From Aequorivita viscosa (lineage in GTDB: Bacteria > Bacteroidota > Bacteroidia > Flavobacteriales > Flavobacteriaceae), in the NCBI RefSeq assembly GCF_900106795.1, contig NZ_FNNS01000016.1, positions 1 through 64,000 of the forward strand: a stretch of DNA of 64,000 nucleotides, given 5' to 3'. The notes under the pieces were generated by a model. It was not told the DNA's origin. It worked only from the letters and a program-made list of their open reading frames with translations, and did not search any database. Below are positions 1-64,000 of the stretch, piece after piece. Each line of letters starts with the position of its first letter. Position 1 is the stretch's first letter. Made by a program: the position numbers and the translations under genes.

Positions 1-701
1 GGATCGTATTTTTCAGTCATGCTTGGGGTGATCCCATTATCGTCCAATAATTTTTGATAGTCATTTGAGCAATATTGCAATCCCCTGTCAGAGTGGTGTA
101 TTAATGGGTACTCTCTTTGTTTTCGATTGTTCAGAGCCATTTCCAATGCTTTTACTGAACCATCCACAGAAAGTGAGGTCGATACATTATACCCTACGAT
201 TTTTTTTGAATATGCGTCCGTAATCAATGCCAGATACGATGGATTGGCTCTGGTCCCTACATATGTTATATCGCTTACCCATACAGAATCTGGGCTTTCT
301 ATATCCAATGTGCTTACAAGATTTTTATGTTTTCTAAATCGATGGTGCGAGTTTGTTGTAATATGGTACCGTCTTTTTGGAGTTATCAGCATATGGTTAG
401 CGCTTAATATTCTAAAGAGTTTATCCCTCCCGACTTTAAGGGGTGACAATTGATCTTTAAGTAAAAAATATAGTTTTTTACCGCCCAACCTGGGCATAAT
501 CATTCGGACCTCCCTCACCATCGCTATTACCTTTTGAGCAATGGACTGTTTATGCAGTCTAGTCTTTTTTGATCTATAATAAACCTGTCTGTTTACCCCG
601 AGCAAATCACAGGTGGAAACTACTGTTTCTCTGTGCTCTTCTTTGAAGAGGTCGATAAGTCGGGTGTGTAATTTTTTCTGATATCTATTTGATATTCCTT
701 T
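1..701 (-). CDS. IS3-family transposase subunit B (orfB, rve integrase core), partial
   Basis: In the -1 frame relative to orfA an open frame runs from about 701 to the window edge with no stop and no ATG in its first part, so it is probably translated by -1 frameshifting at 671-677. The translation shows an HTH_21-type segment (GVNRQVYYRSKK), then the DDE core: first Asp in VSDITYVGTR, second Asp in IHHSDRGLQYCS, and the following GITPSMTEKYDP. The third catalytic residue, Glu, normally about 35 residues after the second Asp, is outside the window. About 225 residues of a usual 270-290 are visible. No internal stop is present, so the element could be active. Confidence 0.88.
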
Positions 702-1054
702 TCAGCCAAATCTACAAGCATATCAAATATTATCGCTTTCTTATCAGCACGCTCGGCTAGATGTTCGGCCCTGGCCTTCTGTTTTTCGAGCAGCTTGACC
801 TTGGCCTCCAGTTCGAGTATTCTTTGTTCGGGAGTCTTTGACATTGTTATGGGAGCTTGGTTTTCCCAATCAAAGTTACCATATTTCTGTAACCATTTTC
901 TCACGGTTGAATCCCCTTGGATACCATACTTGGTCTTTGCTTCGCTTTTTGTAAGAACACCTTGTTCTATTTCTTGAATTAACTGGAGCTTAAAAGAAAG
1001 TGAGTAGTCTTTTTGGGTACGTTTCCTATACCCACTGTTTTCTGATGTTTTCAT
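620..1054 (-). CDS. IS3-family transposase subunit A (orfA)
   Basis: A protein of 144 residues with an N-terminal helix-turn-helix of the IS3 orfA type (about residues 15-60, including the run DSTVRKWLQKYG), followed by a charged coiled coil at about residues 72-105 (repeated LE/LA heptads) that would serve for dimerisation. It binds the element ends and, after frameshifting, forms the N-terminus of the OrfAB transposase. It ends 15 codons after the A-rich slippery site at 671-677 (minus strand), as expected for programmed -1 frameshifting. The reading frame is intact. The subgroup (IS150 or IS3) is not certain. Confidence 0.88.
   Translation of the reverse strand: MKTSENSGYRKRTQKDYSLSFKLQLIQEIEQGVLTKSEAKTKYGIQGDSTVRKWLQKYGNFDWENQAPITMSKTPEQRILELEAKVKLLEKQKARAEHLAERADKKAIIFDMLVDLAEKEYQIDIRKNYTPDLSTSSKKSTEKQ
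671..677 (-). other. putative -1 frameshift site of the IS3 element
   Basis: On the minus strand the run AGAAAAAAT reads as aga-aaa-aat in orfA and as aaa-aaa in the -1 frame of orfB. This is the A-rich X_XXY_YYZ slippery pattern known for IS3 elements. It lies in the orfA/orfB overlap, upstream of the orfA stop. Slippage itself is inferred. Confidence 0.65.
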
Positions 1055-1108
1055 TACTCTAAGGTTTTAGTGTATCGCTATTTCAGGACGGGACAATCCC
1101 CAAAAATA

Positions 1109-1136
1109 AAAAGCGGTTCCCGAGGGAGCCGCTCTT
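1109..1136 (-). terminator. rho-independent terminator (minus-strand orientation) beside the IS end
   Basis: An inverted repeat with arms AGCGGTTCCC and GGGAGCCGCT (one G-T pair, loop of about 2 bases) is flanked on the plus strand by an A tract at 1102-1111, which is a T tract on the minus strand. It would stop minus-strand transcription from above 1136, but no gene lies directly upstream of it before the thioredoxin-like gene at 1438. Confidence 0.6.
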
Positions 1137-1437
1137 CCAACTTTTAACCAATACTACGAAGTGTATTCTACTTTTCAGGTCGAAACCTCCCCCATATATT
1201 ACGTGAATATCATTTCCAGTTTATTAATAAAACATAAACGGTATTAACCAACCAAAAATCTGAATAGAATGTAGTTAGAATAAGGAATCTTAAATGAAGT
1301 TTAAAGCATAAACAAGTAGTAGGAGAAATGGTGGAACAGGAGAGAAGTCGTAATATAAACAAAAGTTACATTAGACCAATTTAAGCATCTTACCCTTTCT
1401 TCTATATTCTATGGTGATAATATCTTGTAATCTTCAG
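1137..1437. other. intergenic stretch without recognised gene
   Basis: About 300 AT-rich bases between the IS-side hairpin and the thioredoxin-like gene. No open frame with protein-like composition, RNA gene or clear promoter is seen. It may be the 3' untranslated region of the thioredoxin-like gene, which would then end at the 1109-1136 hairpin. Confidence 0.4.
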
Positions 1438-2010
1438 TTAAGGCTGAGTTGTGGTTTTCCGCCATTTAATATTACAACCCATACTAGGCTTTTGATCTTT
1501 CCGCTGTGGGTTGTTATTCAAAATATTATCTAAAGCCTCGCGAAGGTCACGCCCGTTTACTGGAATACCATTCCCAGGTCTGGAGTTGTCTAACTGTCCG
1601 CGATAAACAAGCTTTAGTTCAGCGTCAAAAAGATAGAAATCGGGAGTGCAGGCAGCATCGTAGGCTTTTGCTACTTCTTGAGTTTTATCATATAAGTACG
1701 GAAATGGATACCCAACACGTTGCGCGGTTCGCCACATTTCGATTGGGCTATCTTCTGGATACTTTTCAACATCATTGCTGCTAATGGCTACAAATCCAAA
1801 ACCTGTAACTCTATAATCATTACAGATGCGCACTATTTCATCATTCACGTGTTTAACAAAAGGGCAGTGATTGCAGATAAACATTACTACAGTTCCTTTT
1901 TCACCGCGGACGTCCTTTAAGGAAACCGTATTCAAGCTAACTGCATCTAGCAAAGTGAAATCAGGTGCAATAGTATTTAAAGGAAGCATTGTGGATTCAG
2001 TATCGGCCAT
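1438..2010 (-). CDS. thioredoxin-fold redoxin (AhpC/TSA-like) protein
   Basis: A cytoplasmic protein of 190 residues with a thioredoxin fold. It shows a redoxin start (APDFTLLDAVSLNTVSLKD), a redox motif CNHC within FICNHCPF (Cys46 and Cys49), and CTPDFYLFD near residue 130, the cis-proline region. This CNHCPF subgroup of the AhpC/TSA-Redoxin superfamily is probably a thiol reductase or peroxiredoxin-like enzyme; the substrate is unknown. An in-frame start 81 bases upstream exists, but the ATG at 2010 gives the usual N-terminus and has no foreign leader. There is no signal peptide. It stands alone, divergent from the pair beginning at 2198. Confidence 0.85.
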   Translation of the reverse strand: MADTESTMLPLNTIAPDFTLLDAVSLNTVSLKDVRGEKGTVVMFICNHCPFVKHVNDEIVRICNDYRVTGFGFVAISSNDVEKYPEDSPIEMWRTAQRVGYPFPYLYDKTQEVAKAYDAACTPDFYLFDAELKLVYRGQLDNSRPGNGIPVNGRDLREALDNILNNNPQRKDQKPSMGCNIKWRKTTTQP

Positions 2011-2197
2011 TTTTAAATATAATTTTGATTTTAAATTACGGTTTAAAGTTACAAATTTTGAATGGTTAATATGAGGTTGATTCGTAAGCATATAAACTTT
2101 TCTAAGTCTTCATGCCATATTTATTTGTGCTAAATAAAATTTAAATCTTTGCTAGTGAAGAATAACTCTATTAACTTTAAAAATTAAATCAATTATT

Positions 2198-2509
2198 ATG
2201 AAAAATTCTTATTCATCACTTTCGGTGGCAATCGAAGATTTACAAAATAAAGGTTATTCTGAAGATTTCAATCTTATAGCCGATGGAATTGAGTCAAAAT
2301 CCTTAAAAAAAGAGTGGAAGGCAGGCGAATTAGAGGTCGTTAAATTCTACCGTTTTGAAGGAATGACCGATCCTGGAGATAACACAATTCTATATTTAAT
2401 AGAAACCCAAGACGGAAGAAAAGGATTGCTTGTTGATGCTTATGGTGCAGAACGCGGTGCAATTTCCTCAAAAATGATTCAAAAACTTTCTATTAGACAC
2501 GATGAATAA
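2198..2509 (+). CDS. small conserved protein of unknown function
   Basis: A protein of 103 residues, acidic and soluble, with no signal peptide. Similar short Bacteroidota proteins are often labelled phosphoribosylpyrophosphate synthetase, but no PRPP-binding or kinase motif is visible and the length is a third of that enzyme, so the label is not supported. It contains an alternating segment (VVKFYRFEGMTDPGDNTILY, LIETQDGRKGLLVDAYG) that looks like a small beta-sheet domain. It overlaps the next gene by 8 bases, implying translational coupling with the tRNA-binding protein. Confidence 0.75.
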   Translation: MKNSYSSLSVAIEDLQNKGYSEDFNLIADGIESKSLKKEWKAGELEVVKFYRFEGMTDPGDNTILYLIETQDGRKGLLVDAYGAERGAISSKMIQKLSIRHDE

Positions 2510-2837
2510 TCTCTCTTGGGAAGATTTTGAAAAAGTAGAAATGCGGGTCGGCACTATTTTAGAAGTCAATGATTTTCCTGAAGCCCGAAACCCGTCCTTT
2601 CAACTCCTAATAGACTTCGGAAGTGAGATAGGGCGTCGCAAAACATCTGCCCAGATTACTTCACTTTATTCAAAGGAAGAATTGATAGGCAAACAAGTTA
2701 TTGCTGTTGTGAATTTTCCTAAAAAACAAATAGCCAATTTTATGAGCGAATGCCTGGTTTTGGGTGCCGTAGATGGAAAAGACGTTACACTCCTGCAGCC
2801 AAGTAAGGATGTTGTTAATGGATTGCGGGTTTTATAG
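2502..2837 (+). CDS. csaA: CsaA-like tRNA-binding domain protein
   Basis: A protein of 111 residues, entirely an EMAP-II/ARC1-type OB fold as in CsaA and the C-terminus of MetRS. Characteristic features are FEKVEMRVGTILEV at the start, the IGRRKTSAQI segment, VIAVVNFPKKQIANFMSECLVLG, and the closing NGLRVL. CsaA in Bacillus has chaperone-like and tRNA-binding activity; the cellular role here is inferred only from family. Translationally coupled to the upstream small gene by an 8-base overlap, and followed by the shared terminator at 2966-2999. Confidence 0.88.
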   Translation: MNNLSWEDFEKVEMRVGTILEVNDFPEARNPSFQLLIDFGSEIGRRKTSAQITSLYSKEELIGKQVIAVVNFPKKQIANFMSECLVLGAVDGKDVTLLQPSKDVVNGLRVL

Positions 2838-2965
2838 GTTTCTTATTGTTAATTCGCTCACTAATTTCTTTAATTAAATGCTAAGAGTTTAATTTATTAA
2901 TACATTGTTAATTTGGTTTAAATTTCTTTCTACCAATGAGATAGGAGGTGTCAGCAATATAAAAA

Positions 2966-2999
2966 AACCGTTTACAAATTTTATGCAAACGGTTTTTTA
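2966..2999. terminator. bidirectional rho-independent terminator
   Basis: Arms AACCGTTT and AAACGGTT enclose an AT-rich loop. An A tract (2961-2967) precedes the hairpin and a T tract follows, so it can serve both the csaA-like gene (plus) and purL (minus), which converge here. Confidence 0.85.
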
Positions 3000-3016
3000 T
3001 TATTTATAGAATAGAT

Positions 3017-6000
3017 CTATTTCTTTTCAATCCATTTTCTTGCATTAACTAAGGCTTCAACCCAAGGAGAAACTTTGTCATCCTTTCTATCTTGTGGGTA
3101 ATATGCCCAGTTCCAAGGGAACGTAGAACGCTCTAAGTGAGGCATCATTACTAAATGGCGACCTGTTTTATCAGTCATCATAGCAGTGTTGAAATCACTT
3201 CCGTTTGGATTTGATGGCAATTTATCATAACCGTATTTTGCAACAATATTGTAGTGGCTTTCCTCTTTTGGGAAACTGAATTTTCCTTCCCCGTGAGCCG
3301 ACCAAATTCCTAATGTGCTTCCTGCCATTGAAGATAACATCACAGAATTATTCTCCTGAATTTTTACCGAAGTAAACACACATTCAAATTTATTGGTATC
3401 GTTATGAAGCATTTTTGGTTTTTCTTCATCTTCAGGATTAAGTAATCCTAACTCCACAAATAACTGGCATCCGTTACAAACACCTAAGGATAATGTGTCG
3501 TCTTTAGCAAAGAAATTCTTTAATGCTTTATTCGCTTTTTCGTTGTAAAGGAAAGCTCCAGCCCAACCTTTTGCACTTCCTAAAACATCACTGTTACTAA
3601 ATCCACCAACAGCAACTAAGAATTTTATATCCTCAAGATCTTCACGACCTTCAATAAGATCGGTCATATGCACATCTTTTACATCAAATCCTGCCAAGTG
3701 CATCATATAAGCCATTTCGCGCTCACTGTTACTTCCTTTTTCACGGATTACAGCTGCCTTGGGTCTCGACTGCGCTCGACCTGACAATGTCTCCTCGAGC
3801 GCAGTCGAGAGGTTGCCTGTGAAATTCTTTGGAAATTCGAAAGTTAATGGCTGATTTTTAAAATTGTCAAAACGTTCTTTAGCTAGTTCTGAACCGCTTT
3901 GATTTCGGTCTAATAAATATGAAGTTTCATACCAAGAATCACGCATTTCAGGAATGCTGAATGAAAGTTCTTCACTGTTATTTTTAATGGTTAGGGTTTC
4001 ATTAGTTGTAACAGTTCCAATCTTTTTGAAATCGATATTATTTTCAGATAGAAGTTTTTCAACTGAAGTATCTTCCGAAGCTTGAATTACAAGACCTGCG
4101 TTTTCAGCAAAAAGAACTTTTACCATATCACGTTCACCTAAGTTTGAAAGGTCTAAATCTGCTCCAAGATTAAGGTTGGCAAAGCACATTTCTAATAAAG
4201 TAGTAATCAATCCACCTGAAGCAACATCGTGTCCAGCAAGAATTTTACCTTCTTTAATGAGTTCTTGTAGTGTATTGAAAACGGTTTTTACGTATTCAGC
4301 ACTTTTTACATTTGGCGCTTCGTTTCCGATAGCGTTTAAAATTTGTCCAAAAGAAGATCCGCCTAGTTTAAAGTTGTCTTGAGATACATTGATATAGTAA
4401 ATACTACCACCACCGTTCTGAAGAACAGGCTCAACTACTTTTTGAATATCGTTACAGTTTCCTGCAGCAGAAATAATTACGGTTCCTGGAGAAATAACCT
4501 CTTCGTTTTTGTATTTCTGCTTCATTGAAAGTGAATCTTTTCCGGTTGGAACGTTGATTCCTAAATCAATTGAAAAATCTGAAACAGCTTTAACAGCTTC
4601 ATATAGTCTTGCGTCTTCACCTTCGTTATTACAAGGCCACATCCAGTTGGCTGAAAGTGAAACACTTTTTAAACCATCTTTTAACGGAGCCCAAACAATA
4701 TTGGTTAGAGATTCGGTAATAGCATTGCGCGATCCTGCAGCAGGGTCTATTAAGGCTGTTAGCGGAGAATGCCCAATAGAAGTGGCTACGCCCTCTTTAC
4801 CTTGATAATCTAAAGCCATTACACCGCAGTTGTTTAATGGTAATTGTAATTGCCCTACGGTTTGTTGTTTTGCAACACGACCCGTTACACAACGGTCAAC
4901 TTTATTGGTAAGCCAATCTTTACAAGCTACAGCTTCTAATTGAAGAACTTGTGTAACGTACTCTTTTATTTTTGAAGCTTCGTAAACAGAGTTTTTATAG
5001 TTTCTATTTACGGTTTTGTCTTTCATTATTGTTTTTGGTGAGCTACCAAACATATCTTCAAGAGCAAAATCCATAGGTTTTTTGCCGTCTTTGTTTTCAA
5101 AACAGAAACGTTGGTCGTCTGTAACTTTCCCTACTTCGTACATAGGAGAACGTTCGCGGTCTGCAACTCTTTTAAGGTTTTGAATGTTTTTATCACCAAT
5201 AACTAAGCCCATTCGCTCCTGGCTTTCATTCCCCATTATTTCTTTGTCGGATAGGGTAGGGTCGCCAATAGGAAGTTTGCTTATTTCTATACGTCCTCCA
5301 GTTTCTTCAACTAACTCACTTAAACAGTTTAAGTGTCCACCTGCACCGTGATCGTGAATAGAAACAATTGGATTATGGTCGCTTTCTACCATTGCTCGAA
5401 TGGCATTGGCAGCGCGTTTTTGCATTTCTGGGTTACTACGTTGAATTGCGTTAAGTTCAATTCCGCTGCTAAATTCACCTGTATCTGCCGATGAAACTGC
5501 AGCACCACCCATTCCAATTCGGTAGTTATCACCACCTAAAATTACAATATTATCACCTTCTTGAGGCTTGTCTTTTATAGCTTGACTTGCTTTTCCGTAA
5601 CCGATACCACCAGCAAGCATAATCACTTTATCGAAACCTAATTTACGAGCGTCTTCTTCGTGTTCGAAAGTAAGAACAGATCCAGCGATTAATGGCTGAC
5701 CGAATTTGTTTCCAAAATCGGAAGCTCCATTACTAGCTTTAATTAAAATATCTAAAGGCGTTTGGTAAAGCCAATCGCGTTCTTTCATTCCTTTTTCCCA
5801 AGGCCTGTCCTGAACGGAGTCGAAGGGCTCATTGTTTAATCGTGAATATGAAGTCATATAAACCGCTGTTCCAGCAAGCGGCAATGAACCTTTTCCTCCT
5901 GCCAAACGATCGCGAATTTCACCTCCACTACCAGTTGCAGCACCGTTAAAAGGCTCTACTGTAGTTGGGAAGTTGTGCGTTTCAGCTTTTAATGAAATCA

Positions 6001-6733
6001 CACTATCGAAATCTTTTTCTTCGTACCAATCTGGCTTATCTGCACTTTTTGGAGCCCATTGTTTTACCTTAGGTCCTTTTATAAAAGCTACGTTATCTTT
6101 ATATGCCGAAACAATATCGTTCGGGTTTTCTGATGAGGTCTTTTTAATAAGTTTGAATAGGGAAGAAGGCATTTCTTTTCCATCTATTTCAAAAACACCG
6201 TTGAAAATTTTATGACGGCAATGCTCACTATTTACTTGGCTGAAACCAAAAACCTCACTATCGGTAAGCTTTCTACCTATCTTTTTTGATAAGTTTTCTA
6301 GGTATTCAACTTCTTCAGCATTTAGCGCTAAACCTTCTTTTTCATTGTATTCAGAAATATTTTCAATTTCTAAAATTGGTTCAGGTTGCACGTTAATATC
6401 AAAAAGCTCTTGATTTAGTTCCTGAAATTTTTGAGAAATCATAGGGTCGAAAGCCTCTTTTACAACTGAACTGTTGTGAAATTCCTCTATACGAATTACA
6501 CCTTCAATCCCCATATTTTGAGTGATTTCAACGGCATTAGTACTCCAAGGCGTAATCATAGCTGCGCGAGGACCAATAAAAAAATCCGACGTGTTTGTGG
6601 ACAGGACGGATTCCTCTAACTTAGCCTGATTGCCAAAAAGCCATTCCAGCTTTTTAGTATTTTCTTCTGAAATATTTGCGTGGGTTTGAACGGCAAATAC
6701 GGTGTTTTCGGTATTCCCAAAAAAGTGAATCAT
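3017..6733 (-). CDS. purL: phosphoribosylformylglycinamidine synthase (FGAM synthase)
   Basis: Large single-chain PurL of 1238 residues, catalysing FGAR plus glutamine and ATP to FGAM in purine synthesis. The order is N-terminal PurS-like region, linker with SEVFGFSQVNSEHCRHKIF, two AIR-synthase-type halves (KAETHNFPTTVEPFNGAATG near residue 250; GINVPTGKDSLSM near 745), and a C-terminal class I glutaminase from about residue 990 with nucleophile Cys1086 in LGVCNGCQLF and catalytic His in MMPHLERS. Two in-frame stretches, about residues 302-311 and 974-991, coincide with repeat sequences and look inserted. Neither disrupts a catalytic motif. A minus-7-type box TACCTTTG lies at 6764-6771 (minus strand) above the start. 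Confidence 0.97.
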   Translation of the reverse strand: MIHFFGNTENTVFAVQTHANISEENTKKLEWLFGNQAKLEESVLSTNTSDFFIGPRAAMITPWSTNAVEITQNMGIEGVIRIEEFHNSSVVKEAFDPMISQKFQELNQELFDINVQPEPILEIENISEYNEKEGLALNAEEVEYLENLSKKIGRKLTDSEVFGFSQVNSEHCRHKIFNGVFEIDGKEMPSSLFKLIKKTSSENPNDIVSAYKDNVAFIKGPKVKQWAPKSADKPDWYEEKDFDSVISLKAETHNFPTTVEPFNGAATGSGGEIRDRLAGGKGSLPLAGTAVYMTSYSRLNNEPFDSVQDRPWEKGMKERDWLYQTPLDILIKASNGASDFGNKFGQPLIAGSVLTFEHEEDARKLGFDKVIMLAGGIGYGKASQAIKDKPQEGDNIVILGGDNYRIGMGGAAVSSADTGEFSSGIELNAIQRSNPEMQKRAANAIRAMVESDHNPIVSIHDHGAGGHLNCLSELVEETGGRIEISKLPIGDPTLSDKEIMGNESQERMGLVIGDKNIQNLKRVADRERSPMYEVGKVTDDQRFCFENKDGKKPMDFALEDMFGSSPKTIMKDKTVNRNYKNSVYEASKIKEYVTQVLQLEAVACKDWLTNKVDRCVTGRVAKQQTVGQLQLPLNNCGVMALDYQGKEGVATSIGHSPLTALIDPAAGSRNAITESLTNIVWAPLKDGLKSVSLSANWMWPCNNEGEDARLYEAVKAVSDFSIDLGINVPTGKDSLSMKQKYKNEEVISPGTVIISAAGNCNDIQKVVEPVLQNGGGSIYYINVSQDNFKLGGSSFGQILNAIGNEAPNVKSAEYVKTVFNTLQELIKEGKILAGHDVASGGLITTLLEMCFANLNLGADLDLSNLGERDMVKVLFAENAGLVIQASEDTSVEKLLSENNIDFKKIGTVTTNETLTIKNNSEELSFSIPEMRDSWYETSYLLDRNQSGSELAKERFDNFKNQPLTFEFPKNFTGNLSTALEETLSGRAQSRPKAAVIREKGSNSEREMAYMMHLAGFDVKDVHMTDLIEGREDLEDIKFLVAVGGFSNSDVLGSAKGWAGAFLYNEKANKALKNFFAKDDTLSLGVCNGCQLFVELGLLNPEDEEKPKMLHNDTNKFECVFTSVKIQENNSVMLSSMAGSTLGIWSAHGEGKFSFPKEESHYNIVAKYGYDKLPSNPNGSDFNTAMMTDKTGRHLVMMPHLERSTFPWNWAYYPQDRKDDKVSPWVEALVNARKWIEKK
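3764..3810. repeat. palindromic repeat inside purL coding sequence
   Basis: Perfect 16-base inverted arms, TCTCGACTGCGCTCGA (3764-3779) and its complement at 3795-3810, with a 15-base spacer. It is GC-rich against the AT-rich gene and is read in frame as a linker peptide ending RAQSRP just before the glutaminase domain of PurL. Confidence 0.85.
5802..5830. repeat. second repeat-derived insertion inside purL
   Basis: The stretch contains CCTGTCCTGAACGGAGTCGA, which resembles half of an interspersed flavobacterial GTCGA-type repeat. It is read in frame on the minus strand as the peptide PFDSVQDRP, in a surface-loop position between conserved SYSRL and the KERDWLYQTPLDIL segment. Confidence 0.55.
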
Positions 6734-7055
6734 CCTGAACTTTCTTTAAATGTTATTGAGCTGCAAAGGTAACTTATTTCGTGTAAAATATGATAGTGTG
6801 TTTACGAGGTTGTTAGAAGGATTTTAGCTTAATGAAAACCTTCCTTTTCATCTTGTTTAGAAACAGTGCCAAAAGATTAAAATGCAATCTGATTTACAAT
6901 CTTTAAATCTTCATATATTAGTTCTTGTTTTTAGTCTTGGTTCCCGCCTCGACGACGGGCAGGCTTGGCTCTTGTAGCGCAGCGGCGGTTGCTGATCGAA
7001 GCCGAAATATCTTGTTGCTTTCTTTGGAAAACACTGAAAATCTTTAAATAAAAAA
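6734..7055. repeat. intergenic region with degenerate interspersed repeat (copy 1)
   Basis: No gene is seen. Positions about 6831-6990 share ordered similarity with 18716-18890: both have CCTTTTCATCTT, then TTAGAAAC, then AATCTT, then CTTGGTTC, then GGTTGCTG. A GC-rich segment at 6943-6980 (CCCGCCTCGACGACGGGC) resembles a small palindromic repeat. It looks like the decayed remains of a repeated or mobile sequence; the family is not identified. Confidence 0.5.
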
Positions 7056-7082
7056 AAAGCGAATCCAGATGGACCCGCTTTT
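7056..7082 (-). terminator. rho-independent terminator of the endonuclease gene
   Basis: Arms AAAGCG..TCC and GGA..CGCTTT around a short loop, with an A tract on the plus strand (T tract on the minus strand) immediately after in the minus direction. It lies 27 bases past the stop of the gene at 7109. Confidence 0.8.
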
Positions 7083-7108
7083 GGTTGTATTAGAAAATAA
7101 TAAGGTTA

Positions 7109-8140
7109 CTATTGAACCATTATCTTTTTAACAACGCGCTTTTCAGAAGCTATAAGTTCTACTAAGTACATTCCAGAATCTAAGTTAGAAACGTCGATAC
7201 TTTTTTCAGAAGAATTGAAGGTATTGTGCATTACTTTTCTTCCTGAAATGTCATATACAGCATAGGTTTCAACAGGAGAAGAAGTATTGTCGCTTACCCA
7301 AACAACGTCCGAAGTTGGATTTGGATACACACTAATATAGTCTGCGGCAAAATCCTGCACTCCAATCATGTTCCAACGGTCTTCGGCTACTGGACCTCCC
7401 CAGATTATAGTTGCTAAGTATGGGTTGTCAATAAATGGATTTCTGTTTCCGTAGACATTTTCCAAATATGGATTTCTTTGGTCTTCAAATTCACTTACAG
7501 GATCTTCCACGTTCCACTGCAGATAAATTTGAAGCATATCGTTTCCGCTTTGCAAGCTACCCATTCCATTTAGGGAAGGTTTGCATCTGTCTCCGTAACG
7601 GGTGTACATATACATCATTATTCTAGCTACATCGCCTTTCCACTCGTCTCCTGGATAAAAGCCACCAGAAGAAGGTCCTGCAGTTCCTGAACCAGCGGCC
7701 ATTTTTAAATTACCGCGGTTGTTATTCATACGTTGATCTGATGGGCGTAGGTTTTGAGGGTCGGCGATAATTCCGGTAGAGCCTGTCATGGCTGGATTTG
7801 CATTCGATCTAGCAAAAGTGTGCTCGCGGTTGTATTCGCAATTACCACCTCCAAAATTATTTTTATTACGGGTTCTGTCTGTAACACAATTTCCATCGTT
7901 GTCGTTATACCCATAAATTAGAAGTACGTTATTGCTATTGTTAGGATCTTTGTCAGTTATTTTCATAGTGTCCTTATTATCCCCATAATTGAAGGAAGAA
8001 CTTGCATTGTCAATTTTATTCTGAAGTTCATAGTATAGGTCTTGACCAGTAAGTGTAAGGTCTACATCATTATAATATGGTTGTTGGGCGAATACAACTT
8101 GTATGCTAGCCAAAAAAAGTAGGGTAAATAATTTTCTCAT
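7109..8140 (-). CDS. secreted endonuclease I family nuclease with T9SS sorting tail
   Basis: A protein of 343 residues. The signal peptide (MRKLFTLLFLASIQVVFAQ) is followed by an endonuclease I/NucM domain at about residues 25-250 with the motif NREHTFARS (catalytic His region), a Cys-containing loop, and a region RPSDQRMNNNRGNL typical of the family. Residues about 268-343 form a type A T9SS sorting domain (DYISVYPNPTSDVVWVSD to VVKKIMVQ). It should degrade extracellular DNA or RNA for phosphate and nucleoside supply and is exported by the type IX system or attached to the surface. The gene stands alone with its own terminator. Confidence 0.93.
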   Translation of the reverse strand: MRKLFTLLFLASIQVVFAQQPYYNDVDLTLTGQDLYYELQNKIDNASSSFNYGDNKDTMKITDKDPNNSNNVLLIYGYNDNDGNCVTDRTRNKNNFGGGNCEYNREHTFARSNANPAMTGSTGIIADPQNLRPSDQRMNNNRGNLKMAAGSGTAGPSSGGFYPGDEWKGDVARIMMYMYTRYGDRCKPSLNGMGSLQSGNDMLQIYLQWNVEDPVSEFEDQRNPYLENVYGNRNPFIDNPYLATIIWGGPVAEDRWNMIGVQDFAADYISVYPNPTSDVVWVSDNTSSPVETYAVYDISGRKVMHNTFNSSEKSIDVSNLDSGMYLVELIASEKRVVKKIMVQ

Positions 8141-8250
8141 CTTGAATTGATATTTGTTTTTAATGCGCCAGAAGGTTTGTCCAATTTATCTTTTGGCTTT
8201 GATTTTTGAAATTAAAGTGAAGGTAGCCTCGTTTGAAAGTAATAATTAGA

Positions 8251-9477
8251 CTATTCTTTCTTCGACTTTTCTTTTTTCTGGAGCAAAGAAATATAAAATC
8301 CATCAAAACCACTTTTACTTGGCAGTATTTTTTCTTCTTTTAACAAAGAAAAATCTTTTCCTTCCTCTCTAGCTAAAAATGCTTTGACTTGCATTTCATT
8401 TTCAGAAGGCAGGATAGAACAGGTGGCATATACAAGTTCGCCTCCGGGTTTTACCATACGGGAATAGGAGTTAAGCAACTCTTTTTGAGTAGCGCGGATA
8501 GAATCTAAAAACTCAGGTTGTAGTTTCCATTTGGCGTCGGGATTTCTTTTTAAAACCCCTAATCCTGAACAAGGAGCATCGATTAATACTTTGTCTGCTT
8601 TTTCAATAAGCTTTTTTATAACCTTAGTTGAATCTATAACGCGGGTTTCGATGTTAAAAACATCGTTTCTTCTTGCGCGACGTTTCAATTCGATTAACTT
8701 GCTATCATAGATGTCCATTGCAATCAACTGCCCTTTATTTTCCATCATTGAGGCAATGTGCAAACTTTTTCCACCAGCTCCAGCGCAAGCATCAACAATG
8801 CGCATACCAGGTTTTGCATCTAGAATTTCTGCCACTTTTTGTGATGAAGCATCCTGAACTTCAAACAATCCATTTTTAAAAGCATCGGTAGTAAATACAT
8901 TTGTACGCTCCTTTAGCTTTAATGCATACGGATATCCAGGTAATGTCTCGGTTTCAATTTCGAGATCGGCCAATTCATTTTGAAGGTTTTCAACGGTAGT
9001 TTTTAAAGTATTTACACGCAAAACAACATCTGCTTGTTGGTTTAAGGCTGCAATTTCCTTGTCCCATTTTTTTCCAAGTTCTTGTTCTCCTAGTTCATCC
9101 AACCAATCAGGAAGCGATTCACGATACTTTCTAATTTTTGATAATTCGTCAAACTTACCTTTAATTCGACGGGTAGGGGTGTCTTCAAATTGTTTCCAAT
9201 CTGGAATTTTTATGCCGTTCAAGGTTGCCCAAACTGTAAATAGACGAAATAAATTAGGACGACTAAATGGTTCGCGAACCTCTGCAATTTCAGCATACAA
9301 TCGTTTCCACCTCACTATGTCGTAAGTGGTTTCGGCAATAAACCCTCTATCGCGTGAGCCCCATCGCTTGTCTCGCTTTAGGGTGTTTTTAAGTACTTTG
9401 TCGGCTTGTTTATTCTCATTGAAAATAAGATCAAGCGAATCTATTGTGGCGAAAACGAGATTTCGGTGTAGTTTCAT
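8251..9477 (-). CDS. rRNA (cytosine-C5) methyltransferase, RsmB/RsmF family
   Basis: A protein of 408 residues. An N-terminal NusB-like helical part (about 1-140) precedes a SAM-dependent NOL1/NOP2/Sun catalytic domain. SAM motif I is VDACAGAGGKSLH (about 228-240). The catalytic cysteines are Cys303 in DAPCSGLG and Cys353 in YATCSIL, the two-cysteine arrangement of RNA m5C methyltransferases. The best functional guess is methylation of 16S rRNA as in RsmB. The leader contains a 9-bp hairpin just before the ATG and a TACCTTTG box at 9565-9572 (minus strand). Confidence 0.92.
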   Translation of the reverse strand: MKLHRNLVFATIDSLDLIFNENKQADKVLKNTLKRDKRWGSRDRGFIAETTYDIVRWKRLYAEIAEVREPFSRPNLFRLFTVWATLNGIKIPDWKQFEDTPTRRIKGKFDELSKIRKYRESLPDWLDELGEQELGKKWDKEIAALNQQADVVLRVNTLKTTVENLQNELADLEIETETLPGYPYALKLKERTNVFTTDAFKNGLFEVQDASSQKVAEILDAKPGMRIVDACAGAGGKSLHIASMMENKGQLIAMDIYDSKLIELKRRARRNDVFNIETRVIDSTKVIKKLIEKADKVLIDAPCSGLGVLKRNPDAKWKLQPEFLDSIRATQKELLNSYSRMVKPGGELVYATCSILPSENEMQVKAFLAREEGKDFSLLKEEKILPSKSGFDGFYISLLQKKEKSKKE

Positions 9478-9492
9478 TCTAGGTATTTTTTA

Positions 9493-9519
9493 CCGCAATA
9501 AGATTTAAAATTATTGCGG
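9493..9519 (-). promoter_or_regulatory. hairpin in the 5' leader of the rRNA methyltransferase gene
   Basis: Perfect 9-bp inverted repeat CCGCAATAA / TTATTGCGG with a 9-base loop, ending about 15 bases before the ATG at 9477 and downstream of the -7-type box at 9565-9572. It would fold at the translation start region; a control role is inferred only. Confidence 0.45.
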
Positions 9520-9692
9520 GCATGTTTTTTAAAGTGTTCGTTCTATTGAAAACTTTAGCAAATGCAAAGGTATCTTTTTGAAACTGAATTCTAAACTGAA
9601 CTTCAATACAAATTTCAACCTTTGTAGTAAAGTTAAAATAGGTGCATCAAGCTATAATTTGTTTTAACCAGCCTGTTTAAAGTAACTGAGTG

Positions 9693-9746
9693 AATTTCAA
9701 CTTACGCAGTTAAAGTTGAAATTTGTACCGAAGCTTATTACTTTTG
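9693..9746 (+). promoter_or_regulatory. promoter with overlapping 11-bp inverted repeat
   Basis: A flavobacterial promoter is visible: TTG at 9716-9718 and TACTTTTG at 9739-9746, 20 bases apart, ending 15 bases before the ATG at 9762. A perfect inverted repeat AATTTCAACTT (9693-9703) / AAGTTGAAATT (9713-9723), 9-base spacer, covers the -33 box, the layout of an operator. Confidence 0.6.
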
Positions 9747-9761
9747 GCAAAAAATCGAAAT

Positions 9762-10802
9762 ATGCGTTTTATAATTGCGATTGCTGTCGTATTGGCTTTT
9801 GTTTCTTGTACTAATAAAGCCGAAATTGAAATTAATTCAGTAAAAATTACTCCTGTATTTATGGACAGTTTAAGCATTCGGGCAATTCATCCTCTCGATG
9901 AAAACCGAGTGTGGTTTGCTGCAAACAAAGGAAAAGTGGGGTTAATAGATGGCGATACTCCAAAGTTAGCTGTAATTAAATATGCCGATTCGTTATTGCA
10001 TTTTCGGTCTATTGCGGCTACAACTGAAGCTGTGTTTGTATTGAGTATTGCCAATCCTGCAGTTTTATATAAAATTGGTTTTAATGGAACAGAAGCTACA
10101 AATATTGAAGAGGTCTATAATGAGATAGGTCCTGAAGTTTTTTACGACTCGATGAAATTCTGGAATGATGATGAAGGAATTGCAGTTGGAGATTTAATAG
10201 GAGATTGTTTGTCGGTAATTGTTACCAGAGATGGTGGGAATTCATGGGAAAAGCTTCCGTGTGAAATGCTACCAAAGGTTGAAAAAGGAGAGGTTGCCTT
10301 TGCAGCAAGTAACTCAAATATTGCAATATATGGTGACAACGCTTGGGTCGCAACAGGTGGTAAAAAATCGAGAGTAATGCACACCGCAGACAGAGGAAAA
10401 ACCTGGAAAGTTTACGATACTCCTATTGCTAGCGGAAAAGCCATGACAGGAATTTTTAGTATTGATTTTAGAGACGAAAACAATGGAATTGTAATTGGAG
10501 GTAACTGGGAACAAAAATCTGATAACTCAAAAAACAAAGCTATTACAACCAATGGTGGCAAGTCTTGGAAATTAATAGCCGATGGCGAGGAGCCTGGGTA
10601 TAAGTCTTCAGTAAAATACATTCCAGGCACAGCAGGGCAGGGGATAGTTGCTGTTGGATCTCCCGGAATTTCGTTTAGTGGAGATGGTGGTAAAAGCTGG
10701 AAAGAACTTTCAAAAGAAGCATTTTTCGCCATTGAATTTGTAAACGATAGTGTCGCTTTCGCTTCTGGAAACAATAGAATTGCTAAGCTACTTTTTAAAT
10801 AA
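9762..10802 (+). CDS. YCF48/BNR-repeat lipoprotein (beta-propeller)
   Basis: A protein of 346 residues from the ATG at 9762, giving a clean lipoprotein signal MRFIIAIAVVLAFVSC with lipobox FVSC. Several Asp-box/BNR-like motifs follow (TRDGGNSWEKL, TADRGKTWKVY, TTNGGKSWKLI, SGDGGKSWKEL), as in YCF48/HCF136-type and VPS10-like propellers. The predicted place is the periplasmic face of a membrane. Function is unknown; flavobacterial relatives are labelled oxidoreductase or photosynthesis-system assembly without evidence. A further in-frame start 39 bases upstream would spoil the signal peptide and overlap the promoter. Confidence 0.85.
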   Translation: MRFIIAIAVVLAFVSCTNKAEIEINSVKITPVFMDSLSIRAIHPLDENRVWFAANKGKVGLIDGDTPKLAVIKYADSLLHFRSIAATTEAVFVLSIANPAVLYKIGFNGTEATNIEEVYNEIGPEVFYDSMKFWNDDEGIAVGDLIGDCLSVIVTRDGGNSWEKLPCEMLPKVEKGEVAFAASNSNIAIYGDNAWVATGGKKSRVMHTADRGKTWKVYDTPIASGKAMTGIFSIDFRDENNGIVIGGNWEQKSDNSKNKAITTNGGKSWKLIADGEEPGYKSSVKYIPGTAGQGIVAVGSPGISFSGDGGKSWKELSKEAFFAIEFVNDSVAFASGNNRIAKLLFK

Positions 10803-11341
10803 TCAGAAATGATAATTCAAAATAAGGAAGCTTTTTTTGTATTCTAAATTGCGATTACAATTAATTCCATAAAAGCTTGGTGAGGTGATATATTTGAAAA
10901 AAGTGAATTTTATGCACGCTTCTAAATGATTGTTCAGCACCATTTGCTTGGCTGAGTACACTTATTTAGTCGTCCTATATCTGTGATAGGAATGATAGTT
11001 AGTGATTATGAGTTTATTTGTTTTTATTATCCTGCAAACTTTATAAGTTCAATTCAGTTGATAACTACTTCAGATGCTTGTTTTGAATAGGGGGAATAAG
11101 TTGTCTAGCTAAAAAGCATAAATTCTTAATTCTTGTTCGCGATGCCTTAGAACTTTATTTTAAACCGCAATTTAACTCAAAATTAAGGTCAATAAGAAGA
11201 ATGCTTTTAAAATTGTTCTCAAATTAACTGAGGTTTATCTATCCAAAAATCGAATGTTGAGGCTTTTGATTTTTCAGAGAATATAAAATTATTAACAATA
11301 CTCCGTGTGTGTTTTTGGTCCAATTAAAAATTAATAGGTAG
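10803..11341. other. long intergenic stretch, possible unannotated transcript
   Basis: About 540 AT-rich bases with no protein-like open frame. A box TATATTTG is found at 10889-10896 but without a good partner. The stretch ends in a strong terminator-like hairpin, so it may be transcribed; no known RNA family was recognised. Confidence 0.35.
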
Positions 11342-11388
11342 AATCTTTATTTTATTTCATAAACCTGAAAGTAAAATAAAGATTTTTT
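11342..11388 (+). terminator. terminator-like hairpin with no obvious upstream gene
   Basis: Perfect 13-bp arms AATCTTTATTTTA (11342-11354) and complement (11372-11384), followed by a T run to 11388. The nearest plus-strand gene ends 540 bases upstream, and the next starts at 11550. Confidence 0.6.
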
Positions 11389-11549
11389 GAGGTAACTTTC
11401 TTAGTGTATGGATAAAATTTTCAAAATCTGTTAAAAACACACGCGGGGTTATCTGTGTTATTTTATTTTAATTCAATCTAGTAAAACATTGTGAGTCCGT
11501 TTAGAATTTTTTAACTTCACGCCTTTATTATTAACCAAAACAATTCATA

Positions 11550-14500
11550 ATGATTAAAAAAATTACCTTTTTATTTTTAGCGTTACTGATTTCCACGTTT
11601 TCGTGGCAAGGAATGGCGCAAGTTTCCATTGGGGAACAAGACGGGACGACCTCTACCATACCAATTGCTGGGTGTTGGGGGTATTCATACACGCAGCAAA
11701 TAGTATATTCAAGCGAGATTAACGCCTCTGGAGATATTACTTCTATCTCTTTTTACTATACAAGCGGTGGATTTGATAACAGTTTAGATTGGGATATCTA
11801 TTTAGGTCATTCAACTCAAACAACATTTGCTTCTACTACTGATTGGGTTGACGCTGCAGGACTTGAACAAGTTTATTCAGGTACAGTAACATATCCAGCT
11901 GCAGGAAATTGGATGACAATAACATTCGATACTCCATTTAGTTATAACGGAACAGACCACTTAGTTGTAGCTGTTCATGAAAATATGCCAGGATATACTT
12001 GTTCTGCTAATTTCGCAAAAACTGAAACTATTACAGGGACTAACAGAGGAATGACGTATAGAAATGATACAACGAACCCTGATCCTACATCGCCTCCTTC
12101 AGCTTCTACTAGAGTAGATTATATCAATACTATGATCTTGGGAGGTATCCAACAATCATGTCCAAGTCCAACTGAAGTTGCTGCTTCTGCAATAACTCAA
12201 ACTACAGCCGATGTTAACTGGACAGCTGGTGCTACTGAAACTTCGTGGAATCTAACTTGGGGATTAGCAGACTACATTCCTGGTGATGGTAATGAAATCG
12301 GTCAGGCTACTGTAAGTACGACTTCATACCAAGTAATGGGGTTAACACCAAACACTAGTTACAGAGTTTATGTTCAAGCAGATTGTGGTGGAGAAGAAAG
12401 TGCCTGGATAGGCTATTCATTTAAAACTGCTTGTGGTGTTGTTGACACTATGGTCGAAAACTTTGATTCGTACGATACAGGAAGCATTGTTCCAGATTGT
12501 TGGGAAAGAATAGTTCCAGCTGCATCCGCAGGAAGTCAGACTATATCTTCAACTTCTCCAGCTTCAGGAACTCGAAATATTTATCAATATGCTAGTGCTA
12601 CATCGAATTCAATTATTGTAGCATTGCCAGAATTTTCTAATATAGACGCAGGTACTCACCGTTTAAAGCTTTCTGCAAGAGTAGGCTCAGGTTCTGGTGC
12701 TTTATTAGTAGGTTATGTTACGGATGTTACTGATTATGATAGCTTTACTTTAATTCAAGAAGTAAGCATTACTAACACTTCGTATGCTACAAATTCTGAA
12801 TATTCAGTGGTTGTTCCTAATACAGTTCCTGCTGGGGCTAGATTGGGTATTAAAAGTGCAGCCAATGGAACTAGTCACTATTGGGATGACGTTTATTGGG
12901 AAGTAGTACCTTCTTGTATGGCACCATCTACTCTTGCCGCTACAGGTGTTACTGATTCTACAGTAGACATCGATTGGATGGCTGGTAATACTGAAACTTC
13001 CTGGAATGTTTCTTGGGGTGCTACTGGTTATACTCCTGGCGATGCAGACGAAGTTGGAACTGCAGTTGCTACAGCGACAAACTTTCAAATAACTGGCTTA
13101 ACCGCTGAAACTGCATATGATGTCTATGTTCAAGCAGATTGCGGAGCTGGAGACTTAAGTCTGTGGACTGGACCTTTAGGTGTTTACACTGGATATTGTA
13201 TTCCTACTAATACTGGAGACTCTGGTTATATTGAAAGTGTTACTATAACAGGAGATTCTGGAGCTGATATTAGCAACTTAGATTCAGGAGCTGGAATAAC
13301 AGGATCTGGATATAGTGATTTCAGTGCTCAAACTGTAGTCGTTACTCCAGAGGAAACCATTAGCTACACTGTAGCATTAGAAAGTGGAGAAACTGCAGGT
13401 TTGAAAATCTGGATAGATTGGAACAATGATCTCACATTTGACGAGACAACTGAAATGGTTTACCAATCTACTAGTTACAGCGGAAACTATACTGGCTCAC
13501 TTACAATGCCAGTAGGTGCCACTGGAAACTATAGAATGAGAATCGGATCTTCTTATACACCAAGTTCTGGACCTGCTAACGCTTGTGCCCATACAGGACA
13601 GGGAGAATATGAGGATTATACAATTAATATTGCTACGCTTGATACTTGTACGGAAGCCGTTGCAGGAACAGTTGTAGGTGAAACAGAAATGGAAGTTTGT
13701 GCCTTGGCACCTTTCAGCATGACTGTTACAGGAAATTCTGAGCCAGCTGATGGTTTAACCAGAACGTGGCAATCTTCTCCTGCAGGATCAGGAACTTGGA
13801 CAGATTTAGGTGTAGCTTCTTCAACAATTACCATTGCTGGTATTGATGTAGCAACAGATTATCGTTACCACGTAGAGTGTACTAACGGAGATATGGATGA
13901 TTCTGAAATTATTGAGGTAACTTTAAACCCAAATCCATCTGATTGCTATTGTATTCCAGAAGGAACTAACTCTGCTCGTTATATCGATAACTTCTCAACT
14001 ACAGGAGGGATCGAAAACATTTCTAACCTTGGCAGTGGTTACGCTCCAAATGGATATGGTGACTTCACAGCAATGACGGTTGAAGGAAACCCAGGAGATG
14101 AAATTAGCTTTACAGTTGATGTTTTAGGTGGTACTGCTGGATTTAGAATCTGGGTAGATTGGAATATGGATGGTGTATTTGATACTACTGAAGAAGTAGT
14201 TTATAACTCTACATCCTATTCAGCTCAACATATGGGGTCGTTTACTATCCCAATGGATGCAGCTTCAGGAGATACAAGAATGAGAGTTGTTAGCCATTGG
14301 CTTGATCCTGAAGGAGACATTGACCCTTGTGAGACAGGTTTTGGCTATGGTGAATTTGAAGACTATACACTGAGTGTGCCTGGAGCTAGCGGACCTTTCC
14401 CAAGCCCGTATTGTGATATAGCCGATGCAGGTGATGTATGGGTAGAAGAAATCACTAGTATAGATGTTGATGCAACAAACGTTATAACAAACACGAACAC

Positions 14501-16358
14501 AACAGATCCATTAGTAGACCACACCGATGTTATAGTAGATTTCACAGCTGGTCAAACATATAATCTTTCAGTTGAAGGAAATACGTATGGCGATTTTGAA
14601 ACAAATATCGTAGCGTTTATCGATTGGAACCAAAATGATATGCTAGATGATGCAGGTGAAATTTATGAACTTGGAACTTTAGCCAATTCTGATGGAGCCG
14701 ATGGTATTTCTGTGAATATGGACATTCTAGTGCCTGCAGATGCTGTTCTTGGAGAAACTCGTATCAGAATTACAAAAACATATTTTGATGATCTTTCTCT
14801 TCCAATTGTAACACCTTGTGGAATTCAGTTTGACCCATTTGGCCAAGGTGTTGAAGCAGGATACGGTCAAGCCATAGACTTTACATTAAACATCCTTGAA
14901 GGAAGTACAGACGATTGTACTGGTACTCCTGACGGTGGTCTAGCAACTGCAAATCCAGAAAGCGGTGAGGCTAACTCAGCTTATACAGTTTCAGCTACAG
15001 GATTTACATCTGCAAACGGAATTACTTACCAATGGCAATCAAATACAGATGCTGCTGGATGGGTAAATGAAGGAGCTTCTTCAACTACTTATGCCGACTT
15101 TATGGCTACTGCACCTGCTACTAGCGGGGTTGTTGTAGAATGGAGACTGGAAGTAACTTGTGGACCTTCAGCAGAATCTTCATATTCTTCTGTTGCAACA
15201 TTTACAACTATTGAGCCTTCTATATACTGTATTCCAGTATTGGATTGTACTGATAATGATGCCATAACAAATGTTACTTTCCAGGAAATTGACAATACTA
15301 CTACTTGTAGTCCAAGTGGATATGGTGACTATACAGCAATGGTTGCCACAGTTCAATCTGGCGGAACATTCCCAATGTCTGTAACCGTAGGTGATGGATG
15401 GAACGTTGAGTCAGCATCTGTTTGGATTGATTTCGACAACAGTGGAACTTTTGATGAAAACGAATTCTTCTATATTGGAACAGGAAGCGGTGAGGTTTTA
15501 ACTGAAAACATTGCTATTCCTGCAGATGCAGCAGATGGTGACTACAGAATGAGAGTTCGTGTTGCTGCAGTACCTGGCGATGCAGCTACTTGGGATTTAG
15601 CTTGTGATGAAGATCAAGGCTATGGAGAAACCGAAGACTACACCGTTACTGTTACTAGTGCGGCTGGATATTGTATCCCAATGTTAGATTGCTCTGACGA
15701 TGATAGTATTACAAATGTTACTTTCGAAGGGATTGATAACACTACAACTTGTAGCGTAGATGGATACGGTGATTATACTGCAATGGCAGCTACCGTTCAA
15801 TCTGGTGGAACATTCCCAATTTCTGTTAGCGTAGGCGGCGGATGGGATGTTGAATCAGTTTCTGTATGGATTGATTTCGACAACAGTCAAACTTTTGATG
15901 AAAATGAATTCTTCTTCATCGGAACTGGATCTGCTGAAGCATTAACTGGAGATATCGCTATTCCTACAGGTTTAGCAAACGGTGACTATAGAATGAGAGT
16001 TCGTGTTGCTGCAGTACCTGGTGATTCAGCTACTTGGGATCTAGCGTGTGATGAAGATCAAGGATATGGAGAAACTGAAGACTACACTGTTACTGTTGAT
16101 GGTACAGTTGGTGTTGAAGATTTCTCAAACCTAAACTTCTCATATTATCCAAACCCAATGTCTGAAGTGCTTTACGTTACAGCTAATCAGAACATCGAGT
16201 CTGTTTCAGCATACAACGTATTGGGTCAGCAAGTATTGAATACCAATCAATTTGCTGATGGTAAAGTAGATGTTTCTTCTTTACCTACCGGAACATTCAT
16301 TTTCCGTGTAACTTTTGAAGGTGGACTTGAAGAGAACTTCAAGGTTGTAAAAGAGTAG
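11550..16358 (+). CDS. giant secreted GEVED/fibronectin III protein with T9SS sorting tail
   Basis: A protein of 1602 residues with an N-terminal signal peptide ending WQGMAQ, then an N-terminal beta region. Fibronectin III domains lie at about 204-293 (CPSPTEVAAS..) and 452-545 (CMAPSTLAAT..). Between them is a jellyroll-like segment with a DSYDTGSIVPDCWE start. Several GEVED domains end in GEYEDYTI, GEFEDYTL and GETEDYTV, interspersed with Ig-like segments. The last two GEVED modules (from residues 1226 and 1374) are near-identical. The tail (FSYYPNPMSEVLYVTANQ.. ENFKVVKE) is a type A T9SS sorting domain. It is probably a surface or matrix adhesin; no catalytic domain was recognised. The run of Asp/Asn-rich loops suggests calcium binding. 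Confidence 0.9.
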   Translation: MIKKITFLFLALLISTFSWQGMAQVSIGEQDGTTSTIPIAGCWGYSYTQQIVYSSEINASGDITSISFYYTSGGFDNSLDWDIYLGHSTQTTFASTTDWVDAAGLEQVYSGTVTYPAAGNWMTITFDTPFSYNGTDHLVVAVHENMPGYTCSANFAKTETITGTNRGMTYRNDTTNPDPTSPPSASTRVDYINTMILGGIQQSCPSPTEVAASAITQTTADVNWTAGATETSWNLTWGLADYIPGDGNEIGQATVSTTSYQVMGLTPNTSYRVYVQADCGGEESAWIGYSFKTACGVVDTMVENFDSYDTGSIVPDCWERIVPAASAGSQTISSTSPASGTRNIYQYASATSNSIIVALPEFSNIDAGTHRLKLSARVGSGSGALLVGYVTDVTDYDSFTLIQEVSITNTSYATNSEYSVVVPNTVPAGARLGIKSAANGTSHYWDDVYWEVVPSCMAPSTLAATGVTDSTVDIDWMAGNTETSWNVSWGATGYTPGDADEVGTAVATATNFQITGLTAETAYDVYVQADCGAGDLSLWTGPLGVYTGYCIPTNTGDSGYIESVTITGDSGADISNLDSGAGITGSGYSDFSAQTVVVTPEETISYTVALESGETAGLKIWIDWNNDLTFDETTEMVYQSTSYSGNYTGSLTMPVGATGNYRMRIGSSYTPSSGPANACAHTGQGEYEDYTINIATLDTCTEAVAGTVVGETEMEVCALAPFSMTVTGNSEPADGLTRTWQSSPAGSGTWTDLGVASSTITIAGIDVATDYRYHVECTNGDMDDSEIIEVTLNPNPSDCYCIPEGTNSARYIDNFSTTGGIENISNLGSGYAPNGYGDFTAMTVEGNPGDEISFTVDVLGGTAGFRIWVDWNMDGVFDTTEEVVYNSTSYSAQHMGSFTIPMDAASGDTRMRVVSHWLDPEGDIDPCETGFGYGEFEDYTLSVPGASGPFPSPYCDIADAGDVWVEEITSIDVDATNVITNTNTTDPLVDHTDVIVDFTAGQTYNLSVEGNTYGDFETNIVAFIDWNQNDMLDDAGEIYELGTLANSDGADGISVNMDILVPADAVLGETRIRITKTYFDDLSLPIVTPCGIQFDPFGQGVEAGYGQAIDFTLNILEGSTDDCTGTPDGGLATANPESGEANSAYTVSATGFTSANGITYQWQSNTDAAGWVNEGASSTTYADFMATAPATSGVVVEWRLEVTCGPSAESSYSSVATFTTIEPSIYCIPVLDCTDNDAITNVTFQEIDNTTTCSPSGYGDYTAMVATVQSGGTFPMSVTVGDGWNVESASVWIDFDNSGTFDENEFFYIGTGSGEVLTENIAIPADAADGDYRMRVRVAAVPGDAATWDLACDEDQGYGETEDYTVTVTSAAGYCIPMLDCSDDDSITNVTFEGIDNTTTCSVDGYGDYTAMAATVQSGGTFPISVSVGGGWDVESVSVWIDFDNSQTFDENEFFFIGTGSAEALTGDIAIPTGLANGDYRMRVRVAAVPGDSATWDLACDEDQGYGETEDYTVTVDGTVGVEDFSNLNFSYYPNPMSEVLYVTANQNIESVSAYNVLGQQVLNTNQFADGKVDVSSLPTGTFIFRVTFEGGLEENFKVVKE
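15225..16103 (+). repeat. tandem duplication of a GEVED module within the adhesin gene
   Basis: Two consecutive units of 444 bases (148 residues), starting at 15225 and 15669, are highly similar in both protein and DNA, for example TGGATTGATTTCGACAACAG in both and the shared ending GYGETEDYTVTV. Confidence 0.85.
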
Positions 16359-16388
16359 TACGTTTTAAAACTCTAAATACTAATTAAT

Positions 16389-16422
16389 AATAGCCGTCTC
16401 ATTTGAGGCGGCTATTTTTTTT
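16389..16422 (+). terminator. rho-independent terminator of the adhesin gene
   Basis: Arms AATAGCCG.CTC and GAG.CGGCTATT with loop ATTT, followed by eight T residues, 30 bases past the stop codon. Confidence 0.88.
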
Positions 16423-16816
16423 CGCTTCGCTTTCTTTCAATATCAAATAGTTGGAGCTTAATGTGAAGGAGCGAAGAACTATTAGTATTCTGAATAAATG
16501 CAATTTAATTAAAGCAAGAGGAATCTGTACGAAACAAAACCGTAGATACCTATGGGAAAGAAGGATATTGAAGTAAGGAAATATCACCTTCGAAAAGAGC
16601 AGGAAGATGTTTCTTAAAACTGGATGAATGGTTTTCGGAAAGCGATAGTTTGAAAAGACCGATACTTAAACCAGCAAACTATAAGCTCTACTGTATATAT
16701 TTTTAGCGTACACCGATAATTTGGTTAAAACTCGTGATTCCCCAATCAATGACTAAAGTCTTAGAGTAGATTTAAATATCAGAAAATTACCTGGAATTTA
16801 ATACTTATAAATGGTG
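16423..16816. other. intergenic stretch without recognised gene
   Basis: About 390 bases between the adhesin terminator and the end of the sulP-type gene. No protein-like frame, RNA gene, promoter pair or strong hairpin is seen. It may be relic sequence. Confidence 0.35.
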
Positions 16817-18433
16817 CTAAACCTCTGCGTCTAATACATTTGTTACCACGTGATATCTCGGGTCTTCAACAGAATCTTCTATTATCGTCTCAAACTCTGG
16901 ATTCCATTTTAAAAGAAGTGCTTTACAATCTGGACTAAGGTGTGTCAGTTTTATTTCCTTCCCACTATCGATATACTTATTTGCTATATTTCGAACGGCT
17001 TCCACACCCGAATGATCAGATATTCTAGATTCAATAAAATCTATCTCGATTGATTCTGGATCGGAAGAAACACTAAACTTGCTGTTAAATGCTGTTGTAG
17101 AGCCAAAAAATAAGGGTCCCCAGATTTCATAAACCTTGGTGCCGTCTTCTTTAATTCTTTTTCTAGCTCGAATTCGTGTTGCGCTTTTCCAAGCAAAAAC
17201 AAGGGCACTCATTATTACACCCACTAGTACCGCAATAGCCAAATCTTGCCATACAGTAACTACCGAAACCGTAATTAAAACGATAGCATCTGCAACAGGG
17301 ATTTTATGTAGAATTCTAAAACTACTCCAAGCAAATGTGCCAATTACAACCATAAACATGACTCCAACTAATGCTGCAATTGGTATTTGCTCAATCAATG
17401 GAGCGCCAAACAGTACGAAGCATAAAAGAGCAATTGCTGCCGTTGCGCCCGAGAGTCTTCCGCGTCCGCCAGAGCTTACGTTAATAATAGATTGACCAAT
17501 CATAGCACAACCTCCCATACCTCCAAAAAAGCCATTTAAGATATTTGCGCTTCCTTGAGCCACACATTCGCGATTCCCGCTTCCACGAGTTTCAGTCATT
17601 TCATCTATTAAATTTAATGTCATTAACGACTCAATAAGGCCAACCGCTGCAAGTAAAAATGCTGTTGATAGTATTAGATCCCAATGCCCACTAATTGTGT
17701 CTATAAATCCAAAAAGATGGGTTTGAAATACAGGAAGAGAACCCTTTAAGCCACTCCCGCCACCATCGCGTATAAACGATCCAACAGTGCTAACATCTAG
17801 GTTGCCGAAAATAGTAATAGAAGCAACTACGACAATCGCAATTAAAGCTGCTGGTAATTTTTTTGTAAGTTTAGGAAGTCCGAACATAATAGCCATCGTT
17901 AATCCTACAAGGCCTAACATAACCCATAAATCCATACCGCTTAGCCATTGTGGAACAGTGCCACGACTTTCCTTAAAAAGCCCCAATTGTGAAAGGAATA
18001 TAACTATTGCCAAGCCATTTACAAACCCCATCATTACGGGATGTGGGATGAGTCGGACAAATTTTCCTAATTTAAATACCCCAGCCATAATTTGAATAGC
18101 TCCCACAAACAGTAGTGTTATAAAAAGCCATTGTAAACCGAGATACTCAACAGGAGAATCTAACGATAGCCCAACTTCATTCCCTTTTTGGATTAAATGA
18201 ACCATAACTACAGCCATCGCTCCAGTTGCTCCAGAAATCATTCCGGGCCGCCCACCAAACAAGGCGGTAACAATCCCCATAATAAAAGCGCCATATAACC
18301 CGACCAAAGGGTCAACTCCTGCAACAAATGAAAAAGCTACAGCTTCAGGGACTAATGCAAGTGCAACAGTAAGTCCCGAAAGAATATCATTTTTTGGGTT
18401 TTGAGTGAAAGTTAATAGGTATTTTGCTAACAT
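16817..18433 (-). CDS. SulP-family anion transporter with STAS domain
   Basis: A protein of 538 residues with about 10-14 hydrophobic segments of the SLC26/SulP fold: early GLTVALALVPEAVAFSFVAGVDPLVGLYGAF, the conserved VECVAQGSAN-type segment here as RECVAQGSANILNGFFGGMGGCAMIGQS, and a C-terminal cytoplasmic STAS domain from about residue 430 (EIDFIESRISDHSGVEAVRNIANKY). Family members carry sulfate, bicarbonate or other anions with Na+ or H+. The substrate cannot be set from sequence; marine relatives are often BicA-like bicarbonate carriers. The gene is alone, with no cysteine biosynthesis or carbonic anhydrase gene next to it. Confidence 0.92.
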   Translation of the reverse strand: MLAKYLLTFTQNPKNDILSGLTVALALVPEAVAFSFVAGVDPLVGLYGAFIMGIVTALFGGRPGMISGATGAMAVVMVHLIQKGNEVGLSLDSPVEYLGLQWLFITLLFVGAIQIMAGVFKLGKFVRLIPHPVMMGFVNGLAIVIFLSQLGLFKESRGTVPQWLSGMDLWVMLGLVGLTMAIMFGLPKLTKKLPAALIAIVVVASITIFGNLDVSTVGSFIRDGGGSGLKGSLPVFQTHLFGFIDTISGHWDLILSTAFLLAAVGLIESLMTLNLIDEMTETRGSGNRECVAQGSANILNGFFGGMGGCAMIGQSIINVSSGGRGRLSGATAAIALLCFVLFGAPLIEQIPIAALVGVMFMVVIGTFAWSSFRILHKIPVADAIVLITVSVVTVWQDLAIAVLVGVIMSALVFAWKSATRIRARKRIKEDGTKVYEIWGPLFFGSTTAFNSKFSVSSDPESIEIDFIESRISDHSGVEAVRNIANKYIDSGKEIKLTHLSPDCKALLLKWNPEFETIIEDSVEDPRYHVVTNVLDAEV

Positions 18434-18544
18434 TTTTGGTTTTTTAAGGGCGGCAAAGATAGTGTTTTTGAAAATAGGCCTAAACCTCTTTTTTGAAAGT
18501 TAGCGATATAGTTATTTTAAGAAGATGCAAAGATGCGGATCAAT

Positions 18545-18588
18545 CATAGATAAGCCATAGATAAGCCATAGATAAGCCATAGATAAGT
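18545..18588. repeat. 11-bp tandem repeat, four copies
   Basis: Unit CATAGATAAGC repeated at 18545, 18556, 18567 and 18578 (last copy ends in T), followed by a partly related CATTAAAAGCCATTAAAA stretch. It lies about 110 bases upstream of the sulP start and could vary in copy number. Confidence 0.9.
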
Positions 18589-18599
18589 CATTAAAAGCC

Positions 18600-18931
18600 A
18601 TTAAAAAAGCGACTGTTAAAATTTACTGTAATTATGTAAATTACGCCTATGCAACTAAAGTTTAACCCCTGTTATAAAAGGCTAGATTAATAACGTGTTT
18701 GAGCTACTTAACTTAATAAAAACTTTCCTTTTCATCTTCCTTTTCCTTAGAAACAAAACCAATAGATTCAATGGTGTTTTATCTAAAAATCTTAAACTAT
18801 TATTTAAACCATTTATATTTTTGGATTAGACGCTTGGTTCTTAAAGTTAGGCGGTGGTTGCTGGGCAAGTCAAAGTTTCTTGTTTCTATCCACGGACATT
18901 ATCGATTGCTTATTCAGAAATTCTTTTACTT
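18600..18931. repeat. intergenic region with degenerate interspersed repeat (copy 2)
   Basis: No gene is seen. Positions 18716-18890 share in order the blocks found at 6831-6990 (CTTTTCATCTT, TTAGAAAC, AATCTTAAA, CTTGGTTCTT, GGTTGCTG), so both are probably decayed copies of one repeated or mobile sequence. Confidence 0.5.
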
Positions 18932-20803
18932 CTATTTCTTTCCTTGCGTTCTTATATTAAAACTTGGAGCTTCATAATCTTTCGGTAAATAATTAGCAGG
19001 GATTGTAGTCGAATTTCCATCGCGGGCAGCTCGGTAATGTGGCGACAGAATTTCAATTCCACGTTCATTAAATACATCTTGAATGTTTTGACGCAAATCG
19101 GAATAAATACTTCCTTGTTTATTAGCTTCACGAACATAGGCATGAACCTCATAGGCTACATAAAAATCTTCGAGTCCGGTTTGAAACACAAACGGATTTG
19201 GTTCTTTTAAAATAAGTTCAGTGCGTAAAGCAGCGTCTATTAACGCCGTATGTACGTCTTTCCAAGGAACATCATAACCAATAGTAACTGTTGTATGTAC
19301 TATCAATCCTTTTTCAGGGGCATCGCTACTGTAATTTATGGTATGGCTATTCATTACTGTAGAATTTGGGATGGATATAATTTCATTAAACGGAGTTCTA
19401 ACTCGTGTAACCAATGCAGATTTCTCAATTACATCGCCAGTAACATCACCGATTTTTACACGATCGCCAATGGTAAACAATCGCATATAAGTAAGAACCA
19501 AACCTGCAATAACGTTCGATAAAGAACCTGCAGAGCCAAAAGTGAACAGAAAACCTAAAAATACAGACACTCCTTTAAAAATAGGAGAGTCACTCCCTGG
19601 TAAATAAGGCCATAGGACTACAAACATGAAGGCTAATAAAAGAATTCGAACTATTTGATATGTCGGTTCTGCCCAATCGGGATAAAACCCGTTAAGCTGG
19701 AGGTTACCTTGTGCAATTTCGTCTTTTAAGAATCGTATTGCGCGAAGTACATAGCGATAGACTACTATGATAACTATAATTGTAATTAAATTTGGCAGGT
19801 AGTTCCAAAACGAGAGTAAGATGTTTTTTAACGGATCTAAAACATACCCAAAAAGAGTTGCGGCAAAATGTTGTGTCCAAGGGAAAATACCAAAAAGAAT
19901 AGGTAGGGCAATATAAATAGCTACAACTATCGTAAACCATTTTACGGCATTATTTAACAACAACAGCACACTTATCTGCCTCTTTGCATCAAATAAGGTG
20001 TAGTTTTTAATTTGAACTCCTTTAATTTTTTTATTTTCTTGAGATTGTATCTTTAATGCTGTCCAAGCGAATAATTTTGAAATATATTTAACAAGAGCCG
20101 CAATAATAAGAAGCACTAAAATAGCCAAACCTATTTTCATTGCTAGGTTTAAATAATTAGTTTCTTCTTTATATTCAATTACTTCGGCATTAATAATAGC
20201 CACGTACTCTTTGGCTAATTCTTCCTTTGTAGTATTATTCCAAAGTGCATCCGATTCATTAATACTCATTATAATGGATTCGCCTTGAAGTATATCAAAG
20301 GTGGTTTCAGCATTTTCTATTTTAAGAGAATTAACATCAAAATCAATCGTGCTTCCTAGTTTTTCAATTCTTTTATTTACAGCTTCGGCGCGCTCTTTTG
20401 GTGAAAAACTACCAGATTTAGAATACAACAGAAATAGCGTGTCTCCAAAAAAACCAGTAACAGGATAGCCTTTTGTTACTTTTTTTAATGAGTCTATACG
20501 CGCTCTTTTTTCTGAAATCCGTGAGTTTTCTTTCTCATTAATAGCAATTAGCTGTGCCTGCAGTTCTTCTTTCTTTAAATTATCGGTCGTTTTTAGAGCG
20601 TTTAATTGCTGTTCTAACGCGACTTTTTGCACAGAATCTGCAATACGTTGTTTCTCTATTTCGAGAAGTCGTTTATTATAACTTTCCAGCAATGCAATAT
20701 TTACCGAATCTTTTTTAACGGCTGTAGTGTCTTCTTGAGAAAAACCTATGCCCGATAAACAAGCAATTGCAAGAATTGTGATTATAATTTTAGTTCGCAT
20801 CAT
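18932..20803 (-). CDS. MscS-family mechanosensitive channel
   Basis: A protein of 623 residues from ATG 20803 (a second ATG follows directly; an upstream TTG is less likely). Signal peptide about 1-22. A periplasmic coiled coil at about 30-110 (repeated KLLEIEKQRI.., LEQQLNALKTT) is followed by a soluble segment, 4-5 transmembrane helices, then the MscS core with the pore-lining GSAGSLSNVIAGLVL and the beta domain (IGDRVKIGDVTGDVIEKSALVTRVRT, IPNSTVMNSHTINYS), and a C-terminal alpha-beta part. It releases solutes under hypo-osmotic shock. The large size places it with MscK/YbdG-like members. The stop is about 500 bases above the sulP start. It follows the oxidoreductase gene on the same strand by 38 bases. 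Confidence 0.9.
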   Translation of the reverse strand: MMRTKIIITILAIACLSGIGFSQEDTTAVKKDSVNIALLESYNKRLLEIEKQRIADSVQKVALEQQLNALKTTDNLKKEELQAQLIAINEKENSRISEKRARIDSLKKVTKGYPVTGFFGDTLFLLYSKSGSFSPKERAEAVNKRIEKLGSTIDFDVNSLKIENAETTFDILQGESIIMSINESDALWNNTTKEELAKEYVAIINAEVIEYKEETNYLNLAMKIGLAILVLLIIAALVKYISKLFAWTALKIQSQENKKIKGVQIKNYTLFDAKRQISVLLLLNNAVKWFTIVVAIYIALPILFGIFPWTQHFAATLFGYVLDPLKNILLSFWNYLPNLITIIVIIVVYRYVLRAIRFLKDEIAQGNLQLNGFYPDWAEPTYQIVRILLLAFMFVVLWPYLPGSDSPIFKGVSVFLGFLFTFGSAGSLSNVIAGLVLTYMRLFTIGDRVKIGDVTGDVIEKSALVTRVRTPFNEIISIPNSTVMNSHTINYSSDAPEKGLIVHTTVTIGYDVPWKDVHTALIDAALRTELILKEPNPFVFQTGLEDFYVAYEVHAYVREANKQGSIYSDLRQNIQDVFNERGIEILSPHYRAARDGNSTTIPANYLPKDYEAPSFNIRTQGKK

Positions 20804-20841
20804 ATTGCTCAAATTTGTGGCTAAAGTAATTAAAAAGTCGT

Positions 20842-22440
20842 CTACTTTTTACTTCGTCCAATTTCTTTAAAAATCTTCCAAGAACCAAACTTTAATATAG
20901 TTGTGGCGCATAATAAACCAGAAAGCATGGCTCCAGCAACACCTACTATCGTTATATCTTGACCAGTTAAATAGAGTCCTTTTAGCTTTGTTTTTGGTCT
21001 AAGAAAAGGGAGTTTAAATCTTTCTGTAGCATGTGCCAACCCGTATATTTCACCGCTTTTATAACTTGTGAAATTCGCTGTTGAAAGCGGTGTAGAAACT
21101 TCGGAAGCAATGATTGTTCCTTCAATTTGGGGAAAAAATTTGAATAGCACTTTTAGCATTTCTTCTTCAAATTCTTTTTTAAGCGTTAGATATGTCTTGC
21201 TACGTTTCATCCAGTTTGTGTTTTTGTAGGCTTCAAACCACTCCATTTTTCCAATAGTAATAGCTTGAATGGTAGACGTGTTAGGATTAGCAATATCCCA
21301 GTTAGGGTCTTTTGCTGAAGGAAATGAAATATATGCGAAGTTTTTTGGCGCGTTTTGGAGCGTAGCTTCATGAAAAATCTCGTCTATATTTTGGTTCTTG
21401 TAATACCAGAAATTATGTTTAGGTAGATTTAACGCATCACTCGATTTATTTAATCCTAAATATAGACAAATATGGGCGCTTGCAGGTTTTACATTCTTTA
21501 GGTTAAAATTACAAATGTTTCGATCTGTTTCGGAAAGTAGGCTGTTAAAGGTATTGTTTACGCCAATATTACTAATTACACTCTTGCAAGAAATAAACTT
21601 TTCTCCAATTTGTATTCCTTGAACTTGTTTGTTTTTGGTAACAATTTTTGTAACATCGGCATTTATATAAATGGTTCCGCCGTTTGCTGTAAATACCTCC
21701 AACGTTTTTTCGCATATTTGGTCTGCGCCTCCAACAGGGTAGTAACCGCCTTCTAAAAAATGACCAATTACCATGGCATGAACTCCAAAACTGCTTTCTT
21801 GTGGCGATAGGCCGTAGTTGCCGCATTGGGCGCATAGAACAGCGATTAATCGTTCGTTTTTTGTGATTTCACTTAGAACCTCGTACGTAGTTTTTTGGGT
21901 GTATTTGGCATATCTTTTTCTAAATATCCAACCAACCGAATTGCTTAGCCAACGCTCAAACACCTTTTCAAAAAAGAAGGCACTTCCGCGTTTGTTTGCT
22001 TTTTCAATTAGTTCTAAATATTTGTCAATTGCTTTTTCTTCATTTGGAAAATAGCTAATAAATTGTTTTCTGAAGTTTTCTTTACCAGCTTTAAAAATAT
22101 ATTCGGTGCCGTCAATATTTGCAACATCGTATATGTCGCCCATGCTTTCCCAAGCTAATTTTCCATCTGTCAAAAAATCGAAAAACCCTCGCAATGAGCC
22201 GTCTTTTGCCATATTACCAACATAATGTACTCCAACATCCCATTGAAAGCCGTCTTTTCTTTTAAAACTGTGTGTAAAACCACCAGGCACATAATGCTTT
22301 TCGAAAATAGCAACTTTTTTTCCAGCTTTGGCAAGCCAAGTAGCGACTGTTAGTCCGCCCACTCCGCTACCAATAACTATATGATCCAGGCCTGAAAAGT
22401 TCAGGTCTCTTTTAAAAGGTTTGCAAAGTTTCTTTGACAT
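20842..22440 (-). CDS. FAD-dependent carotenoid/retinol-type oxidoreductase (CrtI/CrtISO superfamily)
   Basis: A protein of 532 residues from ATG 22440. N-terminal dinucleotide fold HIVIGSGVGGLTVATWLAKAGKKVAIFEK (GxGxxG) and VPGGFTHSF; C-terminal GLYLTGQDITIVGVAGAMLSG, the FAD-binding signature of CrtI-type enzymes. It is closer in layout to all-trans-retinol 13,14-reductase/CrtISO proteins than to CrtI proper. The substrate is probably a carotenoid or other polyene; the pathway is unknown because it lies 35 kb from the crt cluster. The longer frame up to 22530 would run into the upstream terminator, so the ATG at 22440 is preferred. It is probably cotranscribed with the MscS gene. Confidence 0.8.
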   Translation of the reverse strand: MSKKLCKPFKRDLNFSGLDHIVIGSGVGGLTVATWLAKAGKKVAIFEKHYVPGGFTHSFKRKDGFQWDVGVHYVGNMAKDGSLRGFFDFLTDGKLAWESMGDIYDVANIDGTEYIFKAGKENFRKQFISYFPNEEKAIDKYLELIEKANKRGSAFFFEKVFERWLSNSVGWIFRKRYAKYTQKTTYEVLSEITKNERLIAVLCAQCGNYGLSPQESSFGVHAMVIGHFLEGGYYPVGGADQICEKTLEVFTANGGTIYINADVTKIVTKNKQVQGIQIGEKFISCKSVISNIGVNNTFNSLLSETDRNICNFNLKNVKPASAHICLYLGLNKSSDALNLPKHNFWYYKNQNIDEIFHEATLQNAPKNFAYISFPSAKDPNWDIANPNTSTIQAITIGKMEWFEAYKNTNWMKRSKTYLTLKKEFEEEMLKVLFKFFPQIEGTIIASEVSTPLSTANFTSYKSGEIYGLAHATERFKLPFLRPKTKLKGLYLTGQDITIVGVAGAMLSGLLCATTILKFGSWKIFKEIGRSKK

Positions 22441-22515
22441 ACTGTAAGCGTACGAATAATAATTTCGAAGGTGTAAAATATAAAAAGTATTTATAGCGAC
22501 CTTTAAATTTAGAAA

Positions 22516-22549
22516 TAAAAAAACCGGCAACAGTTTTCGCTGTGCCGGT
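22516..22549 (-). terminator. rho-independent terminator of the DUF3276 gene
   Basis: Minus-strand hairpin with arms ACCGGC(A)CAG and CTG(TT)GCCGGT, followed by a T tract (plus-strand A tract 22516-22522). It isolates the DUF3276 gene from the oxidoreductase downstream. Confidence 0.85.
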
Positions 22550-22571
22550 GTAAGCCTTAATTTACATTATT

Positions 22572-22973
22572 TTAAATATCGTCAAATTCGATGTCGGTAA
22601 ACGTGCTTGTATCAACATCGCCGTTTTGAGCTACTTTTGAGAGGTCTGCAGTACTTTTTTCATCTGCATGTGGCGGTTTGTAATCCTTTTGATGACGCTC
22701 GCTAATTACCTCTTCGCCTTTTTCATCAATAACATAATCTATCATTTCAGCCAGAGTGTCTTTGAACTCGCTAAAATCTTCTTTATACAAATAAATCTTA
22801 TGTTTTTTGTAGTGGAAAGATCCATCGTCGTTAGTAAACTTCTTGCTTTCGGTTATTGTCAGGTAAAAGTCTCCTGCTTTAGTAGACCGTACGTCAAAAA
22901 AATAAGTACGTCTTCCAGCTCGCATCACTTTTGAAAAAATCTCTTCTTGCTCCATTGTAAATTGATCGCCCAT
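22572..22973 (-). CDS. DUF3276/Pur-alpha-like nucleic-acid-binding protein
   Basis: A protein of 133 residues, typical length for this Bacteroidota family related to the PUR domain (Borrelia BpuR, eukaryotic Pur-alpha). The pattern EIFSKVMRAGRRTYFFDVRSTKAGDFYLTITESKK..HYKKHKIYLYKEDFSEF is the PUR repeat. The acidic C-terminal tail (SERHQKDY to FDDI) is less conserved. It should bind single-stranded DNA or RNA; target and role are not known here. It follows the ABC exporter by 68 bases on the same strand and has its own terminator. Confidence 0.88.
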   Translation of the reverse strand: MGDQFTMEQEEIFSKVMRAGRRTYFFDVRSTKAGDFYLTITESKKFTNDDGSFHYKKHKIYLYKEDFSEFKDTLAEMIDYVIDEKGEEVISERHQKDYKPPHADEKSTADLSKVAQNGDVDTSTFTDIEFDDI

Positions 22974-23040
22974 GTTGTTTGTTTTTTTCTTTATACGGTG
23001 CCAAAAATCCTAAAAATTTCCAAACCATCCAAAGTAAAAT

Positions 23041-24798
23041 TTACATTTCTTTTTCCAAGAGTTGTTTTGCGTACAATTCCTTATAATATCCTTCTAGATT
23101 CACAAGTTCGTTGTGCGATCCGCTCTGTATTATTTTCCCATCTTCTAATACAATAATGTTAGTAGCATTTTTTACTGAAGATATTCGATGGCTTACAATA
23201 ATCGTTGTTTTATCTTTTGAAATTTTGTGAAGGTGCTGAAGTATTTGTTCTTCTGTTTCAGTATCTACGGCTGAAAGACTGTCGTCAAATAGCAGGATTT
23301 TCGGGTCTTTTATAATTGCACGTGCAATTGACAAACGTTGCTTTTGACCTCCACTCAGCGTTATTCCACGCTCTCCAAGAACTGTGTCGTAGCCCTTGTT
23401 GAATTCAATAATATTTTTGTGAACCACAGCGCTTTTTGCAGCTTCAATAACCTCCTCCTCAGTAGCGTCTTCTTTTCCAAATCGAATATTATTCCGAAGC
23501 GTATCGCTAAATAAAAATGCATCCTGGGGAACATAGCCAATACTGCTTCTTAAATCGGATAAATTAAGGTTTTTGATCGGAATGCCGTCAATAGTTAACA
23601 TTCCTTCTTCAACGTCGTAAAGTCTTCCTATAAGTTCAAGAATAGTAGATTTTCCTGAACCAGTATTTCCTACTATAGCAAGGGTGTCTCCTGGTTTTAC
23701 CGAAAATGAAATATCTTTTAACGCTACGATGCCGGTATCGGGATAAGTGAATGTAAGGTTGTTAAACACTATATTTCCATCGATAGGAGTGTTTTCTTCA
23801 ACTTCATTTTGAATATCTGGTTCTGTTTTTAGAAATTCGTTAATTCGTTTTTGCGAAGCTTCTGCCTGCTGAACCATTGAAGCAACAAACCCTACGATTG
23901 CAACGGGCCAGGTGAGCATATTTACGTACATCAAAAATTCTACTAGGGTTCCTAGTTCTTCTATTTTTCCATCCATATAGCGCATTCCCCCAATATAAAT
24001 TACGAGAATATTACTCACGCCTATTAATAGAATCATTAAAGGAGCGAACAATGCCTGAACTTTAGCTAAATCGATGTTTTTATCCTTACTGCCTTCTGCA
24101 AGATTCTCGAAATCTTGATTAATTCGTGGCTCTATTCCGTACGCTTTTATTACTGAAATTCCGCTAAAACTCTCTTGCGTAAACGACGTTAATTTTGATA
24201 GGTATTGTTGAACAATGGTGCTCCGCTTATTAATCATTACACTCAGCTTGAAAATAGCAACAGATAGCAAGGGTAGTGGGGCAATGGCATATAACGTCAA
24301 TATTGGATCCTGATAAAACATATAACTAATTACCACTATAAATAAGGTAATTGTCGTGATGCTATACATAAAAGCAGGTCCTACATACATTCGTACTTTA
24401 GACACATCTTCGCTAATGCGATTCATTAAATCTCCTGTTCTATTTTGTTTGTAGAATCCTAATGATAGTTTTTGATACTGTTCAAACACTACGTTTTTTA
24501 AATCGTATTCTACATATCTAGAGACCACAATGAACGTTTGTCGCATCATAAATGTGAAAAAGCCAGAAAGTAATGCTGCGCCTAAAAGTATTAAAACATT
24601 AATTAAAAGGTGCTGTTTTACGTATGCCAAATCGGTTATTTCGCCATTCATATACTGTTCAACGATAGTTACAGAGTCTCCAATTTTCATTGGGACTACA
24701 AGTTTAAAGACTGTGGCAATAATGGTTATAAACACCCCTACGATCAATCGGCCTTTGTATTTAAAAAAATAAGGGTTTAGGTATTTTAATTCTTTCAT
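23041..24798 (-). CDS. ABC exporter, fused permease and ATPase
   Basis: A protein of 585 residues: six transmembrane helices (about 1-320), then an ATPase domain with Walker A GNTGSGKST, Q-loop GYVPQDAFLF, signature LSGGQKQR, Walker B ILLFDDSLSAVD and H-loop IVSHRISS. It is a half-transporter of the MsbA/LmrA type, acting as a dimer in the inner membrane. Substrate is unknown (drug, lipid or peptide). It lies directly upstream of the DUF3276 gene and is divergent from leucine dehydrogenase. Confidence 0.93.
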   Translation of the reverse strand: MKELKYLNPYFFKYKGRLIVGVFITIIATVFKLVVPMKIGDSVTIVEQYMNGEITDLAYVKQHLLINVLILLGAALLSGFFTFMMRQTFIVVSRYVEYDLKNVVFEQYQKLSLGFYKQNRTGDLMNRISEDVSKVRMYVGPAFMYSITTITLFIVVISYMFYQDPILTLYAIAPLPLLSVAIFKLSVMINKRSTIVQQYLSKLTSFTQESFSGISVIKAYGIEPRINQDFENLAEGSKDKNIDLAKVQALFAPLMILLIGVSNILVIYIGGMRYMDGKIEELGTLVEFLMYVNMLTWPVAIVGFVASMVQQAEASQKRINEFLKTEPDIQNEVEENTPIDGNIVFNNLTFTYPDTGIVALKDISFSVKPGDTLAIVGNTGSGKSTILELIGRLYDVEEGMLTIDGIPIKNLNLSDLRSSIGYVPQDAFLFSDTLRNNIRFGKEDATEEEVIEAAKSAVVHKNIIEFNKGYDTVLGERGITLSGGQKQRLSIARAIIKDPKILLFDDSLSAVDTETEEQILQHLHKISKDKTTIIVSHRISSVKNATNIIVLEDGKIIQSGSHNELVNLEGYYKELYAKQLLEKEM

Positions 24799-24849
24799 TT
24801 TCAGAAACTGCGAGCGGTTTAAAATATTCCTAAATTAACAGGCTTTGCT

Positions 24850-24880
24850 TTGTAGAATATATAGCAAACCACTACTTTTG
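24850..24880 (+). promoter_or_regulatory. promoter of leucine dehydrogenase gene
   Basis: TTG at 24850-24852 and TACTTTTG at 24873-24880, 20 bases apart, match the Bacteroidota -33/-7 consensus. Expected start of transcription about 24885, 37 bases before the ATG. Confidence 0.75.
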
Positions 24881-24921
24881 CATTACCATTTTGAGAAATA
24901 AATAATTAATTATATAAAGCT

Positions 24922-26019
24922 ATGAGCACCGATATAATCGACACTAAAGAACTTCATAAAATAGATCCAGTTTTTGGACAAGGATCTTTTGACAATCACG
25001 AACAAATTGTTTTTTGCAACGACAAAGATACTGGATTAAAAGCAATAATTGGGATTCACAATACAGTTTTGGGACCAGCTTTGGGTGGAACCAGAATGTG
25101 GAATTACTCTAGCGAGTGGGATGCATTAAACGATGTTTTGCGACTTTCAAGGGGAATGACTTTTAAAAGCGCTATTACGGGCCTTGATCTGGGTGGAGGA
25201 AAAGCTGTGATTATTGGTGATGCTAAAGCACAAAAAACTCCTGAACTAATGTTGAAGTTCGGAGAGTTTGTACATTCATTAGGGGGGAAATATATTACTG
25301 CCGAAGATGTAGGAATGAAAACTTCCGACATGGATCTTGTACGTACCGTAACTCCGCACGTAACTGGTATTTCTGAAGCAAATGGAGGTTCAGGAAATCC
25401 TTCTCCTATTACAGCGTATGGTGTGTATATGGGTATGAAGGCCGCTGCAAAATATACCTACGGAACAGAGGATCTTCAAGGTAAAGTTATCTATGTTCAA
25501 GGTATTGGTAATGTTGGTGAGTCTTTGGTAGAACACTTGAGCAAAGAAGGCGCTAAGGTTGTTATTTCCGACATCAACCAAGAGCGTTTGGAAGAAGTTC
25601 GCGACAAATACGGAGTAAAAATTTACGAAGGTAAAAACCTGTATTCTGAAGAAATGGACATCTATGCTCCTTGTGCTTTAGGTGCTACAGTAAATGACGA
25701 TACTATTGGTCAGTTTAAAGCAAAAGTAATCGCAGGTGCAGCAAACAACCAATTGGCGGTTGAACAAAAACACGGAAAAGCACTACGGGAAAAAGGAATT
25801 GTTTGGGCTCCAGACTTTTTAATTAATGCGGGCGGAATTATTAACGTTTATGCTGAACTCGTAAAATACGACCGAGCTGAAATAATTCGAAAAACAGAAA
25901 ACATCTACAACACAACGCTCGAAATTTTGAAAAATGCTGATGTTAATGACATTACTACGTATCAAGCAGCTTTCAATATTGCACAAGCACGTATTGATGC
26001 AAGAAAAAACGAAAAATAG
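24922..26019 (+). CDS. ldh: leucine dehydrogenase (Glu/Leu/Phe/Val dehydrogenase)
   Basis: A protein of 365 residues. It deaminates branched-chain amino acids to keto acids with NAD+, linking leucine to the degradation path that also uses the HMG-CoA lyase at 32817. Visible features: glycine-rich substrate region LGGTRMWNY, catalytic Lys region LDLGGGKAVIIGD, a second Lys/Asp part ITAEDVGMKTSDMD, Rossmann motif VQGIGNVGESLVEHL, and INAGGIINVYAEL. Length fits leucine rather than glutamate dehydrogenases. Own promoter at 24850-24880. Confidence 0.93.
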   Translation: MSTDIIDTKELHKIDPVFGQGSFDNHEQIVFCNDKDTGLKAIIGIHNTVLGPALGGTRMWNYSSEWDALNDVLRLSRGMTFKSAITGLDLGGGKAVIIGDAKAQKTPELMLKFGEFVHSLGGKYITAEDVGMKTSDMDLVRTVTPHVTGISEANGGSGNPSPITAYGVYMGMKAAAKYTYGTEDLQGKVIYVQGIGNVGESLVEHLSKEGAKVVISDINQERLEEVRDKYGVKIYEGKNLYSEEMDIYAPCALGATVNDDTIGQFKAKVIAGAANNQLAVEQKHGKALREKGIVWAPDFLINAGGIINVYAELVKYDRAEIIRKTENIYNTTLEILKNADVNDITTYQAAFNIAQARIDARKNEK

Positions 26020-26029
26020 TCACTAATTT

Positions 26030-26064
26030 GTGCCACTTGGCACTTACAATTTTATGTATCTTTG
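26030..26064 (+). promoter_or_regulatory. promoter of nusB-like gene with small palindrome
   Basis: TTG at 26037-26039 and TATCTTTG at 26057-26064, 17 bases apart. The -33 box lies inside a palindrome GTGCCACTTGGCAC (26030-26043), which could be an operator or a weak end signal of the gene upstream. Confidence 0.6.
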
Positions 26065-26122
26065 CAGCGCACAGGTAAAAACTTGTGCGTTGTTTTTTTA
26101 TCAAAATAGTTCTTTAAAAAAT

Positions 26123-27067
26123 ATGCTTACAAGAAGACATGTCAGGGTAAAGGTTTTACAGTCGGTTTATGCTTATAATAGGTTGGAAAACCCCGATATT
26201 GATACACAAGAAAAGTTTTTGAAATACAGTATCGAGCAAATGCAGGATCTCTACCTGTTAATGCTTCAACTAATGGTGGCCATGCAAGGGCAAGCTGATC
26301 GATTTATGATAATATCACAGCAAAAACACCTAGCAACAGAAACTGAAAAAAATCCTAGCCAAACGTTTGTTAAGAACAAAGTGCTGAATTTAATAGCAAC
26401 CAATTCACTTTTTGTTGAAACAATAGAAAAGAAAAAACTGAACTATTGGGATCTGGATTCCGAATATGTGAATATTCTGTTTAATGCGCTTAAACAAAAA
26501 GACTGGTATCAAGCCTATCTCGAATTAAAAGAAACTGATTTTAAAGAAGATCAAAAGTTTGTAATCCGCGTTTTTAAAGAAATTGTAGCTCCTAACGAAA
26601 AAATTTACGAGTATATTGAAGACAAACGTCTAACTTGGATAGACGACTTTCCACTTGTAAACACTGCTATTGTGAAAATGCTAGGCAAACTTTCAGAGAA
26701 AAACGCATCCGACTTGTTAGTGCCTGATTTATATAAGAATGAAGAAGACAGGCAGTATGCTATTCAACTTTTCAGAAAAGTTATTTTAAACGAAGATAAA
26801 TTAAATGCTGAAATAACGGGTAAAACCCCAAATTGGGATCAGGATCGTATTGCAGATGTAGATTTAATTATTTTAAAAATGGGCATTGCTGAGTTTTTGT
26901 ACTTCCCATCAATTCCTGCTAGAGCTACTATTAATGAGTATCTCGAAATATCTAAAGAATATTCTACACCGAAAAGCAGCATTTTCGTTAACGGAATTTT
27001 AGACAAAATTGTTAAAGAATTTACCGAGAATGGCAAACTCAATAAAATAGGACGAGGCCTTCATTAA
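26123..27067 (+). CDS. nusB: NusB-like transcription antitermination factor, long form
   Basis: A protein of 314 residues from ATG 26123; a longer frame from 26030 would cross the promoter. The start MLTRRHVRVKVLQSVYAY is the NusB N-terminus, and the C-terminal third (ADVDLIILKMGIAEFLYFPSIPARATINEYLEISKEYSTPKSSIFVNGILDKI) is the NusB core. Bacteroidota NusB proteins carry an extra central region and are about twice the length of E. coli NusB, as here. It acts with NusE in rRNA antitermination. DUF1573 and yajC follow, an order common in this family. Confidence 0.93.
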   Translation: MLTRRHVRVKVLQSVYAYNRLENPDIDTQEKFLKYSIEQMQDLYLLMLQLMVAMQGQADRFMIISQQKHLATETEKNPSQTFVKNKVLNLIATNSLFVETIEKKKLNYWDLDSEYVNILFNALKQKDWYQAYLELKETDFKEDQKFVIRVFKEIVAPNEKIYEYIEDKRLTWIDDFPLVNTAIVKMLGKLSEKNASDLLVPDLYKNEEDRQYAIQLFRKVILNEDKLNAEITGKTPNWDQDRIADVDLIILKMGIAEFLYFPSIPARATINEYLEISKEYSTPKSSIFVNGILDKIVKEFTENGKLNKIGRGLH

Positions 27068-27120
27068 TAGTGAAAAAATGCCTATTTTTGGCGTGCTAAA
27101 AACAAAAAATATTTATTACA

Positions 27121-27591
27121 ATGAAAAAATCAATCTTATTACTAGCAGTTCTGTCTGTTTTTGCATTTTCTTCTTGCAAAGATAATGCAGCAGATAAAGT
27201 AAATGAAGAGAATGTTGCCGCCGCTGCAGATCGTGATGCAGAGTCGGGTAAGTTTCCAAAAATCACTTTTGAAGAAAGTCAATACGATTTTGGAACTATC
27301 GACAAAGGAACTCACGTAGAGCACCTTTTCAAATTTAAGAATACTGGTGACGCTCCATTGATGATTGTAAATGCAAAAAGTAGCTGTGGATGTACTGTAC
27401 CGGAATGGACAAAAGATCCTATCGCACCGGGAGGAGAAGGCGAATTATTAGTGAAGTTTGATGGAAGCGGACAAAATCAAGTTAGCAAAACCATCACACT
27501 TACAACAAATACAGAAGCTGGAACTGAGTCTTTGGTTATTAAGGCATTCGTAAATCCTACTAATCCAACAACCAAAGCACCAACATCTTAA
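27121..27591 (+). CDS. DUF1573 lipoprotein
   Basis: A protein of 156 residues with lipoprotein signal MKKSILLLAVLSVFAFSSC and one DUF1573 domain (about 45-145): ITFEESQYDFGTIDKGTHVEHLFKFKNTGDAPLMIVNAKSSCGCTVPEW, with the conserved SSCGCT motif, then an Ig-like strand pattern ending TLTTNTEAGTESLVIKAFV. The family is widespread in Bacteroidota envelopes, with unknown function. A TATTTTTG box at 27083-27090 precedes the start by 30 bases. Next gene yajC starts 27 bases after the stop. Confidence 0.9.
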   Translation: MKKSILLLAVLSVFAFSSCKDNAADKVNEENVAAAADRDAESGKFPKITFEESQYDFGTIDKGTHVEHLFKFKNTGDAPLMIVNAKSSCGCTVPEWTKDPIAPGGEGELLVKFDGSGQNQVSKTITLTTNTEAGTESLVIKAFVNPTNPTTKAPTS

Positions 27592-27618
27592 TTAAATTCA
27601 ATATTTATAGTTACTGTT

Positions 27619-27909
27619 ATGGGAGATCTTTCTCAATTTTTACCAATAGTTTTATTATTTCTAGTAATGTATCTCTTCTTGATACGTCCTCAAATGAAAA
27701 AAGCCAAACAAGAAAAACAGTTTGCCGCCCAACTTAAAAAAGGCGATAAAGTGATTACAATGGGAGGCATGCATGGAAAAGTCCTTGACCTTTTTGACGA
27801 CGGAACCTGCATTATCGAAAGTTTGGCTGGAAAAATGAAGTTTGAGAGATCTGCTATTTCTATGGAAAAAACAGCAAAACTAAACGCACCCGTAAAGGAA
27901 AAGAAGTAA
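27619..27909 (+). CDS. yajC: YajC preprotein translocase subunit
   Basis: A protein of 96 residues with a single N-terminal transmembrane helix (LPIVLLFLVMYLFLIRPQMKKAKQEKQ) and the conserved soluble part LKKGDKVITMGGMHGKVLDLFDDGTCIIESLAG. It is an auxiliary subunit of the SecDF-YajC holotranslocon in the inner membrane. Length and motifs are standard. It closes the nusB-DUF1573-yajC group and is followed by a terminator. Confidence 0.95.
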   Translation: MGDLSQFLPIVLLFLVMYLFLIRPQMKKAKQEKQFAAQLKKGDKVITMGGMHGKVLDLFDDGTCIIESLAGKMKFERSAISMEKTAKLNAPVKEKK

Positions 27910-27931
27910 TTAATTGTTCCTTTTATTTAAA

Positions 27932-27970
27932 AACTCCCTTGCTATAATTAATAGTAGGGGAGTTCTTTAT
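27932..27970 (+). terminator. terminator after yajC
   Basis: Arms AACTCCC and GGGAGTT around a 19-base loop, followed by TCTTTATTTT, 23 bases past the yajC stop. Confidence 0.7.
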
Positions 27971-28065
27971 TTTAAATAATAATTGCCGAGAATTTAAAGC
28001 GAATTTTATTTTATGTTGCGGCATAAACAATTTGGTTTACACTTAATTTTCTATCTTTAATAGCT

Positions 28066-29304
28066 ATGTCCAACCACAAAAAAAACCAACTCCGGAAACA
28101 TAAAAGATTAGCAACTGGTCTTTTCTTTTTCATGGCAATCGTTTATGCTGCAATGGTATATTTACAGCACAACGGTGGCCAAACGTGGATGGGTTATGTC
28201 GAAGCTTTTTCTGAAGCGGGAATGGTTGGTGCACTCGCCGATTGGTTTGCAGTAACGGCTATTTTTAAGCACCCATTAGGAATTCCTATTCCACACACTA
28301 ATTTAATTGAAAGGAAAAAAGATGATCTGGGTCAGAATTTAGGAAAATTTGTGAAAGACAATTTCTTAAACTCCGAAAACATACGGCCATATATTGAAAA
28401 ACTAGACGTTGTTAAGTGGGTGTCTGAGTGGTTGAATAAACCGTCTAGCCAGAAAATTCTAGAAACTGAAGTTGTTGGTCTCACAAAAAAAATTATTTCC
28501 GATCTTAAAGATAAAGACGTAGAAACGTTTCTTGCAATAAAAGGCACCGAAATTTTACATGAAATCGATTTTCAAAAAATAACATCTTCTGGTATCGATT
28601 ACTTTATTGAAAAGAACGAACATATTCATTTACTAGAAGTATTACTCCCACAAATTAAAGGCTATATCAATGAAAGTGAAGAATTGATTCGGCAACGCTT
28701 GTACGAAAATAGACCTTTTCTAGCTTTTTTAGCTGGAAAAAAAATATCGACTGAAGTTGTAGATGGATTAGTTAAATTTCTTGACGAAGTAGATGCAGAT
28801 AAAGAACATTTTGTTCGAAAGAAACTTACAGAAAATCTACGGAATTTTTCAAATGATGTAATAGTTTCTGAAAGTTGGAAGAAGAAATTTGATAACCTGA
28901 AGCAAGAAGTGCTAACGGAACAAAATCTACGCCCCTACACAGATGACGCTTGGCAATCTATTAAAGGACTTCTGATTCAAAACTTAGAAAATCCAGATTC
29001 GCAACTACAGGGTTATTTAAAAAGTAACATTCAAAAACTTTCGCACAGCCTGTCTCACGATCAAGCATTGAGTAGTCGCATAAATAGTTGGGTGCGCCAC
29101 TTTTTATATCGAATGGTTCTTAAAAACAGAGATGAGGTTGAAGCTTTAATAAGCAGGACTGTAGCTGGTTGGAAAGGCAAGGAGCTAAGTGAAAAGCTAG
29201 AATTGGAGGTAGGAAAAGATCTGCAGTTCATTCGTATAAACGGCACTTTAGTAGGCGGATTTGTAGGTCTTTTGATTTATACGCTTACTCAATTGTTTCT
29301 TTAA
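28066..29304 (+). CDS. DUF445 family membrane protein
   Basis: A protein of 412 residues. One N-terminal transmembrane helix (ATGLFFFMAIVYAAMVYL), the DUF445 signature GYVEAFSEAGMVGALADWFAVTAIFKHPLGIPIPHTNLIERKKDDLG, a long helical soluble middle, and a second helix at the very C-terminus (LVGGFVGLLIYTLTQLFL). It belongs with E. coli YjiN and is of unknown function. It stands alone between terminators. Confidence 0.9.
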   Translation: MSNHKKNQLRKHKRLATGLFFFMAIVYAAMVYLQHNGGQTWMGYVEAFSEAGMVGALADWFAVTAIFKHPLGIPIPHTNLIERKKDDLGQNLGKFVKDNFLNSENIRPYIEKLDVVKWVSEWLNKPSSQKILETEVVGLTKKIISDLKDKDVETFLAIKGTEILHEIDFQKITSSGIDYFIEKNEHIHLLEVLLPQIKGYINESEELIRQRLYENRPFLAFLAGKKISTEVVDGLVKFLDEVDADKEHFVRKKLTENLRNFSNDVIVSESWKKKFDNLKQEVLTEQNLRPYTDDAWQSIKGLLIQNLENPDSQLQGYLKSNIQKLSHSLSHDQALSSRINSWVRHFLYRMVLKNRDEVEALISRTVAGWKGKELSEKLELEVGKDLQFIRINGTLVGGFVGLLIYTLTQLFL

Positions 29305-29324
29305 GAATTTAGAACCCAAATAAA

Positions 29325-29365
29325 AAGCACCAAATTCCAAAAGTATTCATTGGAATTTGGTGCTT
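29325..29365. terminator. strong bidirectional terminator
   Basis: Perfect 16-bp arms AAGCACCAAATTCCAA (29325-29340) and complement (29350-29365) with a 9-base loop, between the convergent DUF445 and pepT genes. Flanking T/A tracts are short. Confidence 0.8.
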
Positions 29366-29386
29366 GATTTATTGAAGTTTCAATAC

Positions 29387-30649
29387 TTATTCCTCTCCTG
29401 ATTTGTAATTCGTAAGATCTTTAGCAGTAAGTTCTGCAATTTTAACAATTACCTCCGTTGCTTTTATGATGCTTTCTACAGGAACGTATTCATATCTTCC
29501 GTGAAAATTGTGACCTCCAGCAAATATATTTGGACAAGGAAGCCCCATAAAACTTAATTGTGAGCCATCAGTTCCACCGCGGATAGGCTTTATTAATGGT
29601 TTAAATCCTAACTGTTCCATGGCTTCCTTTGCGATAGAAACTATATGCATCACAGGTTCGATTTTTTCACGCATATTGAAATACTGATCCTTTATTTTAA
29701 CAGATACAGCTTCCATCTGGAATTGCTCGTTGATATCGTTTGCCAATTCTTTCATCATTTCTTTTCGCGCTTCAAAATGTTCTTTGTTATGATCGCGAAT
29801 AATGTATTGTAGTTTTGTTTCGTCAACACTGCCATCAATTGTATGAAGATGGAAAAATCCTTCACGGCCTTCGGTGTGTTCAGGAGTTTCAAGTCTTGGA
29901 AGCGAGTTAATATAGTCTGTAGCAATGTACATACTGTTTATCATTTTTCCTTTGGCATATCCAGGATGTACGATTTTACCTTTAATAGTAACCACCGCTC
30001 CGGCAGCATTGAAGTTTTCGTATTCCAGCTCACCTACTTGACTTCCGTCCATAGTATACGCCCATTCCGCTCCAAACTTTTCAACGTCAAACTTATGGGC
30101 GCCCCGACCAATTTCTTCATCAGGAGTAAAACCAACTCGAATTTTCCCGTGTTTAATTTCTGGGTTATTGATAAGATATTCCATCGCTGACACTATTTCG
30201 GTAATTCCAGCTTTATCATCTGCACCTAGAAGCGTTGTTCCGTCTGTGGTAATAAGAGTTTGTCCTTTATACATTAATAAATCCTCGAAATAATCTGGAG
30301 AGAGTATAATGTTTTGTTCTTCGTTAAGAACAATATCTTTTCCATCGTAATTTTCGATAATTTGTGGTTTAACATTCGCTCCTGTAAAATCGGGTGAGGT
30401 ATCAAAATGTGAAATAAACCCAATTACTGGCACTGGGTACGAAACGTTAGAAGGCAACGTAGCCATTATATAGGCGTTTTCGTCTATGGTTACATCTTCC
30501 AGGCCTATTTGTTTCAACTCCTCAACCAGTTTATTGGCGAGGTTCCATTGCTTTTCAGTGCTTGGTGTTGTATTGCTATTGGGGTCACTTTCTGTGTCAA
30601 TCGTTACATAGCTGGTGAAGCGATCAATAATGTGTTTTTTTTCAATCAT
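29387..30649 (-). CDS. pepT: peptidase T (tripeptide aminopeptidase)
   Basis: A protein of 420 residues from ATG 30649 (seven codons inside the longest frame). M20 zinc peptidase that removes the N-terminal residue from tripeptides in the cytoplasm. Zinc site residues are visible in [34 protein letters not shown] and YTMDGSQVG, with [31 protein letters not shown] at the C-terminal lobe. Length is typical. It is divergent from pyrD, the starts lying about 85 bases apart. Confidence 0.95.
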
Positions 30650-30734
30650 AACTTTTCTTTTACAGTGCAAAATAAAGCATATTCAAAATAACAAATACAT
30701 GGTTTAGTGTATTTTTGTACCATATTTGTCAACC

Positions 30735-31781
30735 ATGTATAAAACCATCATTCGCCCCCTGTTTTTTAGCTTCGATCCAGAGAAAATTCACCATTTTACA
30801 TTCTCAATGGTTCGCTCTTTTCATAAGATTGGCTTCGGAAGTATTTTCCGAAGTATCTATAAAATCGAAGACCCTAAACTTGAACGCGAATTATTCGGAT
30901 TGAAATTTCCGAATCCCGTTGGACTTGCAGCTGGTTTTGACAAAGATGCGAAACTTTACAAAGAACTCTCGAATTTTGGATTCGGGTTTATTGAAATAGG
31001 AACTGTAACCCCAAAGCCACAAGCTGGAAATGAAAAGCCGAGACTCTTCAGATTGAAAGAAGACTCGGCCGTCATTAACCGAATGGGTTTTAATAATGGA
31101 GGGGTGGAAGAAGCGGTTGAAAGGCTGAAAGAGAATCCAAAAGGAATTGGAAGGGTCTTAATCGGTGGAAACATCGGGAAAAACAAAGTCACTCCCAACG
31201 AAGAAGCGGTCAACGATTACATAATCTGTTTTGATGCGCTGTATGATTATGTCGATTATTTTGTAGTAAACGTTAGTTCGCCAAATACGCCAAACCTTAG
31301 GGAACTGCAAGAGAAGAGGCCTTTAACCGGATTACTGCAAACACTTCAAGATAGAAACAAAGCAATGTCAGCTCGAAATGAGTCGAAAACTTGCAAACCT
31401 ATTCTTCTAAAAATTGCACCCGATTTAACGAACGACCAACTTTTGGATATAATAGATATCGTTTCTGAAACTAAAATAGCTGGGGTTATCGCTACCAATA
31501 CTACTATTTCACGCGACGAACTTACTTCAGAAAAACAAAAGGAAATGGGCGGCCTTAGTGGAAAACCATTAACTAACAGGGCGACAGAAGTAATCCGCTT
31601 TTTGTCAGAAAAAAGCAATAAATCGTTCCCGATAATTGGAGTTGGCGGAATTCATTCCGAAGAAGATGCGCTGGAAAAACTAGACGCCGGCGCTAGCTTG
31701 GTACAACTTTACACCGGTTTTATTTACGAAGGCCCAGGTTTGATTAAGCGGATTAACAAAGCAATTTTAAAAAGGACTTAG
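30735..31781 (+). CDS. pyrD: dihydroorotate dehydrogenase (quinone), class 2
   Basis: A protein of 348 residues from ATG 30735; an in-frame TTG three codons earlier is not needed. N-terminal membrane-associated helix region ([20 protein letters not shown]) typical of class 2 enzymes that pass electrons to quinone, then FMN barrel motifs [41 protein letters not shown] (catalytic Ser), [16 protein letters not shown], and [38 protein letters not shown] box lies at 30710-30717. The last codons overlap a run of short degenerate repeats. Confidence 0.95.
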
Positions 31782-32100
31782 GATTAAAGGACTTACGACG
31801 TAGGACGCCTTTTATTATATATTTGTTTTTTGTCATACGAGTAATAGGTCTGCGAGTATGTGCGACATCAACGGGAACCGAAAATCTGAGAACGCGAAAA
31901 TTATCCCACAGATCACGCCGATTAACGCAGAATAAAAAAGGTAATTGGCATTTGAGACTCCTTATAAAAGTTGTTTTAATGTTACAATTCACTCATTATG
32001 ATATTTTGCGGATAATCAATTCTATTAATATAAAATTTAAATTCAATAAATTGAAAGTCTTATATCGTACGTCCTATAGTGCAGCGGTCTTACGCCATTT
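31774..32100. repeat. repeat-rich intergenic stretch after pyrD
   Basis: Starting in the pyrD stop region are short degenerate units GGACTTA, GGATTAA, GGACTTA, then CGACGTAGGACG (31774-31807). A related inverted-sense block (CGTACGTCCTATAG, GTCTTACGCC) is at 32066-32098. In between, 31904-31935 holds ACAGATCACGCCGATTAACG, like the common CAGATTAACGCAGAT-type interspersed repeat of Bacteroidota. No gene is recognised. Confidence 0.55.
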
Positions 32101-32103
32101 TTT

Positions 32104-32718
32104 ATGATAGAAACCCTAATTTCTTTCTCAATCGCTACGCTTGCCCTCGCCATTTCTCCAGGGCCTGACAATATTTATGTGCTTACGCAATCTTTGGCGA
32201 ATGGAACTAAAAGCGGAATTGCAACCACTGCTGGCTTGATAAGTGGCTGCATTGTCCACACCACGCTTTTGGCTTTTGGTCTTTCGGCTATTTTAATTGC
32301 TTCCGAAGAAATTTTTTATGGAATAAAGGTTTTGGGAGCTTGCTATTTACTTTATTTGGCTTACAAAGTTTATAAAAGTGATTCGGATATTTCTGTAGCT
32401 AATAACGCACCTAAAAAATCGTATCTCCAACTGTTTAAAACAGGTGTAATAATGAATTTGGTGAATCCGAAAGTGATGATTTTCTTCTTGGCGTTTTTCC
32501 CAGGTTTTCTATGGGATAAGGAAGGGAATACGATAGTTCAGTTTTATATTTTAGGAATTGTTTTTATGATTGTTTCCTTTATCACTTTCAGCAGCATTGC
32601 ACTCGCCGCAGGACGAATCTCTAAGCTGCTTATAGAATGGAAAAATATGGGAGTTGTTTTAAAATGGTTGCAGATTGTGGTTTTTGTGGGGATTGCAACT
32701 TTCATTCTACTGCCTTAA
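32104..32718 (+). CDS. LysE/RhtB-family amino-acid exporter
   Basis: A protein of 204 residues with six hydrophobic segments. The family signature is at the start (ATLALAISPGPDNIYVLTQSLANGTKSGIATTAGLISG), with a second conserved part LFKTGVIMNLVNPKVMIFFLAFFPGFL. It is an inner-membrane exporter of amino acids or homoserine-lactone-like compounds; the substrate is not deducible. Length is typical of RhtB. There is no neighbouring LysG-type regulator. Confidence 0.92.
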   Translation: MIETLISFSIATLALAISPGPDNIYVLTQSLANGTKSGIATTAGLISGCIVHTTLLAFGLSAILIASEEIFYGIKVLGACYLLYLAYKVYKSDSDISVANNAPKKSYLQLFKTGVIMNLVNPKVMIFFLAFFPGFLWDKEGNTIVQFYILGIVFMIVSFITFSSIALAAGRISKLLIEWKNMGVVLKWLQIVVFVGIATFILLP

Positions 32719-32816
32719 TATACTTTTCGCCACTTTCTAATTTCAAATTATTTTTTATAAACCATTTTTAAAGAGGAAAGATTTCTGACTTCGTGGGAAT
32801 TCTTATCTTTGAGCCA

Positions 32817-33680
32817 ATGCAGCAAGTAAAAATAATAGAATGTCCGCGCGATGCCATGCAAGGCATTAAGGATTGGATTCCCACTGAAAAAAAGGTGCAA
32901 TACATTCAGTCGCTTTTGCGCTGTGGTTTTGATACCATTGATTTTGGAAGCTTTGTTTCGCCTAAAGCCATTCCGCAAATGCAGGATACAGCCGAAGTAC
33001 TTTCAAAACTCGATCTCTCAAAAACATCAAGTAAGTTACTAGCCATTATCGCCAATGAGCGAGGGGCAATAGATGCCGTAAAACATCCAGAAATAGATTA
33101 TTTGGGTTACCCGTTTTCCATTTCGGAGAATTTTCAGATGCGGAATACTCATAAAACGATTGCCGAATCTTTGGTGATACTCCAAGAGATTTTAAATCTA
33201 GCGCATAAAAACGATAAGGAAGTTGTCGCTTATCTGTCTATGGGTTTTGGAAATCCGTATGGCGATCCTTGGAATGTAGATATAGTAGGGGAGTGGACCG
33301 AAAAATTGGCGTCTATGGGCGTGAAGATTCTTTCGTTAAGCGATACCGTTGGCTCGTCTACGCCTGATATTATTTCCTATTTATTTTCCAACTTGATCCC
33401 GAAATATCCTGAGATAGAATTCGGTGCGCATTTACACACCACACCGACTGCGTGGTTCGAAAAAGTTGATGCTGCCTATAAGGCTGGCTGTAGAAGGTTT
33501 GACGGTGCTATTCAAGGTTTTGGTGGATGCCCAATGGCAAAGGACGATTTAACGGGGAATATGCCAACAGAAAAAATGCTGAGTTACTTTACAACAAACA
33601 AGGTTTCTTCAAATATCAGCCCTATGTCGTTTGAAAGCGCACATAACGAAGCAACAAAAATTTTCACTAAATACCATTAA
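32817..33680 (+). CDS. hydroxymethylglutaryl-CoA lyase
   Basis: A protein of 287 residues from ATG 32817. The longer frame starts at GTG 32793, but a promoter-like TATCTTTG at 32804-32811 lies inside that extension, so the ATG (nearly leaderless) is preferred; this choice is uncertain. TIM-barrel lyase splitting HMG-CoA to acetoacetate and acetyl-CoA in leucine breakdown. Visible: ECPRDAMQGIKDWIPTEKKVQYIQSLL (catalytic Arg and metal Asp), LSMGFGNPYGDPW, LSLSDTVGSSTP, FGAHLHTTPTAW, and AGCRRFDGAIQGFGGCPMAKDDLTGN holding the catalytic Cys loop. Confidence 0.9.
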   Translation: MQQVKIIECPRDAMQGIKDWIPTEKKVQYIQSLLRCGFDTIDFGSFVSPKAIPQMQDTAEVLSKLDLSKTSSKLLAIIANERGAIDAVKHPEIDYLGYPFSISENFQMRNTHKTIAESLVILQEILNLAHKNDKEVVAYLSMGFGNPYGDPWNVDIVGEWTEKLASMGVKILSLSDTVGSSTPDIISYLFSNLIPKYPEIEFGAHLHTTPTAWFEKVDAAYKAGCRRFDGAIQGFGGCPMAKDDLTGNMPTEKMLSYFTTNKVSSNISPMSFESAHNEATKIFTKYH

Positions 33681-33690
33681 ACATTTCGAA

Positions 33691-35211
33691 ATGGGAAGAT
33701 TCTTATTCATAGCAATCGCAAGTTTGTTCTTAACGAGTTGCGGTGTATCCAAAGATGCTACCAATAAAACAGGTGAGATTACCATTAAAATTGTACAAAT
33801 TAATGATATCTATGAAATCGCCCCACTCAACGGAGGTGAGTATGGCGGACTAGCACGCGTAGGTTTTATCCGTGATTCTATAAAAGAGAAATTCCCAAAC
33901 ACGTATTTGTTTTTGGCAGGCGATTTTTTAAACCCTTCACTTCTAGGAACAGTTAAAGTGGATGGGGAACGCCTTAATGGGAAGCATATGATAGATGTTT
34001 TAAACGCCTTGGAAATAGATTTGGTAACCTTCGGAAATCACGAATTCGATTTAAAAGAAAAGGAGCTTCTAAAAAGATTGGAGGAGTCTACCTTTAAATG
34101 GACTACAGCTAATACACGTCATGTTACTGAAAACGGGACTTTGCCTTTTGTTACAGGAAGTGGTCTAAATAAAATAGTGACTTCGGATTATGAAATCTTT
34201 ACAGCTGTTGGCTCCGGAAGTGATAAATTGAAATTCGGCGTATTCGGGGTTACACTTCCTTCAAACCTGAAAGATTACGTTTACTATGGCGATATTTATG
34301 AAAATGCCGAAAGGGCATACAACCTAGCGCTTCAGAATACGGATTTTGTCGTAGGACTTACCCACGTTGCTTTAGAAGAGGATTTTGAAATTGCAAAACG
34401 TCTGCAGTCAATTCCTCTAATAATGGGAGGTCACGAACATTTTAATATGCTTGAAAAAGAAGGTAGCACAATAATAGCCAAAGCAGATGCCAATGCAAAG
34501 AGTGTTTATGTTCATACGTTAACGTATAATCTAAATAGTAAAAACCTTCAGGTTGATTCTGATTTGGTGATGGTTACTGACAAAACGCCTTCCAGTCCTA
34601 AAGTAGAAGTTGTTGTTACCAAATGGAATGAATTATTGAACAACAAATTAAAAGAAGTGATTGATAACCCCAATGAAATTATTTATCACGCTTCAATTCC
34701 GTTAGACGGAACCGATAAAGCGAGTAGAAGTAAACAAACCAATCTGGGCGATATTATTACCCGCTCTATGGCGAATGCGTATACAGGAAAAGTAAATGCT
34801 GCCTTGGTTAACGGAGGCTCCATCCGAATTGATGATAACTTAATTGGCGATATTACTAGCACAGATATTTTTAGGGTGCTTCCTTTTGGAGGAAGCGTTC
34901 TGCGAGTTGATTTAAAAGGTAGCCTTTTAATAGAAATATTGAATTACGGAGTAGAAAAAAGTGGAACAGGAGCTTATTTACAACGCTATAATTTTTCTAA
35001 AAATACAAACGGAAATTGGCAAATTGGAACCGATTTAGTCGAAAATGAAAACACCTATTCAGTAGCTTTTAGCGATTTCTTATTAAAAGGCTATGATATA
35101 CCTTTCCTTACTCCAGAGAATCCAGAAGTGCTAAATGTTTATTATCCTATCGAAAAAGAAACAGCCTCGGATATTCGAAAAGCGATAATCGAGTATTTTA
35201 AATTACAATAG
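33691..35211 (+). CDS. 5'-nucleotidase/UshA-type metallophosphatase lipoprotein
   Basis: A protein of 506 residues from ATG 33691, giving lipoprotein signal MGRFLFIAIASLFLTSC. A two-domain periplasmic or surface phosphatase: an N-terminal calcineurin-type metal domain (IVQINDIYEIAPL, FLAGDFLNPS, TFGNHEFDLKE, GLTHVALEED, IMGGHEHFNM) and a C-terminal 5'-nucleotidase domain from about 330 (NLGDIITRSMANAYTGKVNAALVNGGSIRID, DIFRVLPFGG). It would release phosphate from extracellular nucleotides, complementing the secreted nuclease at 7109. It starts 10 bases after the HMG-CoA lyase stop, so is probably cotranscribed with it. Confidence 0.93.
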   Translation: MGRFLFIAIASLFLTSCGVSKDATNKTGEITIKIVQINDIYEIAPLNGGEYGGLARVGFIRDSIKEKFPNTYLFLAGDFLNPSLLGTVKVDGERLNGKHMIDVLNALEIDLVTFGNHEFDLKEKELLKRLEESTFKWTTANTRHVTENGTLPFVTGSGLNKIVTSDYEIFTAVGSGSDKLKFGVFGVTLPSNLKDYVYYGDIYENAERAYNLALQNTDFVVGLTHVALEEDFEIAKRLQSIPLIMGGHEHFNMLEKEGSTIIAKADANAKSVYVHTLTYNLNSKNLQVDSDLVMVTDKTPSSPKVEVVVTKWNELLNNKLKEVIDNPNEIIYHASIPLDGTDKASRSKQTNLGDIITRSMANAYTGKVNAALVNGGSIRIDDNLIGDITSTDIFRVLPFGGSVLRVDLKGSLLIEILNYGVEKSGTGAYLQRYNFSKNTNGNWQIGTDLVENENTYSVAFSDFLLKGYDIPFLTPENPEVLNVYYPIEKETASDIRKAIIEYFKLQ

Positions 35212-35468
35212 CACCAAGATTCCACAAGCTTCAATAGCTGTAAATTAGTGCTGTAATAGGTTAAGGGTAGACAATCTTTCAAAGAAATAAGCTGTTGAAA
35301 AAGAACTAAATACTATATCTTTTTTTGGCAAGTTAGTCTTCCGGATGTAATTTGTTTTACTTCTATATTTTCAGAAAACACTGTTTACTTCTAGTGTTTA
35401 TAGGTGTTTATGACTTCTTATCTGATTGAAAAAACTTTAAATATTATCTTTATTTATTCTAAATAAGC
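35212..35468. other. AT-rich spacer before the DUF4856 operon
   Basis: About 255 bases with no gene or clear hairpin, leading to the promoter at 35469-35499. Confidence 0.4.
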
Positions 35469-35499
35469 TTGTGAGTTAGATTTTTCAATCTTACTTTTG
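35469..35499 (+). promoter_or_regulatory. promoter of the DUF4856-imelysin-HTTM-TonB locus
   Basis: TTG at 35469-35471 and TACTTTTG at 35492-35499, 20 bases apart, a full -33/-7 pair 45 bases before the first ATG. No Fur-like palindrome was seen around it. Confidence 0.72.
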
Positions 35500-35544
35500 C
35501 AAGCGTAAAACCAATCTATTTAAATTAAGTCTAAATAAACTCTA

Positions 35545-36765
35545 ATGAAAAATTTCTTCTTTAGTGCGTCCATAATTAGTGCACTAGTCTTTACTTCTTG
35601 TTCTTCGGATGATTCTGTTAATCCTGACGATAACACGGTCGTTCCTCCAGCAACCTATACATTTAAGCGTGGAGGTGAATCTACTGTTTCTTTTGGAGGT
35701 CAAACTACGCGAATTAAAATGGCGGGTGAGTTAAAGTCTGCTCTTATGGATTTTGACAATGCTACCGAAAATTCCTTATTAGCTATGTATGCGCACGAAG
35801 CTGGAAATAATGATTTCAGCGATTCAGAATTAAATGCATCCGATAAAAGTCTTCGAAGCAAAACAGCGGCCTCTAAAGATTATTTCTCGGCAAATGCTTC
35901 AGAAAGTACAATCATTAAAGCAACTTTAGAAGGCTTTATTTCTTCACAAGTAAATGAAGTTTTTCCTAATAAAATGGTGGTTGCCTCTCCTGGCGTTGCA
36001 GGTCAAGTTGCCGATGGTGATAAAACGCGTTACGTAAACCAATATGGTCTAGAGTACAATCAAGCTTTCGCTAAAAGTCTATTGGGAGCCTTAATGACAG
36101 ATCAAATGCTTAACCATTATTTAAGCTATGCGATATTAGATGAAGGAAGCAATAGAATAAATAATGACAATAACATTACAGAAGAAGGCAAAGCGTACAC
36201 TACTATGGAACATAAGTGGGATGAAGCTTATGGCTATTTATATGGTAACTCTCAAGACCCAACAAATCCAAACTTAACAATAGGAGAAGACGATGCTTTC
36301 TTGAATGAATATGTAGGACAGGTTAGTAAAGATCCTGATTTCTCATCAATTGCAACTGATATTTTCGATGCCTTTAAGCTTGGACGTACTGCTATTGCTG
36401 CCAAAAATTACGAGGTTCGTGATTCGCAAATTGCAATAATTCAGAAAAATGTTTCAAAAGTAATTGCAGTTCGTGGCATTTTCTATTTACAAAATGGTAA
36501 AAACAAAATTGAAAACGGAAATGTACAAGGCGCATTTCACGCTTTGTCTGAAGCATACGGATTTGTCTATAGTTTACGTTTTACACGAAATCCTGAAACC
36601 AATACGCCACTATTTACACGATCTGAAGTAGATGCGTTGTTAGCCCAGTTAATCAATCCAGCAGATAATGGCTTTTGGGGAATTACACCAGAAACCTTAG
36701 AATCGATTTCTGAAGCTGTAGCAGCAAAATTCGACTTTACTGTTGCGCAGGCAGCAAGCATTTAA
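35545..36765 (+). CDS. DUF4856 lipoprotein
   Basis: A protein of 406 residues with lipoprotein signal ending LVFTSC and an Asp/Ser linker (SSDDSVNPDDNTVVPP). The rest is largely helical (FLNEYVGQVSKDPDFSSIATDIFDAFKLGRTAIAAKNYEVRDSQI..) and fits the DUF4856 family, found in Bacteroidota next to imelysin genes. Function is unknown. First gene of the putative uptake operon, behind a good promoter. The imelysin gene starts 78 bases after its stop, with a terminator-like hairpin between. Confidence 0.8.
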   Translation: MKNFFFSASIISALVFTSCSSDDSVNPDDNTVVPPATYTFKRGGESTVSFGGQTTRIKMAGELKSALMDFDNATENSLLAMYAHEAGNNDFSDSELNASDKSLRSKTAASKDYFSANASESTIIKATLEGFISSQVNEVFPNKMVVASPGVAGQVADGDKTRYVNQYGLEYNQAFAKSLLGALMTDQMLNHYLSYAILDEGSNRINNDNNITEEGKAYTTMEHKWDEAYGYLYGNSQDPTNPNLTIGEDDAFLNEYVGQVSKDPDFSSIATDIFDAFKLGRTAIAAKNYEVRDSQIAIIQKNVSKVIAVRGIFYLQNGKNKIENGNVQGAFHALSEAYGFVYSLRFTRNPETNTPLFTRSEVDALLAQLINPADNGFWGITPETLESISEAVAAKFDFTVAQAASI

Positions 36766-36784
36766 TAATAGCCTTAGTTATTTA

Positions 36785-36824
36785 CCAACCGAATCGTGAT
36801 TTCACCTTTCGGTTGGATTTTTTT
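36785..36824 (+). terminator. terminator or attenuator hairpin between DUF4856 and imelysin genes
   Basis: Perfect 9-bp arms CCAACCGAA (36785-36793) and TTCGGTTGG (36808-36816) followed by a run of seven T (36818-36824). It ends only 20 bases before the ATG of the next gene, so it may partly stop the operon transcript. Confidence 0.7.
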
Positions 36825-36843
36825 GATTTTTAAACCTAGCAAA

Positions 36844-37965
36844 ATGAAATATTTAAAATTGAGTACCATCGTTTTTTCACTCGCGCTAATTCTTGCTTCC
36901 TGTTCTAACAGCAGCGACAATCCAGAAAGTGCTGATGATAATTTTGATCGTGGTGCCATGCTTGCCAACTGGGCAGACAATATTATTATACCAGCTTATA
37001 CGAGCTTTAATGCTAAGGCAGCCGATTTAAAAACTAAAACCAGCGAATTTTCTACAAATCCGACGGTCGAAAAGCTTCAAGAACTTCGAAACACTTGGGA
37101 AAGCGCTTATGTTTCATTTCAACACGTTTCTATGTTCGAAATAGGGAAAGCAGAAGAGCTAAGATTCAGAAACAGAGTTAATATTTATCCTACCGATACC
37201 GCTCAAATTGAAGGTTTTATATCCACTGGAGAGTATAATCTTGACTTGCCTTCAACAATCGATGCTCAGGGCTTTCCAGCATTAGATTATATGATAAATG
37301 GATTGGCAACCAATGATTATGAAATTATTTCATTTTATACTTCACACACTAATGCCGAAGGGTATAAAAATTACGTAAACACCCTTGCTTCAACCATTTC
37401 ATCTTTAAGTGCTGAAGTATTGACTAGTTGGACTGCTGGCTATCGCGATGTGTTTGTTTCCAATACCGCTTCTTCAGCTTCTGGAGCAGTAGATAAGTTT
37501 ACAAATGCCTACATTTTCTATTATGAAAAGTCCCTACGTGCAGGAAAAATTGGAATTCCAGCCGGAGTATATTCTAACGGGGTTTTACCAGAAAAAGTGG
37601 AAGCATTTTATAAAGAAGATATTTCTAAAAAACTTTTGTTAGAGTCGATTACAGCGACCCATAATTTTTTTAATGGGAAGAAATTTGATGGCAACACAAA
37701 TGGGCCGAGCTTTAAAACCTATCTCGATTATTTAAACACGATTAAAAATGGGGAAAATTTGAGTGCCTTAATTGATGGGCAATTTACAGTTGCCCACAAC
37801 AAAGCAAATGAACTCAATCCTAATTTTGTAGAACAAATAGCAACAGATAACACAAAAATGCTGCAAACTTTTGATGAGCTACAGCGAAATGTAGTTTTGA
37901 TGAAAGTAGATATGGTTCAAGCCCTAAATATTTCAATCAACTATGTTGATGCAGATGGGGATTAG
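36844..37965 (+). CDS. imelysin-like (peptidase M75 family) lipoprotein
   Basis: A protein of 373 residues from ATG 36844 with lipoprotein signal MKYLKLSTIVFSLALILASC. Two helical-bundle halves of the imelysin/EfeO type. The first conserved patch reads LRFRNRVNIYPTDTAQIEGFI and then QGFPALDYMINGL where classical imelysins have GxHxxE, so the metal-linked motif is missing. Family members are periplasmic or outer-membrane proteins tied to iron uptake. The neighbours (HTTM protein, TonB receptor) agree with an uptake role; the peptidase label is not supported by visible catalytic residues. Confidence 0.87.
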   Translation: MKYLKLSTIVFSLALILASCSNSSDNPESADDNFDRGAMLANWADNIIIPAYTSFNAKAADLKTKTSEFSTNPTVEKLQELRNTWESAYVSFQHVSMFEIGKAEELRFRNRVNIYPTDTAQIEGFISTGEYNLDLPSTIDAQGFPALDYMINGLATNDYEIISFYTSHTNAEGYKNYVNTLASTISSLSAEVLTSWTAGYRDVFVSNTASSASGAVDKFTNAYIFYYEKSLRAGKIGIPAGVYSNGVLPEKVEAFYKEDISKKLLLESITATHNFFNGKKFDGNTNGPSFKTYLDYLNTIKNGENLSALIDGQFTVAHNKANELNPNFVEQIATDNTKMLQTFDELQRNVVLMKVDMVQALNISINYVDADGD

Positions 37966-38039
37966 CAATTTATTGGAACATTTTTTAATGTTTTAATGCT
38001 GAGAACCAATCTAATAACCAATACCGTTGTTTAGGAGCT

Positions 38040-39404
38040 ATGTTTCCAACGTTTTCAAAATATTTGAATAAAAGCACATCGGCCGCACCTCTTGCGGTCT
38101 TTCGTGTGTTTTTTGGGTTGATGATGTTGGTTAGCATCATTCGGTTTATGCTCAATGGTTGGGTTTACAAACTTTATATCGAACCCAAATTCTTTTTCAG
38201 TTACTACGGCTTTGAATGGGTTCAACCGCTTGGCGATTACACCTATCTCATTTTTATTATTTGTGGAATAGCCTCTCTTTTTGTGGCTTTAGGCTATAAA
38301 TACCGATTGGCGATTATTGTTTTCTTTTTAAGCTTCACCTATATTGAGTTGATGGATAAAACTACCTATCTCAATCACTATTACTTTATAAGCTGTGTTG
38401 GGTTTTTAATGGTATTTCTTCCTGCAAATGCCTTTTTCTCGCTAGATGCTTATAAAAATCCATCCAAAGCATTTTTAAGAATTCCAAGATGGACGGTGGA
38501 TAGCATCAAGTTTCTTTTGGGACTAGTTTATATTCACGCAGGTTTGGCAAAATTAAACAGTGATTGGCTTTTTAAAGCAATGCCGTTAAAAATTTGGCTT
38601 CCTTCAAAATACGATTTGCCAATATTGGGAGATTTACTGCAACAAGAGTGGATTCATTATGCGTTTAGCTGGAGTGGCGCTACTTACGATTTAATTATTC
38701 CATTTCTATTGCTTTATAAACCAACACGTTGGTTTGCGTTTGCCTTGGTTGTTATTTTTCACGTGCTAACCAGGGTTTTATTTCCAATAGGAATGTTCCC
38801 TTTTATCATGATTGTCAGTGCGCTAATCTTTTTTGACGCAGGAGTACATCATCGAATTCTCGGATTTATTTCAAGAATATTTCGGATTAATTATTCAAAG
38901 GTTATTTCTATGGCCAATGAAAAAAGTTTTCGCTTTAAAAGAAACTTTACGCTTCCAATTGTTGCAATCTTTTTTGCTGTTCAGCTACTGTTACCTTGGC
39001 GCTATTTATTGTATCCAAATGAATTGTTTTGGACGGAAGAAGGATTTCGATTTTCGTGGCGCGTTATGTTGATGGAAAAAGCCGGGTATGCACAATTCAC
39101 GATAAAAAACACAGAAACAGAGGAGCAGTTTGTTGTTGATAACGATGATTTTTTGACTTCTTTTCAAGAGAAACAAATGAGCTTTCAACCCGATTTTATT
39201 TTGGAATATGCACATTACTTAGGAAATCATTTCAAAAAGCAAGGTCATGAAAATGTAAGCGTGTTTGTTGAAAGTTATGTAGCCTTAAACGGACGATTAA
39301 GTCAACCTTTTATTGACCCAAAAGTTGATTTATTGAAGAAAAATGAGTCCTTTTGCCGAAAAGATTGGATACTGCCGTTTAACGATGAGATTAAAGGATT
39401 ATAA
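38040..39404 (+). CDS. HTTM-domain membrane protein (gamma-carboxylase-like)
   Basis: A protein of 454 residues. An HTTM (horizontally transferred transmembrane) domain of several helices covers about 10-300: APLAVFRVFFGLMMLVSIIRF, YRLAIIVFFLSFTYIELMDKTTYLNHYYF, FLLGLVYIHAGLAKLNSDWLF. It is homologous to the membrane part of vitamin K-dependent gamma-carboxylase. A C-terminal soluble beta segment (ETEEQFVVDNDDFLTSF..) follows. In this setting the activity is unknown. It starts 74 bases after the imelysin gene and ends 22 bases before the region of the TonB receptor. Confidence 0.87.
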   Translation: MFPTFSKYLNKSTSAAPLAVFRVFFGLMMLVSIIRFMLNGWVYKLYIEPKFFFSYYGFEWVQPLGDYTYLIFIICGIASLFVALGYKYRLAIIVFFLSFTYIELMDKTTYLNHYYFISCVGFLMVFLPANAFFSLDAYKNPSKAFLRIPRWTVDSIKFLLGLVYIHAGLAKLNSDWLFKAMPLKIWLPSKYDLPILGDLLQQEWIHYAFSWSGATYDLIIPFLLLYKPTRWFAFALVVIFHVLTRVLFPIGMFPFIMIVSALIFFDAGVHHRILGFISRIFRINYSKVISMANEKSFRFKRNFTLPIVAIFFAVQLLLPWRYLLYPNELFWTEEGFRFSWRVMLMEKAGYAQFTIKNTETEEQFVVDNDDFLTSFQEKQMSFQPDFILEYAHYLGNHFKKQGHENVSVFVESYVALNGRLSQPFIDPKVDLLKKNESFCRKDWILPFNDEIKGL

Positions 39405-39425
39405 AAAAAGGTCATCCGACTGAAA

Positions 39426-42029
39426 ATGATAGAATTTAAAACCAATATATTGCGAAAGACCTCACAGGTTTCAGTTGAGACCTCACTGGTTTTTCAAACC
39501 TGTGAGGTCTGGGGACACTCAAAGAAGACCCCAAGGGTTTTTAAAACCTTTGTGGTTTGGAACCACGATATTATTCCGAATGAAGTTTTTCATCTTAGCA
39601 GAAATCTTTTTCTCACTGTTTTCTTCTTATTTATTACTATTCCTCTTTTCGCGCAGTTTTCCGTCTCGGGAAAAGTGCTTTATAAAGCCAATAATCTGCC
39701 TATTCAAAATGCTGAAGTTTACAATCTCGATTTAGGGAAATCGACAATTACCGATACCGAAGGAAGTTTTCAATTCGATAACGTGCCTGCCGGAACCTAC
39801 GAATTTGCTGTATTTGATATGGAATACAAGGTTTTGAAGGAGTCGATTACTGTTTCTCAAAACACAATTGTAAATTTTGAATTAGAACCCTTGGGCGAAC
39901 AGCTTTCCGAAGTTGTTATAAAGAGAAGGAAGGAAGAGGTTTTTGCCTTACGCAGTTTAAAACAAGTAGAGGGAACCGCCATTTACGCTGGGAAAAAGAG
40001 TGAAGTAGTAGTGATTGATAACCTCACTTCCAATACCGCAACCAACAATGCGCGACAGATTTACGCTCAGGTTGTAGGGTTGAATATTTACGAAAACAAT
40101 GATGGTGGTCTACAACTTAATATTGGCGGAAGAGGTCTAAACCCAAATAGGACAGCCAATTTCAATACACGTCAAAATGGGTATGATATTTCTGCTGATG
40201 TCTTGGGCTATCCAGAGAGTTATTACACCCCGCCAGCCGATGCATTAAGCGAGATTGAAGTGGTTCGTGGTGCGGCTTCGCTTCAGTACGGAACCCAATT
40301 TGGAGGGTTGATCAACTTTGTTCTTAAAAAACCAAATCCAGATAAGAAGTTTGAATGGGTTTCCCGGCAATCGTTGGGTTCCTTCAACTTGTTTAATAGC
40401 TTCAATAGTTTTAGCGGAACGGCAGGGAAATTGGGATATTACACTTATTATAATTTTAAAACGGGCGATGATTTCCGTCCTAATTCGCAATTCGATTCGC
40501 ATAACGCCTTTGCACACTTAGACTATGCGTTTTCTGAAAAGACTAAGCTCACTTTTGAAATGAGTTACCTTCATTATTTGGCACAACAGCCTGGAGGCTT
40601 AACAGACAGGCAATTTGAAGAAGATCCAACTTTCAGCAACCGCACACGCAACTGGTTTGAAGTAAATTGGAAATTATATTCATTGCGTTTTGATCATAGT
40701 TTTTCAGAAAGAACAGATTTTAGCCTAAACGTATTCGCTTTAGATGCCAGCCGAAAAACAGTTGGGTTTAGGGAAAATCGTGTTTCACAAGTAGACGATT
40801 TAGAGAAACCACGCGAGTTAATTTCAGGAAACTTCAATAACTGGGGCGCCGAAGCACGAATTTTAACGCGTTATGACTTTTTAGGAAAAGAGAATATAGT
40901 TCTTTTTGGAGGGAAATATTACCAGTCAAATAATGATGAGCGTCAAGGTCCAGGAACCAATGGAATGGACGCAAATTTTAATTTTGCTTCCTCCACATAT
41001 CCTAATTACGAGCGTCAGAGTGATTTTACATTTCCAAATTTAAATTTCGCAGCCTTTGGTGAAAACATTTTTAATCTTTCATCTAAGTTTTCTGTTACAC
41101 CCGGTTTTCGATTTGAATATATAAAGACTCAAAGTGAAGGTGAGTACAAAAAAATTAATTTTGACATTGCTGGAAACCCGATCTTAAATGAGGACATTCC
41201 CGATAATCGTGAATTTGAACGAGCATTTGTGCTGTTGGGCGTTGGTGTAAGCTATAAACCCACAAAACAAACCGAGCTTTACGGAAACTTAAGCCAGAAT
41301 TACCGATCAGTAACCTTTAATGATATTCGAATAACAAACCCCTCATTGGTTGTTGATCCAGATATTTCGGATGAAGAAGGATATACATTTGATATTGGAG
41401 CTCGAGGTCGATTTGGAAAATATGTTTCGTATGATGTTGGTGCTTTTTTCCTGAGTTATAAAGATCGATTAGGTGTGATTGTTCGAGAAGTAAGCGATAT
41501 TCAAGAAGAACGTTTTCGTGGTAATATTGGCGACGCTATTACGTATGGCTTCGAAAGCTTTGTAGATTGGAATATTTTAGAGACTTTTTCTATTGATAGA
41601 AGTTTTAGATTGAACTATTTCGCAAACCTAGCGCTTACAAATAGCGAGTACACTTCTTCAGAAGAAACGAATGTGAAGGGAAAAAAGGTAGAATTCATTC
41701 CAGCCGTAAACCTGAAAACAGGACTTGGTTTTGGTTATAAAGATTTTTTGGGAAGCCTTCAGTATACTTATCTAAGTAAACAATTTACAGACGCAACCAA
41801 TAGCGAGCGTGATTTTGAAAGTCAGAGTGGCATTATCGGCGAAATACCTGCTTATGGAATTATGGATCTCTCGGTATCCTATACGATTGGTCATTTTAAA
41901 ATCGAAAGCGGCTTAAACAACGTGTTGGATACGAGTTATTTTACACGAAGAGCGACGGGATACCCGGGACCAGGAATTTTGCCAAGCCAACCACGAACTT
42001 GGTATGCGACCTTGCAGATGAAGTTTTAG
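39426..42029 (+). CDS. TonB-dependent receptor, N-terminus disturbed
   Basis: The open frame gives 867 residues, but the first 50-60 derive from palindromic repeats. A normal signal peptide appears at NLFLTVFFLFITIPLFAQ, followed by a carboxypeptidase-regulatory-like domain (FSVSGKVLYKANNLPIQNAEVYNLDLGKST), a plug (DALSEIEVVRGAASLQYGTQFGGLINFVLKKP) and a 22-strand barrel ending TWYATLQMKF. It imports a chelate or small molecule with TonB energy. The best natural start, ATG 39580 (MKFFILAEIFF), is one base out of frame: one extra T in the T5 run at 39607-39611 would join it to the receptor. In-frame alternatives are ATG 39426 and GTG at about 39552. Confidence 0.85.
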   Translation: MIEFKTNILRKTSQVSVETSLVFQTCEVWGHSKKTPRVFKTFVVWNHDIIPNEVFHLSRNLFLTVFFLFITIPLFAQFSVSGKVLYKANNLPIQNAEVYNLDLGKSTITDTEGSFQFDNVPAGTYEFAVFDMEYKVLKESITVSQNTIVNFELEPLGEQLSEVVIKRRKEEVFALRSLKQVEGTAIYAGKKSEVVVIDNLTSNTATNNARQIYAQVVGLNIYENNDGGLQLNIGGRGLNPNRTANFNTRQNGYDISADVLGYPESYYTPPADALSEIEVVRGAASLQYGTQFGGLINFVLKKPNPDKKFEWVSRQSLGSFNLFNSFNSFSGTAGKLGYYTYYNFKTGDDFRPNSQFDSHNAFAHLDYAFSEKTKLTFEMSYLHYLAQQPGGLTDRQFEEDPTFSNRTRNWFEVNWKLYSLRFDHSFSERTDFSLNVFALDASRKTVGFRENRVSQVDDLEKPRELISGNFNNWGAEARILTRYDFLGKENIVLFGGKYYQSNNDERQGPGTNGMDANFNFASSTYPNYERQSDFTFPNLNFAAFGENIFNLSSKFSVTPGFRFEYIKTQSEGEYKKINFDIAGNPILNEDIPDNREFERAFVLLGVGVSYKPTKQTELYGNLSQNYRSVTFNDIRITNPSLVVDPDISDEEGYTFDIGARGRFGKYVSYDVGAFFLSYKDRLGVIVREVSDIQEERFRGNIGDAITYGFESFVDWNILETFSIDRSFRLNYFANLALTNSEYTSSEETNVKGKKVEFIPAVNLKTGLGFGYKDFLGSLQYTYLSKQFTDATNSERDFESQSGIIGEIPAYGIMDLSVSYTIGHFKIESGLNNVLDTSYFTRRATGYPGPGILPSQPRTWYATLQMKF
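39479..39509. repeat. palindromic repeat at the 5' end of the TonB receptor gene
   Basis: Arms GACCTCACTGGTTT and AAACCTGTGAGGTC, 13 of 14 paired, loop TTC. A partial third copy (GACCTCACAGGTTT) directly precedes it at 39459-39472. The same stem sequence forms the terminator at 53737-53767. Confidence 0.8.
39528..39565. repeat. second palindromic repeat at the TonB receptor 5' end
   Basis: Arms ACCCCAAGGGTTTT and AAAACCTTTGTGGT pair at 12 of 14 positions, and a further small hairpin GTGGTT/AACCAC overlaps its end. It belongs to the same general class as 39479-39509. Confidence 0.65.
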
Positions 42030-42034
42030 CTTTT

Positions 42035-42090
42035 AGACCTACAAGGTGTTCCCCGCTTTTGAGCGGGGCTCTTTGTAGGTCTAGTTTTAT
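42035..42090 (+). terminator. composite terminator after the TonB receptor gene
   Basis: Nested arms: outer AGACCTACAA (42035-42044) / TTGTAGGTCT (42073-42082), inner CCCCGCT / AGCGGGG (42051-42068), followed by AGTTTTATTT. Shares the CCTACAAG motif with the repeat at 42199. Confidence 0.75.
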
Positions 42091-42287
42091 TTAGACAAGG
42101 TTTTTGAAACCGTGCTCGATAATTCAAAATTCTCAATTAAATTCCACAAGGGCTATTGAGGTTTAGGAAATCATCATGATTTTGGCATATCGTTATACCT
42201 ACAAGTTTTTTGAAATCTTGCAGGACGTATTGAAAACCTTGCAGTATAAAACTGAATTCGGAGTATATATTTCTGAATTAATTCCTG
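42091..42287. repeat. spacer before guaB with degenerate palindromes
   Basis: Contains CCTACAAGTTTT...CTTGCAGG (about 42199-42225) and a following AAAACCTTGCAG, related to the ACCTGCAAGG-type palindromes elsewhere in the window. No gene is recognised. Confidence 0.45.
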
Positions 42288-42295
42288 TATATTTG
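42288..42295 (+). promoter_or_regulatory. -7 box upstream of guaB
   Basis: TATATTTG 76 bases before the guaB ATG fits the flavobacterial -7 consensus; no clear -33 TTG is present. The leader of about 70 bases shows no riboswitch-like fold that I recognise. Confidence 0.5.
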
Positions 42296-42370
42296 CACGC
42301 AATTAATCCATAAACACATTCCGACTTTACTCATCTTCAACTTTGTGCCTCGGAAGTTAATTTAATTGCC

Positions 42371-43843
42371 ATGAACGAACATCAAAATAAAATTTTAGGA
42401 GAAGGACTTACTTACGACGATGTCCTTTTAGTTCCCGCTTATTCCGAAGTACTGCCTCGCGAAGTTTCTATCGCTACTAAATTTTCACGCAATATAACGC
42501 TTAATGTACCTATTGTTTCCGCAGCAATGGACACTGTTACCGAAAGTGCTATGGCTATTGCTATTGCAAGAGAAGGTGGAATTGGAGTTCTACACAAGAA
42601 CATGACTATTGAACAGCAGGCGGCTGAAGTTAGAAAGGTAAAACGTGCCGAAAGTGGGATGATTATTGACCCAGTTACGCTTCAAAAGCACAATACAGTT
42701 GGCGATGCTCAAAAGACAATGCGGGAGTACAGCATCGGCGGAATACCAATTATTGATGATTCAGGAAAGTTAATAGGAATCGTTACTAACCGTGATCTTC
42801 GTTTTGAACGTGATTTGAACCACGAGCTAAGCGAGGTTATGACTTCCAAAAACCTTATTACTGTTGCTCAAGGAACTTCTTTAAAAGAGGCGGAAATAAT
42901 TCTTCAGAAACATAAAATTGAAAAACTTCCTGTGGTAACAGACGACGGATCACTCCTCGGCCTTATCACATTTAGGGATATTACAAAGCTCACTCAAAAA
43001 CCTAGTGCCAATAAAGATCAGTTTGGGCGTCTTCGCGTAGCTGCTGCCTTGGGGGTTACTCCAGATGTAATGGAGAGAGCCGAAGCTCTGGTAAATGCAC
43101 AAATTGATGCAGTTATAATCGACACCGCTCACGGTCATACAAAAGGCGTGGTAGAGGTGTTGAAGCGTGTGAAAGAAAGATTCCCAGAATTGGATGTGGT
43201 GGTAGGAAATATTGCTACTCCAGAAGCTGCAAAATATTTGGTCGATGCTGGTGCCGATGCCGTAAAAGTTGGGATTGGGCCAGGTTCTATATGTACTACA
43301 CGAGTGGTTGCTGGTGTTGGTTTTCCTCAGTTTTCAGCTGTTTTGGAAGTTGCTGCGGCAATTAAAGGCAGCGGAGTTCCAGTGATTGCCGATGGTGGGA
43401 TTCGATATACTGGCGACATCCCTAAAGCCCTTGCAGCTGGTGCAGACTGCGTAATGCTAGGGTCATTACTTGCAGGAACTAAAGAGTCGCCAGGCGAAAC
43501 GATAATCTATGAAGGCAGAAAATACAAATCGTATAGAGGAATGGGGTCTGTAGAGGCAATGAAGCAAGGAAGTAAAGATCGTTATTTCCAAGACGTAGAA
43601 GACGATATAAAAAAACTTGTTCCCGAAGGAATCGTTGGACGTGTTCCGTATAAAGGAGATTTATTGGAGAGTATGACACAGTTCATCGGTGGATTGAGAG
43701 CTGGTATGGGATACTGCGGCGCTAAAGATATTGAAAGCCTAAAAGAAAATGGAAAGTTTGTTAAAATAACCTCTTCAGGAATTGCAGAAAGCCATCCTCA
43801 TGATGTAACCATAACTAAAGAAGCTCCTAATTACAGTAGATAG
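42371..43843 (+). CDS. guaB: IMP dehydrogenase
   Basis: A protein of 490 residues, oxidising IMP to XMP in GTP synthesis. The TIM barrel is split by two CBS domains (about 95-205; [19 protein letters not shown].. and [19 protein letters not shown]..). Catalytic loop [15 protein letters not shown] holds the active Cys; [33 protein letters not shown] binds phosphate; the flap contains [18 protein letters not shown]. Length and motifs are standard. It is single, with its own terminator. Confidence 0.97.
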
Positions 43844-43893
43844 GTAGGGTGAAAGGCATTTCTTTTGCCAGATTTTAACTTTAAGATTATAAC

Positions 43894-43932
43894 GAACGAT
43901 ATCGATTAAGCAATTGGTGTCGTTCTTTTTTT
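43894..43932 (+). terminator. terminator of guaB
   Basis: Arms GAACGATATC and GGTGTCGTTC (two G-T pairs), followed by a T run to 43932, 50 bases past the guaB stop. Confidence 0.78.
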
Positions 43933-43945
43933 GAACTGTGTTAGT

Positions 43946-44401
43946 TTAATTTTCCCCTCGTTTTTCAAACAACACTTTTTTAATTCCTAATTCGGTATTC
44001 CATTGTTTAATTTCAACGAAACCGAGCTTTTTATATAACTCAGTCGCTGGTTTATTATTGATGCCAGTTTCAACAGTAAAAAGGTCGGAATTAAATTTAT
44101 TGAAAACGAAAAGTAATAACGTTTTCGCTATTCCACGTCTAAAAAACAGGGGGTGCACCACCAAGCTATTTATAGCGGTATGGCTATCATCGTGATTAGC
44201 CTCTATAACTCCTGCTAATTCGCCATTTTCAAAGTATCCAAAAAAATCATTCTCGCTTTCTAAATAATTTTCAATAGGTCTTATAAGTGGTGGAAAATCT
44301 GTTGACTCTAAAGTCTTGGCTTCAACAGCATACTATAATTGAAAAAGCGAATGTATTTGAATTGCTGTTTCTAGGTTGTTATTATGGAGGGAATGGACCA
44401 T
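43946..44401 (-). pseudogene. GNAT acetyltransferase gene interrupted by an in-frame amber codon
   Basis: A continuous GNAT-like reading frame runs from ATG 44401 to the TAA/TAG region at 43946, 151 sense codons apart from one TAG at 44335-44333 (codon 23). Before it: MVHSLHNNNLETAIQIHSLF; after it: YAVEAKTLESTDFPPLIRP, then FFGYFENGELAGVIEANHDD, acetyl-CoA site VVHPLFFRRGIAKTLL, and ELYKKLGFVEI. The YAVEA..DFPPL piece is the family's conserved second segment, so the stop falls inside a conserved helix. The residue there is usually small; a TCG-to-TAG change would explain it. Only a 72-residue C-terminal piece could be made by internal TTG initiation. Inferred pseudogene, or readthrough product. 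Confidence 0.8.
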
Positions 44402-44507
44402 TAATTTATATCGTACAATTGAAATGTAATAATTATAAAATCATTGAAATATTCATTCTTTAGTTTTAGGCAGGTGTTTTAGCACATTGATTTTGTCCCT
44501 GAAAAAA

Positions 44508-44537
44508 CAAAACGTGAAGCATTGTGCACTTCACGTT
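44508..44537 (-). terminator. terminator of the OmpH/Skp gene
   Basis: Perfect 9-bp arms AACGTGAAG (44511-44519) and CTTCACGTT (44529-44537); in the minus direction followed by TTTGTTTTTTC. It lies 30 bases past the ompH stop. Confidence 0.8.
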
Positions 44538-44566
44538 CTGTTTCTTAAAATAAAGTTGAGATGGGT

Positions 44567-45085
44567 TTATTCTTCACCTTCCACTTTTTCCTCAATAGTA
44601 ATACCTAATTCTGCAATAATTGAGGTCGTAAGGTCGTAATTTGGGTCTAGATAGACAACATCTGCGGTAACTTGCATTACTTGTGTAAAACCTTGTGCCT
44701 TTGCCACCTTGTCTAAGGCAGCTGCAATTTTACTGTAGAGCGGCTGCAGGAATTCTTGTTGTTTTATTTCCATTAATTTAGCTCCATTTTGCTGAAATTT
44801 CTGGATATCATTTTCAATTTCTATCAACGCAGATTGTTTTTCCTTCTTTTGTGCAATTGTCAGTTCTTTTTCTTCTGCTTGGTACGCTTCAGCTAGAGAT
44901 CTGTATTTGTCAATCTTTTTGTTAAGGTCAAGATCCATTTGTGCTCCATAGGCTTCTAATTGTGATTGCACAGAAGTCATTTCGGGCATGTTGGAAAGTA
45001 TGTAGTCAATATCAACAGCTCCTACTTTTCCTTGTGAAAATGCAGAAAGGCTTATGAAAAAAATGGCGATTTTTAGAAATCTCAT
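44567..45085 (-). CDS. OmpH/Skp-family periplasmic chaperone
   Basis: A protein of 172 residues from ATG 45085, giving signal peptide MRFLKIAIFFISLSAFSQ. The Skp fold follows: short beta strand KVGAVDIDYILSNMPE, a long charged coiled coil (about 45-110; LDLNKKIDKYRSLAEAYQAEEKELTIAQKKEKQ), and the C-terminal strand AKAQGFTQVMQVTADVVYLDPNYDLT. It shields unfolded outer-membrane proteins in the periplasm. A longer frame to 45187 would pass the -7 box TAACTTTG (45113-45120, minus). The parvulin/SurA genes at 45.9-50.2 kb act in the same pathway. Confidence 0.93.
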   Translation of the reverse strand: MRFLKIAIFFISLSAFSQGKVGAVDIDYILSNMPEMTSVQSQLEAYGAQMDLDLNKKIDKYRSLAEAYQAEEKELTIAQKKEKQSALIEIENDIQKFQQNGAKLMEIKQQEFLQPLYSKIAAALDKVAKAQGFTQVMQVTADVVYLDPNYDLTTSIIAELGITIEEKVEGEE

Positions 45086-45112
45086 AATTGTAGGTTTAAT
45101 AAAATTAGTGCG

Positions 45113-45120
45113 CAAAGTTA
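45113..45120 (-). promoter_or_regulatory. -7 box of the OmpH/Skp gene
   Basis: TAACTTTG on the minus strand, 28 bases before the ATG at 45085, fits the TAnnTTTG consensus and decides the choice of the shorter start. Confidence 0.6.
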
Positions 45121-45270
45121 CTATAAATATTGAAAATGAGGAGGTGCGGAAGATGTTGATCGAGAACAAACTTCGGAATAGGTTCAAATCGCTAAGTTTT
45201 TTAAATAGGCACTATTGAGGTTTGAAGTAAGATTTATAGCATATTTGCTTAGATCTATTTATTATCACCG

Positions 45271-45510
45271 TTATTCTTTATAGTGTTGACCTCGGTTGGG
45301 TTTTAAAATTGCTCTTAGATCATCAACCATTTCTTTTTCAACTGCCATATAAGCAATGTGGTGTGTCGAACTAATTTGCTCCACGCCAAGCGGAATGTTG
45401 TCAAGTTGTTTAATGGTTATAAATTCTCCTAAATGCTTCACGTGATGCTCAGCTGTAGGCTTGCCATTGGGGCCATGAAAATCCCATATAAATTTTATTC
45501 TTTCAGTCAT
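45271..45510 (-). CDS. small conserved hypothetical protein
   Basis: A soluble protein of 79 residues, rich in His (HHVKHLGEF, STHHIAYMAVEKE), with alternating strands suggesting a single alpha-beta domain. No family is recognised. Composition, codon use and the separate upstream spacer make it a likely real gene. No signal peptide or membrane helix. The His pairs could bind metal, but this is a guess. Confidence 0.65.
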   Translation of the reverse strand: MTERIKFIWDFHGPNGKPTAEHHVKHLGEFITIKQLDNIPLGVEQISSTHHIAYMAVEKEMVDDLRAILKPNRGQHYKE

Positions 45511-45858
45511 AGTGCTTTGTTTTTGAAATTAGGTCGTATCGAAAAGAAACCTTTTTATTTAGTTGTTTAGCATATTGCAAAGTACGGAATTCAGAAATAC
45601 ATTGTGAAACTACTGCTGTCGTAATTACACATTTTTTTAGGTAATAAATCACGGTTGATTTTTATTGAAATACAAAAATAGGTTGGATAGAAACATTCTT
45701 CTAAACAATCTAATTTATTACTGAAATAGTCTGAAGTAAGTAAATGTCTGAGGTGAGTTTATTCACTCATTATTGTAGCTGTTATTTATGCGATTCTAAG
45801 GACAATCATTTTAAATTATATTCGTTTATTTTTCGGGCATGAGTTACGTTGCTTTTGC
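45511..45858. other. divergent intergenic spacer
   Basis: About 350 AT-rich bases between the small minus-strand gene and the parvulin operon. No gene or strong hairpin. It ends in the -7 box TATTTTTG at 45859-45866. Confidence 0.4.
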
Positions 45859-45866
45859 TATTTTTG
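45859..45866 (+). promoter_or_regulatory. -7 box of the parvulin/SurA operon
   Basis: TATTTTTG, 67 bases before the ATG at 45933. It excludes the longer reading frame from 45849. No good -33 TTG at the right spacing. Confidence 0.55.
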
Positions 45867-45932
45867 CAACTTTGTGCGCCAAAGCCATATAAGGGCGCTT
45901 GTGGAATCTTTAAAATTAATATTTTAGTAAAA

Positions 45933-47891
45933 ATGAAAAATTTTCTTACTGTATTGTTCTTGGTATTCCTTGGTGGAACCACAATTTTTTCCCAAAACAA
46001 GAAAGATGTTTTGTTAACGATAGACGGTACACCCGTTTATGCCAATGAGTTTAAAAGAGTCTATGAGAAAAACCTTGAGTTGGTTCAAGATGAATCCCAA
46101 AAGGATATTGATGGCTACTTACAACTCTTCATAGATTATAAATTAAAAATATTTGAAGCAAAGGCCCAAGGTCTCGACGAGGGTGAAGTGTATAAAGCAG
46201 AGCTCACCAAGTACCGTGATCAACTTTCACGCAATTATCTCTTCGAAAATAAATTCACAGAAGACTTAGCAAAAGAAGCATACGATAGGGGTAAAGAAGA
46301 AATTAACGCCAATCACATTTTGATTAAGGTGAGTTATGAAGCTACGCCACAAGATACCCTTGCGGCATATAATAAAATTAAGTCTATTCGTGAAAAAGCT
46401 TTAAAAAATGGAGCCGATTTTGAACAATTAGCAAAAGAAAACTCAGAAGAGCCTAATGCAAAAAGTTCTGGTGGTAAATTGGGATATTTTTCTGTTTTCA
46501 ATATGGTCTATCCATTTGAAACCGCAGCCTACAACACAAAAGTAGGTGCAGTTTCTGAAATTGTACGCACGAACTTCGGATATCATATAATTAAAGTGAA
46601 CGACCGTCGCGAAAGACTTCCAAAAGTAGCAGTTTCGCATATTATGATTTCGGATAAAAAAGGCGCTAAAACGTTTGATCCTAAAGAGCGTATTAACGAA
46701 ATTTCTACAATGTTAAAGCAAGGACAATCTTTCGAGAACCTCGCTAAAGAATATTCAGACGATAAAAACTCAGGAGTAAAAGGAGGGGCTTTAAAACCAT
46801 TTACTAAAGGAGAACTTCGCGCCCCAGAATTTGAAGAAGTAGCATATCAATTGAAGAATATAGGAGACATTAGTGAGCCTGTAAAAACAGATTTTGGATG
46901 GCATATTATTCGCCTAGATGAAATTGTAGCAGATCCAACCTTTGAAGAACAAAGAGTTCAGTTAGAGAAAAAAGTAAAACAAGGAGATCGTGGTAAAGTT
47001 GTTATAAATGCGGTTAACAACAAAATAAAAGAAATATACGGTTTTAAAAAAGTAGAAAGTTATTTACCTTTTTTCGATACCTATGTAACAGATAGTGTAC
47101 TTTCAAGAAAATGGAAAAAAGAGCCTATTGCCGCTGCACAAAACAAAACACTTTTTACCATTGGAAATAAAGCTGTTAAGTATTCAGACTTCGCTTCCTA
47201 TATAGAAGAAAGACAAGGAACAACAATGCCTTTTAAAGACAAAGAGAAGCTGCTAATTGGAATGTACGATGAGCTTGAAACAAATGAATTAAAAGAGTAC
47301 TTTAGAGACCAATTAGAAATTGAAAATGAAGAATATGCCGCTATTTTAGGTGAATACCGTGACGGTCTACTCATTTTTGATGTAATGGATAAAAACATTT
47401 GGAGTAAGGCCAAAAATGATACAATCGGGTTACAGAACTTCTATAATAAAAGCAAGGAAAATTACCGATGGAAAAAAAGATTAGATGTTGATATTTTTTC
47501 AGCTACATCACAAATTTATGCGCAGCGCGTTCAAAAAATGATTCAAGAAGGAATGGCTCCTGAAGATATTAAAACAGAACTTAACCCAGACGGGTCGGTA
47601 AACGTATTGCTTACTCAAGGTGTGTTTGAAATAGGCGAAAAAGAACTTCCAGAGAATCTTGATATCAAAAAAGGCGTTTCTTCTGTTTATCCAAGTAATG
47701 ATTCATTTACAGTGGTAAACGTTAAAGAAATACTTCCTGAGAGCATCAAAGATCTTGAAGATGTTAAAGGAAGGGTTATTAGTAATTACCAAAATGAATT
47801 AGAAACTACGTGGATGAATGAGCTTCACGCCAAGTATAAGGTTGAAGTAAATAGCAAAACACTTAGAAAGTTGAAAAGAAGATTGAAGTGA
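45933..47891 (+). CDS. parvulin-type peptidylprolyl isomerase, two rotamase domains (PpiD/SurA-like)
   Basis: A protein of 652 residues from ATG 45933. Signal peptide MKNFLTVLFLVFLGGTTIFSQ, SurA-like N-domain (LLTIDGTPVYANEFKRVYEKN), two parvulin domains: about 125-225 (INANHILIKVSYEATP.. SGGKLGYFSVFNMVYPFETAAYNTKVGAVSEIVRTNFGYHIIKV) and about 230-330 (VAVSHIMISDKKGAK.. GGALKPFTKGELRAPEFEEVAYQLKNIGDISEPVKTDFGWHIIRL). A long C-terminal helical region follows. It helps fold outer-membrane proteins in the periplasm. Its stop overlaps the next GTG start, so the three genes are translationally coupled. Confidence 0.92.
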   Translation: MKNFLTVLFLVFLGGTTIFSQNKKDVLLTIDGTPVYANEFKRVYEKNLELVQDESQKDIDGYLQLFIDYKLKIFEAKAQGLDEGEVYKAELTKYRDQLSRNYLFENKFTEDLAKEAYDRGKEEINANHILIKVSYEATPQDTLAAYNKIKSIREKALKNGADFEQLAKENSEEPNAKSSGGKLGYFSVFNMVYPFETAAYNTKVGAVSEIVRTNFGYHIIKVNDRRERLPKVAVSHIMISDKKGAKTFDPKERINEISTMLKQGQSFENLAKEYSDDKNSGVKGGALKPFTKGELRAPEFEEVAYQLKNIGDISEPVKTDFGWHIIRLDEIVADPTFEEQRVQLEKKVKQGDRGKVVINAVNNKIKEIYGFKKVESYLPFFDTYVTDSVLSRKWKKEPIAAAQNKTLFTIGNKAVKYSDFASYIEERQGTTMPFKDKEKLLIGMYDELETNELKEYFRDQLEIENEEYAAILGEYRDGLLIFDVMDKNIWSKAKNDTIGLQNFYNKSKENYRWKKRLDVDIFSATSQIYAQRVQKMIQEGMAPEDIKTELNPDGSVNVLLTQGVFEIGEKELPENLDIKKGVSSVYPSNDSFTVVNVKEILPESIKDLEDVKGRVISNYQNELETTWMNELHAKYKVEVNSKTLRKLKRRLK

Positions 47892-48745
47892 GATTAACGT
47901 GGCTTTACATAGCGGTAGCGAGCCTATTGGTGTCGTCTTGTGGGTATTTTGAACAAGAACCGAAAGAGGGAATAGTTGCTCGAGTACACGATGATTACTT
48001 ATATGTATCCGATATTCAAGCTTTAATTTCAGAAAACACAACGCCAGAGGATAGTACACTTATCGTCAACAATTATATTACGCGCTGGGCTACTCAAAAA
48101 TTATTGATAGGTCAGGCCAAAATCAACCTTACCAGCGATAAATTAGGAAGGTTTGACAAGTTGGTCGAAGAATACAAAAACGACTTACTTACAGGTGCAT
48201 ATAAAAATGTAATAGTTGGGCAACAATTGGATAGCACAATTACCGAAAGTGAATTTGAAAGCTATTACCAAGAAAATAAAGAGAACTTTAAGCTGAACTA
48301 TATGCTTCTTAAAATGAGGTTTGTTCAGCTGCCGAAGAGCTATGAAGGCTTTGAGACTATAAAAGAAAAGTTTGTGCGTTACGACCAAAAAGATAAAGAG
48401 TTTCTTAGTGATCGCAATCTGCAATTTGCATCCTCAAATTTGAACGATTCTGTTTGGATTAAAAAGGAAGTTCTATTTGAGACGATTCCCATATTGAGAT
48501 CAGCAAAAGATGAAGTGTTAAAGAAATCAAATTTCACACAATTGCAAGATTCAATAGGAGTATATTTGGTGAAAATTGAAGATATCCTAAACCAAAATGA
48601 AATTGCGCCTCTTTCTTATATTAAGCCTACTTTGAGACAGATAATACTCAATAAGCGAAAGCTTGAACTTATTAGAAAACTTGAAACAGATATTACAAGA
48701 GATGCCATTGAACACAATAAATTTGAAATTTACAACAATGAATAA
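47888..48745 (+). CDS. SurA-N-like lipoprotein without recognisable rotamase core
   Basis: A protein of 285 residues, GTG start at 47888 overlapping the previous stop by four bases. Lipoprotein signal ends LLVSSC. The N-part (GIVARVHDDYLYVSDIQALI, ITRWATQKLLIGQAKINL) resembles the SurA N-domain, and a mid-part (NFKLNYMLLKMRFVQLPK) stands where a parvulin strand would be, but the HxL/GGxxG..FGWH pattern of parvulins is absent. It is likely a non-catalytic chaperone partner of the two flanking isomerases. It overlaps the next gene by 8 bases. Confidence 0.8.
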   Translation: MRLTWLYIAVASLLVSSCGYFEQEPKEGIVARVHDDYLYVSDIQALISENTTPEDSTLIVNNYITRWATQKLLIGQAKINLTSDKLGRFDKLVEEYKNDLLTGAYKNVIVGQQLDSTITESEFESYYQENKENFKLNYMLLKMRFVQLPKSYEGFETIKEKFVRYDQKDKEFLSDRNLQFASSNLNDSVWIKKEVLFETIPILRSAKDEVLKKSNFTQLQDSIGVYLVKIEDILNQNEIAPLSYIKPTLRQIILNKRKLELIRKLETDITRDAIEHNKFEIYNNE

Positions 48746-50177
48746 ATTTTCCCTGTTACTACTTCTATCCACCTGTATTTTACAGGCACAGAATGTAGTA
48801 GTTCCTGATAGTACCGGAGTAGTAAAGAGCAGTGATGCTATTACGGTTCCTGCAAAAAACGTTGCTAACGACACCTTAAAACCTTTTGAGCGCTTTAAAG
48901 CTGAGGGGATTAACGCAGTGGTTGGCGAATACGTTATACTCGATTCCGATATAGATAAAGGATATCTTGAAATGCAATCTCAGGGAATTTCAGTAGAAGG
49001 TATTTCTCGTTGTCGACTTTTAGGAAAACTAATGGAAGACAAACTATATGCACACCAAGCAAAACAAGATAGCTTGATGGTTTCAGAAGCTGAAATTAAT
49101 TCACGAACAGATCAGCAACTTCAATATATGGCTAGTGAGTTGGGAAGTGAAGAGAAAGTAGCACAATATTACCGAAAAGACAATATTGCCGATCTTCGAC
49201 AAGAGCTTTATGATGCCAATAAAATCAATGCGTTGGCTACGAAGATGCAGCAAAAAATTATAGATAAAATGGAGGTTACGCCAGAAGAGGTTCGTAGTTT
49301 TTTCTATTCCATACCAGAAGATGAACGTCCCGTTTTTGGAGCCGAAATTGAGGTCGCGCAAATTGTAATTGAACCAGAAATTTCGCAAAAAGCAATAGAC
49401 GATGCCGTTGCCAAATTAAATGAAATGAGAGCAGACATTATAGACAATGGGGCAAGCTTTTCAACCAAAGCTGTGCTGTATTCTAAAGATCCTGGTACCG
49501 CAAGTAAAGGAGGTCTCATTACTGGAATTAAGCGCGATTCCCCTCTTGCCAAGGAATTTATGGATCAGACTTTTTCTCTTTTAGAAGGAGAAGTAAGTGA
49601 GCCTTTTGAAACAGATTTTGGCTGGCACATACTTTACGTTGAAAAAATTAGAGGGCAAGAAGTAGATGTTCGACACATTCTTGCATTTCCAGAAGTTTCA
49701 CAAGAAGCAATAGAAGCAGCTCAAAACAAAATTGAAGATATTAGAAAACAAATTGTTGCAGGCGAAATTACTTTTGCTGAAGCAGCACGAAAATACTCCG
49801 AAGACAAAGAAACTAGAAATAATGGAGGTCAAATTGTGAATCCACTTACGTTTGATACTAAGTTTGATCTAACCAAAATGGACCCGACCTTTAGTGCACA
49901 AGTGTATAACCTAAAAGAAGGAGATGTTTCTAAAGTTATTACCGATCGAGACCGTACGGGTAAAGGATTGCTGAAAATTTACACTGTAACAAGACGTTAC
50001 CCTGAACACAACGCCGATTATGTTGAAGATTACGAACGTATTAAACAACTTGCTCTTCGCGAAAAACAAATTAAAGAAATTAATAAGTGGCAGGATGAGG
50101 TCATCGTAAAAACTTATGTTCACGTTAATGACGATTATCAAGATTGTGATTTTGCTGCAAATTGGTTGAAAAAATAA
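48738..50177 (+). CDS. surA: SurA-like periplasmic peptidylprolyl isomerase
   Basis: A protein of 479 residues from ATG 48738. Signal peptide MNKFSLLLLLSTCILQAQ, SurA N-domain at about 50-200 (GINAVVGEYVILDSDIDKGYLEM.. LMEDKLYAHQAKQDSLMVSEAEI), then two parvulin domains: VAQIVIEPEISQKA.. SKGGLITGIKRDSPLAKEFMDQTFSLLEGEVSEPFETDFGWHILYV and VRHILAFPEVSQEAI.. NNGGQIVNPLTFDTKF. The closest of the three to SurA in order of domains. Escorts outer-membrane proteins. MoxR starts 16 bases downstream. Confidence 0.92.
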   Translation: MNKFSLLLLLSTCILQAQNVVVPDSTGVVKSSDAITVPAKNVANDTLKPFERFKAEGINAVVGEYVILDSDIDKGYLEMQSQGISVEGISRCRLLGKLMEDKLYAHQAKQDSLMVSEAEINSRTDQQLQYMASELGSEEKVAQYYRKDNIADLRQELYDANKINALATKMQQKIIDKMEVTPEEVRSFFYSIPEDERPVFGAEIEVAQIVIEPEISQKAIDDAVAKLNEMRADIIDNGASFSTKAVLYSKDPGTASKGGLITGIKRDSPLAKEFMDQTFSLLEGEVSEPFETDFGWHILYVEKIRGQEVDVRHILAFPEVSQEAIEAAQNKIEDIRKQIVAGEITFAEAARKYSEDKETRNNGGQIVNPLTFDTKFDLTKMDPTFSAQVYNLKEGDVSKVITDRDRTGKGLLKIYTVTRRYPEHNADYVEDYERIKQLALREKQIKEINKWQDEVIVKTYVHVNDDYQDCDFAANWLKK

Positions 50178-50193
50178 TATTGAAATTAAAGAT

Positions 50194-51147
50194 ATGTCAG
50201 ACGTAACAGCGGTTTCGCAACTTGTTTCCAAATATAATGCACTTCGAACCGAGATAAAAAAGGTTATCGTTGGCCAAGATGAGGTAGTAGAGCAGGTTTT
50301 ACTAGCTATATTTTCCGGGGGTCACGCCCTTTTAATTGGGGTTCCTGGTCTTGCAAAAACACTATTGGTAAACACTGTGGCGCAGGCGTTAGGATTAGAA
50401 TTTAAAAGAATTCAGTTTACTCCTGACTTAATGCCAAGTGATATTTTAGGTTCTGAAATTCTCGATAAAAACAGAGAGTTTAAATTTATTAAAGGACCCA
50501 TTTTCGCAAACATTATTCTTGCAGATGAGATTAACCGTACGCCACCTAAAACCCAAGCAGCATTACTTGAAGCTATGCAAGAGCGATCGATTACTGTCTC
50601 TGGGCATCACTATAAATTAGACTTACCATATTTTGTGCTGGCTACGCAAAACCCCATCGAGCAGGAAGGAACTTATCCGTTGCCCGAAGCGCAGTTGGAC
50701 AGATTTATGTTTGCCATTAACTTAGACTATCCTACATTTTTAGAAGAAGTTGAAGTTGTAAAAATGACAACGGCTGGAACAAATGAAAAAGTAACTCCTT
50801 TATTTAATAGTGAAGAAATTATTGGCTTTCAGCAGTTAATTAGACGCATTCCAGTAGCAGACAATGTTATTGAATATGCGGTAGGTCTTGTGGGGAAAAC
50901 ACGACCAAACAGTCCTACAGCGCCTGAAATTGTTAAAAACTATGTCGATTGGGGAGCCGGGCCAAGAGCTTCTCAAAACCTGATTTTAGCTGCCAAAACC
51001 AACGCAGTGCTTAATGGAAAATTCTCTCCAGACATCGAGGATGTTCAAAAAACAGCAATCGGAATATTACGACACCGTTTGATTAAAAATTACAAAGCTG
51101 AAGCAGAAGGGCTGAGTATTGAAAAAATTATTCAGAGTCTGTTTTAA
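50194..51147 (+). CDS. MoxR-family AAA+ ATPase
   Basis: A protein of 317 residues. Walker A GVPGLAKT, Walker B ILADEINR, sensor 1 LATQNPIEQEGTYPLPEAQLDRF, and a C-terminal lid with LILAAKTNAVLNGKFSPDIEDVQ. MoxR ATPases act as chaperones that ready enzymes or protein complexes, usually together with DUF58 and VWA-domain proteins. None of those genes follows here; the aconitase gene is next, 300 bases away. It is placed 16 bases after surA, which suggests cotranscription and a link with envelope folding. Confidence 0.93.
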   Translation: MSDVTAVSQLVSKYNALRTEIKKVIVGQDEVVEQVLLAIFSGGHALLIGVPGLAKTLLVNTVAQALGLEFKRIQFTPDLMPSDILGSEILDKNREFKFIKGPIFANIILADEINRTPPKTQAALLEAMQERSITVSGHHYKLDLPYFVLATQNPIEQEGTYPLPEAQLDRFMFAINLDYPTFLEEVEVVKMTTAGTNEKVTPLFNSEEIIGFQQLIRRIPVADNVIEYAVGLVGKTRPNSPTAPEIVKNYVDWGAGPRASQNLILAAKTNAVLNGKFSPDIEDVQKTAIGILRHRLIKNYKAEAEGLSIEKIIQSLF

Positions 51148-51389
51148 CTATGTCGTTTTATAACTGCCAATTCAATTCAATTCAATTCTTTTCTTCATTT
51201 TTATTCAATCGTGAATAGTGTTGGGTAAGTAGTTAACTTCTAAATAGATTCTATCAAGAAATTCTATAAATCTGAATTGTGAATTTCATATTTTAAACAG
51301 CTTCTTCTTATGGTTTGTTTATTAAATATTAGCTTAATTGATTATTTAATAAATATATCGCAGTCAAAGAGTCCTTCTGTTAAATACTT
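51148..51389. other. spacer between moxR and aconitase genes
   Basis: About 240 AT-rich bases. It contains a pentanucleotide run (CAATT four times, 51168-51188) and no terminator-like hairpin that I could find. Confidence 0.45.
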
Positions 51390-51418
51390 TTGAATTATAT
51401 CAAAATTTTGTATTTTTG
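51390..51418 (+). promoter_or_regulatory. promoter of the aconitase gene
   Basis: TTG at 51390-51392 and TATTTTTG at 51411-51418, 18 bases apart, 34 bases before ATG 51453. Confidence 0.65.
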
Positions 51419-51452
51419 CAGAACTTTCAAAAATCTTAAAAACTTACATTAT

Positions 51453-53717
51453 ATGGCATTTGATATAGACATGATTAAAGAGGTGTATTCTCAAATGGCT
51501 GAGCGTGTGGATAAGGCACGCGAGCTAGTTGGAAAGCCCTTAACTCTTTCAGAAAAAATACTTTATTCTCACCTGTGGGACGGAACTCCTAATAAATCGT
51601 TTGAACGCGGAAAGGATTATGTCGACTTTGCTCCCGATCGTATCGCTTGTCAGGATGCAACAGCTCAAATGGCCTTGCTTCAGTTTATGCAAGCAGGAAA
51701 AAAGACAGTTGCTGTTCCAACTACAGTTCACTGCGATCACTTAATTCAGGCAAAACAAGGCGCTGCGAAAGACTTAATGCGTGCCAATGAAACGAGTAAT
51801 GAGGTTTTTGACTTCCTAGAATCTGTTTCAAATAAATACGGAATAGGATTTTGGAGACCAGGGGCTGGAATTATCCACCAAGTAGTTCTTGAAAACTACG
51901 CTTTCCCAGGAGGAATGATGATTGGTACCGATAGTCATACTGTAAATGCTGGTGGATTAGGAATGGTGGCCATTGGAGTAGGAGGTGCAGATGCGGTTGA
52001 TGTAATGGCGGGTATGCCTTGGGAATTAAAATTTCCGAAGCTAATCGGTGTGAAATTAACTGGTAAATTGAATGGCTGGACAGCGTCTAAAGATGTTATC
52101 TTGAAAGTGGCTGGAATCCTTACAGTAAAAGGAGGAACAGGAGCTATCGTTGAATATTTTGGACCTGGAGCAAAAAACCTTTCTTGCACAGGAAAAGGAA
52201 CCATTTGTAATATGGGAGCCGAAATTGGGGCAACCACCTCAACCTTTGGATATGACGATTCTATGGAACGCTTTTTAAGAGCTACCGATAGACACGAAAT
52301 TGCTGACGAAGCAAATAAAATCCGTGAATACTTAACTGGAGATGATGAAGTATATGAAAATCCAGAAAAATATTTCGACCAAGTAATTGAAATCGATTTA
52401 TCAACACTTCGCCCACACTTAAATGGGCCGTTTACACCAGATTTAGCAACTGAAGTTGGTGATTTAGGCGAAAAAGCTAGAAAAAATGACTGGCCTCTTA
52501 AAGTTGATTGGGGCTTGATAGGTTCTTGTACAAACTCGTCTTACGAAGATTTGTCTAGAGCGGCTTCTATCGCACAACAAGCAATTGATAAAAATTTAAA
52601 GTCGAAAAGTGACTTCGGAATTAATCCAGGTTCAGAACAAATTCGTTTTACTGCTGAACGCGACGGACTTTTAGATGTTTTTGAAAATCTTGGCGCTACA
52701 ATATTTACAAACGCTTGTGGACCTTGTATTGGACAATGGGACAGAAGTGATAGAAAAGGAGATGAGAAGAATACAATTGTACATTCCTTTAACAGAAACT
52801 TTTCAAAACGTGCCGATGGTAACCCAAACACCCACGCATTCGTAGGTTCACCAGAAATGGTTGCAGCAATTGCAATTTCAGGTCGTTTGGACTTTGACCC
52901 GATGAACGACACACTTATTAACGAAGATGGCCAAGAAGTAAAACTTGACGAACCAGTTGGGCTTGAATTGCCTCCAAAAGGTTTTGCCGTTGATGATAAC
53001 GGATATTTAGCACCTACGGCAGACGGAAGCGCTGTGGAAGTTAAAGTTGCTCCAGATAGCGAGCGTCTTCAGTTATTAGAGCCTTTTGTGCCGATTAAAG
53101 ACTCGGAATTACAAGGAGTGAAGTTGTTGATTAAAGCATTCGGAAAATGTACAACAGACCATATTTCTATGGCTGGTCCTTGGTTGCGTTACAGAGGGCA
53201 CTTAGATAATATTGCAAACAACACCTTAATTGGTGCTGTGAACGCTTTCAATAAGCAAACAAATTTTGTTAAAAATCAACTCACTGGAGAGTATGGCGGA
53301 GTTCCAAACGTTCAAAGAGAATACAAGGCTAATGGTATAAAAACCATTGTTGTTGGTGACCATAATTACGGTGAAGGTTCTTCTAGGGAACACGCTGCAA
53401 TGCAGCCTAGATTTTTAGGTGTAGCTGCTGTTTTAGTGAAATCGTTTGCAAGAATTCACGAAACAAACTTGAAAAAACAAGGAATGTTAGGGTTAACATT
53501 TGCTAATGAAGCAGATTACGATTTAATCCAAGAAGATGATACTTTCAACTTTGTTGATATAGCTGACTTTGCACCAAACAAGCCGTTAACAATTGAGATC
53601 GTCCACGCTGATGGTAGTAAAGACACTATTAAAGCAAACCATACCTATAATGATGCTCAGATTAAATGGTATCACGAAGGTTCCGCTTTAAACTTAATTA
53701 AAAAGCAAAACGCTTAA
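51453..53717 (+). CDS. acnA: aconitate hydratase (mitochondrial-type)
   Basis: A protein of 754 residues from ATG 51453; a longer frame would include the promoter. Citrate-isocitrate isomerase of the TCA cycle. Length and layout match the mitochondrial-type aconitase rather than AcnB. Visible: substrate site [50 protein letters not shown], cluster cysteines in [14 protein letters not shown] and [13 protein letters not shown], and the C-terminal swivel domain with [22 protein letters not shown]. Cytoplasmic with a labile 4Fe-4S cluster. Own promoter and terminator. Confidence 0.97.
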
Positions 53718-53736
53718 AATATTTTAATAGGATCTA

Positions 53737-53775
53737 AACCTCACAGCTCTCCGAGACCTGTGAGGTTTTTTTATT
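53737..53775 (+). terminator. terminator of the aconitase gene, made from a shared repeat
   Basis: Arms AACCTCACAG (53737-53746) and CTGTGAGGTT (53758-53767), then a T run to 53771. The stem matches the repeat at 39479-39509. Confidence 0.85.
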
Positions 53776-53785
53776 TATATAAATT

Positions 53786-54349
53786 ATGGAGAAATTTTTT
53801 AAAAAGCATTGGAGTAATATTCTCTTTGGGGTGTTAGTTGTTTTAATGATAATCCCCCAAACACGGATGCCTATTCAGGTTTTTGTACAACGCCTTATTT
53901 CTTTTTCTCCATCAGAAACTTCGGAAGAAAAACGAGAAACACTTCAGGATTACAATTGGTCACTTGTGTCCTTGAATTCAGAAGAAATCAATTTTTCACA
54001 ATCTCAAGGCAAAGTTGTTGTCGTAAATTTTTGGGCTACCTGGTGTCCACCTTGTGTTGCAGAAATGCCTTCATTTCAGAAACTATACGACGCTTATGGT
54101 TCAAACGTAGACTTTTATTTTGTTACTTCAGAGAAGCCTGATAAGGTGAATAGGTTTTTAGAAAAACACAACTACTCCCTTCCCGTATTTTTACAATTTT
54201 TTGAAGCTCCAGAGCAGATGCAGTCAAGTGTATTGCCAACAACTTATGTTTTGTCAAAATCAGGGGAAATCGTGGTAAATGAAACAGGAGTGGCAGATTG
54301 GAATAGCAAAAAAATAAGAAGCTTATTAGATCGACTTATAGCTGAATAA
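53786..54349 (+). CDS. TlpA/ResA-like membrane-anchored thioredoxin
   Basis: A protein of 187 residues with one N-terminal transmembrane anchor (ILFGVLVVLMIIPQTRMPIQVFV), then a thioredoxin-like domain: VVVVNFWATWCPPCVAEMPSFQKLYDAY with active CPPC at about residues 87-90, and cis-Pro at VLPTTYVL. It is a periplasm-facing reductase as in cytochrome c maturation or resistance to oxidants. Substrate is not set. It converges with the SET-domain gene with only two bases between stops and no terminator. Confidence 0.92.
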   Translation: MEKFFKKHWSNILFGVLVVLMIIPQTRMPIQVFVQRLISFSPSETSEEKRETLQDYNWSLVSLNSEEINFSQSQGKVVVVNFWATWCPPCVAEMPSFQKLYDAYGSNVDFYFVTSEKPDKVNRFLEKHNYSLPVFLQFFEAPEQMQSSVLPTTYVLSKSGEIVVNETGVADWNSKKIRSLLDRLIAE

Positions 54350-54351
54350 AT

Positions 54352-54936
54352 TTAGCTTGGATAATAGTTTGTTTTAATAGATTCCATTTCTTTTTTGCCC
54401 TTTGCAATTTCTTCAATTTCGTTCCAACGATCTGGAGTAAATAATACGTGTAAAGGTTGCGCTACTTCAATAATTTTCGGGAAGTTTTGAATTAATTTTT
54501 TGTCCCAAGTTTTATAGTGCTTCAACAAATCGTCTGGGTAAACTGTTTTTCTTCGCGTTCCTTCATTTATACCTTTAAAAGGCTCGGTTACATTTAAGTA
54601 TCCATAATCGTCGGTTAGCTCTTCTCCTGCTTGGATATCACGTATTGCAATTTCGAAATCGTAAGCTGTAGAAAGACAGTTGCTTTTAAAACTGTGGTTT
54701 ACAAAACGTCCATAATCCCAGCATAGCACTAAGTTTCCCTTATTGTTTCGGTAGCTGTAAGTTTCTAATACTTGTTGATATATTGGTTGTAACTTTTTAA
54801 CTTGGTCAGGAGTAAATTCCCTATCCAATTCATCTAAAACCCACGTAATAGTACCAGCGGGAATAAATTCCTTTGCTACAACACCATAACCAATTTCTTC
54901 GCTTATAAGTTTTAGTTCTGTTTTTGGATGTATCAT
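54352..54936 (-). CDS. SET-domain protein
   Basis: A protein of 194 residues. SET fold: start GYGVVAKEFIPAGTITWVLDELD, then GRFVNHSFKSNCLSTAYDFEIAIRDIQAGEELTDDYGYLN, which carries the NHS and the DDYG knot residues of SAM-binding SET lysine methyltransferases. Bacterial SET proteins are uncommon, many of unknown target; some methylate ribosomal or host proteins. No signal peptide, so cytoplasmic. The C-terminal part (KTVYPDDLLKHYKTWDKKLIQNFP) is family-specific. It stands upstream (minus strand) of nothing linked in function. Confidence 0.87.
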   Translation of the reverse strand: MIHPKTELKLISEEIGYGVVAKEFIPAGTITWVLDELDREFTPDQVKKLQPIYQQVLETYSYRNNKGNLVLCWDYGRFVNHSFKSNCLSTAYDFEIAIRDIQAGEELTDDYGYLNVTEPFKGINEGTRRKTVYPDDLLKHYKTWDKKLIQNFPKIIEVAQPLHVLFTPDRWNEIEEIAKGKKEMESIKTNYYPS

Positions 54937-55051
54937 TGCCTATTTTTTATACAAAAATAGTGCGAAAAACAATGTGTAATACGAGTGTAAGCTATTGGAT
55001 ATTATTTATTAAAACTGTTTATTTGCCGATTTTTTCAGAAGAAAAATTTCA

Positions 55052-55753
55052 CTAGTCCTGAATTCTTTTACTGTTCCAAGATTTAAGCTTTTCCATTAAT
55101 AAAAACACAGTCAAAAGCATTGTAAGTGCGTAAATACTATCTTCAATAGGAACAGTACCGATTCGAATTCCAAGATTTTCAGCATCGTTGTACCATACAA
55201 CTTGTTCGTCTATCCAACTTCCGGTAAGAAAACCGTTTACAATAAAAAAAGGAATTAAAAGTATGGCGAAAACTGGTAGAAACTCTTTTAACAAATCGCG
55301 TTCATTATTAAAAATCCAGGCCAATAGAATTACTGCATATCCAAAATTTACGGCGGTGTACCAACGGTTATAATTATACAATAACACCAAAATCAGTATG
55401 GTTTGTAAACTAAAATAAATGATTGACGTGGCTTTTTCTGAAAGTTTAAACTTTGGAAGTAAATTTTTAAACGAATATACAGTGAATAAGCAGGCGTAAG
55501 GAATACAAATAAAAAACAGCCATTCTTCAATGGGTAAATTCCCCAATCGTATTCCAGAAAGATATGCTTCATTAAATCCCCAGAATCCATTATGAGTAAA
55601 AATGACATCCCACGTTACAAAAAACGCCATCATAAGCAATGTTGCCGGAAAGAAATATTTCCAGAGCTTATAAAATTGAAGTTTTGGGTGAAAACTGAAC
55701 AAAAATGGAATGCTTAGCGAAGCCAAGTCCAATATAAAGTAAAGATGCCACAT
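55052..55753 (-). CDS. crtY: lycopene beta-cyclase, fused CrtYc-CrtYd type
   Basis: A protein of 233 residues with about six to seven transmembrane helices. Two homologous halves each hold a PIEE/PIED motif: GIRLGNLPIEEWLFFICIPYACLFTVY (about residue 72) and GIRIGTVPIEDSIYALTMLLTVFLLME (about 203). This is the lycopene cyclase domain (CrtYc/CrtYd, as in fungal CarRA and Bacteroidota), not the soluble flavoprotein CrtY. It turns lycopene into beta-carotene. Its start is four bases after the stop of crtZ, so they are cotranscribed. Confidence 0.92.
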   Translation of the reverse strand: MWHLYFILDLASLSIPFLFSFHPKLQFYKLWKYFFPATLLMMAFFVTWDVIFTHNGFWGFNEAYLSGIRLGNLPIEEWLFFICIPYACLFTVYSFKNLLPKFKLSEKATSIIYFSLQTILILVLLYNYNRWYTAVNFGYAVILLAWIFNNERDLLKEFLPVFAILLIPFFIVNGFLTGSWIDEQVVWYNDAENLGIRIGTVPIEDSIYALTMLLTVFLLMEKLKSWNSKRIQD

Positions 55754-55756
55754 GAT

Positions 55757-56206
55757 TTATTTTTTGAAATATTTCAAAGGGGGAAGCAACATTCCGAAAC
55801 ATTCGCCTTTGTCTTTTCCCAAGTGTTTATGATGCATTTTATGTGCTCTTCTAATGCCGCGAGCATATCTATTATTAGCATTTCGGAATAGCTTAAAGCG
55901 CTGGTGTATAAAAATATCGTGAACGAAAAAATAAGCCAATCCGTATGCGAAGATACCCAATCCGATAGGCAATCCCGCCCAAAATTCAAAATAGCTCCAT
56001 CCAATAAAACAACCGATGCTCACTAAAGCATAAAAGAGGAAGAAATAATCATTTCGCTCCCACCAACTGTTGTGGTCTTTTTTGTGGTGATCTTTGTGTA
56101 GCGACCATAGAAAGCCATGCATAATGTATTTATGGGTAAACCACGCCATGAATTCCATAAGCGAAAAGGTTGTTACAAATATTAAAATCCAAATTAGGGT
56201 AGACAT
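55757..56206 (-). CDS. crtZ: beta-carotene hydroxylase
   Basis: A protein of 149 residues from ATG 56206. Integral-membrane fatty-acid-hydroxylase fold with the di-iron histidine motifs HKYIMHGFLWSLHKDHHKKDHNS, HDIFIHQRF, and RAHKMHHKH. It adds the 3 and 3' hydroxyls to beta-carotene to form zeaxanthin. A further upstream ATG at 56236 would add ten polar residues and is less likely. crtY follows immediately. The gap of 320 bases to crtB, filled with repeats, separates it from the upstream crt genes. Confidence 0.93.
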   Translation of the reverse strand: MSTLIWILIFVTTFSLMEFMAWFTHKYIMHGFLWSLHKDHHKKDHNSWWERNDYFFLFYALVSIGCFIGWSYFEFWAGLPIGLGIFAYGLAYFFVHDIFIHQRFKLFRNANNRYARGIRRAHKMHHKHLGKDKGECFGMLLPPLKYFKK

Positions 56207-56525
56207 TTTATTATAGTTGTTAAGGCTTTGGTACAATCCCGATGCAATTTATTATCGGGATGGTATTTCTCCGCCATCTTTTTTGACTCGATTTTGAATA
56301 TAGTGGGTAATGAAAATTGTCTGTACTGTGTCTGGTCGAGCCTACCTTTGTCGGCAGACAGGCGCGGGCTCGAGGTGACATTGTTGGTATAAATCACTTA
56401 CTTTTACCCACTCAAAATAAGATAGAGCCTCTTTATTTTATTCGTTGATTAAACTAATAGTATTATTTTTTGTTCATTTATAATGTTTCTGAGTATTCCG
56501 ATGCAATCGGAATGTATCAAAGACC
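56207..56525. repeat. cluster of palindromic repeats between crtB and crtZ
   Basis: Three small palindromes: ATCCCGAT/ATCGGGAT (56236-56261), a composite one with outer arms TCGAGCC/GGCTCGA (56336-56373) and inner TGTCGGCAGACA, and ATTCCGATGCAATCGGAAT (56495-56513). CCGATGCAAT recurs in the first and third. No gene is present. Confidence 0.75.
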
Positions 56526-57368
56526 TCACTTCACCAAATTTAATTGATATTTCAGATAGCTGCCGGTCAAAAGTCCGATTTTTTCAATATTCGGAACTCT
56601 AATTCTTGAGTTTCTTATTTCGGCTGCAGGAGTTTTTTGTAATTTTTTTAATAACCTTCGATAGTATTTATAGGCCACAAAGACTCCCAATCTTGCTTCG
56701 TGTGGTAACTTCAGAATTCCTAGATATCCTTTTTTAAAATTATCTTCAATTTCTAAAATGATTTTTTCTTTTGAGATTTCATCTAAGGTGTTTAGGTCGA
56801 TATTTGGAAAATAAGTTCGACTTAAAATTTCCTCGTCTTCTTTTATATCGCGTAAAAAATTCACTTTCTGGAAAGCAGAACCCAAATTCGTGGCAGCGTT
56901 TTTCAGTTCATCGTATTTTTCGGAATTACCTTTCACAAAAACCTGAAGGCACATCAAGCCAACAACATCTGCCGAGCCATAAATATAATCGTTAAATTCT
57001 TCTACAGTAGTGTAAACGCTTTTGGTGAGATCCTGCCGCATGCTACTCATAAAAGTTTGGATTAACTCCCTGTCGATATTGTACTTATGAACGGTATTCT
57101 GAAACGAATTTAAAATAGGGTTTAAGCTTATTCTGTCATCTAAAGCAAGCTGTAAGTCTCTTTCAAAACACTCGAAAAGCTTTTCCTTGTTGTATTTATG
57201 AAATGAATCGACTATTTCATCGGCAAAACGAACAAATCCGTAAATGTTGTAAATATCTTGACGTATAGATGGTCCCAACATCTTCGTTGCCAAAGAAAAG
57301 GAAGTGCTGTAAGCCTGAGTCGTCTTTTTAGAGCACTCGTCTGATAGTATGTCGAATATTTCTTTCAC
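56526..57368 (-). CDS. crtB: phytoene synthase
   Basis: A protein of 280 residues. Squalene/phytoene synthase fold with the two Asp-rich regions: RFADEIVDSF (about 48) and VNFLRDIKEDEEILSRTYFP (about 168), plus YGSADVVGLM. Joins two geranylgeranyl diphosphates to phytoene, the first committed carotenoid step. Its start overlaps the crtI stop by four bases. Length is slightly short but in family range. Confidence 0.95.
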   Translation of the reverse strand: MKEIFDILSDECSKKTTQAYSTSFSLATKMLGPSIRQDIYNIYGFVRFADEIVDSFHKYNKEKLFECFERDLQLALDDRISLNPILNSFQNTVHKYNIDRELIQTFMSSMRQDLTKSVYTTVEEFNDYIYGSADVVGLMCLQVFVKGNSEKYDELKNAATNLGSAFQKVNFLRDIKEDEEILSRTYFPNIDLNTLDEISKEKIILEIEDNFKKGYLGILKLPHEARLGVFVAYKYYRRLLKKLQKTPAAEIRNSRIRVPNIEKIGLLTGSYLKYQLNLVK

Positions 57369-58831
57369 TTTGTGTTGTTCTTATCAATCAATCCTGCGGC
57401 TAATTTTCCAGATATTAAAGCTGGTGGAACTCCTGGCCCTGGCACAGTGAGCTGTCCTGTAAAGAATAAGTTTTTTACTTTTCCACTCTTTAATTTTGGT
57501 CTTAAAAATGCAGTTTGCAATAACGTATTTGCCAAACCATAGGCATTCCCTTTATAACTATTGTATTCAGAAATAAAATCATTGATGCAAAAGGATTCTT
57601 TAAATATAACGTGTTTTTTTACAGTTTGCCCGGTTACTTTTTCTAAACGAGTTATAATTTCTTCAAAATATTCTTCCCTGAGTTCTGGAATATCATTTAG
57701 GTCTGGGGCTAACGGAATCAAGAATATACCTGCTTCTTTTCCTTTAGGAGCAAAACAGTCTTCCGTTTTGGAAGGAAAACTTGCATAGAACAATGGTTCT
57801 TTAGGCCATTCAGGACTATCGTAAATAGCTTTGGAATGCGCCTCAAAATCAACGTCGAAAAAAAGAGTGTGATGAGCTACGTTATCTATAGGTTTGTCAA
57901 AGCCTACATAGAATAGTAGGGCAGAGGGCGCCAATGTTTTTTTATTCCAGTACTTTTCTGAATATTGTCGTAACGATGATGGCAATAAAGTTTCGGTATG
58001 ATGATAATCTGCACCACTTAAAACGATATCTGTCTTAATCTCATCACCATTTATTACTAAACCAGTTGCCTTACGCTCTTCAACTACAATTTTTTCTACG
58101 TGTTGGCTTGTCTTAATTTTAACTCCCAATTCTTTAGCGAGACTAGCAATTCCATCTACAACCGAAAACATTCCATTTTGTGGATGAAAAGTTCCCAATC
58201 CAAAATCGGCGTAGTTCATAAAGTTATAAAATGCTGGAGTTCGCGACGGTTTGGCGCCTAAAAATAACACTGGAAATTCTAAAATTGAAATCAATCTTGG
58301 GTTGGTAAATTCAGAACGTACTTCTTTACTTATAGTGCTGAAAAATTGAGTGATTTTTTTCGCAGTCTCCACGGTAATTAGCTCCATTGGGGAAACTCCA
58401 GGACGATAGACCAAATCTTTAATGGCAATATTATAATTGTCTTGAGCTTTGGCAATAAACTTTTTTAGTTTCACAGAACTTCCAGGCTCTTCAGTTTCAA
58501 AAGCGATACATATTTTTTCTAAAGTATCGGCAATAGTGATATAATCGTTATCGCCAAAATAGACCCTATATGCTGGATTTAACTTTAGTAAGGAATAATA
58601 ATCTGATGGTTTTTTATTGAAGTCTGAAAAGAATTTTTCAAAAACATCTGGCATCCAATACCACGTAGGCCCTAAGTCGAAAGTAAACTCATCTTTCTTT
58701 AATTGACGCGCGCGACCGCCAATTGCTTCATTTTTCTCATAAATGGTTACATCGTGACCAGCTTGTGCCAAATAGCAAGAAGCAGCCAAAGCTGAGAAAC
58801 CAGAACCAATAACAGCAATGTCTTTTTTCAT
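57365..58831 (-). CDS. crtI: phytoene desaturase
   Basis: A protein of 488 residues from ATG 58831 (an upstream TTG lies in the promoter palindrome). N-terminal FAD site DIAVIGSGFSALAASCYLAQAGHDVTIYEKNEAIGGRARQ and C-terminal NLFFTGQLTVPGPGVPPALISGKLAAG, the CrtI signature. It desaturates phytoene to lycopene. Directly overlaps crtB. Promoter region 58833-58864 with a symmetric repeat around the -7 box lies between this gene and the regulator gene. Confidence 0.95.
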   Translation of the reverse strand: MKKDIAVIGSGFSALAASCYLAQAGHDVTIYEKNEAIGGRARQLKKDEFTFDLGPTWYWMPDVFEKFFSDFNKKPSDYYSLLKLNPAYRVYFGDNDYITIADTLEKICIAFETEEPGSSVKLKKFIAKAQDNYNIAIKDLVYRPGVSPMELITVETAKKITQFFSTISKEVRSEFTNPRLISILEFPVLFLGAKPSRTPAFYNFMNYADFGLGTFHPQNGMFSVVDGIASLAKELGVKIKTSQHVEKIVVEERKATGLVINGDEIKTDIVLSGADYHHTETLLPSSLRQYSEKYWNKKTLAPSALLFYVGFDKPIDNVAHHTLFFDVDFEAHSKAIYDSPEWPKEPLFYASFPSKTEDCFAPKGKEAGIFLIPLAPDLNDIPELREEYFEEIITRLEKVTGQTVKKHVIFKESFCINDFISEYNSYKGNAYGLANTLLQTAFLRPKLKSGKVKNLFFTGQLTVPGPGVPPALISGKLAAGLIDKNNTK

Positions 58832-58832
58832 A

Positions 58833-58864
58833 TTGTTTAACAAAAATACAATTTATTTAAACAA
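58833..58864 (-). promoter_or_regulatory. crtI promoter box within an inverted repeat (candidate operator)
   Basis: TTGTTTAA (58833-58840) and TTAAACAA (58857-58864), perfect 8-bp arms, enclose the -7 box TATTTTTG (58841-58848 on the minus strand), 10 bases before ATG 58831. It is the likely binding site of the MerR/B12 regulator encoded just upstream; that link is inferred. No -33 TTG at normal spacing, so the basal promoter may be weak. Confidence 0.55.
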
Positions 58865-58914
58865 AAATGAAAACTGAATAGATTTAATTTTAAGTTAAAT
58901 TCATTTTCAACACG

Positions 58915-59805
58915 TTAGAATGACTTTTTAAGGTGATTTTTAAAATGGTCAATCGCCTCAAATAACTTTATGTTTTTATGTTTCGTTTCAAAAGTGCGTA
59001 CTCTATTTCCTAAGATCCACAGTTCATTTTTTGACCCTACTTGTTCTTGGAAGCTATCGATATACGATTTCAAATTTTCTGTTTCAGGTTGTATTGTAAA
59101 GTAACTCACAAACACCGCATTAGGCATTTGTTTTTGTACGTGTTTCAGGCTTTCAATAGGAATGTTTGGACCGAGGTAAAGTGTTGGAAATCCGTTAGAA
59201 ACTAGTTCGTAATGGGCGTAGAGAAGGCTAATTTCGTGAATTTCGGAGGAAGGGAGGTAAAGAATAAAAATAGGAAAATCTTTTTCTACAATTTGTTTTT
59301 TTAACTTGGCAGTTTCAAGAATTAAGCTGTGTTTTATTTTTTCAGAAATAAAATGTTCGTGAGAAGGGTCTATGGAGCCTATGTGCCAGAGTACACCTGT
59401 TTTATTCAGTAGCGGTACGAAAATTTTTGAATATACATCGCTGTAGCTCTTTTTTTCTAACAAATTTTTCAGGGTTTCATCAAATTTCTGTCCGTCAAAT
59501 TCTAACATGGCCGATTTGAACATTTCAAGGCCATAGGTAGCGGCGTGGATTTCCATATCCTCTTTAATCAAGGATTGTATTTGAGCCGGAGTCATTCCCG
59601 CAAGTTTTGAAATTTTATAACCTGCTTTATATAAATAGGTGATGTTAAGAAGTTTTTTTAAACTTTCAAGATCGTACTTCCGAATGTTGGTATCCGTGCG
59701 ATCTGGTTCTAATAAGTGATATCGTTTCTCCCAAATGCGTATGGTGTGCGCCTTTACGCTCGATAGATTTTCAAGATCTTTTATGCTGAATTCCGTTTTT
59801 ACCAC
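58915..59805 (-). CDS. MerR-family regulator with cobalamin-binding domain (CarH/LitR-like)
   Basis: A protein of 296 residues, GTG start at 59805. MerR HTH at 1-70 (FSIKDLENLSSVKAHTIRIWEKRYHLLEPDRTDTNIRKY), helical B12-cap at about 85-165, Rossmann-like B12-binding domain at about 180-290. The light-sensor motif W-x9-EH is intact: Trp140, Glu150, His151. A His at 190 (PSSEIHEISLLYAHYEL) matches the lower cobalt ligand. In CarH and LitR, adenosylcobalamin keeps the repressor on DNA in the dark and light releases it. It lies just upstream of crtI on the same strand, the expected target. Confidence 0.9.
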   Translation of the reverse strand: MVKTEFSIKDLENLSSVKAHTIRIWEKRYHLLEPDRTDTNIRKYDLESLKKLLNITYLYKAGYKISKLAGMTPAQIQSLIKEDMEIHAATYGLEMFKSAMLEFDGQKFDETLKNLLEKKSYSDVYSKIFVPLLNKTGVLWHIGSIDPSHEHFISEKIKHSLILETAKLKKQIVEKDFPIFILYLPSSEIHEISLLYAHYELVSNGFPTLYLGPNIPIESLKHVQKQMPNAVFVSYFTIQPETENLKSYIDSFQEQVGSKNELWILGNRVRTFETKHKNIKLFEAIDHFKNHLKKSF

Positions 59806-59921
59806 AACTAAAAATTTCGGTTAAAGTACTAAAAAGAATGGAGTTGTGTTTAGTTTTTTTGAAGAATGACTGAACAAATTTTTCGGGAGCTGCAATTTGA
59901 TTTGTTTCGTTAAAAACAAAG

Positions 59922-59952
59922 AACCCCGCCAAACAAAGGTTTAGCGAGGCTT
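59922..59952 (-). terminator. terminator after tRNA-Leu
   Basis: In the minus direction: AGCCTCGCTAAAC, loop CTTT, GTTTGGCGGGGTT, pairing along 13 positions with three G-T pairs, then CTTTGTTTTT. It lies six bases beyond the tRNA. Confidence 0.8.
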
Positions 59953-59958
59953 TTATAG

Positions 59959-60042
59959 TACCCGGAATGAGACTTGAACTCACACGCCCGTAAGGACACA
60001 TGGCCCTCAACCATGCCTGTCTACCAATTCCAGCACCCGGGT
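59959..60042 (-). tRNA. tRNA-Leu, anticodon GAG
   Basis: An 84-base class II tRNA on the minus strand. Acceptor arms ACCCGGG and TCCGGGT with discriminator A, D-arm with GGTAGACAGG, anticodon stem-loop CATGG-TTGAGGG-CCATG (anticodon GAG), long variable arm, and T-arm GTGAG-TTCAAGT-CTCAT. CCA is not encoded. Reads CUC/CUU leucine codons. Confidence 0.95.
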
Positions 60043-60123
60043 AGCGGTGTTGCTAAATTTTCAAATTGCAAGTATGAATTGTTTATCACACTTTTCGCTT
60101 ACAAGCCTTTTTCTTAGCGGGCA

Positions 60124-60131
60124 CAAATATA
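60124..60131 (-). promoter_or_regulatory. -7 box of tRNA-Leu
   Basis: TATATTTG on the minus strand, 82 bases before the tRNA 5' end. Rest of the 60043-60338 spacer (about 300 bases) holds no recognised gene. Confidence 0.45.
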
Positions 60132-60338
60132 AGGTATTTTAGATATTTTGAAGGATGAAAAAATGGGATTAATCAAAAAAATAATTAAAATAGGTTTTTG
60201 GTAAGAACCGCATTACAGCATCAAAGCACGTGCTAGAAAAAATTAAAAAGAAATACCCTCATTTTTTCGAGAATCTATTTCAATCACTATGTTACAGGAG
60301 TTATGATGTATATCATTCTTTTTCAGTAAAATCCGCCT

Positions 60339-60346
60339 TATATTTG
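60339..60346 (+). promoter_or_regulatory. -7 box of the Mla-type operon
   Basis: TATATTTG ending 17 bases before the ATG at 60364; short leader. No good -33 TTG. Confidence 0.5.
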
Positions 60347-60363
60347 AGGTTTACCTGTTTCAA

Positions 60364-61146
60364 ATGTCTAGATCAACCTCTTTTTTAGATCGTTCCAAAT
60401 CATTCTTCGCTGAAATTGGCGATATGACTTTATTTGCCGGACGTTTTTTTCGGGAATTGTTCAGTACGCCATTTGAGTTTAAGGAATTAATCCGCCAATG
60501 TTATAATATGGGAATTCGCTCCCTATTTTTAGTAATGGTAACTGGGTTTATTTTAGGGCTGGTATTTACGCTTCAATCGCGCCCCACCTTGGCCGACTTG
60601 GGTGCCGAAGCCTGGATGCCTTCTATGATTAGTATATCAATTGTTAGGGAAATTGGACCCGTAATTATTGCTCTTATTTGCGCCGGAAGAATCGGGTCGG
60701 GTATAGGAGCAGAGCTTGGCTCGATGCGCGTTACAGAGCAAATTGATGCCATGGAAGTTTCTGGCACCAATCCGTTTAAATACTTAGTTGTAACCAGAAT
60801 ACTTGCGGTTACTTTAATGTTGCCGTTGCTCGTTATAGTTGGCGATGCCGTAGCATTAATAGGTTCTGCAATTATTGAAAATTTAAAAGGCGACGTATCA
60901 TATACCTTATATTTCAACAAAATTTTTGATGCCTTGAGTTTTAGCGATTTACTTCCCGCAACTGTTAAAACAGTATTTTTTGGGTTTGCAATCGGGCTTG
61001 TGGGAACTTACAAAGGATACAATTGTGCAAAGGGAACCGTGGGAGTAGGAGAAGCATCAAATTCCGCTGTGGTGTACACTTCGATGCTCTTGTTTATAAT
61101 TGATTTTATCGCCGTATTTGTTTCAGACATATTTTTTGAAATCTAG
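60364..61146 (+). CDS. mlaE: MlaE-family lipid ABC transporter permease
   Basis: A protein of 260 residues with about five to six transmembrane helices. Conserved MlaE features: FELIRQCYNMGIRSLFLVMVTGFILGLVFTLQ, the EIGPVIIALICAGRIGSGIGAELGSMRVTEQIDAMEV loop that docks the ATPase, and a C-terminal GYNCAKGTVGVGEASNSAVV. It is the inner-membrane permease of the pathway that moves phospholipids between inner and outer membranes. Its stop abuts the ATG of mlaF. Confidence 0.95.
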   Translation: MSRSTSFLDRSKSFFAEIGDMTLFAGRFFRELFSTPFEFKELIRQCYNMGIRSLFLVMVTGFILGLVFTLQSRPTLADLGAEAWMPSMISISIVREIGPVIIALICAGRIGSGIGAELGSMRVTEQIDAMEVSGTNPFKYLVVTRILAVTLMLPLLVIVGDAVALIGSAIIENLKGDVSYTLYFNKIFDALSFSDLLPATVKTVFFGFAIGLVGTYKGYNCAKGTVGVGEASNSAVVYTSMLLFIIDFIAVFVSDIFFEI

Positions 61147-61896
61147 ATGAAAAAAGAAAACCAAAAACCTGTACTCGAATTAAAAGACATCCATAAGAGC
61201 TTCGGAAAAAACCACGTGCTCAAAGGATTCAGCCTTAAACTTCACGAAGGTGAAAACCTAGTAATCATGGGGAAATCTGGTTCAGGAAAGTCCGTAATGG
61301 TAAAGTGTATTGTAGGCCTAATTCAGCCAGACAGCGGTAGCATCACTATTAAAGATCAGAATATTATCACTATGGGGCAAAAGGAATTGGACTTTTTACG
61401 AACAGAAATTGGATACCTTTTTCAAGGAAGCGCTTTATACGATTCTATGACGGTTCGAGAAAATTTAGAGTTTCCTTTAAGGCGGCATAAAGATAAAATT
61501 GAAAACTTTCAAGGAACCGATGAAGCTGTAAAAGCTGCATTAGAAAGTGTTGGATTGCTGCATACATTAGATTTAATGCCCTCTGAACTTTCTGGCGGAA
61601 TGCAACGTAGGGTAGCTTTGGCCAGAGCGTTGATTTTAAAGCCCAAAATTATAATGTATGACGAACCAACCACAGGTTTAGACCCAATAACGGCAAATGA
61701 AATTATTCAACTTATGCGAAATATTCAAATTGAATATAACACATCATCCCTCATCATTACGCACGATGTAGATTGTGCGCGGGTAATTTCAAACCGAATT
61801 ATTTTACTGGTAGATGGAATTAATTATGCAGAAGGAACTTACGAGGAACTTTCAAACTCGAGCGATCCTCAAACCAGGGCATTCTTTAAAAATTAA
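61147..61896 (+). CDS. mlaF: MlaF-family ABC ATPase
   Basis: A protein of 249 residues. Walker A GKSGSGKSV, Q-loop YLFQGSALYD, signature ELSGGMQRRVALARAL, Walker B IIMYDEPTTGLDP, H-loop ITHD. MlaF-type, energising the MlaE permease in the cytoplasm. Zero-gap to mlaE and five bases before mlaD show a tight operon. Confidence 0.95.
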   Translation: MKKENQKPVLELKDIHKSFGKNHVLKGFSLKLHEGENLVIMGKSGSGKSVMVKCIVGLIQPDSGSITIKDQNIITMGQKELDFLRTEIGYLFQGSALYDSMTVRENLEFPLRRHKDKIENFQGTDEAVKAALESVGLLHTLDLMPSELSGGMQRRVALARALILKPKIIMYDEPTTGLDPITANEIIQLMRNIQIEYNTSSLIITHDVDCARVISNRIILLVDGINYAEGTYEELSNSSDPQTRAFFKN

Positions 61897-61900
61897 ACGT

Positions 61901-62887
61901 ATGGCAAAATCGACTTCACAAAAAATAAAAGTTGGAATATTCGTGGTTGTGGGAACTATCCTTCTCATTGGCGCACTTTATTCCATAGGAAAACGGCAGC
62001 ATATTTTCAGCAAAACCACACAGGTTTATGCCGTTTTTGGAAACGTAAATGGGTTGCAAATAGGTAATAATGTCCGCTATTCTGGAATAAACGTTGGCAC
62101 GGTAAGTAAAATTGAAATGACCGAAGTTGGAAAGATTACAATCCAAATGTCGGTAGAAGAAAAAACCGCCTCATTTATCAAGAAAGATGCAATCGCTTCC
62201 ATTGGGTCAGATGGGTTGGTGGGTAGTATGGTTGTAAATATTATCCCAGGTAAAAACAAGCAAGCCGTGCGAATCGCTACTGGCGATACCATTCAGTCGT
62301 ACAGTAAAATTGGGGCAGACGATATGCTTTCAACATTAAATACAACAAATGAAAATGCTGCTCTATTGACTTCGGATTTATTGAAAATAACCAATCAGAT
62401 TTTAGAAGGAAAAGGAACTTTAGGTGCCTTGATCAACGATACGATCTTGGCTCAAGACATTCGGCAAATAATGATTGAGCTTAGAAAAACCTCTGAAGGA
62501 ACAGGGTTGGCTGTGTCTAGAATAAACAGGATTATTTCTAAAATTAATTATGATGAAAGCGCCGCGGCTGTAATTTTGAGCGATACGGTTACAGCAAATC
62601 AAATTAGAAATGTATTTGAAAATCTTGAAAAATCTAGTGAGGATATAAATGAAGTAACCAAAAATTTGAATGAATATTTAACTGAAATTAAATCAGGAAA
62701 AGGCGCATTAAATTATATTACACAAGACGAAACCTTTGTGAAAAATGTTGATTCTACAATGCTTCAGATAAAAGAAGCATCCGAAAAATTAAACCAAAAC
62801 ATGGAAGCCCTAAAACACAATTTCTTCTTCCGTGGCTATTTCAGAAAACTAGAGAGACAAGAACGAAGAGCAGCCAAAGCGAAGTGA
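61901..62887 (+). CDS. mlaD: MlaD-family MCE protein
   Basis: A protein of 328 residues from ATG 61901. An N-terminal transmembrane anchor (KVGIFVVVGTILLIGALYSIG), one MCE domain (about 38-115; VYAVFGNVNGLQIGNNVRYSGINVGTVSKIEM, ASIGSDGLVGSMVVNIIPG), and a long helical C-terminal part (about 160-310). Forms the periplasmic ring that binds lipid for the MlaEF complex. The extended helix is longer than in E. coli MlaD and may reach across the periplasm, as in PqiB/YebT or Mce proteins; this is inferred. Confidence 0.93.
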   Translation: MAKSTSQKIKVGIFVVVGTILLIGALYSIGKRQHIFSKTTQVYAVFGNVNGLQIGNNVRYSGINVGTVSKIEMTEVGKITIQMSVEEKTASFIKKDAIASIGSDGLVGSMVVNIIPGKNKQAVRIATGDTIQSYSKIGADDMLSTLNTTNENAALLTSDLLKITNQILEGKGTLGALINDTILAQDIRQIMIELRKTSEGTGLAVSRINRIISKINYDESAAAVILSDTVTANQIRNVFENLEKSSEDINEVTKNLNEYLTEIKSGKGALNYITQDETFVKNVDSTMLQIKEASEKLNQNMEALKHNFFFRGYFRKLERQERRAAKAK

Positions 62888-62934
62888 TTTTAAATCCGTA
62901 TTTTAGCTATTCAAAAACCACCAAAATAATTTGA

Positions 62935-63567
62935 ATGCTAAGTAATTTAAAACAAAACTTCTCGCATCTTTTTGAAGATGATTTGATAGCAGAAATAAAC
63001 CAAGTAGGTAATTTAATACACGTAACAGAAGGGGACAAGCTAATTGAAATTGGAGATTATTTGCGCTCTATGCCGTTATTGATTTCGGGAGCTATAAAAA
63101 TCCTGAGAGAAGATAGCGAAGGCGACGAGCTTTTATTGTACTTTCTAGAACCCGGTGATACTTGCGCCATGACCCTTACTTGCTGTTTAGGACAAAAAAA
63201 GAGTGAAATTAGGGCCCTCGCGGAATTAGACACCACACTGGTTATGATCCCAGTTCAAAAAATGGAAGAATGGATGGGCAGGTTTAAAAGTTGGCGAAAC
63301 TTTGTATTGGCCAGTTATCACACACGGCTTATGGAAATGCTTGATACCATTGACAGCATCGCCTTTTTGAATATGGATGAGCGATTGGTAAAATACCTTC
63401 GCGACAAAAAAAATATTGCGAAAACTGATGTAATTGCTTCCACGCATCAAGAAATTGCTTACGAACTGCACACATCGCGAGTAGTGGTTTCACGTTTGTT
63501 GAAGAAATTGGAATCAATGGGGAAAATAGCGCTTAACCGAAACAGTATCAAGATAATTGAACTTTAA
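62935..63567 (+). CDS. Crp/Fnr-family transcriptional regulator
   Basis: A protein of 210 residues: cyclic-nucleotide-like sensor fold at 1-130 and winged HTH at about 165-210 (STHQEIAYELHTSRVVVSRLLKKLESMGKI). There is no N-terminal Cys cluster as in FNR; three cysteines in CAMTLTCCLGQ sit in the sensor fold and could respond to redox or metal. The Arg/Ser cAMP residues of CRP are not seen. It begins 48 bases after mlaD but is more likely linked to the cytochrome gene downstream, which carries a fitting operator. Confidence 0.9.
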   Translation: MLSNLKQNFSHLFEDDLIAEINQVGNLIHVTEGDKLIEIGDYLRSMPLLISGAIKILREDSEGDELLLYFLEPGDTCAMTLTCCLGQKKSEIRALAELDTTLVMIPVQKMEEWMGRFKSWRNFVLASYHTRLMEMLDTIDSIAFLNMDERLVKYLRDKKNIAKTDVIASTHQEIAYELHTSRVVVSRLLKKLESMGKIALNRNSIKIIEL

Positions 63568-63604
63568 AGAAATTGCTTTTTAAACTTTATTTTTCGGGCT
63601 GAAT

Positions 63605-63618
63605 GTAACTTTTGTTAC
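63605..63618 (+). promoter_or_regulatory. Crp/Fnr-type operator
   Basis: Perfect palindrome GTAAC-TTTT-GTTAC, the 5-4-5 geometry of Crp/Fnr sites. It is centred at 63611.5, about 41 bases before the start expected from the TATTTTTG box at 63641-63648. Confidence 0.65.
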
Positions 63619-63640
63619 TGCTAAAAATTCTTTTCTAGCT

Positions 63641-63648
63641 TATTTTTG
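63641..63648 (+). promoter_or_regulatory. -7 box of the cytochrome c lipoprotein gene
   Basis: TATTTTTG, 27 bases before ATG 63675. No -33 TTG in the 17-23 window, in keeping with dependence on an activator. Confidence 0.6.
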
Positions 63649-63674
63649 AAATGTTTCAACTTAAACCGCATCTT

Positions 63675-64000
63675 ATGAAAATATTTCTCACATTTTTTAT
63701 GGCTATTCTGTTGGCTTCCTGTAACGATACTGTTCGTAAAGAGTATTCAGGAATGACAGCAAATGATGATTTTGCTAAAGCAGAACTTGTTCAAAATCAT
63801 CCAGGAAAAAAATTGATGGAAAACAATTGCTACGTTTGTCATAACCCGAAAACAGCCGAAGATCGCATGATTGCCCCACCCATGGTAGCGGTGAAAATGC
63901 ACTATCTTTCCGAAGAAACTTCAAAAGAAGAATTTAGTAATAATATGGTCACGTTTTTAGAAAAACCATCCAAAGCAAATTCAAAAATGCCCGGTGCGGT
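63675..64000 (+). CDS. c-type cytochrome lipoprotein, partial
   Basis: The open frame starts at ATG 63675 and leaves the window. Lipoprotein signal MKIFLTFFMAILLASC, a spacer, then one haem site CYVCH (about residues 53-57) followed by the DRMIAPPMVAVKMHYL segment and a Met in a GAV context (KANSKMPGAV) that may be the distal ligand. A small periplasmic electron carrier. Preceded by a Crp/Fnr-type site and downstream of the Crp/Fnr gene, which suggests control by oxygen, nitrogen oxide or redox state. Confidence 0.85.
   Translation, partial: MKIFLTFFMAILLASCNDTVRKEYSGMTANDDFAKAELVQNHPGKKLMENNCYVCHNPKTAEDRMIAPPMVAVKMHYLSEETSKEEFSNNMVTFLEKPSKANSKMPGA

Follow-up and report, generated by a model that had tools for sequence, protein, structure and literature searches.

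The inverted repeat at 3764-3810, in the purL gene of Aequorivita viscosa, is probably an inverted pair of short mobile repeats of the REP/REPIN type, lodged in a tolerated protein linker that has been targeted repeatedly, with one occupant swapped for another and the hairpin itself under no kept function. The window here is the whole 64,000-nucleotide stretch of DNA that was analyzed. The evidence comes from further copies of the repeat in the genome and from the occupants of the same site in other species.

An in-frame repeat doublet in purL

The purL gene (3017-6733, minus strand), which is essential and belongs to purine synthesis, encodes a phosphoribosylformylglycinamidine synthase of 1238 aa, and the doublet is read in frame as residues 975-990, a position we call site A. 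Two fully complementary 16-nt arms enclose a 15-nt center. The left arm (3764-3779) is a repeat unit, TCTCGACTGCGCTCGA, with exact or near copies elsewhere in the genome, and the right arm (3795-3810) is the same unit inverted. Two inverted TGTC tags meet face to face in the center at 3783-3791 (GACA at 3783-3786, TGTC at 3788-3791), each standing three bases from its repeat core. The preliminary description had called the element a 47-base perfect palindrome; this is true of the 16-nt arms but not of the full 47 nt, because the center, CCTGACAATGTCTCC, is only partly self-complementary, and arms of 23 nt are 87% complementary. It was right to call the repeat GC-rich (28 of 47 bases are G or C, against 36.8% in the window) and to read it within the PurL frame with no stop; the 47-mer is stop-free in five of the six frames.

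The strand of 3764-3810 folds far better than shuffled sequences (z = -6.6 as DNA and -6.8 as RNA). Single repeat units fold no better than their shuffles (z -0.4 to 0.5, four units), so the strong hairpin is a property of the doublet. Two of these four units have a 5-bp stem with a 12-nt loop, one a 5-bp stem with a 6-nt loop, and one a broken stem with a 6-nt loop.

Residues 975-990 directly precede the glutaminase domain (GATase_5), which starts at residue 990 by its Pfam match, in agreement with the linker position first proposed. The repeat was also thought to add about 16 residues, to be seen as a clean gap on alignment with relatives, and here the comparison gave a different answer. The linker at site A is 23 aa long in this PurL and 17 aa long in 42 of the 56 named relatives judged palindrome-free. 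With a net gain of only about 6 residues, the gap is not clean, and the repeat largely replaces the linker.

The same gene carries a second in-frame repeat, absent from the earlier account. This copy of a sister form, CCCTTCGACTCCGTTCAGGAC, lies at 5807-5827 (minus strand; site B) and adds 7 residues relative to a 6-residue empty form. Compared with the empty form, site B is longer in 6 of the 27 rows matched and site C in 11 of 25, and many of the inserts are again palindromic repeats. A scan of 81 PurL genes for inverted repeats, made without knowledge of the family, found 47 at stem 8 (mean of synonymous-codon shuffles, 30); a scan of the same type at stem 9 found 5 (shuffle mean, 4.8), three of them at site A and one at site B. 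With counts barely above the shuffles, we rejected the family-blind scan as sole evidence, as it is too noisy. Its biggest cluster, near residue 45, is a separate feature.

Copies of the repeat in this and other genomes

Allowing up to 2 mismatches, TCTCGACTGCGCTCGA has 12 matches in the 3.5-Mb genome, two of which are the arms of 3764-3810, and the sister form CTTCGACTNCGCTCAG has 46; one place is common to both lists, and the reversed control gave 0 in each case. The search for further copies in and between genes, suggested at the outset, was thus productive. Beyond this genome, CTCGACTNCGCTCGA is present in 22 of 24 hand-chosen flavobacterial genomes (controls 0). It has 17 matches (control 0) in the genome of Aequorivita sinensis (L049), the closest named relative, with 98% identity in PurL.

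Orientation could be set for 38 of 41 loci (L001-L041); 13 of these copies, both arms of 3764-3810 included, have a TGTC tag at bases seven to four ahead of the core. We considered whether TGTC might be a pre-existing target and found no support for this. By eye, palindrome-free homologues with Pro-Val (P-V) codons show no CCTGTC; they have CCTGT followed by A, G or T, or CCCGT, CCGGT or CCAGT. In this survey L093 and L097, which do have CCTGTC, were counted as decayed repeats, and the DNA of L071 was left out. The lack of CCTGTC in palindrome-free homologues suggests that the element brought its tag along.

Seven host genes, PurL included, contain in-frame copies, and many other copies lie outside long open reading frames. 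The six other hosts are RNase R, HemD, LeuRS, HemW, MetRS and GltX, named from Pfam, NCBIfam and PDB matches (LeuRS from the genus search and its motifs), and all six read the copy in the frame that encodes [LS]S[AGT]V[EQ]. When aligned to solved homologues, RNase R and GltX show gaps at or around the repeat, and HemW and MetRS show them less sharply. Across the genus, 3 of the 24 RNase R rows that could be read carry the repeat, with 2 more outside the search pattern. In the RNase R of L363 the repeat is split by extra in-frame bases, perhaps a third case of nesting beside the two described below. Separately, a sister-form copy lies inside two open reading frames of about 200 aa in the same genome (L019 and L020, C46; STPLS in L019), which we take to resemble RHS/YD-repeat proteins.

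One site, different occupants

By eye, a palindromic repeat stands at site A in 24 of 80 named PurL loci and is lacking in 56. The 24 comprise all 14 loci of the Aequorivita group (L049-L062) and 10 others. Several of the 24 (L055, L072, L093, L097, L111) hold decayed repeats.

The genus set consists of 28 genomes, with species that partly overlap the named loci, and 26 of its PurLs are readable at site A. A palindromic repeat or its remnant is present in 25 and one is empty (G024), classes and occupancy being assigned by eye. The occupants belong to two classes, R and C, with no sequence resemblance to each other. Class R, with a GAGCGNAGTCGA-like core, accounts for 12 rows. Its four subfamilies are a GCTCGA doublet (4 rows), a single TTCGAGCGCAGTCGAGAA (5), a tandem GGCTCCGCTCGGTG (2) and CCTGAGCGCAGTCGAAGG (1). 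Class C (CCCCTCC) accounts for 13 rows in two orientations. A division into five unrelated families was considered and rejected, as four of them have a common core and now form one class.

The palindrome is indeed repeated, mobile-looking and read in frame in a domain linker of a flavobacterial enzyme. The first proposal, that the position fits selection for tolerated insertions, does not by itself obviously explain why 25 of 26 readable sites should hold a repeat or remnant, and from differing classes and subfamilies.

The GltX and LeuRS sites likewise hold different occupants among species. The GltX loop, compared in 27 genus rows, has a class R repeat in 3 of them, and 4 rows, one of them decayed, hold another palindrome, GACAGGGCAATGCCCTGTC. 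GACAGGGCAATGCCCTGTC is in frame in the GltX of L321, L333, L334 and L335, being doubled in L335 and decayed in L334. At the LeuRS site, L232-L234 have a different insert (32 versus 17 residues) with ATGAGTTATGAGTT-like repeats.

Candidate mobilizing enzymes

REP-type repeats raise the question of a RAYT-type transposase, and we examined the Y1_Tnp genes of this genome (7 loci) and of the genus (28 more). TCGACTNCGCTC occurs at 0 of the 7 own-genome loci and in the flanks of 4 of all 35, in one case (L171) at no more than 200 nt from the gene. In this genome, the IS200-like gene L042 has a looser sister copy, CTTTGGCTTCGCTCAG, at a distance of about 105 nt. Many of the strong Y1_Tnp matches are, by eye, presumably IS200-type genes. 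The 35 loci do not support a RAYT as the source of this repeat family, with no cognate RAYT gene flanked by the same repeat established among them; no mobilizer of the 3764-3810 repeat is established. A RAYT-like gene does occur in this genome (L045). It has a Pfam Y1_Tnp match, and we take it to be a RAYT partly from its motifs; the palindrome there, GACCTCACAGGTCTC...GAGACCTGTGAGGTC, is unlike the 3764-3810 repeat in sequence.

Three further features of the window were noted. A long palindrome at 39457-39510, AGACCTCACAGGTTT...AAACCTGTGAGGTCT, resembles the repeats flanking L045. Near the window start is a short open reading frame (620-1054, minus strand), which we presume to be similar to an IS3-type OrfA, and at 18538-18592 there is a short tandem repeat with an 11-base period, GATAAGCCATA.

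The class C palindromes point in another direction. When the site A palindrome (CCCCTCC) of the 13 class C rows was compared with an insert in LeuRS, 12 rows matched its 5-prime end better than any of 100 shuffles did; the remaining row, L215, has a marginal match, to a 3-prime end. In four comparison rows (three class R, one empty), the match is within the shuffle range. The LeuRS insert contains a DUF559 domain (E 1.2e-37, one insert tested). It stands in frame in 8 of 28 rows (L243-L250), just ahead of the FTTRPDT motif, which we take to be in the editing region of LeuRS, and typically has a C-rich palindrome at each end, L249 being one of the exceptions. In other species this spot holds a repeat or is empty. 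DUF559 likewise splits MetH (L253) and RecG (L267) and is fused ahead of HemD in L303. Further in-frame rows were seen by eye in RecG (L268, L273, L275) and MetH (L254), typically between C-rich palindromes.

DUF559 is common in these bacteria, with matches in 26 of 28 genus genomes (3 of them weak and partial only) and, counting weak partial matches, in 89 of 199 genomes sampled across the family. Among standalone DUF559 genes, several are flanked on either side by similar palindromes and others have none; L260 (this genome), L257, L258, L269, L272 and L274 lie within arrays of C-rich palindromes. Two or more C-rich palindromes accompany 20 of 27 DUF559 loci, 5 of 83 non-transposase controls and 15 of 35 Y1_Tnp loci, and a stricter count gives 14 of 27, 2 of 83 and 5 of 35. 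Of 30 DUF559 loci, only the 27 strong ones entered the first count; three weak ones, with 0 palindromes each by the stricter count, were left out. As Y1_Tnp loci have such palindromes too, the association with DUF559 is not exclusive, and we rejected the notion of a DUF559-only feature.

Together these observations suggest that DUF559 nucleases may mobilize C-rich palindromes, which makes the DUF559 cassettes a candidate source of the enzyme for palindromes without a RAYT. We found no literature on DUF559 with palindromes among the matches listed. It is tempting to speculate further, and we do so tentatively, that DUF559 (Vsr-like) nucleases might be a second class of palindrome-linked mobility enzyme beside the RAYTs. 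C-rich palindromes might then travel by themselves, PurL site A being an example, or together with the nuclease in a cassette inserted in frame, as in LeuRS, RecG, MetH and HemD. Unrelated palindrome classes might be rivals for shared landing sites within essential enzymes of the Flavobacteriaceae. This idea leaves the class R repeat of the window itself unexplained.

Turnover at site A and alternative explanations

The turnover of occupants was gauged on a quick tree of 65 PurLs with site A removed (26 genus rows, the 10 occupied loci from outside the genus, and 29 of the 56 named loci without a palindrome), in which 19 of 62 inner branches are open. Over the whole tree, the occupant requires at least 26 changes with nine labels, 17 with classes only (R, C, a Gramella-type repeat, empty) and 11 for occupied versus empty. 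Within the genus, at least 6 changes among R, C and empty are needed, where shuffled labels give a mean of 9.6 and a minimum of 6. The figure rises to 11 with subfamilies and to 15 when orientation is counted too. Since the class R subfamilies have a common core, some of the 11 could be divergence.

Individual genes display the steps of this turnover. In L214 and L218, a 24-nt repeat lies inside the loop of an older repeat, both halves of which are still recognizable, strongly suggesting in-frame insertion of a repeat into a repeat. In L209 and L217, decayed doublets have lost their pairing and kept the reading frame, so the hairpin itself seems not to be maintained. The sister genes L114/L120 and L200/L205 differ by replacement of a short tract rather than by a clean gain, and deletion or recombination must thus follow or accompany insertion. 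Transposition itself was not observed, nor was a target duplication established.

That same sister replacement would also fit a history in which homologous recombination swapped linker alleles between Aequorivita species, so that a few insertions and much allele transfer made the patchwork. The conserved coding flanks on either side of the linker would permit such recombination, and in L202/L208 and L194/L195 a short tract differs at the linker between near-identical flanks. However, the two unrelated classes and the two orientations of class C would still need separate insertions, the nested 24-nt repeats of L214 and L218 look like new ones, and both classes occur at site A outside the genus too. 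We consider allele transfer an unlikely account of the whole.

We give little credence to a single ancestral palindrome of the genus that diverged into the present forms. Class C, which fills 13 of the 25 occupied rows, does not resemble class R and matches the ends of DUF559 cassettes, unlike the three class R rows compared, and nested repeats are additions, not divergence. What such descent might cover is part of class R: its subfamilies, with their common core, could in part be divergent descendants, and the GCTCGA doublet may be ancestral, as intact or decayed copies of it turn up in three distinct regions of the genus tree (L193/L194, L209, L217).

A strongly folding hairpin at a domain boundary, present as a repeat or remnant in 25 of 26 readable genus rows, also brings to mind a signal under selection in purL, at the RNA or DNA level, such as an attenuator or a pause in translation between the domains. 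Such a role is very improbable, given the 56 of 80 named homologues that lack a palindrome by eye, the empty site of G024, and the loss of pairing with retention of frame in L209 and L217. Finally, a chance palindrome in a fast-evolving linker, which is indeed variable among aligned relatives, can be dismissed, as 0 of 60 Markov simulations of 64 kb produced arms of at least 16 nt with a spacer of at most 30, and the recurrence of the TCTCGACTGCGCTCGA unit in the genome refutes it.

We therefore favor a model of repeated targeting and exchange. Repeats would land in many genes, and selection would spare those in surface loops or linkers where the frame stays open; the PurL linker before the glutaminase domain would be one such tolerant spot. 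Once occupied, it could be targeted again, with newer repeats inserting into the older one, and deletion or recombination of the leftovers would swap the occupant, leaving species with different palindromes at one position. The hairpin would have no kept function, and the protein would simply tolerate the repeat. We infer that the repeat is moved in trans and that repeats may attract repeats. In a broader context, our results suggest that a few tolerant loops of core enzymes are used again and again by small selfish repeats. The genus offers a natural series for this, with 26 readable orthologues in empty, filled, nested and decayed states, in which one can test directly how selfish repeats insert into essential enzymes, turn over and are tolerated there.

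Comparison with known systems

Palindromes that encode protein have, to our knowledge, been described chiefly in Rickettsia and in some REP-rich genomes. Among the matches listed for queries that did not include the word PurL, we found no literature on palindromes in flavobacterial core genes, nor on one site re-occupied by several repeat classes in a genus. For the repeat core strings, no paper among the matches listed seems, by title, to be concerned with them.

REPINs are REP doublets that form hairpins, associated with RAYT transposases; those known are described as lying outside genes and next to a gene for a RAYT (Bertels and Rainey 2011, PMC3116915). Like these, 3764-3810 is an inverted pair of units that folds into one hairpin, and its units are repeated and scattered through the genome well above chance, as judged from the reversed control. 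Unlike them, its copies are low in number and stand in frame in core genes, and TCGACTNCGCTC adjoins none of the 7 own Y1_Tnp genes, the nearest approach being the looser sister copy near L042. We do not file the element as a REPIN because no cognate RAYT gene was established at the loci above.

A second comparison is with the CGTC/TGTC-tagged REP superfamily, whose members include dimers and intragenic units, with Bacteroidetes among the phyla covered (Di Nocera et al. 2013, PMC3733652). The likeness lies in the dimers and the intragenic units, and a TGTC tag stands at a fixed distance in 13 of 38 copies here. The superfamily has stems of 8-9 bp and loops of 4-5, whereas in the repeat described here the stem of a single unit is short or broken. 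With its tags facing inwards, 3764-3810 is of a dimer type that is rare for CGTC according to Table 1 of that paper; the same table lists no transposase association for the CGTC repeats. The paper also reports different REPs at about one recB site in two Xanthomonas species. Re-occupation of one site across a genus is not reported in the portion of its text examined, and the string "flavobacteri" is absent from its main text.

Rickettsia palindromic elements belong to Rickettsia, measure 105-146 bp and lie in frame in conserved proteins, where they are apparently tolerated (Ogata et al. 2000, 2002, as summarized in the review PMC2229807). The parallel drawn in the preliminary description, of such elements in a flavobacterium, is apt in that here too a palindromic repeat lies in frame in conserved proteins and is apparently tolerated. 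At 47 nt the element is shorter, and the comparison is one of descriptions and not of sequences, for which reasons we do not file it as a Rickettsia palindromic element. By analogy with the two systems, the repeat may nevertheless be taken to work as a REPIN or a Rickettsia palindromic element does.
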